Source of the DNA: Hymenobacter sp. 15J16-1T3B
GTDB lineage: Bacteria; Bacteroidota; Bacteroidia; Cytophagales; Hymenobacteraceae
NCBI RefSeq assembly: GCF_020711235.1
Contig: NZ_JAJFAV010000004.1
Location: 124,001-188,000, forward strand
Direction of reading: 5' to 3'
DNA length: 64,000 bases
A program made the position numbers and the translations under genes. Shown here one piece after another: positions 1 through 64,000 of this stretch. The first letter of the stretch is position 1, and the number at the start of each line of letters is the position of its first letter. The notes beneath the pieces are model-generated. The model saw only the letters and a list, made by a program, of their open reading frames with translations, searched no databases and was not told where the DNA came from.

Positions 1-108
1 GTTAAAATCCTGCGGCGACTGTTGGTCAAGCAGGTCACAGCCGGTTGCACCCGCCAGCAGCAAAGCCAGCAAGGCCGCCCGACCCGTCAGAGAAACTATG
101 GATTTCAT
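1..108 (-). CDS. SusD/RagB-family outer-membrane lipoprotein, N-terminal fragment
   Basis: Only the first 36 codons lie in the window; the gene continues past the left edge. The visible peptide begins MKSIVSLTGR, has a hydrophobic Ala/Leu core and a lipobox ending in AGATGC, so it is a lipoprotein signal peptide with the lipidated Cys at about residue 23. It is followed by DLLDQQSPQDF, typical of the mature start of SusD/RagB proteins. The gene starts 21 bp after the stop of a SusC gene on the same strand, the usual susC-susD order, so the product is probably the surface substrate-binding partner of that porin. The substrate cannot be told from this fragment. Assignment rests on the signal peptide plus context. 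Confidence 0.8.
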   Translation of the reverse strand, partial: MKSIVSLTGRAALLALLLAGATGCDLLDQQSPQDFN

Positions 109-129
109 GAAACGTCTCAGCAGAGGAAA

Positions 130-3100
130 TTAAAAATCAATGTTGACACCAGCCGTGAAGGTCCGCACCTGCGGGTTGGAACGCTGGTCAACCCCGTAAG
201 CAATGTTGCTGTTGGAGCCTTCGTTGGCCGCCACGTTTACCTCCGGGTCGAGGCCGGAGTACTTCGTAAACACGAAGGCGTTTTGCACCATGGCAAACAC
301 GTTGGCGCGCGACGAGCCGAACTTCTGGCTGATGGGCGTCGGCAACACGTAGGAAAGCCGCAGCTGACGCACCCGGAGGAAGTCGCCCTTCTCCATAAAG
401 CGCGTGGAGCTGTTTTGGTGGGTGTTCTGGTCGATAAACAGGCGCGGCACGTCGGTTACGTCGCCGGGTTGCTGCCACCGATTCAGAATTTCCGTGCTGT
501 TGTTGGTGCCGCTGAACGTCAGCAACTGCGAACGAGTGGAGTTGTACAGGTAGTTCCCGCCGCTGTACTGCAGGAACACTTCCAACTGCAGCCCTTTATA
601 GCTAAAGGTGTTGTCGAAACCACCCAGCCATTTGGGGAAGCTGGTTTTGCCCATCCAAACGCCTTCCGTAGCTGTCGTCGCCGCCGGCACCGCCTTGCCA
701 TCCACGGTCGATTCACCGTTTTGCAGCCAAGTGTTGGGGCCGTAGTTGAACTCACGCACGTTGCCGGCCGCGTCCAGCCACTGCGGGTTGCCGTTGGCCG
801 GGTTCACCCCCACCCAGCGCAGAATCTTGTACTCCGTAATGGAGTGTCCTTCGCTGGCAATGTGGTAGGGCACCGAGCTTTGCACGTCGCCGGCCGTCGA
901 GAGGTCGGTGATGCGGTTGACCAAGTAGGTGTAGTTGAACGACGACGTCCACTTAAAGCCGGTGGGCGTTTCCACGTTGGTCGTGTTCAGCGTCAGTTCA
1001 GCCCCGCGGTTGTACATCTTGCCGACGTTGCGCACGATGGTCCCGTTCGGAATGCCCGTGCTGTAAATGGCCGGCACCTGCAGCAGCAGGTTGTCGATGT
1101 CGTTGTTGAAGTAGTCGAAGTTGATGCCGATGCGGTCTTTCATCACCGATGCATCGAAGCCTACGTCGAGCTTCTTACCCGTTTCCCAGCGCAGGCTGGG
1201 GTTGTTCAGCTGGTTGATGCCGAAGCCCGGGTACGGACCGTACTGACCTTGACCGATCAGGATGGCCGCCGCGTACGAGCCAATGCCGGCGCTGTTGCCC
1301 ACCAAGCCGTAGCTAGCCTTCAACTTCAAGTCGTTGATGAAGCTGATGTTGCTCATGAACGCCTCGCGCGAAATGCGCCAGCCCGCCGAAGCACCCGGGA
1401 AGAAGCCCCAGCGGCGCTGCTCGCCGAAGCGGGAGCTGCCGTCGCGACGAGCCGTAAACGTCGCGTAGTACTTGTCCGAGAACGAGTAGTTGAGGCGGCC
1501 AAACAACGACTGCCACGCCGTCACGTCGCGGGAAGTGCCCTGGCCGGACTGCGTCGGGTCGAACAAGCCCGAGTAGTTGTCTTTGAAAATCGGATCGACG
1601 ATGAACGCGCCGCTGGTGAACGAGGCCTCGTAGGTTTCCAAGTTCTGCTCGTAGCCGAACGTGGCGTCGATGTTGTGGTTGTCGCCGAACAGGTGCGAGT
1701 ACGTGGCGTAGTTCTGCCAGGTCGTCAGCGTGTTGTCGCTGCGGGTTTTCTGCACCAGACCGCCCAGGCCGCTGGAGCCCCCGAAGTCGTAGCCCAGACC
1801 GGCAATGCTCGGGTCGCTGTACTGGTACTCGTAGTTATTTAGGTAGTCCAGGCCAAACTTCGACGTAACGCTCAGGCCTTTCAGCGGGGTGATGGTCAAG
1901 TAACCGTTGCCCAGCAGGCGGCGCTGCGTGTTGTCGTTCTTGTTCAGCTTCAGCGTGGCCAACGGGTGGTACAGGCGGCCCGCCGTGGCCGTGTACGGAA
2001 TGTGGTCGAGCAGCGCGTTGGAGTTGCTCCCCAGGCCCAGGAACTTCACCTGATCCAGGTAGTACGAGCCGTCGGCGTTGTACACCGGGATGTTGGGCTG
2101 CGCGTTGAGCGCGCCGAACGTGGGCGAAGCGAAGTAGTTGCTGGTCAGGTTCGGCCCGAGCACGCCTTGGTTGTAAGCGTGGTTGAAGCTCATGTTTACC
2201 CCCGATTTCACCCAGGTCTTGGGCGTCAACTCCATGTTGATACGGGCATTGGCCCGGCGCAACCGGTTGGTCACGATGGTGCCCTTCTGGTCGGAGTAGC
2301 CCACCGAAGCGTAGTAGCTGCCCTTGTCGCTACCGCTGGTCAACGCCAGCTGGTAGTCTTGCATGAAGCCCTTCTGGTAGATCTGATCAACCCAGTTGGT
2401 ATTGTCTTCCACCCCGTCGCCGTTGTTGTCGCCGTTGATGGCAATGGGCGCCGAGCCGGGGAAGGCGTTGGTGAGCTTTTCGTTGGTGATGTCGCGGTAC
2501 TGCGTGGCGTTGAGCAGCTTCGGCAGCTTCGTGGGCTCCATCGTGCCCACCGACATATTCAGGGTCAGCTTCGACTGCCCGGTCTTGCCCTTCTTGGTGG
2601 TAATCAGGATTACCCCGTTGGTAGCGCGCGACCCGTAGATGGCCGCCGCCGAGGCGTCCTTCAGCACCGTCATCGACTCGATGTCGTTCGGGTTGATGTC
2701 AGCCAGCGGGTTGTAGCGCAACCCAGAGGTCATGATGTTCATGTTGCCGAACTCGGTCATCGGCACCCCGTCAATCACAAACAGCGGCTGGGAACTGCCG
2801 TTGATGGAGTTGATACCGCGGATACGCACCGTTACGGCGTCGCCGAGCGTGCCGCTGCTGTTGGTAATCTGCACGCCGGCAATCCGGCCCGCCAGGGCCT
2901 GGTCGGCACTCTGCACGGGCTGGGAGGTCAGCTTGGATTGATCCAGCTTGGCAAACGAACCGGTGATGTCCTTCACGTCCTGCGACCCGCCGTACCCCGT
3001 CACGACGACCTCGCTGGTCATCTTGGTGTCGGTGGCCAGCGCAAAGTTCATCGTCGTTTCATTGCCAAGCGGCTTCTCCAGCGTCTGGTAGCCTACCGAG

Positions 3101-3321
3101 CTGACGCGAATCGTCTTGCTGCCGGGCGGTACGTCCAAGACAAAGGAGCCGTCGGCGTTGGTGGAAACGCCAACCGTCGTGCCCGGAACCACAATCGTCA
3201 CGCCGGGAATGCCCTCGCCGGTGCTGCGGTCGGTCACACGCCCGGACAGACTCCGGGTTTGGGCATTTGCTTGGTGCACGACGGCGGCCAAGGGTATTAG
3301 GCCCAGTAAAAGTTTGTTCAT
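130..3321 (-). CDS. SusC/RagA-family TonB-linked outer-membrane transporter
   Basis: A 1063-residue protein with a signal peptide ending near QANAQ (about residue 21). A carboxypeptidase-regulatory-like domain follows at about 25-105 (SGRVTDRSTGEGIPGVT, then SVGYQTLEKPLG). The TonB plug at about 115-245 carries the family signatures VRIRGINSING, FVIDGVPM, DIESMTVLKDASAAAIYGSR and GVILITTKKG. The rest is a beta-barrel, and the protein ends in a hydrophobic-aromatic strand (GVNIDF). Length and domain order match SusC proteins. It imports large nutrients across the outer membrane using TonB energy together with the SusD lipoprotein encoded 21 bp downstream. No glycoside hydrolase, peptidase or anti-sigma gene adjoins it, so the substrate is unknown. 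The start agrees with the signal peptide. Confidence 0.95.
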   Translation of the reverse strand: MNKLLLGLIPLAAVVHQANAQTRSLSGRVTDRSTGEGIPGVTIVVPGTTVGVSTNADGSFVLDVPPGSKTIRVSSVGYQTLEKPLGNETTMNFALATDTKMTSEVVVTGYGGSQDVKDITGSFAKLDQSKLTSQPVQSADQALAGRIAGVQITNSSGTLGDAVTVRIRGINSINGSSQPLFVIDGVPMTEFGNMNIMTSGLRYNPLADINPNDIESMTVLKDASAAAIYGSRATNGVILITTKKGKTGQSKLTLNMSVGTMEPTKLPKLLNATQYRDITNEKLTNAFPGSAPIAINGDNNGDGVEDNTNWVDQIYQKGFMQDYQLALTSGSDKGSYYASVGYSDQKGTIVTNRLRRANARINMELTPKTWVKSGVNMSFNHAYNQGVLGPNLTSNYFASPTFGALNAQPNIPVYNADGSYYLDQVKFLGLGSNSNALLDHIPYTATAGRLYHPLATLKLNKNDNTQRRLLGNGYLTITPLKGLSVTSKFGLDYLNNYEYQYSDPSIAGLGYDFGGSSGLGGLVQKTRSDNTLTTWQNYATYSHLFGDNHNIDATFGYEQNLETYEASFTSGAFIVDPIFKDNYSGLFDPTQSGQGTSRDVTAWQSLFGRLNYSFSDKYYATFTARRDGSSRFGEQRRWGFFPGASAGWRISREAFMSNISFINDLKLKASYGLVGNSAGIGSYAAAILIGQGQYGPYPGFGINQLNNPSLRWETGKKLDVGFDASVMKDRIGINFDYFNNDIDNLLLQVPAIYSTGIPNGTIVRNVGKMYNRGAELTLNTTNVETPTGFKWTSSFNYTYLVNRITDLSTAGDVQSSVPYHIASEGHSITEYKILRWVGVNPANGNPQWLDAAGNVREFNYGPNTWLQNGESTVDGKAVPAATTATEGVWMGKTSFPKWLGGFDNTFSYKGLQLEVFLQYSGGNYLYNSTRSQLLTFSGTNNSTEILNRWQQPGDVTDVPRLFIDQNTHQNSSTRFMEKGDFLRVRQLRLSYVLPTPISQKFGSSRANVFAMVQNAFVFTKYSGLDPEVNVAANEGSNSNIAYGVDQRSNPQVRTFTAGVNIDF

Positions 3322-4179
3322 GCGGTGAAAAAATGGGATGATGGGTGTGTGAGGAGGTTTGGTTTCGGGGTGGTCAGGGCAAAGGAAGATGAAGCCGCAA
3401 GATGGATAAATAAATAGGTAAAAGTAGATTTTGATAATTGGCTAAGTAATGGGCGTGCTAATATAAACAGTTCACGCTCAACGTGCCCACACTATTTAGC
3501 AAGGTCCTAGGTATTCTCGTGCCCGCAGGCCACTGCTTGTGGCATTTTGGTGAAGTTGGGACTGTGGCCCTTAAGCAATTACGCCTCCTGGCTTGATCAG
3601 CTGCCGCGTCAAAGTTCAGGTGGAGTCGCGCCAGCCTTGGGCTGCTCGCCCGCCTGGGTACAGCCGTTGGGTGGTTCTCAACCGAGCAGAAATTCGCCTG
3701 CACTCTGCGCGGAGCTGATTTGATGGACAAGGCGAGGTGAGGCCTATGGACTGCAATGCAGTGCTATGCGCACCCCAAAGCCAGCATATGCAGGTGGTTG
3801 AAGTACTGGTTGAACCGTTAAATCAGCACGGGCCGCCTGCGCAAGCGGAAGTGGCTTTTGCGTACTCAGATTTGCGGGAGGAAGAGGGCGAATTGGGCTA
3901 TTCTTAGATAATCAGATTGTTTATCAATGATTTATTGACTTAAACAAAGGCCATTGACGAGTCTGATTTACCCGTATATTCTTGATCAATAAGGACCTGA
4001 ACTATGAATGCGCTAGTCGATAGGTCAATTACAGTGAGGTGGGGAATTGATACAGAGTGGGGTTATTTTTTGAGGTTATTGCATCATAAGGGCATTTTTG
4101 GCCAGAATCCATTTATAGAGCGAATTCAAACTTTGTTTATATTTGGCGACACTCATTCACCATCACTCACTCTTTAAAC
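3322..4179. other. Divergent intergenic region between two susC genes
   Basis: This 858-bp gap separates two divergent SusCD operons. The left side (about 3330-3460) should hold the promoter of the minus-strand susC; a minus-strand TACTTTTA at 3419-3426 is one base from the TAnnTTTG -7 consensus. The right 270 bp (3910-4179) is distinctly AT-rich and holds the promoter of the plus-strand susC. The middle (3458-3907) has coding-like patches but no recognisable gene. A plus-strand frame at 3746-3907 would encode 53 residues ending in AEVAFAYSDLREEEGELGYS, and a minus-strand frame covers 3458-3730. Neither has a recognisable domain. It may be a decayed gene. Confidence 0.5.
4112..4145 (+). promoter_or_regulatory. 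Probable promoter of the 4180 susC operon
   Basis: TATATTTG at 4138-4145 matches the Bacteroidetes -7 consensus TAnnTTTG exactly. TTTA at 4112-4115 lies 22 bp upstream and is a one-mismatch -33 element at slightly long spacing. The predicted transcript starts near 4152, leaving about 28 nt before the ATG at 4180. The region is AT-rich. There is no Shine-Dalgarno-like sequence before the ATG. Confidence 0.55.
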
Positions 4180-7100
4180 ATGAAAAAACTTCTAGCGGCG
4201 TCGCTGCTGATGGCACCTTTGGTGGTGCACGAAGCAGCAGCGCAGAGCCGGTCCATTTCGGGTCGTGTTCTGGATGCTTCCAGTGGGCAAGGCCTACCTG
4301 GTGTGACAGTTCTCGTAAAGGGTACAACTAACGGCGCCTCGACCAATGCCGACGGCTCCTATACCCTTAATGTGGGGGCTGATGCGGCCACTCTGGTCTT
4401 TTCGTCTATTGGTTATGTAACGGTTGAGCGCCCGGTCGGCAATGCTTCCGTTGTAAACGTGACGTTGGCAACCGACACCAAGCAGCTCGGTGAGGTTGTA
4501 GTAACGGGCGCGCTGGGTATTCAGCGCCAAGAGCGTCAAGTAGGTTACGCCACCGCTACGCTCGACACCAAAGAAGTTACCCAAGCCCGCGTGACCAACG
4601 TCGCCAACGGCTTGACCGGTAAAGTGTCGGGCCTGCAGGTGCAGACCACCAATGCCGGCGTAAACCCCACGCCGCGTATCACGCTGCGCGGTACGCGTTC
4701 CTTGACCGGTAACAACGAAGCCCTGATCGTAGTGGACGGGGTTATTTCGACCAATGACGTGCTGGGTGCCTTGAACCCGGACGACATTGCTTCTATTTCG
4801 GTTTTGAAAGGTGCCAACGCTGCGGCCCTGTACGGCTCGCAGGCGTCGAACGGTGCACTGATCATCACCACCAAGAAGGGGAGCACGACGCCCACCATCA
4901 CCCTGTCCCAGACCTCGCAGTTTGAGTCGGTGTCCTTCTTGCCGGACTTGCAGAAAGAATTTGGCCCGGGCGCCAACACGTACACCTCGGCTTACCCGAT
5001 GTTTACGACCGACAATACCCCGGACTCGGACTACAACACCCAGTACCAGGGCTTTGAGAACCAGCAGTACGGGCCGCGTTTCGACGGTTCGGTGCGCCCC
5101 TTCGGCGAGCGGCTGGCCAACGGCGACGTACAGATGCTCTCCTTTGAAGCCCGTCCGAACGAGCGTCGAAAGTTCTTCAACACGGGCTACCAAATGCAGA
5201 ACGGCGTGTCGTTCTCGGGCGGTGATGAAAAAACCAAGTTCTACGCTTCGTACCAGAACGTACAGAACAAGGGCATCATCCCCAAGGATAAATTTGACCG
5301 CAACACGTTCCGTTTCAACGCTTCGCGGGAACTAGGTCGCCTGACGGCTGGGTTTAACGTTTCGTATTCGCTACAGCGCGCTAACGTGACGTCGAACGCC
5401 GACCGTAACTCCACGATTTACTGGAACCTGCTCAACACGACGGTAATGGCTCCCATTACCTCGTACAAGGATTGGCGCAACAATGAATTTGCCAACCCGA
5501 ACGGGTACTACAACGCCTTCTACGACAACCCGTACTGGATCATTGATACCTACCGGACGACGGACCGCCGCAACACCCTGCAGGGCAACATCGATCTGGG
5601 CTACAAGGTGACGGACTGGCTGCGCGTGCAGTACCGCCTGGGTATCACCTCGACCAACCAGCAGCGCCTCTCGTCGCAGAACAAGTTCACGTACAACGCT
5701 TACCAGCAGGCGCACAACACCAACAAGTCGGGTGCCGGTACCACGGGCTACGTGCAGGATCTGGCTGCTAGCCTGAGCCGCATCAACTCGGACCTGTTCG
5801 TCAGCTTCGACAAGACGTTCGGTGATATCACGGTGCAGGCCATCGTTGGCAACAACGTTCAGCAGCTGGACAGCCGCTTCAACTTTGGCGCTTCCACGGC
5901 GCTGGCCAAGCCGGACCTGTTCAACCTGGACAACCGCATCGGCAACCTGATCGGCTTCAACGGTCGCGCCCAAACCCGTCTGTACGCCTTCTACGGCGAC
6001 GTGACCTTGGGCTACAAGGACTTCGTGTACCTGCACGCCTCGGGTCGTAACGACAACATTTCCGTGCTGGACCCGGACAACCGGAGCTTCTTCTACCCGG
6101 GCGTCGACGCTTCGTTTATCTTCAGCAACGCCATTCCGGTGCTGAAGGACCTGTCGTTCCTGGACTACGGCAAAATCCGCGGTGGTGTCACCAAAGTGAG
6201 CCAAGTGAACCTGCCGAACTCGCCGCTGCCGGCTACGCTGCCGCTCACGGTGCCTGATTTCGGTATCTACCAGAGCGGCGGTGCTTACGGCCTGCTCTCG
6301 ACGTACAGCCTGGGCAGCGGCTTCCCCTTCGGTTCCAACGCTTCGTTTACGGCGGACAACCGCTTGGTGCAGCCGGGCCTGAAGCCTGAGGAAACCCGTT
6401 CGGTAGAAGCCGGTATCGAGTTGAGCTTCCTGCAGCGCCGTGTGGCTGGTGCAGTGACCTATTACTCGCAGAAGAGCACGAACCAGACGATCAGCACGTC
6501 TATTTCCACGGCTACGGGCTACAGCACTCTGGTGCTCAACGCCGGTGAAGTGCAGAACCGCGGCGTAGAAGCGGACTTGAACATCACGCCGATCCGCACC
6601 GACAACGGTTTGACGGTAACGCTGGGTGGCAACTTCAACTACAACAACAACGAGGTAATCTCGCTGCCCCCCGGTCTGTCGCAGCTGACGCTGACCAGCG
6701 GCGGTGCCGCCGGTAGCGCTTCGCTGTTCGCCATTCCGGGCCAGCCGTACCCCATCCTGCGTGGTAGCTACTACCAGCGCACCGATGACGGCCGGGTCAA
6801 AATGATTACCAGCCGGGACCCCAACACGAACGAGGCCCGTTACTTCCCGCTGAAGTCGACGGACATCAAAACGTTCGGCAACACCCAGCCGAAGTACAAG
6901 TACGGCTTCAATGCTAGCGTCAACTACAAAGGCCTGACGCTGTCGGGTCAAGGCGAATTGCGTACCGGCTACGTGATTTACAACGCTATCGGCGAAACCC
7001 TGGACTTCACGGGTGCTGGCCAGCGCACGGTTACCTACGGCCGTCAGGATTTTGTGTACCCCAACTCGGCTATTCTGGAAGGCACGAACTACGTGCCCAA

Positions 7101-7443
7101 CGTTTCGGGGCTGACCCCGGGCGGTTCGGAATTCTGGTCGAGCGCCGCTTACAACACGACCGTTTCGGAGAACTACGTGACTTCGGGCAAGTTCTTCAAG
7201 ATTCGTGAAGTGTCGTTGAGCTACGCGCTGCCTACGTCGGTGGTATCCAACATTGGCTTCGTGAAAGGTCTGTCGGTCAACTTCTTTGGCCGCAACATCT
7301 TCACCTGGGTGCCGAAGGAGAACATCTACACCGATCCGGAATTCAGCAACAATACCACCAACCCGAACGCGGTGGGTATCAACAGCTACTTCCAGACCCC
7401 GCCGACGAAGTTCTACGGAGCGACGTTGAACGCCACTTTCTAA
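4180..7443 (+). CDS. SusC/RagA-family TonB-linked outer-membrane transporter
   Basis: A 1087-residue protein with signal peptide MKKLLAASLLMAPLVVHEAA and cleavage near AAAQS. It has a carboxypeptidase-regulatory-like domain at about 25-105 (ISGRVLDASSGQGLPGVTVL, SSIGYVTVERPVG). The plug domain shows ITLRGTRSLTG, LIVVDGVIS, DIASISVLKGANAAALYGSQ and ALIITTKKG. A large beta-barrel follows, ending ATLNATF. The partner SusD-like gene starts 12 bp downstream. The sequence is divergent from the other two SusC proteins here (its plug has GANAAALYGSQASNGAL where the others have DASA-AIYGSRA-NGVI), suggesting another ligand. It uses GGT, GCT and CGT codons more often than the 35760 susC, as actB does, which hints at strong expression; that is a visual impression only. 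Confidence 0.95.
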   Translation: MKKLLAASLLMAPLVVHEAAAQSRSISGRVLDASSGQGLPGVTVLVKGTTNGASTNADGSYTLNVGADAATLVFSSIGYVTVERPVGNASVVNVTLATDTKQLGEVVVTGALGIQRQERQVGYATATLDTKEVTQARVTNVANGLTGKVSGLQVQTTNAGVNPTPRITLRGTRSLTGNNEALIVVDGVISTNDVLGALNPDDIASISVLKGANAAALYGSQASNGALIITTKKGSTTPTITLSQTSQFESVSFLPDLQKEFGPGANTYTSAYPMFTTDNTPDSDYNTQYQGFENQQYGPRFDGSVRPFGERLANGDVQMLSFEARPNERRKFFNTGYQMQNGVSFSGGDEKTKFYASYQNVQNKGIIPKDKFDRNTFRFNASRELGRLTAGFNVSYSLQRANVTSNADRNSTIYWNLLNTTVMAPITSYKDWRNNEFANPNGYYNAFYDNPYWIIDTYRTTDRRNTLQGNIDLGYKVTDWLRVQYRLGITSTNQQRLSSQNKFTYNAYQQAHNTNKSGAGTTGYVQDLAASLSRINSDLFVSFDKTFGDITVQAIVGNNVQQLDSRFNFGASTALAKPDLFNLDNRIGNLIGFNGRAQTRLYAFYGDVTLGYKDFVYLHASGRNDNISVLDPDNRSFFYPGVDASFIFSNAIPVLKDLSFLDYGKIRGGVTKVSQVNLPNSPLPATLPLTVPDFGIYQSGGAYGLLSTYSLGSGFPFGSNASFTADNRLVQPGLKPEETRSVEAGIELSFLQRRVAGAVTYYSQKSTNQTISTSISTATGYSTLVLNAGEVQNRGVEADLNITPIRTDNGLTVTLGGNFNYNNNEVISLPPGLSQLTLTSGGAAGSASLFAIPGQPYPILRGSYYQRTDDGRVKMITSRDPNTNEARYFPLKSTDIKTFGNTQPKYKYGFNASVNYKGLTLSGQGELRTGYVIYNAIGETLDFTGAGQRTVTYGRQDFVYPNSAILEGTNYVPNVSGLTPGGSEFWSSAAYNTTVSENYVTSGKFFKIREVSLSYALPTSVVSNIGFVKGLSVNFFGRNIFTWVPKENIYTDPEFSNNTTNPNAVGINSYFQTPPTKFYGATLNATF

Positions 7444-7455
7444 TCTCCTACATCC

Positions 7456-9045
7456 ATGAAAATAATTTCCAGATTTCTGCTGGCGGCGGCATTACTGAGC
7501 ACTGCCACAAGCTGCGAGAAGTTTCTCGACATTAACGATAACCCCAACAGCGCAACCTCGGCAACGGCTGATCAAATCCTTGCTTCGGCGCTGGTTACCA
7601 CCGCTGCCAACTACAACGGTGGGGTAGCAGCAGGCCAGAACTTCAACAGCTACGCCAGCTGGGCTGCCGGCTACTGGGGCAAGTCGGGGGTAGTAAACGG
7701 CTACGCCGAAGAGCGTACGTACAACTACACCACGTCGTACTACCAGAACCTGTGGAGCCAGACCTACGACAACCTGAATGACTACAACCTCATTCAGCAG
7801 CAGGCAGCGGCTTACCCGAACCACGCGGCTATTGCCCGCATCATGAAGGTGTACAACTTCCTGCTGCTGGTAGATGAGTACGGTGATATTCCCTACTTCA
7901 CTGCCCTGAAGGCAGCTGGCAACACGACTCCGAGCTACGACCGGGCAGCCGACATCTACAAGGACTTCATCGTCCAGCTGACGGGTGCCGTGGGCGACAT
8001 CAACGCTGCCACCGGCGGTGCGGCTGTCGGCGCTGAAGACGTCGTCTTCCGGGGCGACATGACCAAGTGGAAGAAGTTTGCCAACAGCCTCAAGCTGCGT
8101 ATTCTGCTGCGTGAGTCGCAGACGAACGACGCTACCTTGAACGCTGCTATCCGCACGGAAATGACGGCCCTGCAGGCGGCTCCCGATGGCTTTATCACGA
8201 CGGATGTACTGGTACAGCCGGGCTATTCGCAGAGCGCCAACCAGCAGAACCCGTTCTACAACCGTTACGGCAAGACGGCTGGTGGTACCGCTTCGACGGA
8301 GCAGCTCTACCAAATCCCGACCAACTACATCCTGACCCAGTACACCAGCAACAACGACCCGCGCGTGTCGCAGTTGTACGCGCAGGGTCTGCGCAACGGC
8401 ACGGCTCAGTACGTTGGTACGGACTTGGGCGAGCGTAGCCCGGCAGGCAACACGGCTACGTTGAAGGCCTCGTTCTTCTTGGACGGCGGCGGGCTGCTGA
8501 AAGGCCCCAATGCCCCGACCGCGCTGATGCTGCTGTCGGAGCACCTCTTCAACAAGGCCGAAGCCGAAACCCGCGGCCTGTTCACGGGCGGTGATGCGTC
8601 TGCGAAGACCGACTACCAAGACGGTATCAAAGCGTCGTTCATGTACTTCTACCGCTCGGCTAACGGAACGGTGAATACCATTGCCGAAACGGCCACGAAC
8701 TCTTCCATTGCGGGGGTAGCGCAGTACAACACCTACATCGCCGCCAACACGACGAACCCGAAAGTCAACTACGACTTGGCTCCGACCGGGACCTTGGGTA
8801 AGCAAGAGGTGATTATCTACCAGAAGTACCTGGCCGAAAACTCGGTGGCTAGCACCGAGGCGTGGGACGACTACCGTCGTACCGGGCTGCCGGCTATTCC
8901 GGCTTCGCTAGAGTCTATCTCGACGCGCCCAGACAAGCTGCCGACCCGTCTGCTGTACCCGCTGACGGAAATCAACACCAACCAGGCCAACATCCCGACT
9001 GGCGTTGATCAGTTCTCGAAGATTTTCTGGGACGTGAAAGACTAA
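7456..9045 (+). CDS. SusD/RagB-family nutrient-binding outer-membrane lipoprotein (SusD-like_2 type)
   Basis: A 529-residue lipoprotein: MKIISRFLLAAALLSTATSC gives the lipobox, with the lipidated Cys at residue 20, followed by EKFLDINDNPNSATSATADQ. The LDIN(D)NPN start, the YWGKSGVVNGYAEERTYNY region and the late SMEAWDDYRRTGLP-like stretch (here VASTEAWDDYRRTGLPAIP) are typical of the SusD-like_2 subfamily, whose members lie beside SusC transporters. It is predicted to be a surface lid or binding protein for the porin encoded 12 bp upstream. Its length fits the family. A strong terminator follows 19 bp after the stop, so the operon is just these two genes. Confidence 0.92.
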   Translation: MKIISRFLLAAALLSTATSCEKFLDINDNPNSATSATADQILASALVTTAANYNGGVAAGQNFNSYASWAAGYWGKSGVVNGYAEERTYNYTTSYYQNLWSQTYDNLNDYNLIQQQAAAYPNHAAIARIMKVYNFLLLVDEYGDIPYFTALKAAGNTTPSYDRAADIYKDFIVQLTGAVGDINAATGGAAVGAEDVVFRGDMTKWKKFANSLKLRILLRESQTNDATLNAAIRTEMTALQAAPDGFITTDVLVQPGYSQSANQQNPFYNRYGKTAGGTASTEQLYQIPTNYILTQYTSNNDPRVSQLYAQGLRNGTAQYVGTDLGERSPAGNTATLKASFFLDGGGLLKGPNAPTALMLLSEHLFNKAEAETRGLFTGGDASAKTDYQDGIKASFMYFYRSANGTVNTIAETATNSSIAGVAQYNTYIAANTTNPKVNYDLAPTGTLGKQEVIIYQKYLAENSVASTEAWDDYRRTGLPAIPASLESISTRPDKLPTRLLYPLTEINTNQANIPTGVDQFSKIFWDVKD

Positions 9046-9064
9046 CTAAGTCCAAACACCCAGC

Positions 9065-9096
9065 AAAAAGGGCTGCCCGATTGGGCAGCCCTTTTT
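9065..9096. terminator. Bidirectional intrinsic terminator
   Basis: The sequence forms a perfect 14-bp stem (AAAAAGGGCTGCCC / GGGCAGCCCTTTTT) around a GATT loop. It lies between the converging susD-like gene (stop 9045) and prfB (stop 9144), with A and T runs on both sides, so it can work on both strands. Confidence 0.92.
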
Positions 9097-9143
9097 ATTT
9101 GAGCAGTAAGAGCAAGCAGGCAAATGGAGGCCGTGGGCTTGCG

Positions 9144-10221
9144 CTAGTTTTGCATCAGCCAGGCCTTGATGTACTCGTCCAGGTCGCCATCCAGCACGTT
9201 TTGCACGTCGGTGCGTTCCACGCCGGTGCGAATGTCCTTGATGAGCTTGTACGGGTGCAGCACGTAGTTGCGGATCTGCGAGCCGAAATCGATGCGCTTC
9301 TTGCCGGCCTCTACCTCCGCCCTGGCCGCGTTGCGCTTGTCCATTTCAATCTGGTACAGGCGCGACTTAAGCATGCGTAGGGCGTGCTCCTTGTTCATGA
9401 GCTGGCTGCGCTCGATCTGCACGGCGATGATGATGCCGGAGGGCGCGTGCGTGAGGCGCACGGCTGTTTCCACCTTGTTCACGTTCTGCCCCCCAGCGCC
9501 ACCGGCTCGGAAGGTGTCCCAGCTGATATCGGCGGGGTTGATGGTGATGTTGATGCTGTCATCCACCACCGGGTAGGCAAACACCGACGCGAAGGAGGTG
9601 TGGCGGCGGCCGCTGCTGTCGAAGGGCGAAATGCGCACAAGGCGGTGCACGCCGATTTCGCTCTTGAGGTAGCCGTACGCAAACTGCCCGTCGATTTCGA
9701 GCGTAGCCGACTTGATACCGGCACCTTCGCCCGGCTGGTAATTGACTTCGCGCACGGTGAAGCCGTGCTTTTCGCCCCACATGATGTACATGCGCATGAG
9801 CATCTCGGCCCAGTCCTGGCTTTCGGTGCCGCCCGCGCCGGGGTTGATTTCGAGGATGGCCGACAATTGGTCTTCCTCGTTGGAGAGCATGCGCTTAAAC
9901 TCCAACTGCTCCACCGTCTGCACGGCTTTGTCGTATTCGGCGCGCATTTCGGCCTCCGGCACTTCGCCTTCCTTGTAGAAGTCGAAGAGCACGTCGAGGT
10001 CGTCAAGGGTTTTCTCGGCGGCTTCGTAGTCGTCGGTCCACACCTTGATGCCTTTCAGCTCCTTCAGCGTCGCCTCGGCTTTCTTGGAGTCGTCCCAGAA
10101 GTCGGCCGATTGGCTTTGCTGCTCCAGGCTGGTTACTTGGGCTTTGCGGTTGTCGTAGTCAAAGGTACCTCCTTAAGGCCTCCACGCGGCCTCTCAGGTC
10201 TTTCACTTGTTCTGCAGTCAT
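9144..10221 (-). CDS. prfB: Peptide chain release factor 2, made by programmed +1 frameshift
   Basis: RF2 recognises UGA and UAA stop codons. The gene is in two frames: ATG at 10221 opens 20 codons ([20 protein letters not shown]) that end at an in-frame TGA (10161-10159). A +1 slip skips base 10161 and continues in the frame 10160-9144, giving 358 residues, close to the usual RF2 length of about 365. The second frame holds the stop-codon recognition tripeptide SPF (about residues 198-200) and the catalytic loop motif [10 protein letters not shown] with GGQ at about 243-245. The frameshift is the known RF2 autoregulation: low RF2 lets the ribosome pause and slip. A single-frame call would begin at an internal GTG (10043) and lose 59 residues. 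It converges on the SusCD operon. Confidence 0.96.
10158..10173 (-). promoter_or_regulatory. RF2 programmed +1 frameshift signal
   Basis: On the minus strand the site reads AGGAGG-TAC-CTT-TGA-C. The Shine-Dalgarno-like AGGAGG (10173-10168) lies 3 nt before the slippery CTT (10164-10162), which is followed by TGA and C. This spacing equals that of the E. coli prfB site (AGGGGG-TAT-CTT-TGA-C). It sets RF2 level by feedback. Confidence 0.96.
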
Positions 10222-10305
10222 CGGGGTCTGCTCGGAAAGGGTAGCGGGGTGAGAAATACGGGCGTAGAAACGGCCCGGGCTGCCGACGCGGCAGCGGAAT
10301 GCAGG

Positions 10306-10313
10306 CAAAGGTA
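10306..10313 (-). promoter_or_regulatory. Probable prfB -7 promoter element
   Basis: The minus-strand reading is TACCTTTG, an exact TAnnTTTG match, about 85 bp upstream of the prfB ATG. No convincing -33 TTTG is visible. It would give a leader of roughly 80 nt. Confidence 0.5.
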
Positions 10314-10320
10314 GCCTGAT

Positions 10321-10367
10321 AAACAAAGCCGCCCGCTGCCGACCGGGAAATGGCCAGCAACGGGCGG
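10321..10367 (-). terminator. Intrinsic terminator after ilvE
   Basis: CCGCCCG (10329-10335) pairs with CGGGCGG (10361-10367), and the stem extends through GCTG/CAGC with a small bulge. In the minus-strand direction it is followed by CTTTGTTTAT. It lies 22 bp after the ilvE stop. Confidence 0.65.
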
Positions 10368-10388
10368 TTGCGTACTGCTAAGGCAGGC

Positions 10389-11453
10389 TTACACGCGCAC
10401 CATCCAGCCGTGCGGATCGGGCGCTTGGCCCGCACGGATGGCATCGAGGGTTTTGCCCACGCGGCGCGAGAATGCCGCGTCGGTCAGGGCCGGCAGGGAG
10501 TAATCGGTGCCTTCGAAACCGATGACGGCAATGGAGGCAATGGTAGCGGCCGTGCCCACGCCGAAAGCTTCCTGCAAGGTGCCGTTCTGGGCGGCTTCCA
10601 CGATTTCGTGCACCGATACTTTGCGCTCTTCTACCGGCATGCCCCAGTCGCGGGCCAGTTGCAGCACGCTCTTGCGGGTAATGCCGTCGAGGATGGAGCT
10701 GCTGGTGGCGGGAGTGACGACGCGGCCGTCGATGACGAAAATGGCGTTCATCGTGCCCGATTCTTCCACGTAGCGGTGTTCGGAGGCATCGGTCCAGATG
10801 AGTTGGTTGTAACCGTCCTGCTGGGCCAGCTTGGTGGGGTACATAGCCGCGCCGTAGTTACCAGCATTCTTAGCGAAGCCGGCTCCACCCTCGGCCGAGC
10901 GCACGTATTTCTCCTCGAAACGTACGCGGATGGGCTTGTTGTAGAAGGCGCCGGCCGGGCAGGTGATAATAACAAAGCGGTAAGTGTCCGAGGGCCGCAC
11001 GCCCAGCAAGCCGTCGGTGGCGAACATGAAGGGGCGGATGTAGAGCGAGTAGCCGTCCTGGGACGGCACCCAGTCGGAATCGAGGCGGACGAGCTGCGTG
11101 AGGCCCTGCATAAACAGCTCCTCCGGAATTTCGGGCATGCACATGCGCACGGCCGAGAGGTTCAGGCGGCGGCAATTGTCCAGGGGACGGAACAGCTGCA
11201 CCCCGCCCGAAACGGTCCGGTAGGCTTTCATGCCTTCGAAAATGGACTGGCCGTAGTGCAGCGCCGAGTTGGCGGGGCTCACGGCCATGTCGCCGAAGGG
11301 CACAATCTGGGGCTCCTGCCATTCGCCGTTGGCGTAGTCGACGACGAACATGTGGTCGGCGAAGGTTTTGCCAAATTCGATGTTGGCCGGGTCAAGCTCA
11401 CCCAGGCGCGAGGCCGTGGTGCGCTGCGTACGAATCGTCAGCGTGTCAAGCAT
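10389..11453 (-). CDS. ilvE: Branched-chain amino-acid aminotransferase
   Basis: A 354-residue PLP enzyme (fold type IV) that transaminates the keto acids of Leu, Ile and Val with glutamate. Family landmarks in order are SALHYGQSIFEGMKAYR (about residue 60-77), RPFMFATD, the PLP-lysine region EKYVRSAEGGAGFAKNAGNYG (the Lys of FAKNAGNY), and the phosphate-binding stretch YVEESGTMNAIFV, then ITRKSVLQLA. Length matches the BCAT group II enzymes. I chose the start MLDTLTIRTQ; the frame stays open upstream to 12140 but that part overlaps the adenosyltransferase gene in another frame and is not protein-like. It may be cotranscribed with the adenosyltransferase 68 bp upstream. Confidence 0.95.
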   Translation of the reverse strand: MLDTLTIRTQRTTASRLGELDPANIEFGKTFADHMFVVDYANGEWQEPQIVPFGDMAVSPANSALHYGQSIFEGMKAYRTVSGGVQLFRPLDNCRRLNLSAVRMCMPEIPEELFMQGLTQLVRLDSDWVPSQDGYSLYIRPFMFATDGLLGVRPSDTYRFVIITCPAGAFYNKPIRVRFEEKYVRSAEGGAGFAKNAGNYGAAMYPTKLAQQDGYNQLIWTDASEHRYVEESGTMNAIFVIDGRVVTPATSSSILDGITRKSVLQLARDWGMPVEERKVSVHEIVEAAQNGTLQEAFGVGTAATIASIAVIGFEGTDYSLPALTDAAFSRRVGKTLDAIRAGQAPDPHGWMVRV

Positions 11454-11521
11454 GAAAGTGGGGAAGGAAAAGAGGGGAATGCAGAAAAAAGGGCGGAAAC
11501 AGACGGAGTGGGTAGCAGAAG

Positions 11522-12076
11522 CTACGCTTTTTGGCGGGGTTGCCAGGTTACTTCTTCGGCGCCGAGGGCGTGGGCCATCCAGCGCGCCAGTACAAACAGA
11601 TAATCGGAAAGCCGGTTCAAGTACTGGATGACTAAGTCCGGAACAAAGGAGTCTTCGCGCAGGGCAATGGCTAGGCGCTCGGCGCGGCGGCACACGCAAC
11701 GGGCCACGTGCGCGTGCGACACGGCCGGGTGGCCGCCGGGCAGGATAAAGTGGCGCAGCTCGGGTAGCACCTCGTTGAGGCGGTCCATTTCCTGCTCCAG
11801 CTCCAGCACGTCCGAGTCGAGCAGATCGGGCAATTGCATGCGGGAGCGTTCGGGGTCGGAGGCCAGCGTGGCGCCGATGGTGAAGAGGCGGTCCTGCACG
11901 TGCTTGAGCAGGGTGCGGTGGGGGAGGTTCACGTCTTGGTCGCGTACCAGGCCCACCCAAGAGTTCAGCTCGTCGACGGTGCCATAGGCTTCGATGCGGT
12001 GACTGGATTTGGGCACGCGGGTGCCGCCGATCAGCGAGGTCAGGCCTTGGTCGCCGGTGCGGGTGTAAATCTTCAC
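11522..12076 (-). CDS. PduO-type cob(I)alamin adenosyltransferase
   Basis: A 184-residue cytosolic enzyme that transfers adenosyl from ATP to cob(I)alamin to make coenzyme B12. It starts with the family ATP-binding signature MKIYTRTGDQGLTSLIGGTR, then RIEAYGTVDELNSWVGL. The late motifs HVARCVCRRAERLAIAL and YLNRLSDYLFVLARW contain the conserved Arg and Asn residues of the PduO active site. Length is normal for the family. No cobalamin-synthesis gene or B12 riboswitch is near, so it probably serves salvage or assimilation. ilvE follows 68 bp downstream on the same strand. Confidence 0.94.
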   Translation of the reverse strand: MKIYTRTGDQGLTSLIGGTRVPKSSHRIEAYGTVDELNSWVGLVRDQDVNLPHRTLLKHVQDRLFTIGATLASDPERSRMQLPDLLDSDVLELEQEMDRLNEVLPELRHFILPGGHPAVSHAHVARCVCRRAERLAIALREDSFVPDLVIQYLNRLSDYLFVLARWMAHALGAEEVTWQPRQKA

Positions 12077-12095
12077 GGAAACGGGCAGAAACGGA

Positions 12096-12123
12096 GAAAG
12101 ATAAAAAGGCGAACGGCCGTTCG
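12096..12123 (-). promoter_or_regulatory. Candidate promoter with palindrome upstream of the adenosyltransferase
   Basis: The minus-strand reading at 12103-12096 is TATCTTTC, one mismatch from TAnnTTTG, about 20 bp before the ATG at 12076. Just upstream, 12110-12123 is a perfect 14-bp palindrome, CGAACGGCCGTTCG, placed between the expected -33 and -7 elements where a repressor could act. Promoter and operator roles are inferred from position only. Confidence 0.35.
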
Positions 12124-12150
12124 TAAGAAAGCCGGGTCACCGAAAGTTAC

Positions 12151-12184
12151 GGGAAAAGAAATGCCCCGGCTACTAGCCGGGGCA
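12151..12184 (-). terminator. Intrinsic terminator after the ABC ATPase operon
   Basis: TGCCCCGGCT (12162-12171) and AGCCGGGGCA (12175-12184) form a perfect 10-bp stem with a 3-nt loop. On the minus strand it is followed by TTTCTTTTCC. It lies 40 bp after the ATPase stop. Confidence 0.8.
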
Positions 12185-12224
12185 GGTTCTTGGATGTCAA
12201 GGGCTATGGAATAGAATCCTGGCT

Positions 12225-12947
12225 TTACGAATGCACAACGCTCTGGTGGGCGCGCACATCGTGGTTGGGCTGGTCGGTTTCAATTTCACCGTCGCGCAGA
12301 CGCACGATACGGTGGGCGTAGCGGGCAATATCTTCTTCGTGGGTTACCATGATGATGGTATTGCCTTTGGCGTACAGGGCCTCAAACAGCTCCATGATTT
12401 CGTAGCTGGTCTTGGAGTCGAGGGCGCCGGTGGGTTCGTCGGCCAGCAGCACGCTGGGGTTGTTGACGAGGGCGCGGGCAATGGCCACGCGCTGGCGCTG
12501 CCCGCCCGACAGTTCATTGGGCTTGTGCTTGGCGCGGTCGTGCAGGCCCACGGAGCGCAAGGATTCCATGGCCAGCTCCTCGCGCTCCGACTTGGAATAG
12601 CCGGCGTAAATCAGCGGAAGGGCAACGTTGTCGAGGGCCGTGGCGCGGGGCAGCAGGTTGAAGGTTTGGAAAACGAAACCGATTTCCTTGTTGCGCACGT
12701 CGGCAAGCTGGTTGTCGGTCATGCGGCTCACGTCCTTGCCGTTCAGAATGTACTGACCGGTGCTGGGCGTGTCGAGGCAACCGACGATGTTCATCAGCGT
12801 GGATTTGCCCGACCCGGACGGGCCCATGAAGGCCACGTACTCGCCGCGCTTGATGCTAATGGTGACCGAACGCAGGGCGTGGATTTCCTCGGTGCCCATC
12901 CGGTACACCTTGGAAATGTGAGAGGTTTGAATGACAGGCGGCAGCAT
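12225..12947 (-). CDS. ABC transporter ATP-binding protein, MacB/LolD-like
   Basis: A 240-residue nucleotide-binding subunit. It has Walker [10 protein letters not shown] at about 42-50, the Q-loop in [11 protein letters not shown], the signature [15 protein letters not shown], Walker [13 protein letters not shown], and the H-loop His in [24 protein letters not shown] near the N terminus and the [15 protein letters not shown] stretch are typical of the MacB/LolD/FtsE group, which powers export or mechanical work with FtsX-like permeases. No such permease is adjacent. The gene begins 12 bp after a large membrane/TPR gene, which may be its partner or merely share the operon. The terminator downstream closes the operon. 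Confidence 0.93.
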
Positions 12948-12959
12948 GATGGGTTGGGG

Positions 12960-15677
12960 TTAGTTCCAGGGTGCTGCGGCGGCCTGGTGGATGACGCGCC
13001 GTTTTTCGTATTGGCTACGAAATATAGAATATTCCGGAGATGAAAGCAACCTGGAAAGCTTTTGCTCTGCTTCCGCCGCATATTCTTCCAATCCGGCGTC
13101 AGCAGCGGCAAAAACAAAGCTTTTCAGCAATGGCACCGACGTGGGATTGTAGGACAGCGCCCGCCGCGTAAGCTCGTAAGCCGTCAGCGGGTCCTGGCTT
13201 TGGGTGAAAAACGCGGCCGCCTGCACGGTGCCGGTTTCGTCGAAGGGGTCGGCTTGGGCGAGGCGCTGGTACTGGGCTGCCGCGGCTTTGGAGTCTTTTT
13301 GCGCCAGCTGCGCCACGGCGCTGTAAGCCGCGGCCAGCGGTCGGGCCTGCGCGGCGGGGGGCGGCACGGCGCCGCTCAGCAGGCGCTGCAAGCCAGTGGC
13401 GGCCTGGGGCCGGGCCCGGACGGCGCGGGTAGCCAGTTGCTGCGCCGAATCGGGGCGGCCGGCCCAGTACCACGCGTAGGTGGCGGGCAGTGCGGCGGCC
13501 GGGTTGCCCGCCTGTTCGGCCCGCGAAAGGCGAGCCGCCGCCGCCGGAAAGAGGCCGCGTTCGAGCAGGTAGGTGCCCAGGACTTGCTGGTAGTAGCCTT
13601 CCGCCGTGCCGGTCGCCAGCGCTTCGAGCTGATCGAAGCCGGCGGAGGGGCGACCGGCGCGCAGCAGCTGCAGGCCGTGCAGAAAAGCCAGCTGGTCGTG
13701 GAAATTCTCGTTGCTGCGCACTTGCTGCAGGCTCTCCAGCAGCGGCAGCAGGGCGGTGTCGCGGCGGGCGGCCTGAGCCAGGCCCACGTGGTAGAGCTGG
13801 GCAAACTGCGCCACCGTCAGGGCTGAGTCGACGGCGGGGCGGGCGGCGGCCACGGGCTGAAACTGGCCCTGCAGCAACTGTAGCAGCCAGGCGTTGTTTT
13901 GCCAGGCGGGCCAAGTGGGCTGAGCGGCCTCCGCGGCGGCGGCGCGGGCGGCACTCAACTGCCCATTTTTGAGCAGAAAAGCCAGCCAATTGGTGCGCGC
14001 CACAGGGTTGTCGGCATCGGCGGCGAGGCTGCGGCGCAGGTAATACTGCACCGAGTCGGTAAGGGCCGAGCGGGTGTAGAGCTGGGCCATTTCGGCATTG
14101 AGCCGCGGGCGGGCGGGCAGCTCCCGCAGCGCCTGTCGCAGAATCTGCTGCCGGTCGAAAAAGTCGGTGGGCTGATCGAAACGTGCCCCAAGGCGCAAAA
14201 ACGCCTTTTCGTTCGGCTCGCGCAGCAGCGTGGTGCGCAGGATGTTGATTTCGTTCTGGCGCTGGGCCCGGGCTTGGTAGAGCGCGGCCCGCCCAAAGGC
14301 GGCGCGGGCGTTGCGCGGGTCGAGCTGGTCGGCTTCGGCGTAATACCGCTCGGCCAGGGCGGCGAGGTAGAAGTTGTCGGGTTGCTGCTCGCTCTGGTAG
14401 CGCGTCAGGTCGCCGAGCTGGATGTATTCGCCGCTGCGGGCGCGGCTCAGCAGGTCGAAGCCGTTGCGCATGAGTACAGCTGCCACGATGCCCGCTCCGA
14501 GCAGGTACACGGCGAAAAACGGCACCCGGCGCGGGTCGAACGCCACGCGGTGCACCTGCAGCTTCTGCCGGATTAGCGGCCCGAAGTTCAGCAGCACGTA
14601 GAGGAAAAAAGCCGTACTCAGGCCAAGCAAGATCAGGTTGACAGCTTCGCGGCCGGCTTGCAGCAACGGCTCGTTGGCCGTGGCCGCGGCGTAGCCCACG
14701 GCGGCGGTGGCCAGCAGCGTCAGCACCAAGTACAGCGGCGCCGCCGCGCGCAGCGGCAGCCAAGCTTGGTAGGTCGGCAGGCGGCGCGGCAGGCTCCACC
14801 AGCCCACCACGGCGGCCAGCAGCAACAGCACGTACGGCTCCAGGTGAATGCCCGGCAGCACGGCCAGCTGGCCATCATTCCAGTAATAAAGCAGCAGAAT
14901 GCCCAGCAGCAGTACGCTTGACAGCACGAAGGGCATCAGGCCGAAACGCCCGCGGGGCGTGGCGCCCTGGGTGTTGAACCACAGCAGCCCGTACACCAGC
15001 TCGACGCCTACCCAGAGGCTCAGCAGCACGACCACGACCGAACCCGCTGGCGTGCCGAAAGCCGCCAGATGCAGCACCACGTAGGCCGCCGGCTGCGTAG
15101 ACTTGGTGAGCAGCAGCGCCGCCAGGGCGGCTACGAGCCCGGCGAAGAGCAGCAGCCGCCAGCCCAGGCCCACGCGCTCGAAGAAAGCGTGTAGCAAAAA
15201 GGCCGGTAGCAGCAAGGTGGCCAGCGTCAGCATCAGAAAGTACTGGTGCTGCTCCCCGAATACGCCCAGCGCATCGAGGTTCAGGGACATCAGCAGGAAG
15301 ATGACGGGCACGGCGCCGGCCACGAAGGCCAAGCGGGCTTGCTGGCTGATGACGGCCAGCCACACCACTAGGCTCAGGCCCAGCACCGCGCACCAGGCCG
15401 CCGCCGCATCGGGCCAGAGCAGGGGGCCGGCCACGTCGTAGGTCTGCGTCACGGCGTAGCCGTTGGCCTGCAGGGCGAGGCTATCGGCGCCGGCGGGGAC
15501 TTGCGCCACCGTCACGGGCACCGGGGCCAGCTGGGCTACTGTGCCCACGGGCAGGGTGTGGTCGTCGCCGCTGAAGTAGGCGTACACGGTCAGGCCTAGC
15601 GTCAGCGCCAGCACGGCGCCGAGGGCCCAGAGAAGAAAGCGGCCGGCCGTAGGGCCGGCCGGGGTAGGTGCCTGCAC
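12960..15677 (-). CDS. Large polytopic membrane protein with C-terminal TPR-like repeats, function unknown
   Basis: A 905-residue protein that I do not recognise. Residues 1-40 hold one transmembrane helix (FLLWALGAVLALTLGLTVYA). A loop of about 50 residues follows, then some nine to eleven hydrophobic helices to about residue 405. From about 420 on it is soluble and alpha-helical with TPR-like repeats (for example NARAAFGRAALYQARAQ, RRALSYNPTSVPLLK). The tail runs to AAAAPWN. It sits 4 bp after gatC and 12 bp before an ABC ATPase, so the genes are almost surely cotranscribed. A role in cell-envelope assembly is possible but not shown. Confidence 0.8.
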   Translation of the reverse strand: MQAPTPAGPTAGRFLLWALGAVLALTLGLTVYAYFSGDDHTLPVGTVAQLAPVPVTVAQVPAGADSLALQANGYAVTQTYDVAGPLLWPDAAAAWCAVLGLSLVVWLAVISQQARLAFVAGAVPVIFLLMSLNLDALGVFGEQHQYFLMLTLATLLLPAFLLHAFFERVGLGWRLLLFAGLVAALAALLLTKSTQPAAYVVLHLAAFGTPAGSVVVVLLSLWVGVELVYGLLWFNTQGATPRGRFGLMPFVLSSVLLLGILLLYYWNDGQLAVLPGIHLEPYVLLLLAAVVGWWSLPRRLPTYQAWLPLRAAAPLYLVLTLLATAAVGYAAATANEPLLQAGREAVNLILLGLSTAFFLYVLLNFGPLIRQKLQVHRVAFDPRRVPFFAVYLLGAGIVAAVLMRNGFDLLSRARSGEYIQLGDLTRYQSEQQPDNFYLAALAERYYAEADQLDPRNARAAFGRAALYQARAQRQNEINILRTTLLREPNEKAFLRLGARFDQPTDFFDRQQILRQALRELPARPRLNAEMAQLYTRSALTDSVQYYLRRSLAADADNPVARTNWLAFLLKNGQLSAARAAAAEAAQPTWPAWQNNAWLLQLLQGQFQPVAAARPAVDSALTVAQFAQLYHVGLAQAARRDTALLPLLESLQQVRSNENFHDQLAFLHGLQLLRAGRPSAGFDQLEALATGTAEGYYQQVLGTYLLERGLFPAAAARLSRAEQAGNPAAALPATYAWYWAGRPDSAQQLATRAVRARPQAATGLQRLLSGAVPPPAAQARPLAAAYSAVAQLAQKDSKAAAAQYQRLAQADPFDETGTVQAAAFFTQSQDPLTAYELTRRALSYNPTSVPLLKSFVFAAADAGLEEYAAEAEQKLSRLLSSPEYSIFRSQYEKRRVIHQAAAAPWN

Positions 15678-15681
15678 GCGC

Positions 15682-15969
15682 TTATTCCAGAACTTTAGGT
15701 ACGCGGAAGTAATCGGAGTCCTTGCGCGGGGCGTTTTTCAGCCCGTCGGCGTGGCTCACGGTATTGCGCGGCTCGTCGGGGCGCATCACGTTCAGCTCGT
15801 GGCTCAGGTGCACCAGCGGCTCCACGTTGCTGGTGTCGAGGTGGTTGAGCTGGTCGACCCAGTTGAGGATTTCGTTGAGGTCGGCGAGCATTTTCTGCTC
15901 GTTGCCCTCGTTGAATTCGAGGCGAGAAAGGTGGGCCAGTTGGCGCAGGGTATTCAGGTCGGTGCTCAC
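15682..15969 (-). CDS. gatC: Asp-tRNA(Asn)/Glu-tRNA(Gln) amidotransferase subunit C
   Basis: A 95-residue protein with the GatC pattern: LRQLAHLSRLEFNEGN near the N terminus, then ILNWVDQLNHLDTSNVEPLVH and the C-terminal MRPDEPRNTVSHADGLKNAP, DYFRVPKVLE. It stabilises the GatA/GatB amidase-kinase core that converts misacylated Glu-tRNA(Gln) or Asp-tRNA(Asn). gatA and gatB are not nearby, which is common. It lies between plsC (45 bp upstream) and the TPR membrane protein (4 bp downstream). Length is typical. Confidence 0.95.
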   Translation of the reverse strand: MSTDLNTLRQLAHLSRLEFNEGNEQKMLADLNEILNWVDQLNHLDTSNVEPLVHLSHELNVMRPDEPRNTVSHADGLKNAPRKDSDYFRVPKVLE

Positions 15970-16014
15970 TGCAGGGGCAGAAATTAAGTTCGGAGGAAAA
16001 GAAAGGCGGCCCGG

Positions 16015-16827
16015 CTAGGCCTGCACGGCCGCTTCGGCTTCGGGCCGCGGCTCGGCGCGCAGGGTGCTGGCGGGCGGGATGCCGGCCGCCGCCGGGTCGA
16101 ATTCGCTGGCAATAATACGCGCCACGCGCTCCTTTAGTGCCGGAATGTCGGCCGCGGTGAGGCCCAAGGTGGGAATGGGCTCGTGGATGACGATGCGCAG
16201 CTTGGAGTAGCGCACGCGCAGGCCCTTCACGTCGGGCATGAAGCGGTGATTGTAGGGCATGGTGACGGGCACCAGCGGCACGCCGGCGGCCACGGCCAGC
16301 TGAAACGGCCCGTCTTTGAAGGGCATCAGCTCCTCGGCGGGCTTAGCGGCAATGGCGCCTTCGGGAAAAATCACCACCGAGCGGCCTTGCTGCAGTGTCT
16401 GGCGGGCCTGCACGAAGGAGCGGCCCCGGCTCACGGCGCTGCTGCGGTCGACGGTGATGTAGACGCGGCCGAAAATCGGGCCCCAGAGCGGGGTTTTGGC
16501 CAGGGAGCTTTTGCCCATGATGTTCAAATGGCCCGGAATGGCCTTGAACAGGAGCGGAATGTCGATGTAGGAGCTGTGGTTGGGCACGTACACCACCGGC
16601 TGCCCGGCCGGCACCTGCCCGCGAATTTCCACCGACACGGGCATGCCCCACATGCGGATGAAGAGAATGGACCACCAGCGGTTGAGCGCGTGCAAGTAGC
16701 GGTGCCAGCGCGGCTGGCGCGAGAGCAACACCTGCAGGGGGTACGTCACCACGAAGGGAAAGACGAACCAAAACGTTGCCCAAGTAGTGTATAGGCGGTG
16801 ACCAATAAAACGCAACAGCCGACGCAT
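16015..16827 (-). CDS. plsC: 1-acyl-sn-glycerol-3-phosphate acyltransferase
   Basis: A 270-residue membrane-associated enzyme that makes phosphatidic acid in phospholipid synthesis. It carries the acyltransferase block I NHSSYID (about 83-89, the NHxxxxD catalytic pair), block III FPEG in VVIFPEGAIA, and a later VPLVPVTMPYNHR. An N-terminal hydrophobic segment (WATFWFVFPFVVTYPLQVLL) anchors it. The start is supported by the -7 element TACCTTTG only 5 bp upstream, which implies a nearly leaderless transcript. It heads the plsC-gatC-TPR-ABC operon. Confidence 0.93.
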   Translation of the reverse strand: MRRLLRFIGHRLYTTWATFWFVFPFVVTYPLQVLLSRQPRWHRYLHALNRWWSILFIRMWGMPVSVEIRGQVPAGQPVVYVPNHSSYIDIPLLFKAIPGHLNIMGKSSLAKTPLWGPIFGRVYITVDRSSAVSRGRSFVQARQTLQQGRSVVIFPEGAIAAKPAEELMPFKDGPFQLAVAAGVPLVPVTMPYNHRFMPDVKGLRVRYSKLRIVIHEPIPTLGLTAADIPALKERVARIIASEFDPAAAGIPPASTLRAEPRPEAEAAVQA

Positions 16828-16832
16828 ACCTG

Positions 16833-16840
16833 CAAAGGTA
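16833..16840 (-). promoter_or_regulatory. Probable plsC operon -7 element
   Basis: The minus strand reads TACCTTTG, an exact TAnnTTTG match, ending 5 nt before the ATG at 16827. Transcription would begin at or very near the start codon. Confidence 0.55.
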
Positions 16841-16933
16841 ATAGTTAGGGGACAGGTGAACGGGCCGCAAGCAACGGCGGCAACGGTGAAAACCAGCTGA
16901 ACCCGCCCGCTTTGGCGCCGCAGGTGCCCGGCC

Positions 16934-17497
16934 TCAGCGCTGGCTCAGCACCAGGGCGGCTTTCAGCAGGCCGGCCACGCTGATGGCGTCGGTGATGCGG
17001 TTGTCCATGACCATCTGCACGGCTTGCTTAAAGGGTAGTTTCCAGAGGTGCAGCTCCTCGGTTTCCTCGTGCTCCATCTCACCTTGCTCCAGGTCTTCGG
17101 CCAGGAACACAAAGCCTTCCTCGTCGGTGACGGAGTTGGAGGGGTGCAGGCGGGCAATGTTGGTCCAGCGCCGGGCGGTCAGGCCGGTTTCCTCGCGCAG
17201 CTCCCGCTGGGCCGATTCCAGAATATCCAGCTCCACCGGGCCGCCGCCCATCGGAATTTCCCAGCAGTACTCGTTGAGCGGGTAGCGGTACTGGCCCACC
17301 AGCCAGGTATTGCCCTCGGCGTCGATGGGGACGATGCCCAGGGCCTTGTTTTTCATCGTCACCACCCCGTAGATGCCGCGGCCGCCTTTGGGGTTGATGA
17401 CCTGGTCTTCGCGCACGCTGATCCAGGGGTTCTGGTACTTGATTTCCGAGCTGAGGGTCTGCCAGGGGTTGTGGGTTTCGTCGGGAGCCGGGTACAT
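16934..17497 (-). CDS. Nudix hydrolase, ADP-ribose pyrophosphatase type
   Basis: A 187-residue Nudix protein predicted to hydrolyse ADP-ribose or a similar nucleoside diphosphate derivative. The Nudix box reads GGGPVELDILESAQRELREE followed by TGL; the REL-REETGL core with the metal-binding glutamates is intact, but the earlier box glutamate position is Leu. The motif LVGQYRYPLNEYCWEIPMGG just before it is typical of ADP-ribose pyrophosphatases. I start at MYPAPDETHN (17497): the frame is open upstream to 17686, but that extension is Arg/Pro-rich and overlaps a good -7 element. Confidence 0.9.
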   Translation of the reverse strand: MYPAPDETHNPWQTLSSEIKYQNPWISVREDQVINPKGGRGIYGVVTMKNKALGIVPIDAEGNTWLVGQYRYPLNEYCWEIPMGGGPVELDILESAQRELREETGLTARRWTNIARLHPSNSVTDEEGFVFLAEDLEQGEMEHEETEELHLWKLPFKQAVQMVMDNRITDAISVAGLLKAALVLSQR

Positions 17498-17521
17498 GCG
17501 CGGGGCGTTGAAGTCTGCAAG

Positions 17522-17529
17522 CAAAGCTA
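17522..17529 (-). promoter_or_regulatory. Probable Nudix-gene -7 element
   Basis: The minus strand reads TAGCTTTG, an exact TAnnTTTG match, 24 bp before the ATG at 17497. It lies inside the longer open frame, so it supports the shorter protein. Confidence 0.5.
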
Positions 17530-17709
17530 CGGGCGTTTGGGCACTGCTGGTGGCGGGTGGTGCGCGGTCAGTAGGGGGCGGGCGGCAGCCGGTGCCGTGC
17601 CTGAAAAAAATCCGGCACCGGGGTAACATAGAGTTAACTTGATATGAGCTAAAGCCGTAACTTCCAACTAAGCTGGTCGCCGACATTCCGGCCAGCCGTC
17701 CGCACTACT

Positions 17710-17958
17710 ATGGCCAATTCGCAAAAAAACTCCGCCAACCAAAACTCCAACGGCGCCATCGGCGACCCGCTTTTTAACCTGAAACACGCCCAAGCCGAGT
17801 CGGAGCTGCAGCAGCAGACCGGCGGCCTCGGCCCCCTCACCAACGAATACATCAGCACCGACGAAGACGGGGAGCTGGACGAAGGCCCGCGCGACAGCCA
17901 GGGCCTGCGCCGCGGCGAATCGCCCGATATAACTGGCAGCACCGCCGGCCGCCACTAA
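17710..17958 (+). CDS. Small hydrophilic acidic protein, unknown function
   Basis: An 82-residue protein rich in Asn, Gln, Gly, Asp and Glu (MANSQKNSANQNSNGAIGDP at the start, YISTDEDGELDEGPRDSQG later). It has no signal peptide, no membrane segment and no cysteine, and is probably disordered. I do not recognise a family. It is a believable gene: it stands alone, has no better frame opposite it, and is followed 43 bp later by a very strong terminator with the right orientation. The Nudix gene diverges 212 bp upstream. Confidence 0.6.
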   Translation: MANSQKNSANQNSNGAIGDPLFNLKHAQAESELQQQTGGLGPLTNEYISTDEDGELDEGPRDSQGLRRGESPDITGSTAGRH

Positions 17959-18001
17959 GCGCCGGCCAGGATATAGGCACCTCCTTTCATGCCTATCTGC
18001 G

Positions 18002-18048
18002 GTACCGCCCGCCGGGACATCAGACACCCCGGCGGGCGGTACTTTTTT
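18002..18048 (+). terminator. Intrinsic terminator
   Basis: GTACCGCCCGCCGGG (18002-18016) pairs perfectly with CCCGGCGGGCGGTAC (18028-18042), followed by six T. It ends transcription of the small 17710 gene, just before the rnhB promoter. Confidence 0.92.
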
Positions 18049-18092
18049 GCGCCCTAACGAGCCGGTGTGCCGCCTCACAGCCGGCTACTGGC

Positions 18093-18100
18093 TATTTTTG
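18093..18100 (+). promoter_or_regulatory. Probable rnhB -7 element
   Basis: TATTTTTG is an exact TAnnTTTG match, ending 8 nt before the ATG at 18109. It supports that ATG over an in-frame upstream ATG at 18067 and implies a leaderless or nearly leaderless mRNA. Confidence 0.55.
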
Positions 18101-18108
18101 CGCCCGTT

Positions 18109-18684
18109 ATGCTGCCCGTTTCCCTTACCGCCCAGCTCCACGAAGCCGGCCTCGACGAAGCCGGCCGCGGCTGCCTGGCCGGGCCCGTGTTTGCCGCCGC
18201 CGTGGTGCTGCCGCCCGATTTTCAGGCCCCCGGCCTCACCGATTCCAAGCTGCTGAGCGCCAAGCGCCGCGAGCAGCTACGCGACATCATCTGCCGCGAG
18301 GCGCTGGCCTGGGCCGTGGCCGAAGCCTCACCCGACGAAATTGCCAGCATCAACATTGCCCAGGCCAGCTACCTGGCCATGCACCGCGCCGTGGCCCAGC
18401 TCGGCCTGCAGCCCACGCACCTGGCCGTCGACGGCAACCGGTTCCGGGCCTATCCCGGCATCGAGCACAGCTGCATCATCAAGGGCGACGGGAAGTACCA
18501 GAACATTGCCGCCGCCTCGGTGCTGGCCAAAACCTTCCGCGACGAGCGGATGCGCGAGCTGGCCGCCGAATTTCCGCAGTACGGCTGGGAGCAAAACGCC
18601 GGCTACCCCACCGGGCTGCACCGCGCCGCCATTCGCGCCCACGGCCCCACGCCCCACCACCGCATGGGCTTCCGGCTGCTTTGA
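18109..18684 (+). CDS. rnhB: Ribonuclease HII
   Basis: A 191-residue cytosolic nuclease that cuts RNA in RNA-DNA hybrids and removes single misinserted ribonucleotides. The catalytic DEAGRG motif lies in GLDEAGRGCLAGPVFAAAVV near residue 14. LTDSKLLSAKRREQL follows, then HLAVDGNRF, IIKGDGKYQNIAAASVLAK with the catalytic Asp and KGD motif, and the C-terminal YPTGLHRAAIRAHGPTPHHR. Length is usual. The start MLPVSLTAQLHEAG is supported by the -7 element just upstream; the upstream in-frame ATG would add 14 unlikely residues. Confidence 0.96.
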   Translation: MLPVSLTAQLHEAGLDEAGRGCLAGPVFAAAVVLPPDFQAPGLTDSKLLSAKRREQLRDIICREALAWAVAEASPDEIASINIAQASYLAMHRAVAQLGLQPTHLAVDGNRFRAYPGIEHSCIIKGDGKYQNIAAASVLAKTFRDERMRELAAEFPQYGWEQNAGYPTGLHRAAIRAHGPTPHHRMGFRLL

Positions 18685-18720
18685 CTAAGGTGAAATGGTG
18701 AAAGGTGAAGACCTCCGCTT

Positions 18721-18770
18721 CACCCAACAAAAAGGCCTTGGCAACACTGCCAAGGCCTTTTTGTTGGGTG
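18721..18770. terminator. Bidirectional intrinsic terminator with 23-bp perfect stem
   Basis: Positions 18721-18743 and 18748-18770 are perfectly complementary over 23 bp around a 4-nt loop, with A5 and T5 runs inside the stem. It lies between the converging rnhB and response regulator genes. Confidence 0.93.
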
Positions 18771-18788
18771 AAAATTGGAAAAACAACC

Positions 18789-19244
18789 TCACCGTTGCGT
18801 CTGCTCCTTGAGGCGCAGCAGGTCGAGAAAGAGGCTAAAGCCGTCGACGGTGGAGCCGCCCTCGCCGAACTTGTCGAAGTTCAGGGGTTTGATGATGTAG
18901 CCGCTCACAGCTAAGTCGCGGGCCTTGAGGCGGTCCGATTCGAGGTCGGAAGTGGTCATGATGAACACGTTCAGGCCCACAAACTCGGGGTCGGAGCGCA
19001 GGACTTCGAGCAGCTCCAGGCCGTTCATGCGGGGCATGTTGATGTCGAGCATCACCACGCTGGGCTTGGGAATCTGGTCCCGGTCGCCCTCGCCGCGCAG
19101 CAGCGCCAGGGCTTCACGGCCGTTGCGGGCCACGTAGAGCGGTACGGTAATGCTGTGCTTGCGTAGCTCGCGCTGCACGTTCATGATGTCCATCTGGTCG
19201 TCTTCGACGAGCAGAATGCTGGCTGGAGCGGAATCGGTAGACAT
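18789..19244 (-). CDS. Single-domain response regulator (CheY/Rcp1-like)
   Basis: A 151-residue receiver domain without an output domain. It shows the acidic pair in LLVEDDQMDI (about 15-16), the phosphoacceptor Asp67 in VVMLDINMPRMNGLELL, the Thr switch in FIMTTSDLESD and the conserved Lys119 in GYIIKPLNFDKF. It resembles the Rcp1-type regulators paired with phytochrome-like histidine kinases. It ends 78 bp downstream of the histidine kinase stop, so it is probably the kinase's phosphate receiver. Having no DNA-binding domain, it presumably acts through protein contacts or passes phosphate on. Confidence 0.93.
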   Translation of the reverse strand: MSTDSAPASILLVEDDQMDIMNVQRELRKHSITVPLYVARNGREALALLRGEGDRDQIPKPSVVMLDINMPRMNGLELLEVLRSDPEFVGLNVFIMTTSDLESDRLKARDLAVSGYIIKPLNFDKFGEGGSTVDGFSLFLDLLRLKEQTQR

Positions 19245-19322
19245 GGGGTAAGCGGCTGAAAAACGCCCGGCACCGGGTGCAGGTGAGGCACCGCCGGTCC
19301 TGGGCTATACGGCAAAGCAGCG

Positions 19323-20858
19323 CTAATGGCTGATTCCGGCCGGGCGGGTGGCGGTGGCCGGTGCCACCCGGGCCGTGGTTTTGGGCCAGGTAAACGTGAA
19401 CGTGGAGCCCGCCCCCTCGCTGGATTCCAGCCGGATAACGCCGCCGTGGCGCTCCACAATTTTTTTGACGATGGCCAAGCCCACGCCCGTACTTTCCAGC
19501 GTGTCGCGCTCGGTCAGCGTCTGAAACAGCACGAACACCCGCTCGTGGTACTCCGGCGCAATGCCGGGGCCGTTGTCGGCAATGGTGAAGGTGTACTCCT
19601 CGGTGGTTTCGCGCAGGCCGATGCGCACAAGGCCGTGGGCCGGGTCGTGGTGGTACTTCAGCGCGTTGCTGATCAGGTTGCTGAACACTTGCTGCAGCTC
19701 CACCCGCGAGGCAGTGAGTACCGGCAAGTAGGGTGGCAAGGTCACGTGGAAGCCTTCGGGAGGGGCCAACGAGTCGATAATTTCGGTAAGCAACTCGCGC
19801 ACGTTTACGCGCTCCTGCTGCTGCTGCACCCGCCCGATGCGCGCCAGCTCCAGAATGCCGCTGATGAGGTTTTCCATGCGGTGGGTGCGGGTGCGCATTA
19901 GCAAGAGAAACTCCCGGATGTGCTCGGGCAGGGTTTCGTCCATGTCTTCCTCGATCCAGCGCGAGGCGCTTTCGATGCCGCGCAGCGGGGCTTTCAAGTC
20001 GTGCGAAACGACGTAGGCAAACTGATCCAGCTCCTGGTTGCGGCGCTCCAACTGCCCGATGGTCGACTCGATGGTGCCGGCCATGGAATTGAGCGACGTG
20101 GCCAGCTCGCTCAACTCGTCGTGGGCATCGTCGGTGAGACGCACGTGGTACTCGCCGCGGGCAATGCGGGTGGCCAGCTGCACCATGCCGTTGATGCGCC
20201 GTGAGAGCAGCCGCGCCAGCAGCCCGGCCCCGATCAGCCCGAGCACCAGGGCCAGCAAGGTGAGCACCACCGACAGCACCCGCGTCTGCTGAATGCTGGC
20301 CGCCAGCTTGGCGCGTTGCTTGTCGCGGGTGGCCAGCTCGTCGCGGTCGAAGCCGCGGAAGATAACCCGGATCTGGTCCATGAGCTGCTTGCCGGTGCCG
20401 TCTTCCACCAGCGCGCGGTGCTCCATGCCGTCGACGCCTTCCTGGCGGGCGTTGCGCTGGCGGGCGGCCCGCTTCTCGGCAATCAGCAGGTGCGAGTAGG
20501 CCGCCCACCGCTCGTACAGCGCCTGGGCGCGCACCATGCGGGCGCGCTGCGGGTCATCGAGCCCGAACTCGTCGCGCAACGAGGTAAACGAGCCCAGCAG
20601 CTGCCGCTCGCCGGTGTAGTAAGACTCGAGGAGGCCTTCGTTGCCCACGAGCAGGTAGCCGCGGAAGCCGGATTCCATGTCGACGATGCTGCCGAGCATG
20701 CGCGTGGCCTGGGCCGTGCGGTTTTGCGAGTGCGCGATGCGCTCGGAATTGCGCAGCACCTGCCGCGACAACTGGTAATTGACAATGCCGACCATCACGA
20801 ACAGCATGGCAATGGCCAGGAAACCGATAAACAGACGGGTGGAAAGCTTGAGCTTCAT
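19323..20858 (-). CDS. Membrane sensor histidine kinase with CHASE3-like sensor and HAMP
   Basis: A 511-residue kinase. TM1 is at about 9-28 (LFIGFLAIAMLFVMVGIVNY). The periplasmic helical region to about 193 resembles CHASE3 (VDMESGFRGYLLVGNEGLLE). TM2 is at about 194-216, followed by HAMP at about 217-270. The H-box FAYVVSHDLKAPLRGI carries the phospho-His at about 286. The ATPase has FSNLISNALKYHH (N box), ADNGPGIAPEY (G1), FVLFQTL (F box) and STGVGLAIVKKIVERHGG (G2). The H-box style matches kinases that pair with single-domain regulators. It lies 21 bp after a CZB-domain gene and upstream of the regulator. Confidence 0.95.
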   Translation of the reverse strand: MKLKLSTRLFIGFLAIAMLFVMVGIVNYQLSRQVLRNSERIAHSQNRTAQATRMLGSIVDMESGFRGYLLVGNEGLLESYYTGERQLLGSFTSLRDEFGLDDPQRARMVRAQALYERWAAYSHLLIAEKRAARQRNARQEGVDGMEHRALVEDGTGKQLMDQIRVIFRGFDRDELATRDKQRAKLAASIQQTRVLSVVLTLLALVLGLIGAGLLARLLSRRINGMVQLATRIARGEYHVRLTDDAHDELSELATSLNSMAGTIESTIGQLERRNQELDQFAYVVSHDLKAPLRGIESASRWIEEDMDETLPEHIREFLLLMRTRTHRMENLISGILELARIGRVQQQQERVNVRELLTEIIDSLAPPEGFHVTLPPYLPVLTASRVELQQVFSNLISNALKYHHDPAHGLVRIGLRETTEEYTFTIADNGPGIAPEYHERVFVLFQTLTERDTLESTGVGLAIVKKIVERHGGVIRLESSEGAGSTFTFTWPKTTARVAPATATRPAGISH

Positions 20859-20879
20859 GCAAGAGGGCCGCGCCGGACG

Positions 20880-21257
20880 CTAGCGGGCCTCTTTACGCAA
20901 CTTATGCTCAAGAGTATTCAAGAGGCGCAGCACTTCGTCGGTCAGCGGGTTGGTGGCGCGCAGCCCGCGCAGGGCCTCGTCGGCGTGGCCGGCTTGGTGC
21001 AGGTCCATCAGGCGGTTGGCTTCTTCGTGCACGCGGCGGTGCAGCTGGTCGAGTTGCTGGGCTTCGAGGTAGTGGCCGAAGCGGGCCAAGGCTACGTCGC
21101 GAATCCAGTGGCCTAGGGAGCATTCGTCCGGGTCGCGCACGGGGCCTTCCTCGCCGTCGGCGCCGTAGAGAAAGGAGCGCAGGCGCGCTTTAAAGAGAAT
21201 ATGCTTTAGCCGGGCAGCGTCGAACTCCCGTTTGAGGTCTTCATCCATCGAATACAT
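20880..21257 (-). CDS. Stand-alone CZB-domain (chemoreceptor zinc-binding) protein
   Basis: A 125-residue cytosolic helical protein. It has the CZB pattern: AARLKHILFKARLRSFL with His19, DPDECSLGHWIRD with Cys46 and Trp51, and LHRRVHEEANRL with His73 and His77, which together give the one-Cys, three-His zinc set. CZB domains bind zinc very tightly, and a reactive Cys allows some of them to sense zinc or hypochlorous acid. They are usually fused to chemoreceptors or diguanylate cyclases; here the domain is free. It is the first gene of a CZB-kinase-regulator unit (21 bp before the kinase), so it may act as a detachable cytosolic sensor. The start could also be the Met at codon 4. Confidence 0.85.
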   Translation of the reverse strand: MYSMDEDLKREFDAARLKHILFKARLRSFLYGADGEEGPVRDPDECSLGHWIRDVALARFGHYLEAQQLDQLHRRVHEEANRLMDLHQAGHADEALRGLRATNPLTDEVLRLLNTLEHKLRKEAR

Positions 21258-21472
21258 ATCGCCGGTATTGGTGTGCGGCCACCAACCGGGCGTGTAAACT
21301 ATACCCGATTAGCCGGCCGGAGGTTCTGCAGGACTGACCGGTAAAATTGTGCAGCGGAGCGGCTTGGGCGGGCCCTAGCCATGCCAACGGCCCCCTGGGC
21401 TGTGCGAACGAGGCCCCAAGCGCTGCGAAGGGTTTTCGCGGCGGGGGTGGGCCGGGCGTGGCGGATATAGCC

Positions 21473-21480
21473 TACTTTTG
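21473..21480 (+). promoter_or_regulatory. Probable gcvT -7 element
   Basis: TACTTTTG is an exact TAnnTTTG match, 52 bp upstream of the gcvT ATG. No clear -33 TTTG is seen. Confidence 0.5.
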
Positions 21481-21532
21481 CGCCGCCGGCCGCCGGCCTA
21501 TTCCCACTCCCCGAACCCCAAGTCCCGCCCCC

Positions 21533-22636
21533 ATGAGCGACCTGAAGACCGTTGTGCTGAACGACGTGCACCAGCAACTCGGCGCCAAGATGGTGCCCTT
21601 CGCCGGCTACAACATGCCCGTGCGCTACTCCTCCGACCTCGACGAGCACCACACCGTGCGCCGGGCCGTGGGCATCTTCGACGTGTCGCACATGGGCGAG
21701 TTTCGGGTGCGCGGCCCCCGGGCCTTGGACCTGATTCAGCACGTGACCAGCAACGACGCGAGCAAGCTGGCCGACGGCAAAGCCCAGTACTCCTGCCTGC
21801 CCAACGAGCAGGGCGGCATCGTGGATGACTTGCTGGTGTACAAGCTGGCCGACGAGGACTACATGCTCGTCGTCAACGCCTCCAACATCGAGAAGGACTG
21901 GAACTGGATTCAGAAGTACAACGCCGAATACGGGGCCGAAATGGAGAATATTTCGGACCAGACCAGCCTCTTCGCCGTGCAGGGCCCCAAAGCCGCCGAC
22001 GCGCTGCAGGGCCTGACCGACGTGGACCTGAAGACCATTCCGTACTACTCCTTCGTGCAGGGCACCTTTGCCGGGCACCCGAACGTCATCATCTCGGCCA
22101 CCGGCTACACCGGCGCGGGCGGCTTCGAGCTCTACATTCCGAACGAGGCGGCCGTGGACATCTGGAACAAGATTCTGGAAGCCGGCAAGCCCTTCGGCCT
22201 GAAGCCCATCGGCCTGGGCGCGCGCGACACGCTGCGCCTGGAAATGGGCTTCTGCCTCTACGGCAACGACATCGACGACACCACCTCGCCGCTGGAAGGC
22301 GGCTTGGGCTGGATTACCAAGTTCACCAAGGACTTCGTTAACAGCCAAGAGCTGGCCAAGCAGAAGGAACAGGGCGTGGACCGCAAGCTGGTGGGCTTCC
22401 TGATGGACGGCCCCGGCATTCCGCGCGCCCACTACGAGCTGGTGGACGAGGACGGCAACCCGGTGGGCGAAGTGACGTCGGGTACCCAGTCGCCGAGCCT
22501 GAGCAAGGGCATCGGCCTGGGCTACGTGAAAACCGAGTTGAGCAAGCCCGGCAGCAAGGTGTTCGTGCAGGTACGCGGCAAAAACCTGCCCGCCACCGTC
22601 ACCAAGCTGCCCTTCGTGAAAGGCACGGAGGAATAG
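21533..22636 (+). CDS. gcvT: Glycine cleavage system T protein (aminomethyltransferase)
   Basis: A 367-residue tetrahydrofolate enzyme that takes the aminomethyl group from H protein, releasing ammonia and giving methylene-THF. Family motifs include [15 protein letters not shown] near residue 20, [14 protein letters not shown], a folate-binding region [39 protein letters not shown] and the C-terminal [19 protein letters not shown]. Length is typical (about 365). The other glycine cleavage genes are not in this window. The start [10 protein letters not shown] is 52 bp after a good -7 element. A palindromic repeat with a T-run follows and may end transcription. Confidence 0.96.
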
Positions 22637-22651
22637 GCAGGATTTTCCCAG

Positions 22652-22704
22652 AACGTCATTCCGAGCGCAGCCGAAGAATCTCGCGTGCTTCGCGCTGAAT
22701 GACC
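22652..22704. repeat. REP-like palindromic repeat unit
   Basis: This sequence begins AACGTCATTCCGAGCGCAGC and ends GCTGAATGACC, so its ends form an imperfect inverted repeat. It belongs to the GTCATTCCGAGC repeat family that also occurs at 22710-22835 and, as variants, near 33797, 34026 and 45723. It lies in the gcvT-comB gap. Confidence 0.65.
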
Positions 22705-22709
22705 AACCT

Positions 22710-22845
22710 GAACGTCATTCCGAGCTGGTCGAGGAATCTTGCGTGCTGATGCCGGATAGTAAAATCATCGTCCAACGAGAAGAATGCTATCGGACTAAAC
22801 ACGCGGGATTCCTCGACCAGCTCGGAATGACGTTCTGTTTTTTCT
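22710..22845 (+). repeat. REP-like inverted repeat with 29-bp perfect arms and terminal T-run
   Basis: Positions 22710-22738 and 22807-22835 are perfectly complementary over 29 bp (left arm starts GAACGTCATTCCGAGCTGG) with a 68-nt spacer. A TGTTTTTTCT tract follows directly at 22836-22845. It lies 73 bp after gcvT and 20 bp before comB and could act as the gcvT terminator. A reading frame runs through it into comB, but that extension is repeat sequence, not protein. Confidence 0.75.
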
Positions 22846-22865
22846 CCGTTCATCAACCACCAATC

Positions 22866-23591
22866 ATGCCCTCAATCGACATCTGCTTCTCCCCGGAGCT
22901 GCTGCCGCTCTACCAGCTCGAAGGCCGCGTGGCCGTCATCGTGGATATTCTGCGGGCCACCTCCAGCATCGTCACGGCCCTGGCCAACGGTGTGACGCAC
23001 GTATTTGCGGTGGCCGAGCTGGACGAATGCGCGGCGCTGGGCCAGCAGCAGGGCTGCCTGACGGCGGCCGAGCGCAACGGCGTGCAGGCCGACGGCTTCG
23101 ACCTCGGCAACTCGCCCTTCGGCTACCTCGACGGCAAGCTCCCGACCCGGGGCCGGGCCGTGGCCATCAGCACCACCAACGGCACCCAGGCGCTGCGCCG
23201 CTCCCTGGCGGCCGACGCCGTGGTCATCGGCGCCTTTCTAAACCTGCAGGCCGTAGCCGACTTTGCCCGCCGGCAGCAAAAAGACGTGCTGGTGGTGTGC
23301 GCCGGCTGGAAGGGCCAGTTCTGCCTCGAAGACACCGTTTTCGGCGGAGCCCTGGCCGAGCGCCTGGCCGACACGTTCGACGTGCGCAGCTCGGACGCGA
23401 CCCTAGCGGCGCTGCACCTCTGGCAGCAAGCCAAGGCCGATCTGCCGGGCTACCTGCTACAGTCCGCGCACGTGCGCCGGCTCAACCACCTCGAAGCCCA
23501 CAAGGATTTCGAGTTCTGCCTGCGCCTCGACGAGTACCCCGGCACGCTGCCCGTGTGGCAGGAGGATCGGCTGGTGCTGGCGGGTGAGTAG
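22866..23591 (+). CDS. comB: 2-phosphosulfolactate phosphatase family protein (ComB-like)
   Basis: A 241-residue cytosolic protein. The family signature VAVIVDILRATSSIVTALAN lies at about 19-38, followed by NGVQADGFDLGNSPFGYL, AISTTNGTQALRRS and VVCAGWKGQFCLEDTVFGG. ComB removes phosphate from 2-phosphosulfolactate to give sulfolactate, a step of coenzyme M synthesis in methanogens; in bacteria the role is less clear and may involve sulfolactate or another sulfonate. No other coenzyme M or sulfonate gene is visible nearby. I start at MPSIDICFSP because the longer frame reads through a repeat. Family membership is firm; the substrate in this organism is an inference. Confidence 0.88.
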   Translation: MPSIDICFSPELLPLYQLEGRVAVIVDILRATSSIVTALANGVTHVFAVAELDECAALGQQQGCLTAAERNGVQADGFDLGNSPFGYLDGKLPTRGRAVAISTTNGTQALRRSLAADAVVIGAFLNLQAVADFARRQQKDVLVVCAGWKGQFCLEDTVFGGALAERLADTFDVRSSDATLAALHLWQQAKADLPGYLLQSAHVRRLNHLEAHKDFEFCLRLDEYPGTLPVWQEDRLVLAGE

Positions 23592-23624
23592 CTAAACAGG
23601 TTATGACGGGGGCTGCCCGTACAG

Positions 23625-23675
23625 GCACGGCCGTCATTCCCGAGCTGGACTTCGGGCATGACGGCCGTGCTTTTT
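23625..23675. terminator. Intrinsic terminator related to the REP-like family
   Basis: GCACGGCCGTCAT (23625-23637) pairs with ATGACGGCCGTGC (23658-23670), and the stem continues inward through CCCGA/TCGGG; five T follow. The core GTCATTCCCGAGC ... GCATGAC resembles the intergenic repeat units. It lies between the converging comB and MazG-like genes. Confidence 0.88.
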
Positions 23676-23708
23676 CCGCTTTGCAAGCGGGTGTAGGGGG
23701 CGCAGGCG

Positions 23709-24035
23709 CTACTGCAGCTTCTCGTTCTGGCGGTGGCGGTCGGCGTCGCGCTGGGTTTTCTTCTCCAGGTTGCGCTGCAGGGCCTCGGTCAGGTCGACGC
23801 CGGTCTGGTTGGCCAGGCAGATGACCACGAAAAGTACGTCGGCCAGTTCATCGGCCAGCACTTTGTCGCGGTCGGAGGGCTTGAAGGACTGCTCGCCGTA
23901 CTGGCGGGCAATGATGCGGGCCACCTCGCCGACTTCCTCGGTGAGCATGGCCATGTTGGTCAGTTCGTTGAAATACCGCACGCCGGTGGTCTTGATCCAC
24001 TGGTCGACGGTTTGCTGGGCTTCTTCTAGAGTCAT
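23709..24035 (-). CDS. MazG-like nucleotide pyrophosphohydrolase
   Basis: A 108-residue all-alpha protein of the MazG/dUTPase-like superfamily, which hydrolyses nucleoside triphosphates to monophosphates and pyrophosphate, often as house-cleaning of damaged dNTPs. The metal-binding EEVGEVARII (about 33-42) and ADELADVLFVVICLAN (about 61-76) give the ExxE...ExxD pattern. The short single-domain length fits the MazG-like group rather than the two-domain E. coli MazG. It has no clear operon partner; dtd starts upstream on the same strand, with 94 bp between. Confidence 0.88.
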   Translation of the reverse strand: MTLEEAQQTVDQWIKTTGVRYFNELTNMAMLTEEVGEVARIIARQYGEQSFKPSDRDKVLADELADVLFVVICLANQTGVDLTEALQRNLEKKTQRDADRHRQNEKLQ

Positions 24036-24129
24036 GTAGAAGTTTAAGAGGGGATGAGGGTAAGGATTGAGAGCATGCGGGGCTGGAAGGTCGGCAACGA
24101 ATACCTCCCAAACTCCCCCTCGTCAACTC

Positions 24130-24585
24130 CTAAACTGCGGTGGCTTCCCGGTCGAGCACGATGGTCACGGGGCCGTCGTTGAGCAGGCGCACCTTCATGT
24201 CGGCGCCGAAGCGGCCGGTGGCCACGGGGCGACCCAGCAGGGCTTCGAGCTGGCGCACAAATTCTTCGTAGAGCGGAATGGCCACCGGGGGCGGGGCCGC
24301 CTGGATGTAGCTGGGGCGGGTGCCTTTGCGGGCGTCGGCGAGCAGGGTAAACTGGCTGACCACCAGCACCTCGCCGCCCACATCCTGCACCGAGAGGTTC
24401 ATTTTGTCGTCGGCGTCGCTGAAGATGCGCAGCTGCACCAGCTTGCGGGCCATCCAGTCCAGTTCGGCGGCGGTATCGGTGTGGGTGAAGCCGGCCAGGA
24501 CCAGCAGGCCCGGGCCAATCTGGCCGGTGAGGGCGCCGTCGACGGTTACCGAAGCTTCCGCGACGCGCTGCACGACTACGCGCAT
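24130..24585 (-). CDS. dtd: D-aminoacyl-tRNA deacylase
   Basis: A 151-residue enzyme that frees tRNA wrongly charged with D-amino acids or glycine. It shows the start [17 protein letters not shown], the active-site motif SQFTLLAD in [20 protein letters not shown], and the C-terminal cross-subunit motif [10 protein letters not shown] (a GP-containing motif, normally NxGPVT). Length is standard. The frame is open upstream to 24720, but the conserved N terminus fixes the start at 24585. A divergent membrane glycosyltransferase gene lies upstream. Confidence 0.95.
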
Positions 24586-24739
24586 GGGGACAGAGGGGTT
24601 AAGTGGGATGAGCCTGGACTTGCCCGAAGTGGCGCAGAACCGGCCCGGCGCAAAGAAACGGCACAAATGCCCATCTTCGCCGCCGTTCCGGGCGGATTGG
24701 CGTTTCGGCCTGTCCCTCAATTCCTCAGTTCCCGCCGCC

Positions 24740-26254
24740 GTGTCGTTGCTCCCCGTTCTGTCCGAGCCCCCGCTGCCCGCCGACGCCTCCGCGGCGCGGC
24801 GGCGCTGGCTGTTGCCCGCGCTGCTGGTGGTGGCCGGGCTGCGGCTGTGGCGCCTGCCCGCCGCCGCCCTGCCGGATTACGACTCGGTGCGCAACTGGCA
24901 GATCGTGCAGGAAGTGGCCCGCTTCGACCTGACGCACCTGTTTCACCACGGCAGCCCGACGTTTTACCTGCTCTACGCCCCGGTTGCGGCTCTGACCACC
25001 GATTACCGCGTCTTCTTGGTGCTCAACGCCCTGCTGGCCGTGGCGGCGCTGGGCCTGTTTGCCGACTGGGTAGCCCGCGCCGCCCGCCTGCCCGGCCCCG
25101 AAACGGCGCTGCTAACGCTGGCGGCCGGCTCGTCGGTGTTCCTGACCTTTTCGGGCCGCGACTTCACCATGAGTTCTTTGAGCCTGCTGCTGCTGAGTCT
25201 GTTACTGCGCGCGCACTGGCAGCGGCTGCAGCAGCCTACGCGGCGCAACGTGCTGCGCACGGCCGCGGTGCTGGCCCTGGGGCTGAGCGTCAACTACAAG
25301 TTTCTGCTCACCGTGCCCATTCTGGCGGTGTTAGAGGGGCTGCAGGCCGACGGACTGAGCTGGCGTGCCGGCAACTGGTGGCGGGTGCTGCTGCTGCTGG
25401 CCGCGCCGTTTGTGCTGCTGGGCGCGTTGGCCTGGCTGGTGTCGGGCGTGCCGCTGTACCGCTGGCCGGCGGTGTATTACGTGGTCATGTTTCCGGCGGC
25501 GGCCAACGCGGCCGGACGGCAGGGCACTGTCCAAGTCGATTTTACCTACTACCTCCGCTACCTGCTCGACTTCGAAGCCCCGCTGCTGCCGGCGCTGGCG
25601 GCCGCGCTGGTGTGGTTTGGCGGCGGGCTGCGCCGCCGGCCCCTGCCCGTGGCCGCGTACTTGCTGGTGTGGGCGGCCTGCACGCTGGCCGGCATGTCGC
25701 TGCTGGTCAAAGCGCCCCGCGGCCTGCTCTTCGGCTACCTGCCCATGTACGCACTGCTGGTGCTGCTGCTCCGGCGCTGGGCCCGGCCCGCGGCGCTGCT
25801 AGGGCTGCTGCTCGTGGTGGGCTACAACGCCGCGCAGCTGCGGCAGCACCTCTACGCCCGCCTGCCCACCCACTACCCGCAAGTGGCGCAGTGGCTGCAG
25901 CAGCACGGCATCCGGCGCGTAGCTACCACTGTGGGGCCGGCGCTGTTGCCGGCGGCCCAGGCCCGGGGCGTGGCCGTGGAAGTGGTCAAAACTCGCGCCG
26001 AGCTGGAGGCTTTTCGGCGGCGCGGCGGGCGCTACGTGCTGCTCGATGACTACTACCGCGTGGCCGGCGTGCTGGCCTTCGACTCGCTGCGCCGCCGGCC
26101 CGCCGTGGCTGCCTGGCCCGAATCCGTGCTGACCTCGCCGCTGCTGTACCTGGAGCACTCGGAATTCACTGGCCTCGGCTACCAGGCCACCTTGCAGCGG
26201 CAGCGGCAGGCCGCGCAAGACACGGTGCAGCTGCGGCTGCTCCGACTGCCCTAG
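24740..26254 (+). CDS. Polytopic membrane glycosyltransferase, GT-C/ArnT-like (predicted)
   Basis: A protein of about 504 residues with some ten to eleven hydrophobic helices and a soluble C-terminal part of about 120 residues. After TM1 comes [20 protein letters not shown], then [12 protein letters not shown], the acidic first-loop layout seen in GT-C enzymes such as ArnT and PMT that use lipid-phosphate sugar donors. The start is uncertain: an in-frame ATG at 24608 would add 44 residues of non-membrane-like sequence and leave only 22 bp from the divergent dtd start, so I prefer the GTG at 24740. It precedes an acyltransferase, suggesting surface glycan or lipid modification. Confidence 0.65.
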
Positions 26255-26389
26255 CGCGCCATCCCAAAAAATGCGGAACCGGGTATTTGTTGCGCTGTTC
26301 TCGCAAAACGCCCGGCGGTAGCTTGCCGCTTCGGGCCGGGGCCGGTTGGCGGCCGGACCGAGGTCCTTTTCCGGCACTCCGTCGCTCGT

Positions 26390-27478
26390 ATGAAACCGCA
26401 TTTTCCCATCCTCGACGGCCTGCGCGGCGTTGCCGCGGTGCTGGTCGTCGTCTTTCACTTGTTTGAGGCACACCAGCCCAGTTACGCCCTGCACCCCGTG
26501 CACCACGGCTACCTGGCCGTCGACTTCTTCTTCCTGCTCTCGGGCTTCGTGGTGGGCTACGCCTACGACGACCGGTGGGGCCGCATGCGCGTCGGTGAGT
26601 TTTTCACCATCCGGCTCGTGCGCTTGCACCCGCTCATTTTGCTGAGCGTGGTCATCGGCGCCCTCGGCTTCTGGTTCGACCCATTTATGCCCGCCGCCCA
26701 GCACGTGAGCTTCGCGAAGTTGCTCGGGGTGGCCCTGCTCACGCTCACCCTGCTGCCTTCCCCTGATTTGCGCGGCTGGGGCGAAACGCACTCCCTCAAC
26801 GGCCCGCTCTGGTCGTTGCTGCAGGAGTACCTGGCCAATCTGTTCTACGCGCTGGTCGGACGCAAGCTGAATCGGCCCGCCCTCTGGGCCCTGGTGCTGC
26901 TCAGCGCGGCGGTGCTCACCGTGGCCGCCACCCGGCGCGGCGACGTGGCCACCGGCTGGAGCCACCAAACCTTCTGGTTTGCCGTGGTGCGCATGATGTA
27001 CCCGTTTTTCGCCGGGCTGCTGCTGTTTCGCTCCGGCCGGCTCATCCGCATTCCGGGCGCGTTTCCCCTCAGCGCCTCGTTGCTGACGGGGCTCTTCTGC
27101 CTGCCGTATTTCCCCAACAACGGCCTTTACGAAGCAGCCTGCATCATCTTAGCCTTTCCGCTAATTGTGGCCATGGGAGCGGGCGGGCGGGTAAGCGGCG
27201 CCGGGGCCCGGGTGTGCCGCGTGCTGGCCGATTTATCGTATCCGCTATACATCACGCACTACCCGCTGATTTACCTCTACATCGGCTGGGTAGCCACGAC
27301 CAAGCCCACGCCGTTGCAGGCCCTGCCCGTGGCCGCCGCCCTGTTGGCCGTGGCTCTGTTGCTGGCCTACGCCGCCCTCAAGCTCTACGACGAGCCCGTG
27401 CGCGCTTGGCTGAAGCGCAAAATGCGCCAAGGCACGGCGGCGCCGGTGCGCCCGGTCGTCGAATCCGTTACCGCTTGA
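26390..27478 (+). CDS. Acyltransferase-3 family membrane protein
   Basis: A 362-residue integral membrane protein of the acyltransferase-3 (OafA/NodX) family, which puts acyl groups such as acetyl on surface polysaccharides or lipids. It opens with FPILDGLRGVAAVLVVVFHL (the conserved RGxAAxxVxxxH pattern with catalytic His), then GYLAVDFFFLLSGFVVGYAY and FFTIRLVRLHPL. About ten hydrophobic helices follow, and near the end LSYPLYITHYPL is the usual YxxYLxH-like motif. It follows the GT-C-like gene by 135 bp. Its last 11 bp overlap the 3' end of mltG on the other strand. Confidence 0.92.
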   Translation: MKPHFPILDGLRGVAAVLVVVFHLFEAHQPSYALHPVHHGYLAVDFFFLLSGFVVGYAYDDRWGRMRVGEFFTIRLVRLHPLILLSVVIGALGFWFDPFMPAAQHVSFAKLLGVALLTLTLLPSPDLRGWGETHSLNGPLWSLLQEYLANLFYALVGRKLNRPALWALVLLSAAVLTVAATRRGDVATGWSHQTFWFAVVRMMYPFFAGLLLFRSGRLIRIPGAFPLSASLLTGLFCLPYFPNNGLYEAACIILAFPLIVAMGAGGRVSGAGARVCRVLADLSYPLYITHYPLIYLYIGWVATTKPTPLQALPVAAALLAVALLLAYAALKLYDEPVRAWLKRKMRQGTAAPVRPVVESVTA

Positions 27479-28535
27479 TGTTTAGGCTGTCGAGCCAGTG
27501 CTGGTAGCGCCGGGCGTTCTGCTTGTGCTCGGCGAAAGTGGCGGCGAAATCGGAGTAGCCGCTGCCGCCGGCCCGGGCGCAGAAAAACAGGTAATCGTGC
27601 GCCGCAGGCTTGAGCACCGCGTCCAGGCTCTGGCGGTTGGCCGAGGTGATGGGCCCGGGCGGCAGGCCCTTGTGCTTGTAGGTGTTGTAGGGCGAGTCGA
27701 CGAGCTTGTCCTTGTTAAGCACCCGCCGCACCCCGAAGTTGCCAATGGCCCAGAGCAGGGTGGGGTCGGCCTGCAGCTTCATGCCGCGGCGCAAGCGGTT
27801 CAGGTACACCCCCGCAATCAGCGGCTTGTCTTCTTTCTTGGCCGTTTCGCGCTGCACGATGCTGGCCAGCACGTGCACCTCGGTCGGGCTGAGGCGCAGC
27901 GAATCGGCCCGGCGGCGGCGCTCCGCCGTCCAGAACCGCCGGTGCTGGGCGGCCATGCTATCGGCGAACTGCCGGGCGGAGGTGTTCCACAGCAGCCGGT
28001 AACGACCAGGAATGAACAGCGTCAGTACGGCCGTCGTGTCGGTCTGGTAGCGCTGGCGCAGGTAATCGGGCCAGTTCAGCAGGCGGCGCAAGGAAGTCGA
28101 GTCGGCCTCCAGCTGCCGCTGCATCTGCCGGGCCAGCTGGGGCTTGTACTTGAAGGCGTCGAGCACGAACTCCACCGTGTCCTGCTCGCCGCGCATCAGC
28201 CGGTCGAGCAGCGCGTCGTTGCCCAGGTTAAAATCGAGGCGGTAGCGGCCGGGGCGCACTTGCTGCGGATAGCCGCGCCGCTCGGCCAGCCAGCGGAAAG
28301 ACCCAGGCTCCAGCAGCAGCTCGTGCCGCTGCAGCGAATCGAGCACGTCCTGGTAGCGCCCACCGGTGCGAATAAACAGGTAAGCCGGGCCGTAGGGCGA
28401 CTCTGCTACATTGGGCTTCCACAGCACCCGCCACGCCGCGTACAGCCCGATTCCACCCAGTACAAGCACGGTCAGCAGGACAACGAGAAGAATGCGCGGC
28501 CAGCGGCTACGCGAAGCAGGAGGGGAGACGGACAA
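27468..28535 (-). CDS. mltG: Endolytic murein transglycosylase
   Basis: A 355-residue inner-membrane enzyme that cuts nascent peptidoglycan glycan strands. TM1 is at about 13-34 (ILLVVLLTVLVLGGIGLYAA). The YceG domain includes FIPGRYRLLWNTS, the catalytic region VLASIVQRETAKKEDKPLIA with its conserved Glu, then VYLNRLRRGMKLQADPTLLW, SPYNTYKHKGLPPGPI and the C-terminal FAATFAEHKQNARRYQHWL. The E. coli-type IVEKE is IVQRE here. Length matches the family (about 340). The 3' end overlaps the acyltransferase gene by 11 bp in convergent orientation. Confidence 0.95.
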   Translation of the reverse strand: MSVSPPASRSRWPRILLVVLLTVLVLGGIGLYAAWRVLWKPNVAESPYGPAYLFIRTGGRYQDVLDSLQRHELLLEPGSFRWLAERRGYPQQVRPGRYRLDFNLGNDALLDRLMRGEQDTVEFVLDAFKYKPQLARQMQRQLEADSTSLRRLLNWPDYLRQRYQTDTTAVLTLFIPGRYRLLWNTSARQFADSMAAQHRRFWTAERRRRADSLRLSPTEVHVLASIVQRETAKKEDKPLIAGVYLNRLRRGMKLQADPTLLWAIGNFGVRRVLNKDKLVDSPYNTYKHKGLPPGPITSANRQSLDAVLKPAAHDYLFFCARAGGSGYSDFAATFAEHKQNARRYQHWLDSLNIKR

Positions 28536-28665
28536 GGCAGCTACGCGGGTGGTGGAGCTACGAAGATACGGCGCAATGACGCTGCCCTGCTGCTAACGAG
28601 CCGCTGCGGACGCCGCGCTTGCCAAGCGGCTTGTCAACAGTTGGGGCAACTATTGTTTCCGAGTC

Positions 28666-28929
28666 GTGGCCGCTGATTCCCGCAACGTAGGGCTGATTGC
28701 GCTGCGGCGTCTCGGCAGCCATACGCCCACGCACTACTTCATAAATGGTCGGCACAAGCTCACGCTGCTGCCGTTTCCGACGCCGCTTCCGCTTTATTTC
28801 TCCGCTTCCCCTACGGCTGCCGAACGGCAAGCGCAACGCGCAGTGCTGGAACGCGCCCTGGCGCGGTACGCAAACGAATTGCCGGACACGCTCAAACAGC
28901 GCATTCGACAATCATTTCCGTTTCAATAA
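28666..28929 (+). CDS. Possible small hypothetical protein
   Basis: An open frame of 87 residues starting at GTG, ending with SPTAAERQAQRAVLERALAR and then YANELPDTLKQRIRQSFPFQ. The second half looks like a natural amphipathic helix. The first half is less convincing. It starts 130 bp from the mltG start in divergent orientation and ends 6 bp before the end of the regulator gene on the other strand. I recognise no family; an opposite-strand frame (28558-28911) is Arg-rich and less likely. It could also be a gene remnant. Confidence 0.3.
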   Translation: MAADSRNVGLIALRRLGSHTPTHYFINGRHKLTLLPFPTPLPLYFSASPTAAERQAQRAVLERALARYANELPDTLKQRIRQSFPFQ

Positions 28930-28935
28930 CCCTAG

Positions 28936-30411
28936 CTACTGTCCCTGAATCAGCTGCTGCACGGCCGCGGCCAGCTCCTGCCGCCGGGCCAGCCGCTCGA
29001 TGACTACCGGCGGCGCGGCGCGCACTTCGCAGTCGGGAATGGAGCACCGCTCGCAGGTTTCATTCACCCAGCGCACCGGGATACTCTCGTCGTCCAAGAA
29101 CTTCACTTTCTGCCGTAGGTTGTCGTCGACGGGCAGGCCCACCGTCACGCTGCTGCCGTGTCCGTTGGCATCGAAGCGGGCCACGGTAAGGCAGAGGTAC
29201 TCGTCGGGCGTTTGCCAGTAGCGGGAGCGTTGAGCGGCTACGCGCAGGCCGGGGCTGCCCGCCAGCCGAGCCTGCTCCAGCAGCCAGAGGCTCACCCAGC
29301 GGCGGCAATAGTGCTCCTGTAGCTCGTTGGCGTGCGGGTTGTGCAGGCGCGAGAGGTGCAACTCCTTGGTCAGCTGAAAGGCGCCGCTGGCGTCTTGGTC
29401 GAAGCGCAGGAAAAACAGGCTGCCGATGCCGAAGTGCCGGGCCAGCAGGTTGGTTACGCGCTGCAAGAGCATTTCGGGCGTCACCTCGTAGCGCGTGAGC
29501 AAGCCCAGCAGCAGGGCCGCGTTCCAGCGCGGGTACGAGAAAAATGCCTGCAAATCGGCCACCAGCTGGCTTTCCTCCATCAACAGGGCCACCGCGAAGT
29601 AGGAAGCCCGGAAATGATTCAGCACCTGCTCAAACGAGCCCGGCGTAACGGCCGGCACGTTGGTGTAGGGCCGGTCCTTCAGCCCGAGGTAGTTGAAAGC
29701 CACCTCGCGCCCCAAAATAAAAGCCTCCTGCGCCCGCGTGAGGCCCGGCCGCAGCAGCAGGCGCCGGGCCGCGGGCTGCAGCACCGAGCGCAGCCCAGCC
29801 AGTTCAGGCCGCGTGCCTAGTTCGTGCCGGTCGATGAGGTAATGGTACTCGGTGCCGAGCAGGTCCTCGAGCTGGTGCAAATCGAAGGGCGCGTCGGTAT
29901 GCAGGCGGAAGCGGGCCACGCAGCTGCGCACCGCGTCTTCCAGGTCGTCGAAATAGTTGTCGTGCATCTCCTGGTAGGAGCGCAGCGCGGCCAGGTAAAA
30001 GTGCTCCTGGCGCATCTCGTAGTTGCGGGCCAGTTCCCAGAGCGTGCTGATAAAGGCCATGACCCGGGTGGGTGCGTCCGAAATCAGCTCCACAAGCCGG
30101 GCCGGGTCGAGGCCGAACAGCTCCAGCGGAAACTCCCGCAGCACATCCGATTGCAGCAGTTCCGAAATCGGGGCCAGCCGCTTGCCCAGGTTCAGCGAAA
30201 TCAGCTCGTCGTAGCTCACGCCCAGCACCCGCGCAAACACCAGAATCTTGTCGGCCTTGGGGTACTTCTTGCCCTTCTCAATCTCATTCAGGTAGGAACC
30301 CGATACGTCCGCGGCCTGCGCCAAAGCGCCGGGCGTGAGGCCGCGCTCTTGCCGCAGCTGCCGCAGCTTCAGGCCGAAAATCAGGCGCACAACCTGAGCG
30401 TGAGTGAGCAT
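28936..30411 (-). CDS. XRE-family regulator of RamB/ScfR type (short-chain fatty acid or glyoxylate regulator)
   Basis: A 491-residue regulator. The N-terminal helix-turn-helix covers about 12-68 (LRQLRQERGLTPGALAQAAD, VSGSYLNEIEKGKKYPKADK). The long middle contains a DUF955-like region (LTRAQEAFILGREVAFNYLG), and the C-terminal ScfR-like domain ends with cysteines in ETCERCSIPDC (possible metal or redox site). RamB of Corynebacterium, of this architecture, controls aceA and aceB. Here the gene diverges from aceB, with a candidate operator between them, so it probably regulates the glyoxylate shunt, perhaps in response to an acyl-CoA. The start MLTHAQVVRLIFG is preferred over a frame open to 30471. 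Confidence 0.88.
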   Translation of the reverse strand: MLTHAQVVRLIFGLKLRQLRQERGLTPGALAQAADVSGSYLNEIEKGKKYPKADKILVFARVLGVSYDELISLNLGKRLAPISELLQSDVLREFPLELFGLDPARLVELISDAPTRVMAFISTLWELARNYEMRQEHFYLAALRSYQEMHDNYFDDLEDAVRSCVARFRLHTDAPFDLHQLEDLLGTEYHYLIDRHELGTRPELAGLRSVLQPAARRLLLRPGLTRAQEAFILGREVAFNYLGLKDRPYTNVPAVTPGSFEQVLNHFRASYFAVALLMEESQLVADLQAFFSYPRWNAALLLGLLTRYEVTPEMLLQRVTNLLARHFGIGSLFFLRFDQDASGAFQLTKELHLSRLHNPHANELQEHYCRRWVSLWLLEQARLAGSPGLRVAAQRSRYWQTPDEYLCLTVARFDANGHGSSVTVGLPVDDNLRQKVKFLDDESIPVRWVNETCERCSIPDCEVRAAPPVVIERLARRQELAAAVQQLIQGQ

Positions 30412-30531
30412 ACCGGAAATGAAGAGAGGAAGAAGATGGGAGAAAAACGGCCATGTACGGGCCGAGAACAAAGAAAAGCATAATCAGCCAGCGGTTGTGA
30501 AATTCCATCAAACAGCTAATAATTTAAATTT

Positions 30532-30563
30532 AGCGAAAATTCGCTTGTTTAAAATTATTCGCT
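30532..30563. promoter_or_regulatory. Candidate operator for the ScfR-type regulator
   Basis: AGCGAA-AA-TTCGCT (30532-30545) is an inverted repeat with 6-bp arms. A third TTCGCT half-site lies at 30558-30563. The first repeat touches the aceB -33 element and the third half-site lies between -33 and -7, so a bound protein would block aceB transcription. The binding role is inferred. Confidence 0.5.
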
Positions 30564-30575
30564 GATGTATGTTTG
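30544..30575 (+). promoter_or_regulatory. Probable aceB promoter
   Basis: CTTG (30544-30547) followed after 20 bp by TATGTTTG (30568-30575) matches the Bacteroidetes TTTG-N19-21-TAnnTTTG promoter with one mismatch in -33. Transcription would start near 30582. An in-frame ATG at 30569 lies inside the -7 element, so translation must start later, at 30617. Confidence 0.7.
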
Positions 30576-30616
30576 GTCCACATTCCGATTTCCGCTTCAC
30601 CAACTCCAAAACACCA

Positions 30617-32245
30617 ATGGAAACCATTGACCAACCGCAGCTTAACACCAAAACGGGCTACCGCTGCCCCGAACGCGTGAAGGTGCTCGGGCCCTATACC
30701 GAGGCGTACGCCGACATCCTCACGCCCTCGGCGCTGTCTTTTATAGCGGAACTGCACCGGCACTTCGAGGCGCAGCGCCAAGCCTTGTTGCAGCGGCGCC
30801 AGCAGCGCCGGGCTGATTTCGCCGCCGGCCGCTTACCCGATTTTCTACCCGAAACGGCTCAGCTGCGCGAGTCGGAGTGGCAGGTGGCGCCCGTGCCCGC
30901 CGACCTGCAGGACCGGCGCGTGGAAATCACCGGCCCGACCGAGCGAAAAATGGTCATCAATGCCCTGAACTCCGGGGCGCAGACGTTTATGGCCGATTGC
31001 GAGGATTCCTTGGCCCCGACCTGGGACAACGTGGTGCAAGGCCAGCTCAACCTGCGCGACGCCGTGCGCGGCAGCATTTCGCTGGACACGCCGCAGAAAA
31101 CCTACCGCCTCACCGAGCGCCCCGCCACGCTGCTGGTGCGCCCCCGCGGCTGGCACCTCAATGAAAAGCACCTGCTCGTGGACGGCGAGGAAGTCAGCGG
31201 GGCGCTGGTTGATTTCGGGCTGTACTTCTTCCACAACGCCCACGAGCTGCTGGCCCGCGGCACCGGCCCTTATTTCTACCTGCCCAAGCTGGAAAGCCAC
31301 CAGGAAGCTCGGCTGTGGAACGAGGTGTTTGAGCTGGCGCAGTGGGCGCTGAAGATTCCCAAAGGCACCATCAAAGCCACGGTGCTCATCGAGACGCTGC
31401 CGGCCGTCTTCGAAACCCACGAAATCCTCTGGGAACTGCGCCAGCACTCGGCCGGGCTCAACTGCGGCCGCTGGGACTACATCTTTTCCTACATCAAAAC
31501 CCTGGGCGCCCGCCCCGAATACCGCCTGCCCGACCGCAGCCAAGTTACCATGACTGTGCTCAACATGGCCGCCTACGTGCGCCTGGTCATCGACTGCTGC
31601 CACCGCCGCGGGGTGCACGCCATGGGCGGCATGGCCGCGCAAATTCCCATCCGCGACAACCCGGCCGCCAACGCCATTGCCCTCGACAAAGTCCGCCTCG
31701 ACAAGCTGCGCGAGGCCCAGCTCGGCCACGACGGCACTTGGGTGGCCCACCCTGCGCTGGTGCCCATTGCCCGCGAGGTATTCGACGAGTTGATGCCCGC
31801 GCCCAACCAGATCAGTAAGCCGCGCCGCCCTGAGCCGCTGCCTACCGCCGCTGAATTGCTGCAGGCACCCGCCGGCGCCATCACCGAAGCCGGATTGCGC
31901 CAGAATATTGACGTGGCGCTGCGCTACCTCGGCGCCTGGCTAGGCGGTAACGGCTGCGTGCCGCTCTACCACTTAATGGAAGATGCGGCCACCGCCGAAA
32001 TTTCTCGGGTGCAGCTCTGGCAGTGGCTGCACACTCCGGGCACCCAGCTGGCCGACGGCCGCCCCGTAGTGCCGGAGCTGTACCGCGCGCTGCTGGAAGA
32101 AGTGGTGGCCAAGCTGCGGCGCGAAGTAGGGGAGGAGCACTACACCGACTTGTACCGCCCCGCCCTGCAGCTGCTCGATCAGCTCGTGCTGACCGACGAA
32201 TGCGCCGATTTCCTCACGCTGCCGGCCTACGAGCTGCTGCCCTAA
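30617..32245 (+). CDS. aceB: Malate synthase A
   Basis: A 542-residue cytosolic enzyme that condenses glyoxylate and acetyl-CoA to malate in the glyoxylate shunt. It shows MVINALNSGAQTFMADCEDS (acidic metal-binding stretch), LAPTWDNVVQGQLNLRDAV, LLVRPRGWHLNEKHLLVDGE with the catalytic Arg region, YFYLPKLESHQEARLWNEVF, and later CGRWDYIFSYIK and GTWVAHPALVPIA. Length matches isoform A (about 530). I chose METIDQPQLNTK because the upstream in-frame ATG is inside the promoter. aceA follows 212 bp later on the same strand. Confidence 0.97.
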   Translation: METIDQPQLNTKTGYRCPERVKVLGPYTEAYADILTPSALSFIAELHRHFEAQRQALLQRRQQRRADFAAGRLPDFLPETAQLRESEWQVAPVPADLQDRRVEITGPTERKMVINALNSGAQTFMADCEDSLAPTWDNVVQGQLNLRDAVRGSISLDTPQKTYRLTERPATLLVRPRGWHLNEKHLLVDGEEVSGALVDFGLYFFHNAHELLARGTGPYFYLPKLESHQEARLWNEVFELAQWALKIPKGTIKATVLIETLPAVFETHEILWELRQHSAGLNCGRWDYIFSYIKTLGARPEYRLPDRSQVTMTVLNMAAYVRLVIDCCHRRGVHAMGGMAAQIPIRDNPAANAIALDKVRLDKLREAQLGHDGTWVAHPALVPIAREVFDELMPAPNQISKPRRPEPLPTAAELLQAPAGAITEAGLRQNIDVALRYLGAWLGGNGCVPLYHLMEDAATAEISRVQLWQWLHTPGTQLADGRPVVPELYRALLEEVVAKLRREVGEEHYTDLYRPALQLLDQLVLTDECADFLTLPAYELLP

Positions 32246-32457
32246 AGTCAGCCCTTGGCGCGCGCGAAGCTCTGCTAGGTGAGTCGTCGCTGCCGTTGTG
32301 ACGATGGTCGTTCGACCGTATCCGGGCAACGATGCGCGCAACTCGGCTTCGCGCTATTCCCCGCATTTCTGAATTCCGCTCCGATGCTCAGAAAAAGCCT
32401 CGGTAGCCACGCCTTTGCCCAATCTGTCCCTTTTCCACAACCCAAACACCAACTACC

Positions 32458-33753
<1,296 letters not shown>

Positions 33754-33796
33754 GCAGGCAAGCTGGGGTGCCGGAAAATTGATGACTCCTCCCGTC

Positions 33797-33978
33797 GTCA
33801 TTGCGAGGCGCAGCCGAAACAATCTTTCCTCCGGTAGCAGAAGCGGCAACGTTCGCACCAACTGAAAACGGCACCGCCCGAAACCAGTGTCGCTGGTTTC
33901 GGGCGGTGTTTTTTGGCTTGTGCCAGTGGCAACGTCGTGCTGCTAGAAGAAGGATTGCCGCGCTTCGCTCGCAATGAC
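33797..33978 (+). repeat. Composite palindromic repeat element, copy A
   Basis: A 182-bp element that opens with GTCATTGCGAGGCGCAGCCG and closes with the complement CTCGCAATGAC (33968-33978). Its centre is a strong hairpin (33872-33914). The stretch after the hairpin (TTGTGCCAGTGGCAACGTCG) matches copy B at 45723-45922, so the whole is a shared mobile or amplified unit, not chance. It lies 43 bp after aceA. Confidence 0.75.
33872..33914 (+). terminator. Intrinsic terminator in copy A, serving aceA
   Basis: CACCGCCCGAAACCAG (33872-33887) pairs perfectly over 16 bp with 33893-33908, followed by six T. It is the first strong terminator after aceA. Confidence 0.85.
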
Positions 33979-34002
33979 TACGGAGTAAGCCGGCGCGCAC
34001 TA

Positions 34003-34152
34003 GGGTCTGTGGACAGTAAGCAAAAAGAACGTCATGCTGAGCTTGCCGAAGCATCTCTACCGCTTCGTTGTCCGGTAGAGATGCTTTGCGGGGCTCAGCA
34101 TGACGTTCTAAAAAGCATTAGAGTGCCCTTTTGAGTTACTGTCCACACACCC
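34003..34152. mobile_element. MITE-like element with 17-bp terminal inverted repeats
   Basis: The left end GGGTCTGTGGACAGTAA (34003-34019) and right end 34136-34152 are inverted repeats with 16 of 17 matches. TA flanks both ends (34001-34002 and 34153-34154), as a target duplication within CTAG. The 150-bp element has no coding capacity; its core is another palindrome with perfect 17-bp arms (AGAACGTCATGCTGAGC at 34026-34042, complement at 34093-34109). The target type resembles that of IS5-family elements, but no transposase is present, so the parent is unknown. Confidence 0.7.
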
Positions 34153-34179
34153 TAGCGCAGCAGAAGTTCGCTATCGACC

Positions 34180-35367
34180 TTACCGCTGCGTGGCCCAGGG
34201 AAAGGGCTGGGCGATAAAGCCGTAATCGAGGCCGCGGTTGTGCGTCACGTCGCGCAGGATTTGCTGCTGCCAGGGGCGCAAGGCGGCATCCGCGCCCACC
34301 TCGATGATGTCGGCAATGAGGCGGTTGGAGAGGACCAGATTGGCCACGTAGCTATTCAGGTCCTGCGACACGGCCGTTTTCAGGTTCATCAAAAACTGCT
34401 CGCGGGCATCGGCCTGGGCGGCTTTGTCGCCGTTGAGGCGGCGGCGGAAGGGGAAGCGCCGGGCCTCGGCGGGCATGGGCGGCTCGGGCACCGGCACGAA
34501 GTTGTCGGGCGAAAACGTGAGCAGCTGGTCGAAGAACGGCGGGCGCTTCAGTTCGGGGTGCAGGCCGCGGGCGGCTTTCCAGTCGCTGGCGCTGCGCGGG
34601 GTGTCGCGCACCAGCTCCGAGAGCCGGTCGTTGCTGAACACCATGTAGGGCGGGCGGTCCAGCTCCTGGGCCACTTTGTCGCGCAGCAGGTACAAGTCGC
34701 GGAACAGGGGCAGCTCCTGGGGCATGATGCGGTACTTGCTGGCCATGCGCAGGTAGGGCCGCTCGTCGCGGGTGTAGCGCACGTCTTCCAGGGCCAGGTT
34801 TTCCTCGGCGGCCCAGTGCAGGCGGCCCAGCGCGTCGAGCTTGGCCAGCAGGCGGTCGGCCAGCTCCAGCAGGTAGAGCACGTCGTTGGCGGCGTAGATT
34901 TTCTGCGCCTCGGTCAGCGGCCGCTTCAGCCAGTTGGATTTCTGCTCGCCCTTGTCGACTTCGATGCCCAGCTCGCTCTGGATAAGGCGGCCCAGCGAAA
35001 TGTTGTTGTCCGATTCGGCCAGCAAAGTGTGCAGCACACTCGTATCGGTGATGCGGCGCACGCGCACGTTGTACAGCTCGTCGAGCAGCAAAATGTCGGA
35101 TTTGCAGCTGTGAAACACCTTTTCCACGGCCGTGTCGCCAAACACTGCCCAGAGCGGTGCCAACTCTTCGCCGGGGTTGGTGAGCGGGACCGGGTCGAGC
35201 AGAAACACGGTCTGCCCGTCGTAAATCTGAATCAGCGCCAGGTTGCGCCCGTAATGGTGGCGCATATCGTCGAACTCCAGGTCGACGGCCAGGCGGGGTT
35301 GGGTATGCAGCCAGGCCGCAGCGTCCTGAATGGCCGCGGGCGTGGTGAGGTATTGAATTTCAGCCAT
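34180..35367 (-). CDS. rnd: Ribonuclease D
   Basis: A 395-residue DEDD-family 3'-5' exoribonuclease that trims tRNA and other small RNAs. The exonuclease domain has LAVDLEFDDMRHHYGRNLAL (Exo I, DxE), VFHSCKSDILLLDEL (Exo II), and KIYAANDVLYLLEL (Exo III, YxxxD). An HRDC-type domain follows around residues 210-300 (ELPLFRDLYLLRDKVAQELD, RPPYMVFSNDRLSEL). The start MAEIQYLTTPAAIQ at 35367 is chosen over an extension to 35604, which is Arg/Pro-rich. The susC gene diverges 392 bp upstream. Confidence 0.94.
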   Translation of the reverse strand: MAEIQYLTTPAAIQDAAAWLHTQPRLAVDLEFDDMRHHYGRNLALIQIYDGQTVFLLDPVPLTNPGEELAPLWAVFGDTAVEKVFHSCKSDILLLDELYNVRVRRITDTSVLHTLLAESDNNISLGRLIQSELGIEVDKGEQKSNWLKRPLTEAQKIYAANDVLYLLELADRLLAKLDALGRLHWAAEENLALEDVRYTRDERPYLRMASKYRIMPQELPLFRDLYLLRDKVAQELDRPPYMVFSNDRLSELVRDTPRSASDWKAARGLHPELKRPPFFDQLLTFSPDNFVPVPEPPMPAEARRFPFRRRLNGDKAAQADAREQFLMNLKTAVSQDLNSYVANLVLSNRLIADIIEVGADAALRPWQQQILRDVTHNRGLDYGFIAQPFPWATQR

Positions 35368-35759
35368 TAAAGCGAATGTTGGCCACGCAGGCGCGGAGCG
35401 GCCAAATGCCGAAGTCCGGCGCCCGGATTGGGTAAAGGTAGGCAGGAGCGCGGGCCAATTCCAACGGCCCGGCGAAACGAAACGGGCCCGACGCGCGCGG
35501 GCGCTGCACGTACCGCCTTGCCCCGGTGCGACGAGGGATTTGAAAAAAAACTTAGCCGTTGGACTTTGTAAAGAATCAAGGTCGTAGGTATGAGCTAACC
35601 GCAAGAAAACTTGCGTGATAGTCGAAACACCACAACGTTTGTTATAGTACTGCTAAGTTGGTGTGAAATGGCTGCAAACGTTGCCAGTTCGGCAACAAGT
35701 ATGCATGCCGATTTCCAGGTTTTAAATTAGCAACTCACTCACCTACCTAACAGCCACCA
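35368..35759. other. Intergenic region between rnd and the third susC
   Basis: Holds the divergent promoters. I found no exact TAnnTTTG on the plus strand; TTTG occurs at 35638-35641. A perfect small inverted repeat GTTGCC-AGTTC-GGCAAC lies at 35680-35696, 64 bp before the susC ATG, and might be an operator or a hairpin in the leader. On the minus strand TACCTTTA near 35435 is one base from the -7 consensus for rnd. Nothing else is recognisable. Confidence 0.4.
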
Positions 35760-38759
35760 ATGAAAAAGAACTTACTGCTTTCCCTGGCCCTTGCGGCGCC
35801 GGTGGCGGTGGTAGCCCAGACGCGCCCTGTGAGCGGTCGGGTTACGGCCGTAGCGGACGGCACCGGGCTCCCGGGCGTGACGGTGCTCGAACGCGGCACC
35901 AACAACGGCGCTAGCACCGATGCCGAGGGCAATTTCCGCCTCACCGTGCAGCCGGGTGCCACGCTGGTATTCAGCAGCATCGGCTTTGCTACCCAGCAGG
36001 TTGCCGTGGGCGACCAAAGCACGCTGAACATCAAGCTGCAGGCCGACCAGACCCTGCTGAACGAAACGGTCATCGTGGGCTACGGCACCCAAGCCAAAGC
36101 CGACCTGACCGGCTCCGTTACGCAGATCAGCACCAAAGAGGTGGAAAACGTGCCGGTGCAGAGCTTCGAGCAGGCCATTCAGGGCCGTACGCCGGGCGTC
36201 AACATCAGCCAGACCTCGGGCAAGCTGGGTGCCGGCCTGCAGATCCGGGTGCGCGGCTCTTCGTCGGTGACGGCCTCCAACCAGCCGCTGTACGTGATTG
36301 ACGGCATTCCCGTGACCTCGCAGGACGCCAGCTCCGACACCGAGCCGCTGAACCCGCTGGCCGACCTGAACCCGAACGACATCGAGAGCATCAGCATCCT
36401 GAAAGATGCCTCGGCTTCGGCCATCTACGGGTCACGCGCCTCCAACGGCGTGATTCTGGTGACGACCAAGAAGGGCCGGCAGGGCCTGACCAAGGTGAAC
36501 GTGGGCTACTACGTGGGCACGAGCACGGCCACCAAGAAGCGCAAGTTTCTGAACGCCGACCAGTACAAAGAGCTGTTCGGCGAAGCCTTCAACAACTCGG
36601 GCTACATCGGCCCCGACCCCGACACGCAGTACCCCACGCTGGCCGACGCGTTTGCCACCGAGGCCGGCATCGACTACAACTCGCCCTACAACAGCGACTG
36701 GGTGGGCGCCGGCCTGCGCCGCGGCCACATCTCGCAGTACGACTTCAACGTGAGCGGGGGCGACGCCAAAACGCGCTTCTACCTCTCGGCCAACTACAAC
36801 GACCAGAAGGGCATCATCCTCGGCAACCGCTACCGCCGCGGCTCGGCTCGCCTGAACCTGGACCACAGCATCCGCGACAACGTGAAAGTGGGGCTGAACT
36901 TCTCGCTGACGCGCTCCGTCAACGACCGGGTATCGGAAGACAACGCGTTTTCGAACCCGATTCAGCTGAACGCGCTGCCCCCGCTGCAGGCCATTCGCAC
37001 CGAGGACGGCAAGCTGAACCAGGCCACGCTGTACTACAACAACCTGCTGGACCAGGAAAACGGCCGCAACCGCGCCGGCAACTACCGTTCCTTTAGCACG
37101 GCCTTCCTCAGCTACGAGCCCGTCAAGGGCCTGACGCTGCGCACCGAGGCCGGCGCCGACTTCCTGAACCTGAACGAGGACCTGTACCGCGCGGCCGGCA
37201 CCCAAGACGGCGGCAACACCGGCTACGGCTACTCCAACCAGGTGCAGGTGGTGAACTACACCACCAACAACACGGTGACCTACAACCGCACCGTGGCCGA
37301 CAACCATAACTTCGACGCGCTGCTGGGCTTCTCGTTCCAACGCTCGGCCACGCAGCAGACCTCGGCCGAAGGGCGCGGCTTCCCGAACCCGGAGTTTACC
37401 AAAATCAACAGCGCGGCGGTGAAAACGGCCGGCAGCGGCTCTTCGCTGAGCGAATTCTCGTTCATCTCCTTCTTCGGCCGCCTCAACTACGCCTTCAAGA
37501 ACAAGTACCTCGTGTCGGGCAGCGTGCGCCGCGACGGGTCCTCGCGCTTCGGCAGCGACAACCGCTACGGCACCTTCGGGGCCGGTTCGCTGGGCTGGGT
37601 GGTATCGGAAGAAGGCTTCCTGCAGGACAACAAGGTGCTGAACTTCCTGAAGCTGCGCGCCTCGTACGGGGTGACGGGTAACGCCGAAATCGGCAACTAC
37701 TCCTCGCGTAGCCTCTACTCGGCCATCTTCTACGCCGACCAAGCCGGCGTGACGCCCAACACCAGCCTGGGCAACCCCAGCCTGACCTGGGAAACGACCA
37801 CCCAAACCGACTTGGGCGTGGAATTTGGCTTCCTCAACAACCGCATCAACGGCGAGGTGGACGTGTACCAGAAAAACACCAAGGACCTGCTGCTGAACCG
37901 CCAACTGCCCTACACCGGCGGCTACAGCGTCATCACTGAAAACGTCGGCTCGCTGCGCAACCGCGGCCTGGAAATTTCGCTCAACGGCCTCGTCGTCGAC
38001 AAAGCCGTGAAGTGGAACGTGGGCGGCAACATCTCCTTCAACCGCAACGAGATTACCGACCTGGTGGAGCCCATCATTGCCGGCGGCAATACCCTGGCGC
38101 AGGTGCGCGAAGGGGAGCCCATCGGCGTGTTCTGGGGCCGTAAGTACGCCGGCGTCGACCCGGCCAACGGCGACGCGCTCTACTACACCGCCGACGGCGG
38201 CACCACCAACCTGCCCTCGCAGGCCGTGCAGCAGAAGGTGGGCAACCCCAACCCCAAGTACACCGGCGGTGTGAACACCTCCGTGTCGTGGAAAGGCCTG
38301 GACTTTACGGCCCTGGGCCAGTTCGTCTACGGCAACGACATCTACAACACGGCCGGTGTGTACCAGTCGGTGAACGGGGACTACTTCGACAATCAGACAG
38401 TGGACCAGCTCCAGCGCTGGCAGAAGCCGGGCGACATCACCAGCGTTCCGCAGGCCCGCCTCTACGGGGCCAACGGCACGGCGGTATCGTCGCGCTGGGT
38501 GACGGGCGGCTCGTTCTTCCGCGGCAAGACCTTCACGCTGGGCTACACCGTGCCGGCCGAGCTGAGCAAGAAAGGCTACCTGAGCTCGGCGCGCATCTAC
38601 GTGTCGGCCCAGAACCTGTTTACCATCACCAACTACGACGGCTACGACCCGGAAGTCAACACGGCCACGTTTGGCGGCGCCAACTACGTGCTCGGCCACG
38701 ACTTCTACACGCCCCCGCTGAGCAAAACCTTCATCATCGGCGTGAACCTGGGTCTGTAA
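35760..38759 (+). CDS. SusC/RagA-family TonB-linked outer-membrane transporter
   Basis: A 999-residue protein with signal peptide MKKNLLLSLALAAPVAVVAQ, cleaved near residue 20. A carboxypeptidase-regulatory-like domain covers about 22-100 (PVSGRVTAVADGTGLPGVTV, SSIGFATQQVAVG). The plug domain has NETVIVGYGTQAKADLTGSV, IRVRGSSSVTASNQPLYVID, GIPVTS, DIESISILKDASASAIYGSR and GVILVTTKKG. A beta-barrel follows to the end (IIGVNLGL). It uses the classic DIESI-LKDASA-AIYGSRA motif. A SusD gene follows 21 bp later. No enzyme or regulator of a polysaccharide utilisation locus adjoins. Confidence 0.95.
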   Translation: MKKNLLLSLALAAPVAVVAQTRPVSGRVTAVADGTGLPGVTVLERGTNNGASTDAEGNFRLTVQPGATLVFSSIGFATQQVAVGDQSTLNIKLQADQTLLNETVIVGYGTQAKADLTGSVTQISTKEVENVPVQSFEQAIQGRTPGVNISQTSGKLGAGLQIRVRGSSSVTASNQPLYVIDGIPVTSQDASSDTEPLNPLADLNPNDIESISILKDASASAIYGSRASNGVILVTTKKGRQGLTKVNVGYYVGTSTATKKRKFLNADQYKELFGEAFNNSGYIGPDPDTQYPTLADAFATEAGIDYNSPYNSDWVGAGLRRGHISQYDFNVSGGDAKTRFYLSANYNDQKGIILGNRYRRGSARLNLDHSIRDNVKVGLNFSLTRSVNDRVSEDNAFSNPIQLNALPPLQAIRTEDGKLNQATLYYNNLLDQENGRNRAGNYRSFSTAFLSYEPVKGLTLRTEAGADFLNLNEDLYRAAGTQDGGNTGYGYSNQVQVVNYTTNNTVTYNRTVADNHNFDALLGFSFQRSATQQTSAEGRGFPNPEFTKINSAAVKTAGSGSSLSEFSFISFFGRLNYAFKNKYLVSGSVRRDGSSRFGSDNRYGTFGAGSLGWVVSEEGFLQDNKVLNFLKLRASYGVTGNAEIGNYSSRSLYSAIFYADQAGVTPNTSLGNPSLTWETTTQTDLGVEFGFLNNRINGEVDVYQKNTKDLLLNRQLPYTGGYSVITENVGSLRNRGLEISLNGLVVDKAVKWNVGGNISFNRNEITDLVEPIIAGGNTLAQVREGEPIGVFWGRKYAGVDPANGDALYYTADGGTTNLPSQAVQQKVGNPNPKYTGGVNTSVSWKGLDFTALGQFVYGNDIYNTAGVYQSVNGDYFDNQTVDQLQRWQKPGDITSVPQARLYGANGTAVSSRWVTGGSFFRGKTFTLGYTVPAELSKKGYLSSARIYVSAQNLFTITNYDGYDPEVNTATFGGANYVLGHDFYTPPLSKTFIIGVNLGL

Positions 38760-38780
38760 TTTTTTGTCGCCTCAACTGAT

Positions 38781-40208
38781 ATGAAAACGATATTTTTCCG
38801 CTCCGCCGTGGCCCTCTCGCTGGGCCTCACGCTGGGCCTGACTGCCTGCGAAAAGCAACTTGATCTGGACCCGCGGCAGTCGGTCGATGCCGCCACGGCG
38901 CTTGACTCCGAAGCCAAGGTGGGCAGCGCCGTCGTGGGCCTCTACGCCAAGCTCGACGACCCCTCGCTCTACGGCACCCAATTGCTGCTGATTCCGGAAA
39001 TTCTGGGCGGCAACGGCTACCTCTCGTGGCAGGGCTCCTTCACCACTTACCGCGACCTGCTCAACCGCACCACCAACTCGCTCAACGGCCTGGCCGAAAG
39101 CACCTGGCGCTTGGCCTACCAGAATATCAACCAGGCCAATTTGGTGATTGATGCGCTGCCCGTGGTGGCTACGCCCGACCTGAAGGCCCAGTACGAAGGC
39201 GAAGCCCGCTTTATCCGGGCGGATATGCTCTTTGAGCTGGTACGCCTCTACGCCCAGCAGTACAACTCGGCCACGGCCGGCACCGAGCTGGGCGTGCCCC
39301 TGCCGCTGGCTGCCAACCGCACCCTGACCCAGGCCGACACCGACCTGCCCCGCGCTACCGTGGCGGCCGTGTACGCCCAGGTCATCACCGACCTGGAGGC
39401 GGCCATCCGCCTGCTGCCCGAGGACAACGGCACCCGCGCCTCCAAGTACACCGCCGAAGCACTGCTGGCGCGCGTGTACCTGCAGCAAAACCGCTACGCC
39501 TTGGCCGCCGCGCAGGCCGAAGACGTCATCAACAACAGCAACAAGGCCCTCTCGCCGACGCTGGTGGCGGTGTTCCGCAACCGCAACTCCTCGGAGTCGC
39601 TGTTTGAGATTCAGCAGAACGACCAGAACAACGCCGGCACCGCCAACAACGGCTTGGCCACGCTCTACGCCAACATCGGCCAGCTGGGCCGCGGCGACAT
39701 CCGCGTGCTCGGGGGCCTCGTGAACCAGTACGAAGACAGCGACGCCCGCGGCACCGACTCGCTCACGTTCAACTTCACCCGCAAGCTTATTTACGTGGGC
39801 GACGGACCGACGCGCGGCAGCAACCAGCTGCGCTCGGGCAAGTGGACGGCCTACGGGCAGAACATCCCGGTGATTCGCCTCGCCGAGATGTACCTGATCC
39901 GGGCCGAAGGCCGTCTGGCCGCCGGCAACACTACCGGCGCCCTCGACGACGTGAACACCGTGCGCGAGCGGTCGGGCGCGTCCGAGCTAACGACGATTTC
40001 CCGCGAAGACATCTGGCGGGAGCGGCAGCTGGAGCTGGCGTTTGAGGGCTTCCGCCTGCACGACATCAAGCGCACCGGGCAGCCGCTGGAGTACGCCGGC
40101 GCGGGCGGTACCGTGACGGTGCCCAGCAACAGCCCGCGGCTGGTGCTGCCCATTCCGCAGCGGGAGCTCAACGTGAACCCCGCCCTCACGCAAAATACCT
40201 CGTACTAA
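38781..40208 (+). CDS. SusD/RagB-family outer-membrane lipoprotein
   Basis: A 475-residue surface lipoprotein. The signal peptide MKTIFFRSAVALSLGLTLGL leads to a lipobox LTAC with Cys23, followed by EKQLDLDPRQSVDAATAL, a common SusD start. TPR-like helices follow (YEGEARFIRADMLFELVRLY; ALLARVYLQQNRYALAAAQA). The RagB C-terminal signature is IRLAEMYLIRAEGRLAAGNT, DVNTVRERSGASEL, RQLELAFEGFRLHDIKRTGQ and LPIPQRELNVNPALTQN. It should bind substrate for the porin upstream. A terminator follows 22 bp after the stop, so the operon has two genes. Confidence 0.95.
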   Translation: MKTIFFRSAVALSLGLTLGLTACEKQLDLDPRQSVDAATALDSEAKVGSAVVGLYAKLDDPSLYGTQLLLIPEILGGNGYLSWQGSFTTYRDLLNRTTNSLNGLAESTWRLAYQNINQANLVIDALPVVATPDLKAQYEGEARFIRADMLFELVRLYAQQYNSATAGTELGVPLPLAANRTLTQADTDLPRATVAAVYAQVITDLEAAIRLLPEDNGTRASKYTAEALLARVYLQQNRYALAAAQAEDVINNSNKALSPTLVAVFRNRNSSESLFEIQQNDQNNAGTANNGLATLYANIGQLGRGDIRVLGGLVNQYEDSDARGTDSLTFNFTRKLIYVGDGPTRGSNQLRSGKWTAYGQNIPVIRLAEMYLIRAEGRLAAGNTTGALDDVNTVRERSGASELTTISREDIWRERQLELAFEGFRLHDIKRTGQPLEYAGAGGTVTVPSNSPRLVLPIPQRELNVNPALTQNTSY

Positions 40209-40229
40209 AACCAAACGTAGCTGAACAGC

Positions 40230-40266
40230 AAAAAGCCGCTCCGGAAGTTCCGGAGCGGCTTTTTTT
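40230..40266. terminator. Bidirectional intrinsic terminator
   Basis: A near-perfect palindrome with 17-bp arms (40230-40246 and 40248-40264; core GCCGCTCCGGAA) bounded by A5 and T7. It separates the susD gene from the converging hypothetical gene at 40286. Confidence 0.92.
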
Positions 40267-40285
40267 GTGCTGAACGAACCGCGCG

Positions 40286-40756
40286 CTAGTCTTCGTCTTC
40301 TTCGTGCGGGGCGTCGAAGTCCAGGTCGTCGACCAGCTCGGAGGCTTCCTGAATGACGGCGTCCATGGCCGGCATGGTGTCCGCGTCGAGGGTGCGCTCG
40401 AAGAGATGCAGCAACTGCTCGCCTTCCTCGTTGACGTACAAATCGGTGTAGAGCCGCTCGAAATGCTTGGCGTCCTTGGTAATAACGGCGTCAATCTGCT
40501 CGATGCTGTTGGCCGTGAGGGCGCGGTGCAGCACCTGCTGCACCTGCCGGCTTTCGTCATGGTCGCCGAGGTCGGCCAGGGCTTTCATCAGGCTCATGGC
40601 CACCAGCAGGCGCACGCGCTCGAAGCGGAAGCCCTGCTCGCGGGCCGGGGCGCGCTGCAAGTCCTGGTAGGCCTGAAAATCGGCCGAAGGAAGGAGGGCA
40701 GGCGCATCTTGGCGAAAAGCGGCGTGCAGCAGCTGCTGAAACAGGGTAGCGGACAT
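40286..40756 (-). CDS. Conserved-looking hypothetical cytosolic protein with acidic tail
   Basis: A 156-residue protein without signal peptide or membrane helix, predicted mainly helical (MSATLFQQLLHAAFRQDAPA at the start; VRLLVAMSLMKALADLGDHD in the middle). The C terminus is strongly acidic (DLDFDAPHEEDED). I do not recognise the family. Evidence for a real gene: a normal start, a good terminator after it, a codon pattern like its neighbours, and no rival frame. On its upstream side the small membrane protein gene at 40899 diverges. Confidence 0.65.
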   Translation of the reverse strand: MSATLFQQLLHAAFRQDAPALLPSADFQAYQDLQRAPAREQGFRFERVRLLVAMSLMKALADLGDHDESRQVQQVLHRALTANSIEQIDAVITKDAKHFERLYTDLYVNEEGEQLLHLFERTLDADTMPAMDAVIQEASELVDDLDFDAPHEEDED

Positions 40757-40898
40757 CGGCAGGAGAAGGCAGAAGAAGATGCAAAGGAACGCAAATGCCG
40801 GCAGCCCGGGGGCATCGGCCGCGCGGGTTTTGCCGTACGTCTGAGCCCGGCGCCGCGCGGGTGCCGGGTCTGATTGTCCACTTTACGGTTGTTTCTCG

Positions 40899-41162
40899 AT
40901 GACGCACAAGTCCAAATGGTTGTTGTTTGCCCCGAGCGGGCTGGTCGTAATTGGGTTCGGCACCTGCTTGGTGCAGTGGGCCTCCGAGATGAAGCGCAAC
41001 GGCGAACCGACGATGCAGTGGGTGGCCGCTGGCACCTTGGCGCTGGGCGTGTTCAACGCCGGCCTGAGCTTGTTTGGCCGCGGCGTGGCCGAGAGCGTGC
41101 TGTATCAGATTCGGGAAAAACCCGCCGAAAACCCGCCCGCCCCGACTTCGCCGGCGAAGTAA
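40899..41162 (+). CDS. Small two-helix membrane protein, unknown function
   Basis: An 87-residue protein with two hydrophobic segments, about 8-28 (LLFAPSGLVVIGFGTCLVQW) and 41-60 (VAAGTLALGVFNAGLSLFG), and a Pro-rich C-terminal tail (NPPAPTSPAK). No family recognised. TACGGTTG (40884-40891), one mismatch from a -7 element, lies 7 nt before the ATG. It precedes the M14 peptidase gene by 198 bp but probably has its own transcript. Confidence 0.65.
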   Translation: MTHKSKWLLFAPSGLVVIGFGTCLVQWASEMKRNGEPTMQWVAAGTLALGVFNAGLSLFGRGVAESVLYQIREKPAENPPAPTSPAK

Positions 41163-41360
41163 GTCGCGGATAGCCGAGCCGGCCGTCACGGCTTGGCTTT
41201 GGTGCGGCTGGCTCGGCTACGGCGGCAGCAACTCGCCGCCGGCTCAGGCCCGGGCAGGTGCAACGGGCAGTACGCGTCGGGTGTGCGCGGCGAAGCTGCC
41301 CGCTGTTGTACTTTCGCTGGCCTTCCCCACTTTCCCACTCATTTCGCGCCCGGTCTTTTC

Positions 41361-43934
41361 ATGATCCGACCTTTTCTGCGCCAGTTGCAAGCCGTAGCCG
41401 TCGGTTTGCTGCTCTCCGTTCCCAGCCTAGGCCAGTCAACGGCAGCGCCGCAGACGCCCGCGCAGTTTCTGGGCTACGCGCTCGGCAGCCGCTTCACCTA
41501 CCACGCCGATGTGCTGCGCTACGCCGACTACCTAGCCCGGCTCTACCCCGAGCGGCTGCGCGTGCAGCCCTACGGCAAAACCTACGAGGGCCGGCCGCTG
41601 GAAGTCGTGCAAGTAGCTTCGGCCCGCAACTTGGGCCGCCTCGACGACATCCGCCGCAGCAATCTGCGCCGCACCGGCCTCGAAACTGGCCAGCCCGACG
41701 CCGACCAGCCCGCCGTGGTCTGGCTTAGCTACAACGTGCACGGTAACGAGGCCGTGTCGTCGGAAGCGGTGCTGCAGGTGCTCTACGACTTCGCCAACCC
41801 GCAGAACGCCGACGCGCAGGCCCTGTTGGAGAAGGTGGTGCTGCTCATCGACCCTTGCGTGAACCCGGACGGCCGCGAGCGGTACGTGCAGTGGTACGGC
41901 CGCGTGGCCGCCGCGCCCACCAACGCCGCCCCGCTGAGCTGGGAGCACCGTGAGCCGTGGCCCGGCGGCCGCTACAATCACTACCTCTTCGACCTGAACC
42001 GCGACTGGGCCTGGCAGACGCAGCGGGAAAGCCAGCAGCGCATTGCCCTCTACAACCAGTGGCTGCCGCAGGTGCACGCCGATTTCCACGAGATGAGCCC
42101 GGATGCGCCGTACTACTTCTCGCCCGCGGCCAAGCCCTTCCACGAGGACATCACGGCCTACCAGCGCAAGTTTCAGAACCGCATCGGCGACTACAACCGG
42201 CAAACCTTCGACAAGAACGGCTGGCTGTACTTCACCCGCGAAACCTACGACCTCTTCGCGCCCAGCTACGGCGACACCTGGCCGTCCTTCAACGGGGCCA
42301 TCGGCATGACTTACGAGCAGGGCGGCTCGGGCCGGGCCGGCGTGCGCTACGTCAAATCGGACGGCGACACGCTCACGCTCGCCCAGCGCATTGCCCACCA
42401 CCACGCCGCCAGCTGGGCCACCATCCGCGCCGCCGCCGACCACCAGCCCGAGCTGCTGAAGGAATTCGGCCAGTACTACGCCGATGCCCGCCAGAAGCCG
42501 CGCGGGCAGTACAAAAGCTTCGTGGTGAGCGGCCCGGCCGAGCGGCTGGCGCCCCTGGAAGAGTACTTGCGCCAGCAGCAAATTGAGTTCGGCCACCTGG
42601 GGCAGAAGCAAAAAACCAACGCCTACAACTACACCACCGGCCGGCGCGAAGCCGTGACCCTGCAGCCGCAGGACGTGGTGGTGAGTATGTACCAGCCCAA
42701 ATCGACGTTGGTGAAAGTGCTGTTCGAGCCGCAGTCGGCCCTGGAAGACTCCCTGACCTACGACATCACCGCGTGGTCGTTGCCCTACGCCTACGGCCTG
42801 CAGGGCTACGCACTGACGGGTAAGTTGTCGGGAAAAGAGGGGGCAGCCGGCAGCAAGCCGCAAGCCAAAGCGGCTGGGCTGGCAACTGACAACGCACAAC
42901 CCGCCGCCAACACGCCCTACGCCTACATTGCCCGCTGGAACTCCCTACGCGACGCCCGCCTGCTGGCGGCGCTGCTGCAGCGGCAGATTCGGGTGCGGGT
43001 GGCCTACCAGCCCTTTGAAGCCGGCGGGCGCAAGTTTCAGCCCGGCGCGCTCATCGTTACCCGCGGCAACAACGAGGGCCTGGCCCGCCGCTTCGACGCG
43101 GTGGTGCGCCAGCTGGCCGATTCGGTGGGCGCCGAGCTAACGGCGGTGCAGACCGGCTTCGCCACCACCGGCTCCGACTTGGGCTCCAGCAACGTGCACA
43201 GCGTGGGCCGGCCCAGCGTGGCGGTGCTGGCCGGCGCCGGCGTCGACCCGTCGGCTTTTGGCGAGGTCTGGCACTTCTTCGAGCAGCAGCTGGGCTACCC
43301 CGTCACCGTGCTCGGCACCGATTACTTCGCCTCCGTGCCGCTGACCAAGTTCGACGTGCTCATCCTGCCCGACGGCAACTACGCCGACGCCCTGCCCGAG
43401 CGACAATTGGAGAACCTCAAGACCTGGGTGCGCGCCGGCGGCCGCCTCATTGCCCTGGAAGGCGCCATGGGCTACCTGGCCGGCAAGAAGGACTTCGCCC
43501 TGAAGGCCAAAGCGCCCGATACCACCCGCACCCGCAAGCCCGACCCGACCCGGCAGCTGCGCCGCTACGCCGCCGCCGAACGGGAGTCGCTGCAGGAGCT
43601 GGTGCAGGGCAGCGTGTACCCGGTGCAGCTCGACAACACCCACCCCCTGGCCTTCGGCTATGGCGAGACGTACTACGCCCTGGTGCGCAGCCCACTGAAT
43701 TACCAGTACCTCGGCGAAGGCAGCTGGAACGTGGGCGTATTACGCAAGGGGCAAGCTGCGGCGGGCTTTACCGGCAGCCAGGCCCGCCGCAAACTCTCCG
43801 ATACCGTGGTACTGGGCGTGCAGGAAATGGGCCGCGGCCAAGTCGTGTACCTCGGCGACAACCCGCTGTTCCGGGGCTTCTGGCACGCAGGCAAGCTCTT
43901 GTTCAGCAACGCGGTGTTCTTCGTGGGCCAGTAA
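41361..43934 (+). CDS. Exported M14-family zinc carboxypeptidase
   Basis: An 857-residue secreted metallopeptidase. The signal peptide spans about residues 1-24 (AVAVGLLLSVPSLGQ). The M14 domain has the zinc ligands His127 and Glu130 in YNVHGNEAVSSEAVL, a distal His in HADFHEMSPDAP (239 or 243), and the catalytic Glu319 in MTYEQGGSGRAG. After it, a long region ends with a class-I glutamine-amidotransferase-like segment (DVLILPDGNYADALP, VRAGGRLIALEGAMGYLAG). Such M14 proteins are common in Bacteroidetes. I start at MIRPFLRQLQ, since the frame open from 41193 lacks a signal peptide. No type IX secretion tail is evident. A TACTTTCG near-match lies 44 bp upstream. Confidence 0.9.
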   Translation: MIRPFLRQLQAVAVGLLLSVPSLGQSTAAPQTPAQFLGYALGSRFTYHADVLRYADYLARLYPERLRVQPYGKTYEGRPLEVVQVASARNLGRLDDIRRSNLRRTGLETGQPDADQPAVVWLSYNVHGNEAVSSEAVLQVLYDFANPQNADAQALLEKVVLLIDPCVNPDGRERYVQWYGRVAAAPTNAAPLSWEHREPWPGGRYNHYLFDLNRDWAWQTQRESQQRIALYNQWLPQVHADFHEMSPDAPYYFSPAAKPFHEDITAYQRKFQNRIGDYNRQTFDKNGWLYFTRETYDLFAPSYGDTWPSFNGAIGMTYEQGGSGRAGVRYVKSDGDTLTLAQRIAHHHAASWATIRAAADHQPELLKEFGQYYADARQKPRGQYKSFVVSGPAERLAPLEEYLRQQQIEFGHLGQKQKTNAYNYTTGRREAVTLQPQDVVVSMYQPKSTLVKVLFEPQSALEDSLTYDITAWSLPYAYGLQGYALTGKLSGKEGAAGSKPQAKAAGLATDNAQPAANTPYAYIARWNSLRDARLLAALLQRQIRVRVAYQPFEAGGRKFQPGALIVTRGNNEGLARRFDAVVRQLADSVGAELTAVQTGFATTGSDLGSSNVHSVGRPSVAVLAGAGVDPSAFGEVWHFFEQQLGYPVTVLGTDYFASVPLTKFDVLILPDGNYADALPERQLENLKTWVRAGGRLIALEGAMGYLAGKKDFALKAKAPDTTRTRKPDPTRQLRRYAAAERESLQELVQGSVYPVQLDNTHPLAFGYGETYYALVRSPLNYQYLGEGSWNVGVLRKGQAAAGFTGSQARRKLSDTVVLGVQEMGRGQVVYLGDNPLFRGFWHAGKLLFSNAVFFVGQ

Positions 43935-43949
43935 ATTGGCGAAAAGACC

Positions 43950-43991
43950 AACAAAAAGCCCCGCCAGATTGCTCCGGCGGGGCTTTTTGTT
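43950..43991. terminator. Bidirectional intrinsic terminator
   Basis: AACAAAAAGCCCCGCC (43950-43965) is perfectly complementary to 43976-43991 over 16 bp, with A5 and T5 runs. It lies between the converging peptidase and small secreted protein genes. Confidence 0.92.
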
Positions 43992-44007
43992 GTCCAAGCA
44001 ACGAGGC

Positions 44008-44259
44008 TTAGTTCACTACGTCTTCGGCTTTGTTGCCGACTTTTTTGGCGCCTTTCTTCACGGCGTGGCCGGTTTTCTGGGCTCCTCTCTTCACCACGTG
44101 GCCCGTTTTCTTGGCGCCCTTTTCTACGCCGTGCGCGGTAGCATCTACGGTGCGGCCGGCCTTGGTTTGCGAGGGAGCGGTTTGGGTAGGCGTATCTTGG
44201 GCCGAGGCCGTCAGGCTGGTCAGCGCTACGGCGGCCAGCAGCATCATGAGCTTTTTCAT
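44008..44259 (-). CDS. Small secreted Lys-rich protein with 11-residue LEA-like repeats
   Basis: An 83-residue protein. The signal peptide MKKLMMLLAAVALTSLTASA is cleaved before QDTPTQ. The mature part has an 11-residue repeat: EKGAKKTGHVV, KRGAQKTGHAV, KKGAKKVGNKA (about 47-79). Such 11-mers, rich in Lys, Gly and Ala, recall late-embryogenesis-abundant (group 3) proteins that shield proteins or membranes during drying. The role is inferred from pattern only; it could also be a DNA- or envelope-binding peptide. A strong terminator follows. Confidence 0.7.
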   Translation of the reverse strand: MKKLMMLLAAVALTSLTASAQDTPTQTAPSQTKAGRTVDATAHGVEKGAKKTGHVVKRGAQKTGHAVKKGAKKVGNKAEDVVN

Positions 44260-44375
44260 AGGAGGTCGAGGTCAGGAGTTAGGTGACCTGCCTTCTACGA
44301 ACGGCCTGTCCGAAGGATGCCCGCGGCGGGGCTGGGGCGGCGCGCATTCAGCAAAACTTCATCCGGTGCGGGCGG

Positions 44376-45608
44376 CTACGGCAGCAGCAGCGAACTGTCG
44401 CCGTAGCTGAGGAAGCGGTAGTCGTGCTGCAGGGCGTGGTCGTACACGCGGCGCCAGTCGGGGCCGAGTAGGGCGGCCACCAGCAGCAGGAGCGTGCTTT
44501 CGGGCTGGTGGAAGTTGGTGATGAGGCCCTGCACCACGCGGAAGCGGTAGCCCGGCGCAATCAGCAGTTGGGTGCTGGCCTGCGCCGCGTCGTCGCCGCG
44601 GCGCTCTAGTTCCGTCAGCAAGGCTTGCAGGGCGGTGGCGGTGGGTACATCCTCCCGCCCTTCGTAGGGCTCCCACTGCTGCACCTGCCCGCTGAGGCTG
44701 CCGCCGCGCGCCACTTGGCACCCCAGCCAGTACAGGCTTTCGAGGGTGCGCAGGCTGGTGGTGCCCACGGCAATGACGGGCCGCGGCGCATGCGCCAGCA
44801 GCTGCTGCAGCACCGCCCGCGTGGCACTGATGGGCTCGGCGTGCATGGGGTGCTCAGCCATGCGCTCGGCCTTCACGGGCTGAAACGTGCCCGCGCCCAC
44901 GTGCAAGGTCAGCTGCGCCGACTGAATGCCGCGCCCCGCCAGCTCGGCCAGCACGGCATCGGTGAAGTGCAGGCCGGCAGTGGGGGCGGCCACGGCGCCG
45001 TCGTGGGCGGCGTACACGGTTTGGTACCGCTCATCGTCTTGGCCGGTGGCTTCGCGGCCGAGGTAGGGCGGCAGCGGCAGCCGGCCCGCGCCGGCCAATA
45101 CCTGCGCAAACGGCAACTCGGCGGGCTGCCAGCGGAAGCGAATCAGCGAGCTGCCTTCTTCGGCGGCCACGCGCTCGGCTTCCAGGGTGGCCGGCTGCCC
45201 GTCGGGCGTGCTGAAGCTAACCTGCACCGGGCCGGTTTTCCAGCGTTTGCCGTTGCCCACGAGGCAGCGCCAAGTGCACTCCGCGGTTTGCTGCATAGCC
45301 GGCTCGATGGCGCGGTGCGGGGCCACCGGCTCCAAGCAAAATAGCTCGATCTGTCCGCCGGTGGGCTTGTGCAAGTAGAGCCGAGCGCGCACCACTTTGG
45401 TGTTGTTGAACACCAGCAGCGCATCGGGCGGCAGCAGCGCGGGCAGCTCCCGGAAATGGTGGTCGGCCAGCGCGCCGCTGCGGTACACGAGCAAGCGTGA
45501 GCCGTCACGGTCGGGCAGGGGCGCCGGAGCAATGCGCTCGGCGGGCAAGGCGTAGGTGTAGTCCAGGATGGAAATCTGGCGCGGATCGGCAGCAGGCGGG
45601 GTATTCAT
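44376..45608 (-). CDS. queA: S-adenosylmethionine:tRNA ribosyltransferase-isomerase
   Basis: A 410-residue enzyme that makes epoxyqueuosine in tRNA wobble position 34 from SAM. It shows ILDYTYALPAERIAPAPLPD, DALLVFNNTKVVRARLYLHK, GRLPLPPYLGR, ERYQTVYAAHDGAVAAPTAG, LHFTDAVLAEL, LTLHVGAGTFQPVKAER, and LITNFHQPESTLLLLVAALLG. It is longer than E. coli QueA (356), as in many Bacteroidetes. The start MNTPPAADPRQ at 45608 follows a perfect -7 element by 6 nt and is chosen over an upstream extension to 45656. Confidence 0.96.
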   Translation of the reverse strand: MNTPPAADPRQISILDYTYALPAERIAPAPLPDRDGSRLLVYRSGALADHHFRELPALLPPDALLVFNNTKVVRARLYLHKPTGGQIELFCLEPVAPHRAIEPAMQQTAECTWRCLVGNGKRWKTGPVQVSFSTPDGQPATLEAERVAAEEGSSLIRFRWQPAELPFAQVLAGAGRLPLPPYLGREATGQDDERYQTVYAAHDGAVAAPTAGLHFTDAVLAELAGRGIQSAQLTLHVGAGTFQPVKAERMAEHPMHAEPISATRAVLQQLLAHAPRPVIAVGTTSLRTLESLYWLGCQVARGGSLSGQVQQWEPYEGREDVPTATALQALLTELERRGDDAAQASTQLLIAPGYRFRVVQGLITNFHQPESTLLLLVAALLGPDWRRVYDHALQHDYRFLSYGDSSLLLP

Positions 45609-45614
45609 GGTGCG

Positions 45615-45622
45615 CAAAGGTA
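45615..45622 (-). promoter_or_regulatory. Probable queA -7 element
   Basis: The minus strand reads TACCTTTG, an exact TAnnTTTG match ending 6 nt before the ATG at 45608, so the mRNA would be leaderless or nearly so. Confidence 0.55.
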
Positions 45623-45722
45623 ACCTCCGTACGGACGATGCCGCGCCAGCGCCCAAGAAGCCGGCATCACACCCAGCTCCCAGTGCGGAAAGGTCGTCCC
45701 TTCAGCCGCCGTTCACCCCAGC

Positions 45723-45922
45723 GTCCTTGCGAGCGGAGCGCGGCACCCGCAGGAAGGCGTAGCCAATCCTTCCTCCAAGAGCACCGCCTCTACAATACCT
45801 GCTACCCGAAAACGCCCCCGCCCGAAACCAGCGTCACTTGGTTTCAGGCGGGGGCGTTTTAAGTCTGTGCCAGCTGTAGCGTTGTGCTGCGGGAGGAAGA
45901 TTTGATTCGTCCTCGCAATGAC
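45723..45922. repeat. Composite palindromic repeat element, copy B
   Basis: A 200-bp element opening GTCCTTGCGAG and closing CTCGCAATGAC (45912-45922). The inner hairpin (45809-45860) has AAAACGCCCCCGCC pairing with GGCGGGGGCGTTTT. The segment TGTGCCAGCTGTAGCGTTGT after the hairpin matches copy A (33797-33978), as does CCGCCCGAAACCAG inside the hairpin. It fills most of the gap between queA and the methyltransferase gene. Confidence 0.75.
45809..45860 (-). terminator. Hairpin terminator in copy B, serving the methyltransferase gene
   Basis: The 22-nt arms 45809-45830 and 45839-45860 pair with one mismatch around an 8-nt loop, and on the minus strand the stem ends in TTTT. It lies 93 bp after the methyltransferase stop. 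Confidence 0.7.
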
Positions 45923-45953
45923 GGCTGATGCTTTGGTATCGAGGTGAGCGTGG

Positions 45954-46727
45954 TTACCGCTGGAATATCAGCAGGTGCTGCTGCGGCAGGGACTTGTTGT
46001 TCTCCACGAACTTCAGACCCACGGCTTCCATCTCGCGGCGGGCCTGCTCCTCACTCATGCGGTGAATGCGCTTGATGGGCAAATTCGGGTCTTCGGCGCG
46101 GTATTCCACCAGGGCTACGCGGCCGCCGGGCTTCAGGGAGTTGCGCACGGCACGCATCATCTCGCGCGGGTGGTCAAACTCGTGGTAAGCGTCGACGATG
46201 AGCACCAAGTCGAGGGTGCTGGCGGGCAGGTTGGGGTTGCGCACGGTGCCGAGTACGGGCTCCACGTTGGTGATGCCGCGTTCTTTGCTGGCCTCGCGCA
46301 CTTTTTCCAGCATTTCGGGCTGAATATCGACGGCCAGCACCTTTCCTTGGGGAACCAGCGGGCTCATGCGAAAGGAGAAGTAGCCGGTGCCGGCGCCAAG
46401 GTCAGCTACCACGTCGGTGGGCTTCAGGTGCAGGTTGCGCAGCAGCACGTCGGTGCCTTCCTGCTGCTGGCGGTCGGAGCGTTCCAGCCAGGGCGCGGCC
46501 TCGTGGCCCATCACGTGGGCAATCTGCCGGCCCATGTAGTACTTACCGATGCCATTGGGGTCCTGGGGAGCTTTGCGCTGGTAGCCGGCGGTGTCAGGGG
46601 CGGCGCCGAGGCGGCGCTGCGCGGCTAGGCCCGCGCTGCTTTCCGCAATGGGCGTTTGGGTGCACGACCAAGCCAGGGCGGGAGCCAGCAAAGCCACTGG
46701 CAGGCGAAATCGGAACGGAATGAGCAT
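45954..46727 (-). CDS. Exported class I SAM-dependent methyltransferase, predicted lipoprotein
   Basis: A 257-residue protein. MLIPFRFRLPVALLAPALAW is followed by SC at 21-22, which looks like a lipoprotein signal with Cys22. The Rossmann-type fold has motif I VVADLGAGTGYFSFR, then VLAVDIQPEMLEKV (acidic ribose-binding end of strand 2), LVLIVDAYHEFDHP, and SLKPGGRVALVEYR. The family is clear; its substrate is not. Placement outside the cytoplasm is odd because SAM is cytoplasmic. If the N terminus were really internal, the enzyme would be cytosolic. The start at 46751 would add 8 residues before the signal. Confidence 0.82.
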   Translation of the reverse strand: MLIPFRFRLPVALLAPALAWSCTQTPIAESSAGLAAQRRLGAAPDTAGYQRKAPQDPNGIGKYYMGRQIAHVMGHEAAPWLERSDRQQQEGTDVLLRNLHLKPTDVVADLGAGTGYFSFRMSPLVPQGKVLAVDIQPEMLEKVREASKERGITNVEPVLGTVRNPNLPASTLDLVLIVDAYHEFDHPREMMRAVRNSLKPGGRVALVEYRAEDPNLPIKRIHRMSEEQARREMEAVGLKFVENNKSLPQQHLLIFQR

Positions 46728-46922
46728 AGGTAAGTGCAAAGAAAGCGGCATTGGGCTAACAGCGCACGTACCGAGTACGTTCGCGGCCCAGGATTAACCC
46801 TGGCCGCGCCGGTGCCGTATGGCCTGCCAACGCCGCCCGCGAGCGGTTTCGTTCGTCCGTGTATAATTTGCGGCCGTAGCACTGCTGACAGCGCCTTTCT
46901 TTCACCTCTTTCCTTTTTCCAG

Positions 46923-47483
46923 ATGAAGCACTTTGCCCACCTGTTCGGCCAGCTTGCCAGCGCCGCGCTGGTTGCCTTGGCTCTCACCGGCTGCGGCCGC
47001 GGCGACTACGCCATGCTGCCCAAAACCAGCCCCTACCACGAAACCCACACGGCCGCGCGCGTGGCCCCGGCGCCCCAGCCCGTAGCCGTGGCTGAACCCG
47101 CCGCCGAGCAACCCGTCGCCCCGGCCGCCGTGGTGGCCGCGCCAGTAGCCGAGCCCGCCGCTCCCGCACCGGCCGCTAAGGCCGCTACCGTGGCTGCCAA
47201 GCCGGTTACCAAGCCCAGCTTTGCGCAGCAGGTACTGGTGAAGAAAATGCTGCACAAGGCCGAGAAAATGGCCGCTAAAACCCAGCTGAAAAAACACCAG
47301 AATGCCGCTTCCGCCGAGCAGGTGCAAGCGCAGAGCCATCTGCGTTTGGGCATCATTCTGCTGGCCATCGGTCTGATTCTGGCCCTGTTCTCGGGCATCA
47401 ACGCTATCTTCGGCGTGCTCGGCACCATTGCCATCATCATCGGCATTGTGCTGCTGGTGCTCTGGTTGCTGGAGCAGGTATAA
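46923..47483 (+). CDS. Lipoprotein with Pro/Ala-rich linker and C-terminal two-helix membrane domain
   Basis: A 186-residue protein. The signal MKHFAHLFGQLASAALVALA ends in lipobox LTGC (Cys24). The mature start DYAMLPKTSPYHETHTAARV is followed by a Pro/Ala/Val-rich linker, a Lys-rich helix (KKMLHKAEKMAAKTQLKKHQ) and a hydrophobic end of about 45 residues (two helices; LGIILLAIGLILALFSGINA). The N-terminal module resembles that of the facing gene at 47559. Function unknown. Both genes converge on a shared terminator. ATAATTTG upstream (46862-46870 region) is one mismatch from a -7 element. Confidence 0.75.
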   Translation: MKHFAHLFGQLASAALVALALTGCGRGDYAMLPKTSPYHETHTAARVAPAPQPVAVAEPAAEQPVAPAAVVAAPVAEPAAPAPAAKAATVAAKPVTKPSFAQQVLVKKMLHKAEKMAAKTQLKKHQNAASAEQVQAQSHLRLGIILLAIGLILALFSGINAIFGVLGTIAIIIGIVLLVLWLLEQV

Positions 47484-47504
47484 ACGGCCCGACGCCCTTA
47501 ACTA

Positions 47505-47540
47505 AAAAAGCCCCGGCTGCCAGTGCAGCCGGGGCTTTTT
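47505..47540. terminator. Bidirectional intrinsic terminator
   Basis: AAAAAGCCCCGGCTGC (47505-47520) pairs perfectly over 16 bp with 47525-47540 around CAGT. It serves the two converging lipoprotein genes. Confidence 0.93.
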
Positions 47541-47558
47541 GCTGTTGCGCGGGGCAAC

Positions 47559-48182
47559 TTAGAGCGTCTTGGCGTAGCTGCCGTTCTTCGGCTGCAGGCC
47601 ACCCGTCAGGATGCGCACGAAGTCGATAATCACCAGCACGAACAGGGCAATGGCGGGGATGATCAGGAAGCTGGTCACAGCCAGGGCAATGTAGAGGATG
47701 CCGCGGCCGGTGTAGCCCAGGTAGAAGCGGTGCACGCCCAGGCCGCCCAGGAAGAAGCAGAGCAGGGCAGCGGTCAGCTGGCTTTTGCCCGAAGCCATCG
47801 GCGAAGCGGCGTTGGCTTTCTTAGCGGCCTTGTGCATGGCCTTCAGCGTAGCCTTGGCTTCTTTGATTTCGGCGCGGGTCGGAGCGGCTTTGGTTTCGGC
47901 TACCGACGAAGCCTTAGCGGCTTGCGTGTGGGCGGCGTAGGTGCGGGCCGTGTGGCGCTTGGCAGCCACCGGGGCGGCGGCCGTCGAAGCCGTCAGGTCG
48001 GCGGCGGGAGCAGCGGCTTCGGTAGCGGGCGCGGCGGTTTCGGTTACGGGCTCAGCCTTTACTGCGGCGGTGTAGGTGGCGCCGTAAGGAGCCGAGTTGC
48101 GGAACGTGTAGCTTTCCTTGCTGCACGAAGCGAGGGTAACAATGGCCAGAGCGGTGGCGAAAAGGGAGGAAAACTTACGCAT
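47559..48182 (-). CDS. Lipoprotein with C-terminal TM2 domain
   Basis: A 207-residue protein. The signal MRKFSSLFATALAIVTLASC gives Cys20. The mature start YTFRNSAPYGATYTAAVKAE leads to an Ala/Pro/Thr-rich linker, a charged helix (AEIKEAKATLKAMHKAAKKA) and a TM2 domain of two helices (LTAALLCFFLGGLGVHRFYL, then GYTGRGILYIALAVTSFLII). The GxGxHRFYLG turn is the TM2 signature. The architecture parallels that of the gene at 46923, so the two are probably paralogues with different tails. The start follows the signal peptide; an open frame extends to 48290. Confidence 0.8.
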   Translation of the reverse strand: MRKFSSLFATALAIVTLASCSKESYTFRNSAPYGATYTAAVKAEPVTETAAPATEAAAPAADLTASTAAAPVAAKRHTARTYAAHTQAAKASSVAETKAAPTRAEIKEAKATLKAMHKAAKKANAASPMASGKSQLTAALLCFFLGGLGVHRFYLGYTGRGILYIALAVTSFLIIPAIALFVLVIIDFVRILTGGLQPKNGSYAKTL

Positions 48183-48391
48183 TGGATGTGGTTGGAAAGG
48201 GAAGGAAAAGAGGAATGAAAAAGCCGTTAAGTCAATTTTAGCTGGTAGAGTTACCAAAACTTGGCGGCAATATAGAATGAAATATTGCACGTCAAACCAT
48301 GCTCAGATTAAAGTTTATATCACATAAAAGGGGGATGCTGCCACCGAAAGCCCAGAAAATTCCTAGTTAAGTTGCAGGTTTTTTAATGCAA

Positions 48392-48433
48392 AACTCCCCC
48401 GGGCTAAGTCAAGTCGACCAGCCCGGGGGAGTT
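48392..48433 (-). terminator. Hairpin after priA
   Basis: AACTCCCCCGGGCT (48392-48405) and 48420-48433 form a perfect 14-bp stem. On the minus strand only TTTGCATT follows, so the T-tract is poor. It is 22 bp after the priA stop. The rest of the 48183-48455 gap is AT-rich and should contain the promoter of the TM2 lipoprotein gene, but no exact -7 consensus was seen. Confidence 0.6.
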
Positions 48434-48455
48434 CAGTTTGCTCGCGACGAAGCAG

Positions 48456-51011
48456 TTACATCGGGTCCACGTCGGCCACGAAACGGGCCTGGCGGAAGTC
48501 CTTGTCATCGCGCATCAGGTTCAACGACTCCAAAATCTGCGCTTTGGCGTGCTTGAGCACGGTATGCTCCCGGCTGAGCTTGATGGTAATTTCCTGCAAG
48601 TAGAAATTCCGGATGCGGAAGATGTAGGGCGCTTCGGGGCCCAGCACGGCGTCGCGGCCGAGGCGGTCGACCAGCTCCTGGGTCAGGCGCACGGCTGCGT
48701 CGAGGGCTACGCGCTCCTCCACGTGCTTCACCGTGAGCTTGATGACGCGGGCAAACGGCGGGTACATATGCTCGCGGCGCTGGGCAATTTCGTACTCGTA
48801 GAAGGCCACGTAGTCGTTACGCATCACCTTCTCGAAAATCTGCTGCTGCGGGTCGCCGGTCTGGATGATGACCTTGCCCTTCTTGCCTTTGCGGCCGGCC
48901 CGCCCGCTCACCTGCACAAACATCTGGTAGGCTCGCTCGTGCGCCCGGAAATCGGGGTAGTGAATGATACTGTCGGCATTGATGATACCCACCAAGCTCA
49001 CGTTGCCGAAATCCAGGCCCTTGGTCACCATCTGCGTGCCCACCAGCACGTTGGTGCGCTGCTGCTCAAAGTCGCTGATGATCTGCTGGTAAGCATTTTT
49101 AGCGCGGGTCGTGTCCAGGTCCATGCGCTGCACCTGGGCCTCGGGCAGCATCAGCTTCAGGTCGTCCTCGATGCGCTCGGTGCCGAAGCCAATGGCCTTG
49201 ATAGCCCGGGAGCCGCAGGCCGGGCACTCGCGCGGCATCTGGTCGTGGTGGCCGCAGTAGTGGCAGCGCAGCTCGTGGGCGTGCTTGTGGTAGCTCAGGC
49301 TCACCGCGCAGCTTTTGCACTTCGGAATCCAGCCGCAATCGAGGCAGCTGATGAATGGCGAGTAGCCGCGGCGGTTCTGGAACAGAATTACCTGCTCGCC
49401 CTGGCTGAGCTTGCCTTCGATGGCGGCCGTTAGTTCGGGGGTGAAGTGGTGGGTAGGCTTTTTCTGGCCCTGAGCGGCGTTGCGGCGGGTGTCAATCAGC
49501 TCGATGTCGGGCAGACCGGCCTCGCCGAAGCGCTTGGTCAAGGACACCAAGCCCCAGCGGCCGGCGCGGCACTGGTAATAGGTTTCGACGGAGGGCGTGG
49601 CCGAGCCCAGCAGCACCTTGGCGCCCTGAAACGTGCCCATCATTAGGGCCACTTCGCGGGCGTTGTAGCGCGGGGCCGGGTCGTACTGCTTGTAGCTCGA
49701 TTCGTGCTCCTCGTCGACGATGATGAGCGAGAGGTTGTCGAAGGGCAGGAACACGGCCGAGCGCACGCCCACGACTACCTGGAAGCGGCCCGACAGTACG
49801 CCGTTCCACACTTCCACCCGCTCGTTGTCGGAAAACTTGCTGTGGTACACGCCCAGGCGCGAGCCGAACACGCGCATCAGGCGGGTCACAATCTGGGCGG
49901 TGAGGGCAATTTCGGGCAGCAGGTACAGTACCTGCCCGCCGCCTTCCAGGGCCGAGCGGATCAGGTCGATGTAGATTTCCGTTTTGCCGGCGCCCGTCAC
50001 GCCGTGCAGCAGCGTGATGTCCTTCTGCCCAAACGAGTCCATGATTTGGTCGCGGGCCGTGGTTTGGGCTTCGCTCAGGGCGAAAGGCATCTGGTTCCGG
50101 TCGTTTTCATCGAGCGGAAAGCGCGACACAATCTGGTCGAACTGCTCCAACACGCCGTTTTTGATGAGCGTGTTGACGGCGGAAGGAGAGAGGTGCGGAC
50201 TGCTGGTCAGCGCGGCCTTCTCGATGCCGCTGTGGTTAAGGTGCTCGTTTTGGTACACCGGCACGCGCTGGATGTAGCGCATGAGCACGTCGAGCTGCTT
50301 GGGCTTGGCGGCCAGCTGCTCAAATAGGCCTTCCAGCGCCGCTTCGGCCACGAAGTGGTGGGCCAGGCGTACTTTCTTCACCACCTTGGGCGCGTACTTG
50401 TCGGCAATGTGCTCGAAGAGGAAAATAACGTCCTTCTGAATCAGGCTCTTGATGACCTTGTGGAAGGAGTTGATTTCCAGGATTTCCCCAACCTCGGAAA
50501 ACGTCAGCGCTTTGCCGTCCTCGGTACCCAGCGCGGCCACGATGCGCTGTTCCTGCTCGGTGAGCGGGTAGGGCGTGCCTTCGGAAAGGTACTGCGGGTG
50601 CAGCTGCACGCGTGATTCGGAGCTGAGCTTGAGCGCCGAGGGCAGGGCCGCGTTGATGACCTCGCCCAGGGTGCACAGGTAATAATCGGCAATCCAGCGA
50701 AACAGCTTCAGCTGGGGCTGCGTCACCACCGGCGCATCGTCGATGAATTCCAGAATGTACTTGGCCTGGTAATCCTTGGGCGGCGTCTCGTGCACCGCCG
50801 CCACGATGCAGCTCAGCGTCTTTTTCGCCCCGAACTGCACCAGCACCCGCCCCCCGATGACGACCTGGTCGTTCAGCTCGAAAGGCACGCGGTAGGTATA
50901 GAGCTTGGGCAGCGGCAGGGGCAGCACCACGTCGGCAAACAACGTGACGCGGTCCGCGGGCGCGGCGGTGGGCTCGTCGGCAGGGAGGGCAAAGAGGTGA
51001 GTCTGGGACAC
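48456..51011 (-). CDS. priA: Primosomal protein N' (replication restart helicase)
   Basis: An 851-residue superfamily 2 helicase that reloads the replisome at stalled forks. It has an N-terminal DNA-binding domain (TLFADVVLPLPLPKLYTYRV), Walker A LLHGVTGAGKTEIYIDL, DEEH box IIVDEEHESSYKQYDPAPRY, the zinc-binding cysteines (CLDCGWIPKCKSCAVSLSYH, RCHYCGHH, CPACGS) and motif VLVGTQMVTKGLDF. Family length is usually 730-830. I pick the GTG at 51011; a TTG at 51035 overlaps a perfect -7 element (51033-51040), so it cannot lie far inside the mRNA. It is alone in its transcript. Confidence 0.95.
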   Translation of the reverse strand: MSQTHLFALPADEPTAAPADRVTLFADVVLPLPLPKLYTYRVPFELNDQVVIGGRVLVQFGAKKTLSCIVAAVHETPPKDYQAKYILEFIDDAPVVTQPQLKLFRWIADYYLCTLGEVINAALPSALKLSSESRVQLHPQYLSEGTPYPLTEQEQRIVAALGTEDGKALTFSEVGEILEINSFHKVIKSLIQKDVIFLFEHIADKYAPKVVKKVRLAHHFVAEAALEGLFEQLAAKPKQLDVLMRYIQRVPVYQNEHLNHSGIEKAALTSSPHLSPSAVNTLIKNGVLEQFDQIVSRFPLDENDRNQMPFALSEAQTTARDQIMDSFGQKDITLLHGVTGAGKTEIYIDLIRSALEGGGQVLYLLPEIALTAQIVTRLMRVFGSRLGVYHSKFSDNERVEVWNGVLSGRFQVVVGVRSAVFLPFDNLSLIIVDEEHESSYKQYDPAPRYNAREVALMMGTFQGAKVLLGSATPSVETYYQCRAGRWGLVSLTKRFGEAGLPDIELIDTRRNAAQGQKKPTHHFTPELTAAIEGKLSQGEQVILFQNRRGYSPFISCLDCGWIPKCKSCAVSLSYHKHAHELRCHYCGHHDQMPRECPACGSRAIKAIGFGTERIEDDLKLMLPEAQVQRMDLDTTRAKNAYQQIISDFEQQRTNVLVGTQMVTKGLDFGNVSLVGIINADSIIHYPDFRAHERAYQMFVQVSGRAGRKGKKGKVIIQTGDPQQQIFEKVMRNDYVAFYEYEIAQRREHMYPPFARVIKLTVKHVEERVALDAAVRLTQELVDRLGRDAVLGPEAPYIFRIRNFYLQEITIKLSREHTVLKHAKAQILESLNLMRDDKDFRQARFVADVDPM

Positions 51012-51032
51012 GGCAGGGGCAACAGCGAACAG

Positions 51033-51040
51033 CAAAGATA
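51033..51040 (-). promoter_or_regulatory. Probable priA -7 element
   Basis: The minus strand reads TATCTTTG, an exact TAnnTTTG match, 21 bp before the GTG at 51011. Confidence 0.55.
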
Positions 51041-51170
51041 GACCGCCGAGGGGCTAAGATTGTTCGCCGATTGCCAAGATGGCGTCCTTGCGGCGGCCAC
51101 ATGAAAGCATGGCTATTTCAGCATGTTGCGGCTTTTCAAGGTGTTGTGTTGCCGCGCCTCAAGCAGGCGT

Positions 51171-53234
51171 TTACGCGGGCAAGCCCGCCGCCCGAATCTG
51201 TGCCAGCGCCTCCGTTACGCTCGTCACGGGCTGCTGGCAGGCGTGGTGGTAGCACACGTAAATCGTCGTTTGCCCGCCGGTCGCGCCGCGCCCTTGCAGC
51301 AAGGGCAGGGTACTGGCCGTGGTGGTGCCCGTCAGCACCGCGTTGGGCAGCAAGTGGCGGCTCAGCTCCCGCCGGAACGCCTCCGCTTCCGGCCCGACTA
51401 TGGCCACCTCCGCCAGCGGAGCCAGCAAGCTCAGATAAAGCGAAGCCCAACCGGCCAGGTGTTGTGGCTCCTGCACGGCCAGGGCCTGCGTGGCGGCTAG
51501 CATGGCCGCGGCCCGTTCGCGCCACTCCGCGCGGTCGAGCAGCGTGCCCAGCTGCAGCAGGTTGTGGGCCATGACGGAGTTGGAGCCAGGAATTACGTTA
51601 TCGAACAGCTCCTTTTTGCGAGCAATCAGCGCTTCGGCGGTGGCGTCGGTGTAGAAGAAGAGCGGATCGGCTGGGTCGTGAAAATTAGCCAGCACATATT
51701 CCGTCAATTCCTCGGCGCGCCGCAGCCACTGCTCGGCGAAAGTAACTTCGTAGAGGGCCGTATACGCATCGATGAGCAGCGCGTAGTCCTCCAGAAAGGC
51801 TGGAATAGTGGCCCGACCATGTTTGGTAGTGCGCCACAGCCCGCCGCCGGCCCGCCGCAGGTTCTGCTCGATAAAGTTTGCGTTCTGCAAAGCTAGTTGC
51901 AGGTAGTCGGCTTGGTGAAAAGCCCGGTAAGCATCGATGAGGCCCCGCAAGGCCAGGGCATTCCAGCCGGTGAGAATTTTGTCGTCGAGGCCCGGGCGCA
52001 CGCGCCTGTCGCGGTAGGCAAGCAGCTTAGCGCGCCAGCCCTGCACCAGCTCGGCCACCACGCCCGGCGTGAGCTGGTGGGCCTGGGCAAAGTCCGTTTC
52101 CGAGTGGCGGCGGTGCAGGATGTTGCGGCCGTGCTCCCAGTTGCCCACGGCGGTGCAGCGGTAGTAGTCGATGGCCAGCGGGGCTTCATCGCCCAGCGCC
52201 TCGCGCAGCTCGTCGAGGGTGTAGACGTAGAACTTGCCTTCCTCGCCCTCGCTGTCGGCGTCGAGGGAAGAATAGAAGCCGCCCTCGGGGCTGAGCAGCT
52301 CGCGCCGGAGCCAGCCCACCGTTTGCGTCACCACGTCGCGGTACAGCTCGTCCTGGGTGAGCTGGTAGGCTTCGGCGTAGAGGCTCAGCAGTTGCCCGTT
52401 GTCGTAGAGCATCTTCTCAAAGTGCGGCACCAGCCACTCGGCGTCCACGCTGTAGCGGGCAAAACCGCCGCCAACCTGGTCGTACAGCCCGCCCCAGGCC
52501 ATTTCGCGCAGGGTCAGCTCAGTTTGGCGCCGCTCGACGTGGTTGCCGGTCAGGGCATGGGCACGGAGCAGAAACCGCCAGATAACCGGCATAGCAAACT
52601 TTGGGGCTTTGGACGTACCGCCCAGCTTGGTATCGAAGCCCTTTTCCAGGTTGCGCAGCAGTTGCTGCAGCTGCAGGCGCGACAAGCCCGTCGTGGCCGC
52701 TTTCACCCCGTATTTTTCCAGGTCATGGGCCCGCAGCACCCGCGCAAAATCCTCCGCCGACTTGTCCAGCGCCGGGCGGTGCTCGGCCGTGGCGTACGCA
52801 TTCGAAACCTGCTGCAACAGCTCAAACCACTGCCGCGGCGGAAAGTAGGTGCCGCCGTAGAAGGGCTTGGCCTCGGGCGTCAGAAACACGTTTAGCGGCC
52901 AGCCGCCGCCCACGCCCATGGCCTGCACGGCGTCCATGTACACCTGGTCCACGTCGGGGCGCTCCTCCCGGTCCACTTTGATACACACAAACCGCTCGTT
53001 CATCACGCGCGCAATCTGCTCGTGCTCGAACGACTCGCGCTCCATCACGTGGCACCAGTGGCAAGCGGCGTACCCGATGCTGACCAGAATGAGTTTTTGC
53101 TCGTCCCGGGCCCGATTCAGCGCTTCTTCGCCCCAGGGGTACCAATCGACTGGGTTGTGGGCGTGCTGCAGCAGGTAGGGACTGGATTCGTGGATCAGTC
53201 GGTTGGGCCGGGTAGCAGGGGGCTGGGTAGTCAT
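51171..53234 (-). CDS. Thioredoxin-domain protein of YyaL/DUF255 (SPATA20) family
   Basis: A 687-residue protein. The N-terminal thioredoxin-like domain opens with [29 protein letters not shown], and has CHWC at 58-61 in the redox position ([16 protein letters not shown]), then [20 protein letters not shown] and [21 protein letters not shown] long (alpha/alpha) barrel like N-acylglucosamine 2-epimerase follows ([32 protein letters not shown]). The family is well conserved but of unknown biochemical role. No signal peptide is seen, so it is probably cytosolic. It lies between priA and the GSCFA gene, with a terminator upstream separating it from the latter. Confidence 0.92.
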
Positions 53235-53290
53235 AGGCAGGAGGCAAAAGTGGGGCGGGCCGCTCAGCTACAGTACGAGAAACCAGCCAA

Positions 53291-53330
53291 AAACAACAAA
53301 CCCGGCCAGCAGGGACCGGGTTTGTTGTTT
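53291..53330 (-). terminator. Intrinsic terminator after the GSCFA gene
   Basis: AAACAACAAACCCGG (53291-53305) pairs perfectly over 15 bp with 53316-53330; on the minus strand it ends TTTGTTGTTTTTGG. It begins directly after the stop codon of the GSCFA gene. Confidence 0.8.
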
Positions 53331-55502
53331 CTAACTGGCAGCGGGCTCGTCGGGCTTGCGGCGCGGCGGCCGGCTCCGGCGTTTAGGCGCCGCGGCCGGC
53401 TCGCTTGGTGCTTCCGGAGTCGGGGTTGGCGCTGGCGTCGCTTCGGCCGCGGGCGGGGTAGATGGCGCCGGTTTGCGGCGCGGGGCTGCCCGGCGCCGGG
53501 GCGCGGGCGTTTCCGGCGCGGGGGCTGGCTCCGTGGCCGAGGTTTCTGGCGCGGCAGCTTCCACCATAGCCGGTAGCTCAGGCAAGGCCGGCGCGGCGGG
53601 CAGCGGGAGGCTTTCCGCCCCGGCGTCAAGAGCCGGCGTGACCTTGCTGGGCTTGCGCGGGCTGCGGCTGGCACGACGCGGCTTGGCACGCGGCGTTTCC
53701 TCGACTGGGCTAGCCGCCTCGTCCGAAGCCGCCGTCGGCGCTTCACCAGTGGCAAAATCTGCCGGTGCGGCGGGTGTTTCGTCAGGAATTGCTACCGCCG
53801 GGGCGCCCAATGCCGACTCCGCCAACGCAGGCGCTTCTGCCGGCAACAGGGGGGCAGCCGTAGACTCAGCCGCAGGTTCGGAATTCGCCGCAGCATCTTG
53901 GGCCGACGCTTCCTCAGTAGCAACGGGTTCGGCATACAGTGCCGGCTTTTTCCGCTTCGAGCGGTTGCGCCGCTTGGCTGCCGAGGTCGGGATAGGCGCC
54001 TCAACGGCGGGCAGCTCCACGGGCGGAAGCGCCGGTTCGGCATTCACCGGCAGTTCAGCTTCGTCGGCCGACGCGCTGGTAGCTGCTTCAGCGTTTTCGG
54101 CCGAAGCCGGGACTAGCGCCGTTTCAGCTGCAACGGTAGCCTCAGCGCTTACGGCAGCCTCACTGCCTTCAACCGTGGCTGCGGCCGCATCATCGGCGCC
54201 CGTGCGGTTTTTCTTTTTGTGCTTGCGGCCGCCGCGCTTGCGTTTGCGCCGTTTGCCGGCGCCCAGCTCACCCGGCAAGGCCGCTTCGGCTTCGTTGCTG
54301 CTGGTTGATTCGCTGGTTTCGAACTCGTCTTCTTCCTCGTCAGCTTCCGCCTCCGCTGACAGGATTTCGGCCCAGGTCGGCTCGGTTACTTTCGGCGGAG
54401 CGGCCTCTACGGGTTCCACCGCCTTGGGCGCGGCCGGCGTAGCAGCTGCGTCTTCGTAGCCAACGTCGATTCGCTCTTCGCCGTCGTCCTCATCCTCCGC
54501 CGGTGCGGGGGGCGCAGGGGCGGGCAGCGCCGCCAAGCGGTCCTGTACGTCGAGCAGCTCCAAGCGCACGTCCACGTGGCGGCTGAGCAGCCGCTCCAGA
54601 CGTTTGAGCGTTTGCTCCAGGAATTCGCGGTGTTCCGGCGCGCCTTCGTGCAGCGGCCGGTGGTGCAGCGCCCGCTGAATGCCGTCCCATTCCTGTACGA
54701 ACTGCTTGAAGCCGGGCTCGAAATACACCCCGGTAAACTTCTCCCACACGTACTGCTCGGCCACGTTCGACGGATGAATCATATCGTCCCCGTAGAAGCG
54801 GTAGTCGCGCAAGTCGTCCAGCAGCAGCTCGTAGGCCGGGAAATAAGAGGCACCGGGCAGCAATTCGCTGAGGTAGTGGCAGGCCACCCGCAGCACCGAT
54901 TTGCTCACCGCATTTAGCGGCAGGGTGTCCTTCAGGTGACGCACCGGGCTGACCGTCAGCACCAGCCGCAATTGCGGATTCTGTTGCCGCAGCAGTGCAT
55001 ACGCTTCGGTCACCGCCGATACAATTTCCTCGGCCGTCAGCAGCTCTTTTTCGAACCGGTCGGCGGGCACTTTGTGGCAGTTGTTCACCACCTCCCCAGT
55101 GTCGCGCAGGCGGTAGGCGTAGGCCGTGCCCAGCGTCCAGACCAGTACGTCGGCGCGTCGGGCAAAGGCCGCCGTTTCGCGCACGGTTTCCTCGATGCGC
55201 TCCAGCAGGGCAGGGGGGGAGTCAGCCCCCACGCTGGCGTGCAGGTCGTAGCTCTGCCAGCGGCCCCGGGCCTCTACCAGATGCTGCTGCCAATCGGTGT
55301 CCTCGCCGGCCACGGCGCGCAGCAAGCGGGCGGCGGCCAGCGGGTTAAATACGGTGCCGAAGGGATTGACTAGCGTCCGAACCTTGTGGTCGGTCAACCG
55401 CTCCCCGATGACGTCCGAAAAACACGACCCGATGGTGAGAACCCGCGCCCCGTGGGAGAGCAGCTGCGCGGCAGGTCGAAGGGATAATTCAGTGCGAAAC
55501 AT
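53331..55502 (-). CDS. GSCFA-domain protein with long charged low-complexity tail
   Basis: A 723-residue protein. The GSCFA domain, an SGNH-hydrolase-like fold, covers about 1-310 and begins MFRTELSLRP; it has GSCFSDVIGERL at 25-36 with the presumed nucleophile Ser, then LVNPFGTVFNPL, VLVWTLGTAYAYR, VLTVSPVRHLKDTLPLNAVS and a late FYGDDMIHPSNVAEQYVWEK with the Asp/His pair. The last 370 or so residues are unusual: Ala/Glu/Pro-rich with basic patches (KRRKRKRGGRKHKKKNRTG, KRRNRSKRKK, RRRAAPRRKPAP, KRRSRPPRRK). Bacteroidetes GSCFA proteins are usually only about 320 residues. Its role is unknown. Confidence 0.85.
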   Translation of the reverse strand: MFRTELSLRPAAQLLSHGARVLTIGSCFSDVIGERLTDHKVRTLVNPFGTVFNPLAAARLLRAVAGEDTDWQQHLVEARGRWQSYDLHASVGADSPPALLERIEETVRETAAFARRADVLVWTLGTAYAYRLRDTGEVVNNCHKVPADRFEKELLTAEEIVSAVTEAYALLRQQNPQLRLVLTVSPVRHLKDTLPLNAVSKSVLRVACHYLSELLPGASYFPAYELLLDDLRDYRFYGDDMIHPSNVAEQYVWEKFTGVYFEPGFKQFVQEWDGIQRALHHRPLHEGAPEHREFLEQTLKRLERLLSRHVDVRLELLDVQDRLAALPAPAPPAPAEDEDDGEERIDVGYEDAAATPAAPKAVEPVEAAPPKVTEPTWAEILSAEAEADEEEDEFETSESTSSNEAEAALPGELGAGKRRKRKRGGRKHKKKNRTGADDAAAATVEGSEAAVSAEATVAAETALVPASAENAEAATSASADEAELPVNAEPALPPVELPAVEAPIPTSAAKRRNRSKRKKPALYAEPVATEEASAQDAAANSEPAAESTAAPLLPAEAPALAESALGAPAVAIPDETPAAPADFATGEAPTAASDEAASPVEETPRAKPRRASRSPRKPSKVTPALDAGAESLPLPAAPALPELPAMVEAAAPETSATEPAPAPETPAPRRRAAPRRKPAPSTPPAAEATPAPTPTPEAPSEPAAAPKRRSRPPRRKPDEPAAS

Positions 55503-55670
55503 TAGCAAAAACAGTCCTGGCGGCGGCAACCCGGCGGCCAACCTACGCAACGGCAGGCGGAAGGCCAAACGATGGCGCCGACGCGGCCTCGGGCCAGCGG
55601 CGCCACTGGGGCGGGGTGCAGATAAAGCGGCGTACGCGCTTCCGCCTACGCAAGCTAAGGCTTATACGAC

Positions 55671-55701
55671 AAAAAAAGCCCCACCACGAGGGCGGGGCTT
55701 T
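55671..55701 (-). terminator. Intrinsic terminator after rplI
   Basis: AAAGCCCC (55675-55682) pairs with GGGGCTTT (55694-55701), the stem extending inward past one mismatch. The minus strand continues into T7. It lies 22 bp after the rplI stop. Confidence 0.85.
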
Positions 55702-55723
55702 CTAAAAGCGGGGCAGCGGCCGA

Positions 55724-56167
55724 TTACTCAGCTACTACGTTTACGCGAATCTTGTGCTTCACCTCGCGGTGCAGGTCGATGGAGGCGGTGTATTCGCCCA
55801 CGGTCGACGGGTCCGAGTCGAGGCTGATGCGCTTGCGGTCCACGTCGAAGCCTTTGGACTTCAGCGCGTCGGCAATCTGCAGCGTGGTCACGCGGCCGAA
55901 GATCTTGCCCGAATCACCCACCTTGGCGGGGATGTCGATGCTCAGGTCGCCGATGTTGTTGGCCAGGGTCTGAGCGTCGGTTTTCACCTTCTCAGCCTTG
56001 TGCGACGCCTGGCGTACGTTCTCGGCTACGATTTTCTTGTTGGTTTTGTCGGCCACTACGGCCAGACCCTGGGGCAACAGGTAATTGCGGCCGTAGCCGG
56101 GCTTTACCGTCACGACGTCGTTCTTGTAGCCCAGGCCTTTTACGTCGTCTTTCAGGATAACTTCCAT
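55724..56167 (-). CDS. rplI: 50S ribosomal protein L9
   Basis: A 147-residue protein. It begins MEVILKDDVKGLGYKNDVVT and has VKPGYGRNYLLPQGLAVVAD, the diagnostic N-terminal L9 signature that binds 23S rRNA. The long helix and C-terminal domain follow (GRVTTLQIADALKSKGFDVD). It is the last gene of the rpsF-rpsR-rplI operon, 29 bp after rpsR. Confidence 0.97.
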   Translation of the reverse strand: MEVILKDDVKGLGYKNDVVTVKPGYGRNYLLPQGLAVVADKTNKKIVAENVRQASHKAEKVKTDAQTLANNIGDLSIDIPAKVGDSGKIFGRVTTLQIADALKSKGFDVDRKRISLDSDPSTVGEYTASIDLHREVKHKIRVNVVAE

Positions 56168-56196
56168 CTTGCGGAGTCGTCGTTAAGGGTAATGGA

Positions 56197-56448
56197 CTAT
56201 TTCAGCTGGTCAGCCACGTAGGGCATCAGGGCCAGGTGACGGGCTTTTGCCACGGCCTGGGCCACTTTGCGCTGGAATTTCAGGCTGGTGCCCGTGATAC
56301 GGCGGGGCAGAATGCGGCCCTGCTCGTTCACGAACTTCAGCAGGAAGTCCGGGTTTTTGTAGTCGACGTAGCGGATACCAGCTTTCTTGAAGCGGCAGTA
56401 CTTGGTGCGCTGCTCCTGCTTGTGGATGCGTTCGTTGGCGAGGCTCAT
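56197..56448 (-). CDS. rpsR: 30S ribosomal protein S18
   Basis: An 83-residue protein with the S18 core: [60 protein letters not shown]. It binds the platform of the small subunit together with S6. The gene lies 4 bp after rpsF. Confidence 0.97.
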
Positions 56449-56452
56449 CTGA

Positions 56453-56827
56453 TTACTGGGCTACGGCTTCGGTTTGCTTTGCTTTCTGCGAGTTCAGTTC
56501 GCCCTTGCGGCGACGCTCGTTGTAAGCCACGGCGTGCTTATCGAGCACCGTGGTCAGGAAGCGGATTACCCGCTCGTCGCGGCGGTAAGCCAGTTCCAGC
56601 ACGTCGATAGCGGCGGCGGGAGCGGTGAACTCAACCAGGTAGTAGTACCCAGTCGATTTTTTCTGAATCGGATAGGCCAGCTTGCGCAAGCCCCAGTTTT
56701 CCGTGTTCAGGAGGTCGGCGCCATTTTCCTTAAGCACCTGCGTGAACTTCTCGATCGTCTCTTGAACCTGCGCGTCGTTGAGGACGGGCGTCAGTACGAA
56801 GACGGTCTCATAGTTTCTGTTAGCCAT
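56453..56827 (-). CDS. rpsF: 30S ribosomal protein S6
   Basis: A 124-residue protein. It begins [20 protein letters not shown] and has the S6 motifs [40 protein letters not shown] and [14 protein letters not shown]. It pairs with S18. An open frame extends to 56953, but conservation puts the start at 56827; a perfect -7 element is 42 bp upstream. Confidence 0.96.
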
Positions 56828-56869
56828 TGCGGAACAGAGAAAAAGTAAGTGAGACGATGAATGAGCCGG

Positions 56870-56877
56870 CAAAGGTA
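56870..56877 (-). promoter_or_regulatory. Probable rpsF operon -7 element
   Basis: The minus strand reads TACCTTTG, an exact TAnnTTTG match 42 bp before the rpsF ATG. It would give a leader of about 35 nt, long enough for S6/S18 autoregulation, though I identified no such structure. Confidence 0.55.
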
Positions 56878-57078
56878 AGACTTTTACCAATTCGACCAGC
56901 CTGTGACTGACAAATAATTTACCGAAACAGTTCGACAAACTTCTGATTACCAACCCGCAAACCTTGGTGGCCGTAGGCGGGTTGAAAGCACGAGAGCCAA
57001 GTGGCGTCGGAAACTAAGTTGGATGTTTCGGAGGCCAACCTTTTATACCTATATATAATAAGGTGTAAACGAGGCTTT

Positions 57079-57122
57079 TTAGAATGGTTCTAAGTAGGCT
57101 GAATAGGCCGAAAATTAGCCTA
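57079..57122. promoter_or_regulatory. Inverted repeats upstream of the act promoter
   Basis: TTAGAA-TGG-TTCTAA (57079-57093) and TAGGCT ... AGCCTA (57095-57100 and 57117-57122) lie just upstream of the -33 element at 57129, in an AT-rich stretch that also contains TATACCTATATATAATA. They could be sites for an activator or repressor of the respiratory operon. Function inferred from position. Confidence 0.35.
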
Positions 57123-57128
57123 GGCTGG

Positions 57129-57159
57129 TTTGTTCTCTGGCATTCGTGGGCTACATTTG
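57129..57159 (+). promoter_or_regulatory. Canonical Bacteroidetes promoter of the act operon
   Basis: TTTG (57129-57132), 19 bp, then TACATTTG (57152-57159): an exact match to TTTG-N19-21-TAnnTTTG. Transcription should start near 57166, about 40 nt before the actA ATG. A GTG 13 bases into the promoter would extend the frame, but it is unlikely to be used. Confidence 0.85.
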
Positions 57160-57205
57160 TGGCCCTAAAGCACCCTGCTTTTACGTTTTTCCAGCACGTT
57201 TTGCA

Positions 57206-58534
57206 ATGAGTAGCTACCGACTACGTCCTTTTTCACACTGGCTTCTCGCTCTGTTCCTGACGTTTACTGCCGTTGGCCAAGTGGCCGCGCAGGATGCCGC
57301 TACGGTGAGCAAAGAAGGTGTGACGCCCGGGGCCACGGCCGCTGCTGCCCCCGCGGCAGCCGCTGGCAGTGCCGCCGGTGCCGGTGATGCCGCCGCTATT
57401 GCGGCCGGCGACGCCCTCTTCAAAGGCAACTGCGCCCAGTGTCACGCCGTCAATGACGTCGTAGTTGGTCCGGCTCTGGCTGGCATCGACAAGCGCCGCC
57501 CCCTGCCTTGGATTATCAAATGGGTGAAGAACTCCAGCAAGGTTGTCGCCAGCGGCGACGAGTACGCGGTGAAGCTCTTCAACCAGTACCAGAAGCAGCA
57601 GATGCCCAGCTTCGCCCTGAGCGACGCTGAAATCACCTCCATCGTGGCTTACGTGAAGTCGCAGGAGGGCGCTGCCAAAACGCCGACCGCCCAAGGCCAG
57701 CCCACGGCTGATTCGGGCCAAACGGCTGCCGCCGGCGACGACGCGGCCGGCTCGGGCAAGTACGTGAACGTCGTGCTCATCGTCCTTATTGTGGTGCTGA
57801 TTGTGCTGGTGGTAACGCTGGTTATCATCGCCAACATCATGAAGGACGTGCTGCGGGGCCGCAAAGACCTCGACGGCCGCGACGTAGAAATCCTCGAGCA
57901 GAAAACCGACTGGATGGGCGTCCTGAAGTCGGGCTGGTTCAAAGGGGTAGTCGGCACGCTGTTCGTGCTGGTGGTGCTCTACGAATCCATCCAGGGCATT
58001 ATGGCCGTAGGCCTGAGCCAGGGTTACCAGCCGGCGCAGCCCATTGCCTTCTCGCACAAGCTGCACGCCGGGGAGCACCAAATCAACTGCGCCTACTGCC
58101 ACACCTCGGTGTACAAGAGCAAGTCGGCCAACATTCCCTCGGCCAACATCTGTATGAACTGCCACTCGCAGATCAAGACGACCTCGCCGGAAATCAAGAA
58201 AATCTACCGCGCTATCCAGCGCCAGCAGCCGATCCAGTGGGTGCGTATCCACAACCTGCCGGACCTGGCTTACTTCAACCACTCGCAGCACACGCAGGTG
58301 GGTGGCATCGAATGCCAGACCTGCCACGGCCCGATCCAGAACATGGACGTGGTGTACCAGTACTCGGCCCTGACCATGGGCTGGTGCATCAACTGCCACC
58401 GCGAGACGCCGCTTAACACCAAAGGCAACGGCTACTACGACAACCTGGTGAAGCTGCACAACGAGGCTAACGCCGGGGCTCCGTTCACCGTGTCGTCGAA
58501 CGGCGGCACCGAATGCTCGAAGTGCCACTACTAA
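57206..58534 (+). CDS. actA: Alternative complex III subunit ActA, multiheme cytochrome c with fused class I domain
   Basis: A 442-residue exported cytochrome. After the signal peptide (ends near GQVAAQ, about residue 29) comes a class I cytochrome c domain with CAQCH at 76-80. Two membrane helices follow (about 188-210 and 247-265). The C-terminal domain has five CxxCH motifs: CAYCH 295, CMNCH 316, CQTCH 370, CINCH 394 and CSKCH 437. So six hemes are predicted, one more than the pentaheme ActA of other organisms. It should pass electrons from ActB to a soluble cytochrome or terminal oxidase. It starts at MSSYRLRPF. actB follows. Confidence 0.92.
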   Translation: MSSYRLRPFSHWLLALFLTFTAVGQVAAQDAATVSKEGVTPGATAAAAPAAAAGSAAGAGDAAAIAAGDALFKGNCAQCHAVNDVVVGPALAGIDKRRPLPWIIKWVKNSSKVVASGDEYAVKLFNQYQKQQMPSFALSDAEITSIVAYVKSQEGAAKTPTAQGQPTADSGQTAAAGDDAAGSGKYVNVVLIVLIVVLIVLVVTLVIIANIMKDVLRGRKDLDGRDVEILEQKTDWMGVLKSGWFKGVVGTLFVLVVLYESIQGIMAVGLSQGYQPAQPIAFSHKLHAGEHQINCAYCHTSVYKSKSANIPSANICMNCHSQIKTTSPEIKKIYRAIQRQQPIQWVRIHNLPDLAYFNHSQHTQVGGIECQTCHGPIQNMDVVYQYSALTMGWCINCHRETPLNTKGNGYYDNLVKLHNEANAGAPFTVSSNGGTECSKCHY

Positions 58535-58671
58535 TAGGTTGATTGGAACCCAGGAGGCGCTGGCCCAGTTCGGCGCCTCCCGTTCCGCTTTCACGTCGAA
58601 ACAGAGAAACACTTGGGCCCTGTGACGGCCGCTTATACGTCACCGCGCAGTCCCTAAGTACCCATACACAC

Positions 58672-61600
58672 ATGCAAGAGTCGCCTAAGTACTGGAAGGG
58701 AATCGAGGAGCTCGAAAACTCGCCGGAGTTTCTGCATAACGCCCTGAGCGAGTTCGGCATTCCGATGAAGGAAAGCCGTCCCTCGACGGACGATACGGTA
58801 GCCCCACGTCGCGACTTCCTCAAGCTGATGGGCTTCGGCCTGGCTGCTGCCACGCTGGCTAGCTGCGAAGCACCCGTGCGCAAAGCCATTCCGTACCTGA
58901 ACAAGCCCGAAGAAGTTGATCCGGGCATTGCTAACTTCTACGCCTCGACCTACTTCACCGGTCAGGACTACAACAGCGTGCTGGTCAAGACGCGCGAAGG
59001 CCGTCCGATCAAGCTCGAAGGCAACCCCGAGTCGCCGGTAACGCGTGGTGGCCTGTCGGCCCGCGCGCAGGCCTCGGTGCTGAGCCTCTACGACGGCGCC
59101 CGCCTGCAGTCGTTTGCCATCAACGGCAAGCCCGCTGACAAGGAAAAAGTAGACCAAGAGCTTCGCGGCCGTCTGGCTTCGGCTGGCCGCATTGCCATCG
59201 TTTCGCACACGATTATCAGCCCGAGCACCAAGCGCGCCATTGCGGACTTCGCGGGCCGTTTCGGCAACGTGGAGCACGTGATGTACGATGCCAACTCGGT
59301 ATCGGCCCTGCTGCGCGCCAACGGTGGCGTGGTTCCCGGTTACGACTTCAGCAAGGCCTCGGTTATCGTGAGCCTGGGCGCCGACTTCCTCGGCACCTGG
59401 ATTTCGCCGGTGGAATACGCCGCGCAGTACGTTGTTAATCGCAAAGTTTCGTCGGACAAGCGCAGCATGTCGCGCCACATCCAGTTCGAAACGAACATGT
59501 CGCTGACCGGCTCCAACGCCGACATCCGCGCCGCGGTCAAGCCCTCGCAGATTGGCACTATCGCCCAGCAGCTGCACGCCGCCATCGTGGGTGGTAGCAT
59601 GCCCGCTAAGCCGGCCGATCCGAAGAAGGACATCATGGCCAATGCCCTGTACATGGCGGCCTCGGAACTGAAGGCGGCCGGCAACGGCGGTCTGGTGGTT
59701 TCGGGTTCGAACGACGCCAACGTACAGGCCCTGGTAGCTGCCATCAACGCCGCGCTCGGCACCGCCGCCATTAACCCGGCTGCTCCGTCGTACGTGCGTC
59801 AGGGCGACGACCAGCGCATGGCCAACTTGGTGAATGGTATCGGCAGCTACGGCGCCGTTATCTTCTACCACGCCAACCCGGTGTACGACCACCCGATGGG
59901 TGACAAAGTCGCCGCAGCCCTAGCCAACAAAGGCCTGCTGTCGATTTCGTTTAACCACACGGCTGACGAAACTGGCTCCCTCTGCCAGTACCAGTGCCCC
60001 GACCACCACTGGATGGAGTCGTGGAACGACTACGAACCCAAGCGCGGTTTCCTGAGCCTTGCGCAGCCGGTAATTACGCCGCTGTTCAAGACGCGTCAGG
60101 CACAGGAAAGCCTGCTGACCTGGGCCGGTAACCCTACCTCTTACTATAACTACCTGCGCAACAACTGGCGCGGTATTCTGGGAGGCAACTTCCAGGCTGG
60201 TTGGGACAAGGCCGTGCACGACGGCGTCGCCACCGGTACGCTGCTGCCGGCTCCGGCCGCGCAACTGGCTCCGGCTGGTCAGGCTACGGCTCCGGCCGCT
60301 AAGTCGGGCGGCGTTGAGCTGGCCATCTACGAGAAAGTAGCCCTGGGCAGCGGCGCGGAAGCCAATAACCCCTGGCTGCAAGAACTGCCCGACCCGGTAT
60401 CGAAAGCTACCTGGGGCAACTACGTGACGGTGCCGCGTGCCATGGCCAAAGAAAAAGGCTGGGAGCAAGGCGACGTAGTGAAAGTAACCGCCAACGGCAA
60501 ATCCCTGGAACTGCCGGTGCTGATTCAACCGGGTCAGGCGCAAGGCACCATCGGCATTGCACTCGGCTACGGTCGCACTAAAGCTGGCATGGTGGCTGAC
60601 AAAGTAGGCGCTAACGCCTATCCGCTGGTGTCGCTGGCCGACAACGCCCTGAACTACACTGCTACGGCTACTGTCGAAGCTACCGGCTCGCGCGAGCCGC
60701 TGGCCCAGACGCAGACCCACCACACCATCATGGACCGCAAGCCGGTCGTGCAGGTGGCCACGCTGGAGCAGTACATCAAGAATCCCAAAGAGGTAACGGA
60801 GTACGACAAGATTGCTACGCCGGACGGGCTGGAGAAACCCAGCAAAGTCTCGCTGTGGCAGGACTATGAGTACAAGAACCACCACTGGGCCATGGCCATC
60901 GACCTGAACTCGTGCATTGGCTGCGGCTCGTGCGTGGTGGGTTGCCAGGTGGAAAACAACGTGCCCGTAGTCGGCAAGCAGGAGGTTATCAACCGCCGCG
61001 AAATGCACTGGCTGCGTATCGACCGCTACTACAGCTCCGATACCCACAAGGACTCGTTTGAGGACAAGGGCAAGCTGTCGACCTACGCTTTGATGGAAGA
61101 CCCCTCGGACAACCCGCAGGTTATCTTCCAGCCGATGCTCTGCCAGCACTGCAACCACGCTCCCTGCGAAACGGTGTGCCCGGTACTGGCTACCACCCAC
61201 AGCACCGAAGGTCTGAACCAGATGACCTACAACCGCTGCGTGGGTACGCGCTACTGCGCCAACAACTGCCCGTACAAAGTGCGTCGCTTCAACTGGTTCT
61301 CGTACTACTCCAACGAAAAGTTCGAAACCGTAAACGGCCACATGTTCACCGACCTGGGCCGCATGGTGCTGAACCCGGACGTGATGGTGCGCGCCCGCGG
61401 TGTAATCGAGAAGTGTTCGTTCTGCGTGCAGCGCATTCAGCTCGGCAAGCTCGAAGCCAAGAAGCAGAAGCGTCGCCCGGTGGACGGCGAAGTGGTTACC
61501 GCTTGCGCTCAGTCCTGCCCGACCCAAGCTATTGTGTTCGGTGATTTGAAAGACCCGAACTCGCGTGTGGCCCAGATCTGGCGCCGCGAAGACGGCGAGC

Positions 61601-61740
61601 GGGGCTTCAAAGTTCTCGATGCCGTCAATACCCAGCCGAACATTACGTATCTGACCAAGATCCGTAATAGCGCCACCAGCGAGTTCTTCGCGCCCGAGGT
61701 GGAGAAAGCCGAGAAAAAGGCTGAAGCCCACAACGCCTAA
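58672..61740 (+). CDS. actB: Alternative complex III subunit ActB, iron-sulfur and molybdopterin-like protein
   Basis: A 1022-residue protein. An export-type N terminus has RR at 46-47 in RRDFLKLMGFGLAAATLASC with a possible lipid Cys at 65. The large domain resembles molybdopterin oxidoreductases but in this family lacks the cofactor. The C-terminal ferredoxin-like domain carries four cysteine clusters: CIGCGSCVVGC (748), CQHCNHAPCETVC (824), CVGTRYCANNC (856), CSFC (915) and CAQSC (945). It takes electrons from quinol in ActC and sends them to ActA. I start at MQESPKYW; the frame is open from 58543, but the upstream part is not conserved in character. Confidence 0.95.
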   Translation: MQESPKYWKGIEELENSPEFLHNALSEFGIPMKESRPSTDDTVAPRRDFLKLMGFGLAAATLASCEAPVRKAIPYLNKPEEVDPGIANFYASTYFTGQDYNSVLVKTREGRPIKLEGNPESPVTRGGLSARAQASVLSLYDGARLQSFAINGKPADKEKVDQELRGRLASAGRIAIVSHTIISPSTKRAIADFAGRFGNVEHVMYDANSVSALLRANGGVVPGYDFSKASVIVSLGADFLGTWISPVEYAAQYVVNRKVSSDKRSMSRHIQFETNMSLTGSNADIRAAVKPSQIGTIAQQLHAAIVGGSMPAKPADPKKDIMANALYMAASELKAAGNGGLVVSGSNDANVQALVAAINAALGTAAINPAAPSYVRQGDDQRMANLVNGIGSYGAVIFYHANPVYDHPMGDKVAAALANKGLLSISFNHTADETGSLCQYQCPDHHWMESWNDYEPKRGFLSLAQPVITPLFKTRQAQESLLTWAGNPTSYYNYLRNNWRGILGGNFQAGWDKAVHDGVATGTLLPAPAAQLAPAGQATAPAAKSGGVELAIYEKVALGSGAEANNPWLQELPDPVSKATWGNYVTVPRAMAKEKGWEQGDVVKVTANGKSLELPVLIQPGQAQGTIGIALGYGRTKAGMVADKVGANAYPLVSLADNALNYTATATVEATGSREPLAQTQTHHTIMDRKPVVQVATLEQYIKNPKEVTEYDKIATPDGLEKPSKVSLWQDYEYKNHHWAMAIDLNSCIGCGSCVVGCQVENNVPVVGKQEVINRREMHWLRIDRYYSSDTHKDSFEDKGKLSTYALMEDPSDNPQVIFQPMLCQHCNHAPCETVCPVLATTHSTEGLNQMTYNRCVGTRYCANNCPYKVRRFNWFSYYSNEKFETVNGHMFTDLGRMVLNPDVMVRARGVIEKCSFCVQRIQLGKLEAKKQKRRPVDGEVVTACAQSCPTQAIVFGDLKDPNSRVAQIWRREDGERGFKVLDAVNTQPNITYLTKIRNSATSEFFAPEVEKAEKKAEAHNA

Positions 61741-61768
61741 GTCAACACGAACCAATTAACCAACCAAT

Positions 61769-63223
61769 ATGCAGCACGTTTCGCCTGTACGCATACCGCT
61801 CGTAACCAGCGGTAAGACGTACCACGACGTCACCGAGGACGTGTGCCGCCAGGTAGAGGCCAAGCCGAACGTCCGCTGGATGGCCGCGCTGGCAGTTGCC
61901 CTGTTTTTCCTTGGTGTATTCCTCTACTCGGTATACCGCACCTTGTGGTACGGTATCGGGGAATGGGGTCTGAACAAAACCGTTGACTGGGCCTGGGACA
62001 TCACCAACTTCGTGTGGTGGGTCGGTATCGGTCACGCCGGCACGCTGATTTCGGCGGTACTGCTGCTGTTCCGCCAAAAGTGGCGGACCTCCATCAACCG
62101 CGCGGCCGAGGCCATGACCATCTTTGCCGTCATCTGCGCGGCCATGTTCCCGGTGCTGCACATGGGCCGTCCCTGGCTCGCGTTCTGGGTACTGCCGCTG
62201 CAAAACACGTTCGGCTCGCTGTGGGTTAACTTCAATTCGCCGCTGCTCTGGGACGTATTCGCTATTTCGACCTACTTCTCCGTGTCGCTGGTGTTCTGGT
62301 ACACGGGCCTGGTGCCCGACTTCGCTACCATCCGTGACCGCGCCAAAGGCCCCATCGCCCGCCGCGCCTACGCTCTGCTGAGCTTCGGCTGGAAGGGTGG
62401 TGCCAAGCATTGGTCGCGCTACGAAACGGTGTCGCTGATTCTGGCCGGCGTGTCGACCCCGCTGGTACTTTCGGTACACACCATCGTATCGATGGACTTC
62501 GCCACCTCGGTGGTGCCGGGCTGGCACACGACCATCTTCCCGCCCTACTTCGTGGCCGGCGCCATCTTCTCGGGCTTCGCCATGGTGCTCACCTTGATGC
62601 TCATCACCCGCGTGGTATTCAAGCTGGAAGACTACATCACGCTCGAGCACATCGCGCTGATGAACAAAATCATGATGATTACGGGCTCCATCGTGGGCGT
62701 GGCCTACATCACGGAGTTCTTCATTGCCTGGTACTCGCAGGTGGAGTTCGAGCAGTACGCCTTCATCAACCGCGCCACCGGCCCCTACTGGTGGGCGTAC
62801 TGGTCGATGATGACCTGCAACGTGATTTCGCCCCAGCTGGTGTGGATCCGCCGCGTGCGCTACAGCATCCCGATGACCTTCGTGCTGTCCATCATCGTGA
62901 ACATCGGCATGTGGTTCGAGCGCTTCGTGATTATCGTCACCTCGCTGCACCGCGACTACCTGCCCTCGTCCTGGGCCATGTTCTCGCCCTCCATCATCGA
63001 CATCGGCATCTACGTGGGCACGCTGGGCCTGTTCTTCACCCTGTTCCTGCTCTTCGCCAAGTTCTTCCCGGTCATCAACATGGCCGAAGTGAAGTCCATC
63101 CTGAAATACGGGGTGGACAACGGTCCGACCTACGGCGGCCCCAACACGGGTGCCCAACAGTCGACCTACCGCCCCACCGGCGCTCCTGCCTCCGCCCCCG
63201 TAAACTACAACAAGCATGACTAA
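61769..63223 (+). CDS. actC: Alternative complex III subunit ActC, NrfD-like quinol-binding membrane protein
   Basis: A 484-residue integral membrane protein of the NrfD/PsrC family with about ten transmembrane helices. The start is [20 protein letters not shown]. Helices include [20 protein letters not shown] and [19 protein letters not shown]. The motif [11 protein letters not shown] is common in this family. It is the quinol-oxidising part of the complex. The last 8 bp overlap actD, so the two are translationally linked. Confidence 0.95.
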
Positions 63224-63740
63224 GCGTTACGCGCTCGGCATCTTCGAGGACGAAGACGTGCTCCTGCACGCCATTGAGAACGTCCGTGCTGCCGGCGTAA
63301 AAATCTACGACGTTTTCTCGCCCTACCCGGTGCACGGCATCGACGACGCCCTGGGTATCGAACGCTCCCGTCTGCCGATTGCCGCCTTCTTCTATGGGCT
63401 GTGCGGTCTGTCGTTTGCGCTGTGGATGCAGATTTACATGCTGGGTTTCGACTGGCCGATGATTATCGGTGGCAAGCCCCACATCGGTCTGCCCGCGTTC
63501 ATTCCGGTTTCCTTCGAGCTGACGGTACTCTTCTGCTGCCACGGCATGGTGATTACCTTCTACACCATCAGCGGCCTCTATCCTCGCATGAAAGTGCCGG
63601 TGATGGATGTCCGGTCAACTGACGATAAGTTCGTCATGGCCATCGAGCTGAAGGAAGACGCCGACCTGGGCAATCTGACCCAGCTGCTCCGTGCCAACGG
63701 GGCTTCCGAAGTGAACGAGAAAGAAATGACCAAAGAATAA
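63216..63740 (+). CDS. actD: Alternative complex III subunit ActD (DUF3341)
   Basis: A 174-residue membrane protein. The soluble N terminus [20 protein letters not shown] is the DUF3341 signature. It continues [20 protein letters not shown], then has two helices (about 51-71 and 90-115). It is a structural subunit of alternative complex III. Overlaps actC by 8 bp and actE by 1 bp. Confidence 0.95.
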
Positions 63741-64000
63741 TGACGCACTCCTTTAAATACGGCGTCCAGGCTTCGGCCATTCTGTTTGCTTCGGTGCTGA
63801 CTACGGCCTGCAACGATGCCAACAACCCCGGTCTGGAATACGCGCCGCAGATGTACGAGTCGCTTCCGTACGACCCGTTGCGCCAAGTTGATGCTAACAC
63901 GGTAAACCCGATGGGCATTAACGAGCGCACCCCGGCTGTGGGCACGGTGCCCCGCGGCAAGCTCAACTACTTCGACCATATTGGTAAGGATAGTGTGGGT
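63740..64000 (+). CDS. actE: Alternative complex III subunit ActE, N-terminal part (cut by the window edge)
   Basis: The ATG shares its A with the actD stop (TAATG). The visible 87 residues open [20 protein letters not shown], with a lipoprotein Cys in LTTAC (residue 24), then GLEYAPQMYESLPYDPL and a PMGINERTPAVGTVPRGKL stretch typical of ActE. The heme motif should lie beyond the window. ActE is a monoheme cytochrome in this complex. Gene order actA-B-C-D-E supports the call. Confidence 0.9.
   Translation, partial: MTHSFKYGVQASAILFASVLTTACNDANNPGLEYAPQMYESLPYDPLRQVDANTVNPMGINERTPAVGTVPRGKLNYFDHIGKDSVG

Follow-up and report, generated by a model that had tools for sequence, protein, structure and literature searches.

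That REPs may end transcription is an old suspicion. One of their superfamilies, the CGTC REPs, has to our knowledge no enzyme assigned to it, and its function is not settled. The available part of the text of Di Nocera, De Gregorio and Rocco 2013 (PMC3733652) describes these repeats as carrying a GTC tag and an AT-initial palindromic stem, as forming head-to-head dimers, and as lying in intergenic regions by the 3' ends of genes. According to the same part, they are reported from Bacteroidetes among other phyla and have no dedicated transposase, and neither the word "terminator" nor the name Hymenobacter appears there. In a 2025 REP survey, REPs were told from terminators by their T tails, and such sorting could hide composites of the type described here. 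The open-access literature yielded nothing relevant on this element in Hymenobacter or on its head sequence.

The window, a stretch of 64,000 nucleotides of DNA from Hymenobacter sp. 15J16-1T3B, contains two copies of such a composite. An earlier note, made from the sequence alone, had called it a two-copy repeat. Both copies are real and lie where they were located, but two is the count within the window, and the genome holds at least 53. The shared arms, hairpin core and internal segment that it named are found in the sequence of both. By a 50-copy profile, the limits of the copies are 33774-33999 and 45708-45940; they were widened because an outer box, CGGTtcACC.GCC / GGC.GGTgaACCG, flanks the GTC...GAC arms externally. 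The best explanation, which we regard as quite probable, is a head-to-head dimer of CGTC REPs that has a bidirectional terminator in its spacer and now serves as, and replaces, the 3' terminators of genes. The two copies and their neighbours are as follows:

32458..33753, plus strand: isocitrate lyase family gene, left of copy 1, with its end 21 bp from the element (Pfam PF00463, E 3e-115)
33774..33999, plus strand: copy 1, full unit, in a convergent gene pair (profile match 189 bits, E 4.7e-57)
33797..33824, plus strand: left CGTC-type REP head of copy 1, GTCATTGCGAGGCGCAGCCGAAACAATC (sequence; 50-copy alignment)
33870..33914, plus strand: central hairpin of copy 1, GGCACCGCCCGAAACCAG...CTGGTTTCGGGCGGTGTT, then a T run (terminator-like site, 19 pairs; covariation over 50 copies)
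33953..33978, minus strand: right CGTC-type REP head of copy 1, inverted, GATTGCCGCGCTTCGCTCGCAATGAC on the plus strand (sequence; alignment)
34020..34112, plus strand: palindrome of a second, distinct REP-type family, GTCATGCTGAG...CTCAGCATGAC, beside copy 1 (24 or more genomic places)
34180..35367, minus strand: 3'-5' exonuclease and HRDC gene (ribonuclease D-like), right of copy 1 and convergent (Pfam)
44376..45608, minus strand: queuosine biosynthesis protein gene, left of copy 2 (Pfam PF02547, E 3e-100)
45708..45940, plus strand: copy 2, full unit, between tandem minus-strand genes (profile match 162 bits, E 7.3e-49)
45723..45768, plus strand: left REP head of copy 2, GTCCTTGCGAG...CAATC, with an additional segment inside it (sequence)
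45809..45860, plus strand: central hairpin of copy 2, AAAACGCCCCCGCCCGAAACCAG...TTGGTTTCAGGCGGGGGCGTTTT (sequence; minus-strand RNA fold of the unit, z -4.9)
45904..45922, minus strand: right REP head of copy 2, shortened, GATTCGTCCTCGCAATGAC on the plus strand (sequence)
45954..46727, minus strand: methyltransferase gene, right of copy 2 and upstream of it, with its stop 13 bp from the element (Pfam)

The 50-copy alignment gives the order of the unit from the outside in: the outer box CGGTtcACCggCC, a REP head, an inner arm, the central hairpin, a second inner arm and the inverted head. The profile-matched copies are such inverted head pairs. The family head is of the CGTC type and reads GTCATTGCGAG, a variable part and GCAATC; copy 2 opens with GTCCTTGCGAG instead of GTCATTGCGAG. 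GTC stands at the start of 87 of 100 heads, and the preceding base in the heads is C in 52, A in 39 and T in 7; the CGTC tag is thus accompanied by a frequent AGTC variant. The palindromic stem of the head opens with AT pairs (ATTGC...GCAAT), as in the CGTC superfamily; the common variant has, by eye, five pairs and an interrupted inner stem. For the superfamily, a continuous stem of 8-9 bp and a loop of 4-5 bases are described. The inner arms differ between left (CTAGTAGCACCGCCG..) and right (CTCGCGGCACGACG..CTGGCAGAAACC), and the unit therefore has an orientation. The central core reads AAAAC.GC.CCGCCCGAAACC, a loop and GGTTTCGGGCGG.GC.GTTTT. Because an A run precedes the stem and a T run follows it, the stem is usable on both strands. 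In copy 1, the standard terminator-like match covers 33870-33910, with 19 pairs followed by TTTTGG, and the AAAA ahead of the stem is the T run of the opposite strand. Since the heads, their head-to-head arrangement and the placement of the copies fit the CGTC-REP superfamily, the element is filed as a CGTC-REP dimer with terminator cargo.

The family was counted in the source genome (6.33 Mb in 42 contigs), and the census is a lower bound of at least 53 non-coding copies of about 225 bp each. BLAST with copy 1 as the query gave 74 strand-matches. A pattern of the terminator core matched 32 times per strand, and a reversed control pattern did not match at all. Pooling of both searches gave 50 near-full-length places, all of which were recovered by a profile search, each at E < 1e-30, with a profile built from most of those 50. 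Three further copies lie at C40:234578, C38:323753 and C42:172561. Both window copies fall into this one family, so they are diverged copies of one unit, as had been proposed. The unit also occurs in at least 21 copies in each of three sister species (G001, G003, G006), with 1-13 matches in four other Hymenobacter genomes and none or almost none in other genera. Among the titled loci listed from the species collection, high-scoring units belonged to Hymenobacter only, and the other matches were bare hairpins; a plasmid collection gave no match. The description of the unit as non-coding and amplified thus holds.

The central stem alone is clearly held as structure. Over 50 sequences, 90.9% of the cells in its 22 pairs are standard, and 16 of the 22 pairs have changed on both sides. 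Covariation is 0.269 versus 0.111 in shuffles, none of 500 shuffles matches it by any of five measures, and a slide of the alignment by one column lowers pairing to about 50%. When the halves of a copy were matched against halves of other copies, the terminator preferred its own partner strongly (z 10.9) and the REP arms weakly (z 3.0), while no such matching was seen in the inner arms (z -1.4) or the outer flanks (z 0.5). As only the terminator halves strongly match their own partner, the terminator appears to be the part that is kept. A GC-rich stem-loop with a T run was found by a simple detector in 28 of 31 convergent copies, although the T runs are short, usually TTTT. A simple terminator scan of 32500-47000 showed no excess (15 sites versus 15.1 in shuffles) and did not list copy 2.

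The relatives show what lies at a site when the element is absent. Related units occupy the orthologous gaps of both window copies in G001 and G003, and no unit is present there in G002, G004, G005, G006 or G007. At the site of copy 1, each of these five genomes has a hairpin of the ordinary kind and a T run instead. Nineteen more sites were compared: the unit was present in 28 orthologous gaps, reduced to remnants in 2 and missing from 16. Another terminator was present in 12 of 13 element-free orthologous convergent gaps. In the convergent gaps of the source genome, which have a median of 44 non-element bases, the terminator lies inside the element in 28 of 31, and anything terminator-like lies outside it in 7 of 31. 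Usually, there is one terminator per gap, of either kind. Since empty gaps nearly always have another terminator and filled gaps seldom a second one, the unit seems to substitute for the native terminator. At L082, an ordinary terminator lies in a gap of 78-79 bp in G001 and G003, and the source genome has the element in a gap of 298 bp, which reads as a clear replacement of one predicted terminator by the other. The earlier note had tied its reading to further copies and empty sites in relatives, and BLASTN, copy counts and orthologous gaps revealed both. Its word "inserts" is in keeping with the insertion-minus sites, for which a putative act of transposition may account.

Copy number and presence or absence between species suggest that the element has moved. 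Several species have the same gap filled (in G003, 10 of 12 resolved convergent sites), far above what we would expect from about 50 independent insertions, so many insertions are probably ancestral. They could not be dated by sequence, as orthologous copies are no closer than paralogous ones: between genomes, identity is 0.75-0.81 for orthologous and 0.77-0.80 for non-orthologous units (z -0.2 to 1.2), although the flanking genes of orthologous units are mostly 84-98% identical. Orthologous units agree only partially in orientation. An early burst with later divergence and continued exchange between copies both fit these data. Several routes of mobilisation were considered and rejected. The source genome yielded no Y1_Tnp gene, and Y1_Tnp loci in relatives are not flanked by element heads, which argues against RAYT. 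In relatives, genes for 23S-IVS four-helix-bundle or GxxExxY proteins do lie between inverted repeats, but these belong to other families, and element heads never flank such genes. Insertion into native hairpin loops was hinted at by eye at L082, but the flanks have no general inverted symmetry (z 0.5). No target-site duplication was detected (edge direct repeats versus mismatched pairs, 2.36 vs. 2.24 and 2.20 vs. 2.20), and no parent insertion sequence was found.

It might be asked whether whole units move at all, or whether REP-sleeved terminators stay where they are and are homogenised through recombination or gene conversion among themselves. The identities of same-site and different-site units would be expected from such a process, as would the missing target-site duplication and transposase link. 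On the other hand, sites filled in one species are empty in a sister species and have another terminator there, copy number ranges from about 1 to more than 50 within the genus, and the whole asymmetric unit travels together, with copies nested in another palindrome family (L148, L155, L156). Homogenisation in place is therefore considered unlikely, and the copies may rather have spread by REP-like mobilisation than by recombination alone.

The placement of the copies was assessed with gene calls from our own simple codon-usage caller rather than from a published annotation. The 50 copies lie in 31 convergent, 17 tandem and 2 divergent gaps, versus 9, 64 and 38 among gaps of 100 bp or more taken as controls from the same regions (Fisher p 1.4e-12 for the convergent excess). 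Forty-eight of the 50 copies adjoin at least one gene 3' end, in agreement both with the claim that the unit lies downstream of genes and with the intergenic, convergent or co-directional placement of CGTC REPs; most tandem copies lie close behind the stop of the upstream gene. For 37 copies from other Hymenobacter genomes, chosen because their core is intact (including those of H. jeollabukensis, H. edaphi, sp. CRA2 and H. gummosus), the distribution was 27/10/0, versus 9/73/34 in the control (p 2e-14). In the source genome, the hairpin is weak or wrecked in both divergent copies (-18.0 and -19.8 kcal/mol versus a convergent mean of -42). For copies in tandem gaps, the T run facing the required direction is not superior to the opposite one (Wilcoxon p 0.41); directional selection was thus not detected, and the case for a terminator role is much weaker for these copies. 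The earlier note had missed that the arms belong to a known REP class, that convergent gaps are preferred and that terminators are replaced rather than added.

Convergent gaps tolerate insertions of any kind better than other gaps do, and to that extent the bias has nothing to do with termination. This touches on another reading, in which the unit is a selfish or inert REP/MITE dimer placed where it does least harm, with a hairpin kept for its own spread as single-stranded or cruciform DNA. REPs are generally located at 3' ends (Di Nocera 2013, PMC3733652), and covariation could arise at the level of DNA. The comparison with the sister REP family GTCATGCTGAG of the source genome, which has no terminator core, cuts both ways. 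Its copies, distributed 5/18/0, likewise avoid divergent gaps (0/23), but convergent concentration is confined to the terminator-bearing family (p 0.002 versus 31/17/2). The strong copy-by-copy pairing restricted to the terminator stem and the rule of one terminator per gap also speak against a merely selfish unit, for which the chances appear quite low. Selection, beyond insertion tolerance alone, may thus contribute to the convergent bias.

A family of structured small RNA genes, or a stabiliser of mRNA 3' ends in place of a terminator, is very improbable. The folds of whole units are indeed much more stable than those of shuffled sequences (z -6.1 and -4.9), but an Rfam search of the unit gave no family at threshold, the inner arms and outer flanks have no within-copy covariation, and the stem, preceded by an A run and followed by a T run, suits either strand. 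Related species do have terminators built somewhat alike, but a chance likeness of two ordinary terminators has next to no probability and is refuted by the copy number, with 50 near-full-length relatives at E < 1e-30 and no match of the reversed core pattern.

The preferred reading is therefore the CGTC REP dimer with a terminator in its spacer. The unit would have been amplified within a Hymenobacter clade and would have settled at gene 3' ends, mainly between convergent genes. Its central hairpin (AAAAC, a GC-rich stem and GTTTT) may end the transcription of the neighbours on either strand, and probably does so in vivo. The element would displace the ordinary terminator of a site, and selection on the stem would then keep it. 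The proposal that the unit supplies a terminator is strongly supported as a prediction, since structure, covariation, context and terminator replacement agree. A wider idea is possible but rather doubtful: the convergent-end terminators of the genus could be interchangeable mobile cassettes, in which unrelated palindromic families (the CGTC dimer, a CGGATT-type palindrome and others), each with a terminator core, occupy the same gaps, where in the course of evolution one takes over from another or from the native terminator. Some of them might be gene-less versions of elements coding for four-helix-bundle (23S IVS) or GxxExxY proteins. As the CGTC dimer carries a clear predicted terminator, gathers at convergent genes and seems to replace the native one, the notion that mobile DNA supplies the 3' ends of a cell becomes directly testable. 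The genus is culturable, its sister species are natural plus/minus pairs, and the terminator-less sister repeat can serve as a control.

Several known systems resemble the element in part. Bacterial MITEs (review PMC10969869) are likewise short non-coding inverted-repeat units with many copies beside genes; the element has the inverted repeats but neither a target-site duplication nor a parent insertion sequence, and is not counted among them. REPINs with RAYTs (GTAG REPs; Bertels and Rainey 2011, PMC3116915) also consist of two inverted REPs and a spacer dispersed as one unit, but their tag is GTAG and a RAYT (Y1_Tnp) gene flanks them; the element has neither feature. DNA uptake sequence pairs (Kingsford et al. 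2007, PMC1852404) share with it a dispersed inverted-pair repeat tied to terminators. The stem of the element differs from these pairs in being a separate core between the repeat heads. In uptake sequences, the inverted repeat itself reportedly makes the terminator stem. The closest likeness is to the CGTC REPs as described in the available part of PMC3733652, with which the element shares the GTC tag, the ATTGC..GCAAT stem, the head-to-head dimer, the 3'-end placement and the absence of a transposase link. Those REPs are tagged by CGTC (or TGTC/CCTC); in the element, about one head in two has C before GTC and most of the rest have A. The element's own features are a further outer inverted box around the heads, a long, asymmetric and well-conserved spacer, and a strong bidirectional putative terminator with compensatory changes. 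The CGTC-REP dimer is thus known, and its conserved terminator cargo is new relative to the available text of Di Nocera 2013.

Next to copy 1 of the CGTC unit, a head-to-head REP dimer with a central terminator hairpin, the window contains a second palindrome:

34020-34112 (extended palindrome approximately 34003-34156): second REP-type palindrome, GTCATGCTGAGCTTGCCGAAGCATCTC...CTCAGCATGAC, of a family distinct from the CGTC unit

Its outer arms are CTGTGGACAGTAA/TTACTGTCCACA, and it occurs in at least 24 genomic places. The match of 34020-34112 to Rfam RF02901 (AaHKsRNA41) reached 47-48 bits, below the family cut-off of 97.

A further long palindrome family, ACCACGGATT-nGACGGATT-..CGGATTTCGTGGACGATT ... 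AATCGTCCACAAAATCCGTG..AATCCGTGGT, was also observed. In the related genomes G001, G003 and G006, it fills the convergent gaps (L134, L135, L136, L146, L149, L153) whose equivalents in the window's genome hold a CGTC unit, and it encloses an ordinary terminator there. The CGTC unit is nested within such a palindrome at loci L148 and L155, and partly at L156.

Arms of the ACCACGGATT type, 39-52 nt long and 94-97% complementary, also flank GxxExxY (PDDEXK_3) genes on both sides (L198, L199 and L200, in G005, G006 and G001). Because the same arm type brackets these genes, the palindromes that lack a gene may represent non-autonomous versions of an element that carries one. Inverted repeats often flank Hymenobacter genes for 23S-rRNA-IVS four-helix-bundle (PF05635) and PDDEXK_3 proteins (L175-L205), and are built of the short periodic motifs CGTTTTTCG, CAGTTGTCAG, AATTAATAATTAAG, GGTGAGATGGTGA and CGCAGAGG. 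More than half of these genes exceed the top control gene (n = 45 controls) in bracketing score. Some of the motifs recur in gene-less stretches of intergenic gaps (L138, L164, L165).

The gap of G006 orthologous to the L072 site (L154) holds several hundred bases of extra DNA and two differing ordinary terminators. At the copy 1 site in G004 and G005 (L117, L118), a third CGTC-type REP, GTCATGTCGAGC...GAGACATCT, adjoins an intact native terminator. The native terminator is kept alongside this REP, whereas it is replaced where the terminator-carrying CGTC unit is present.
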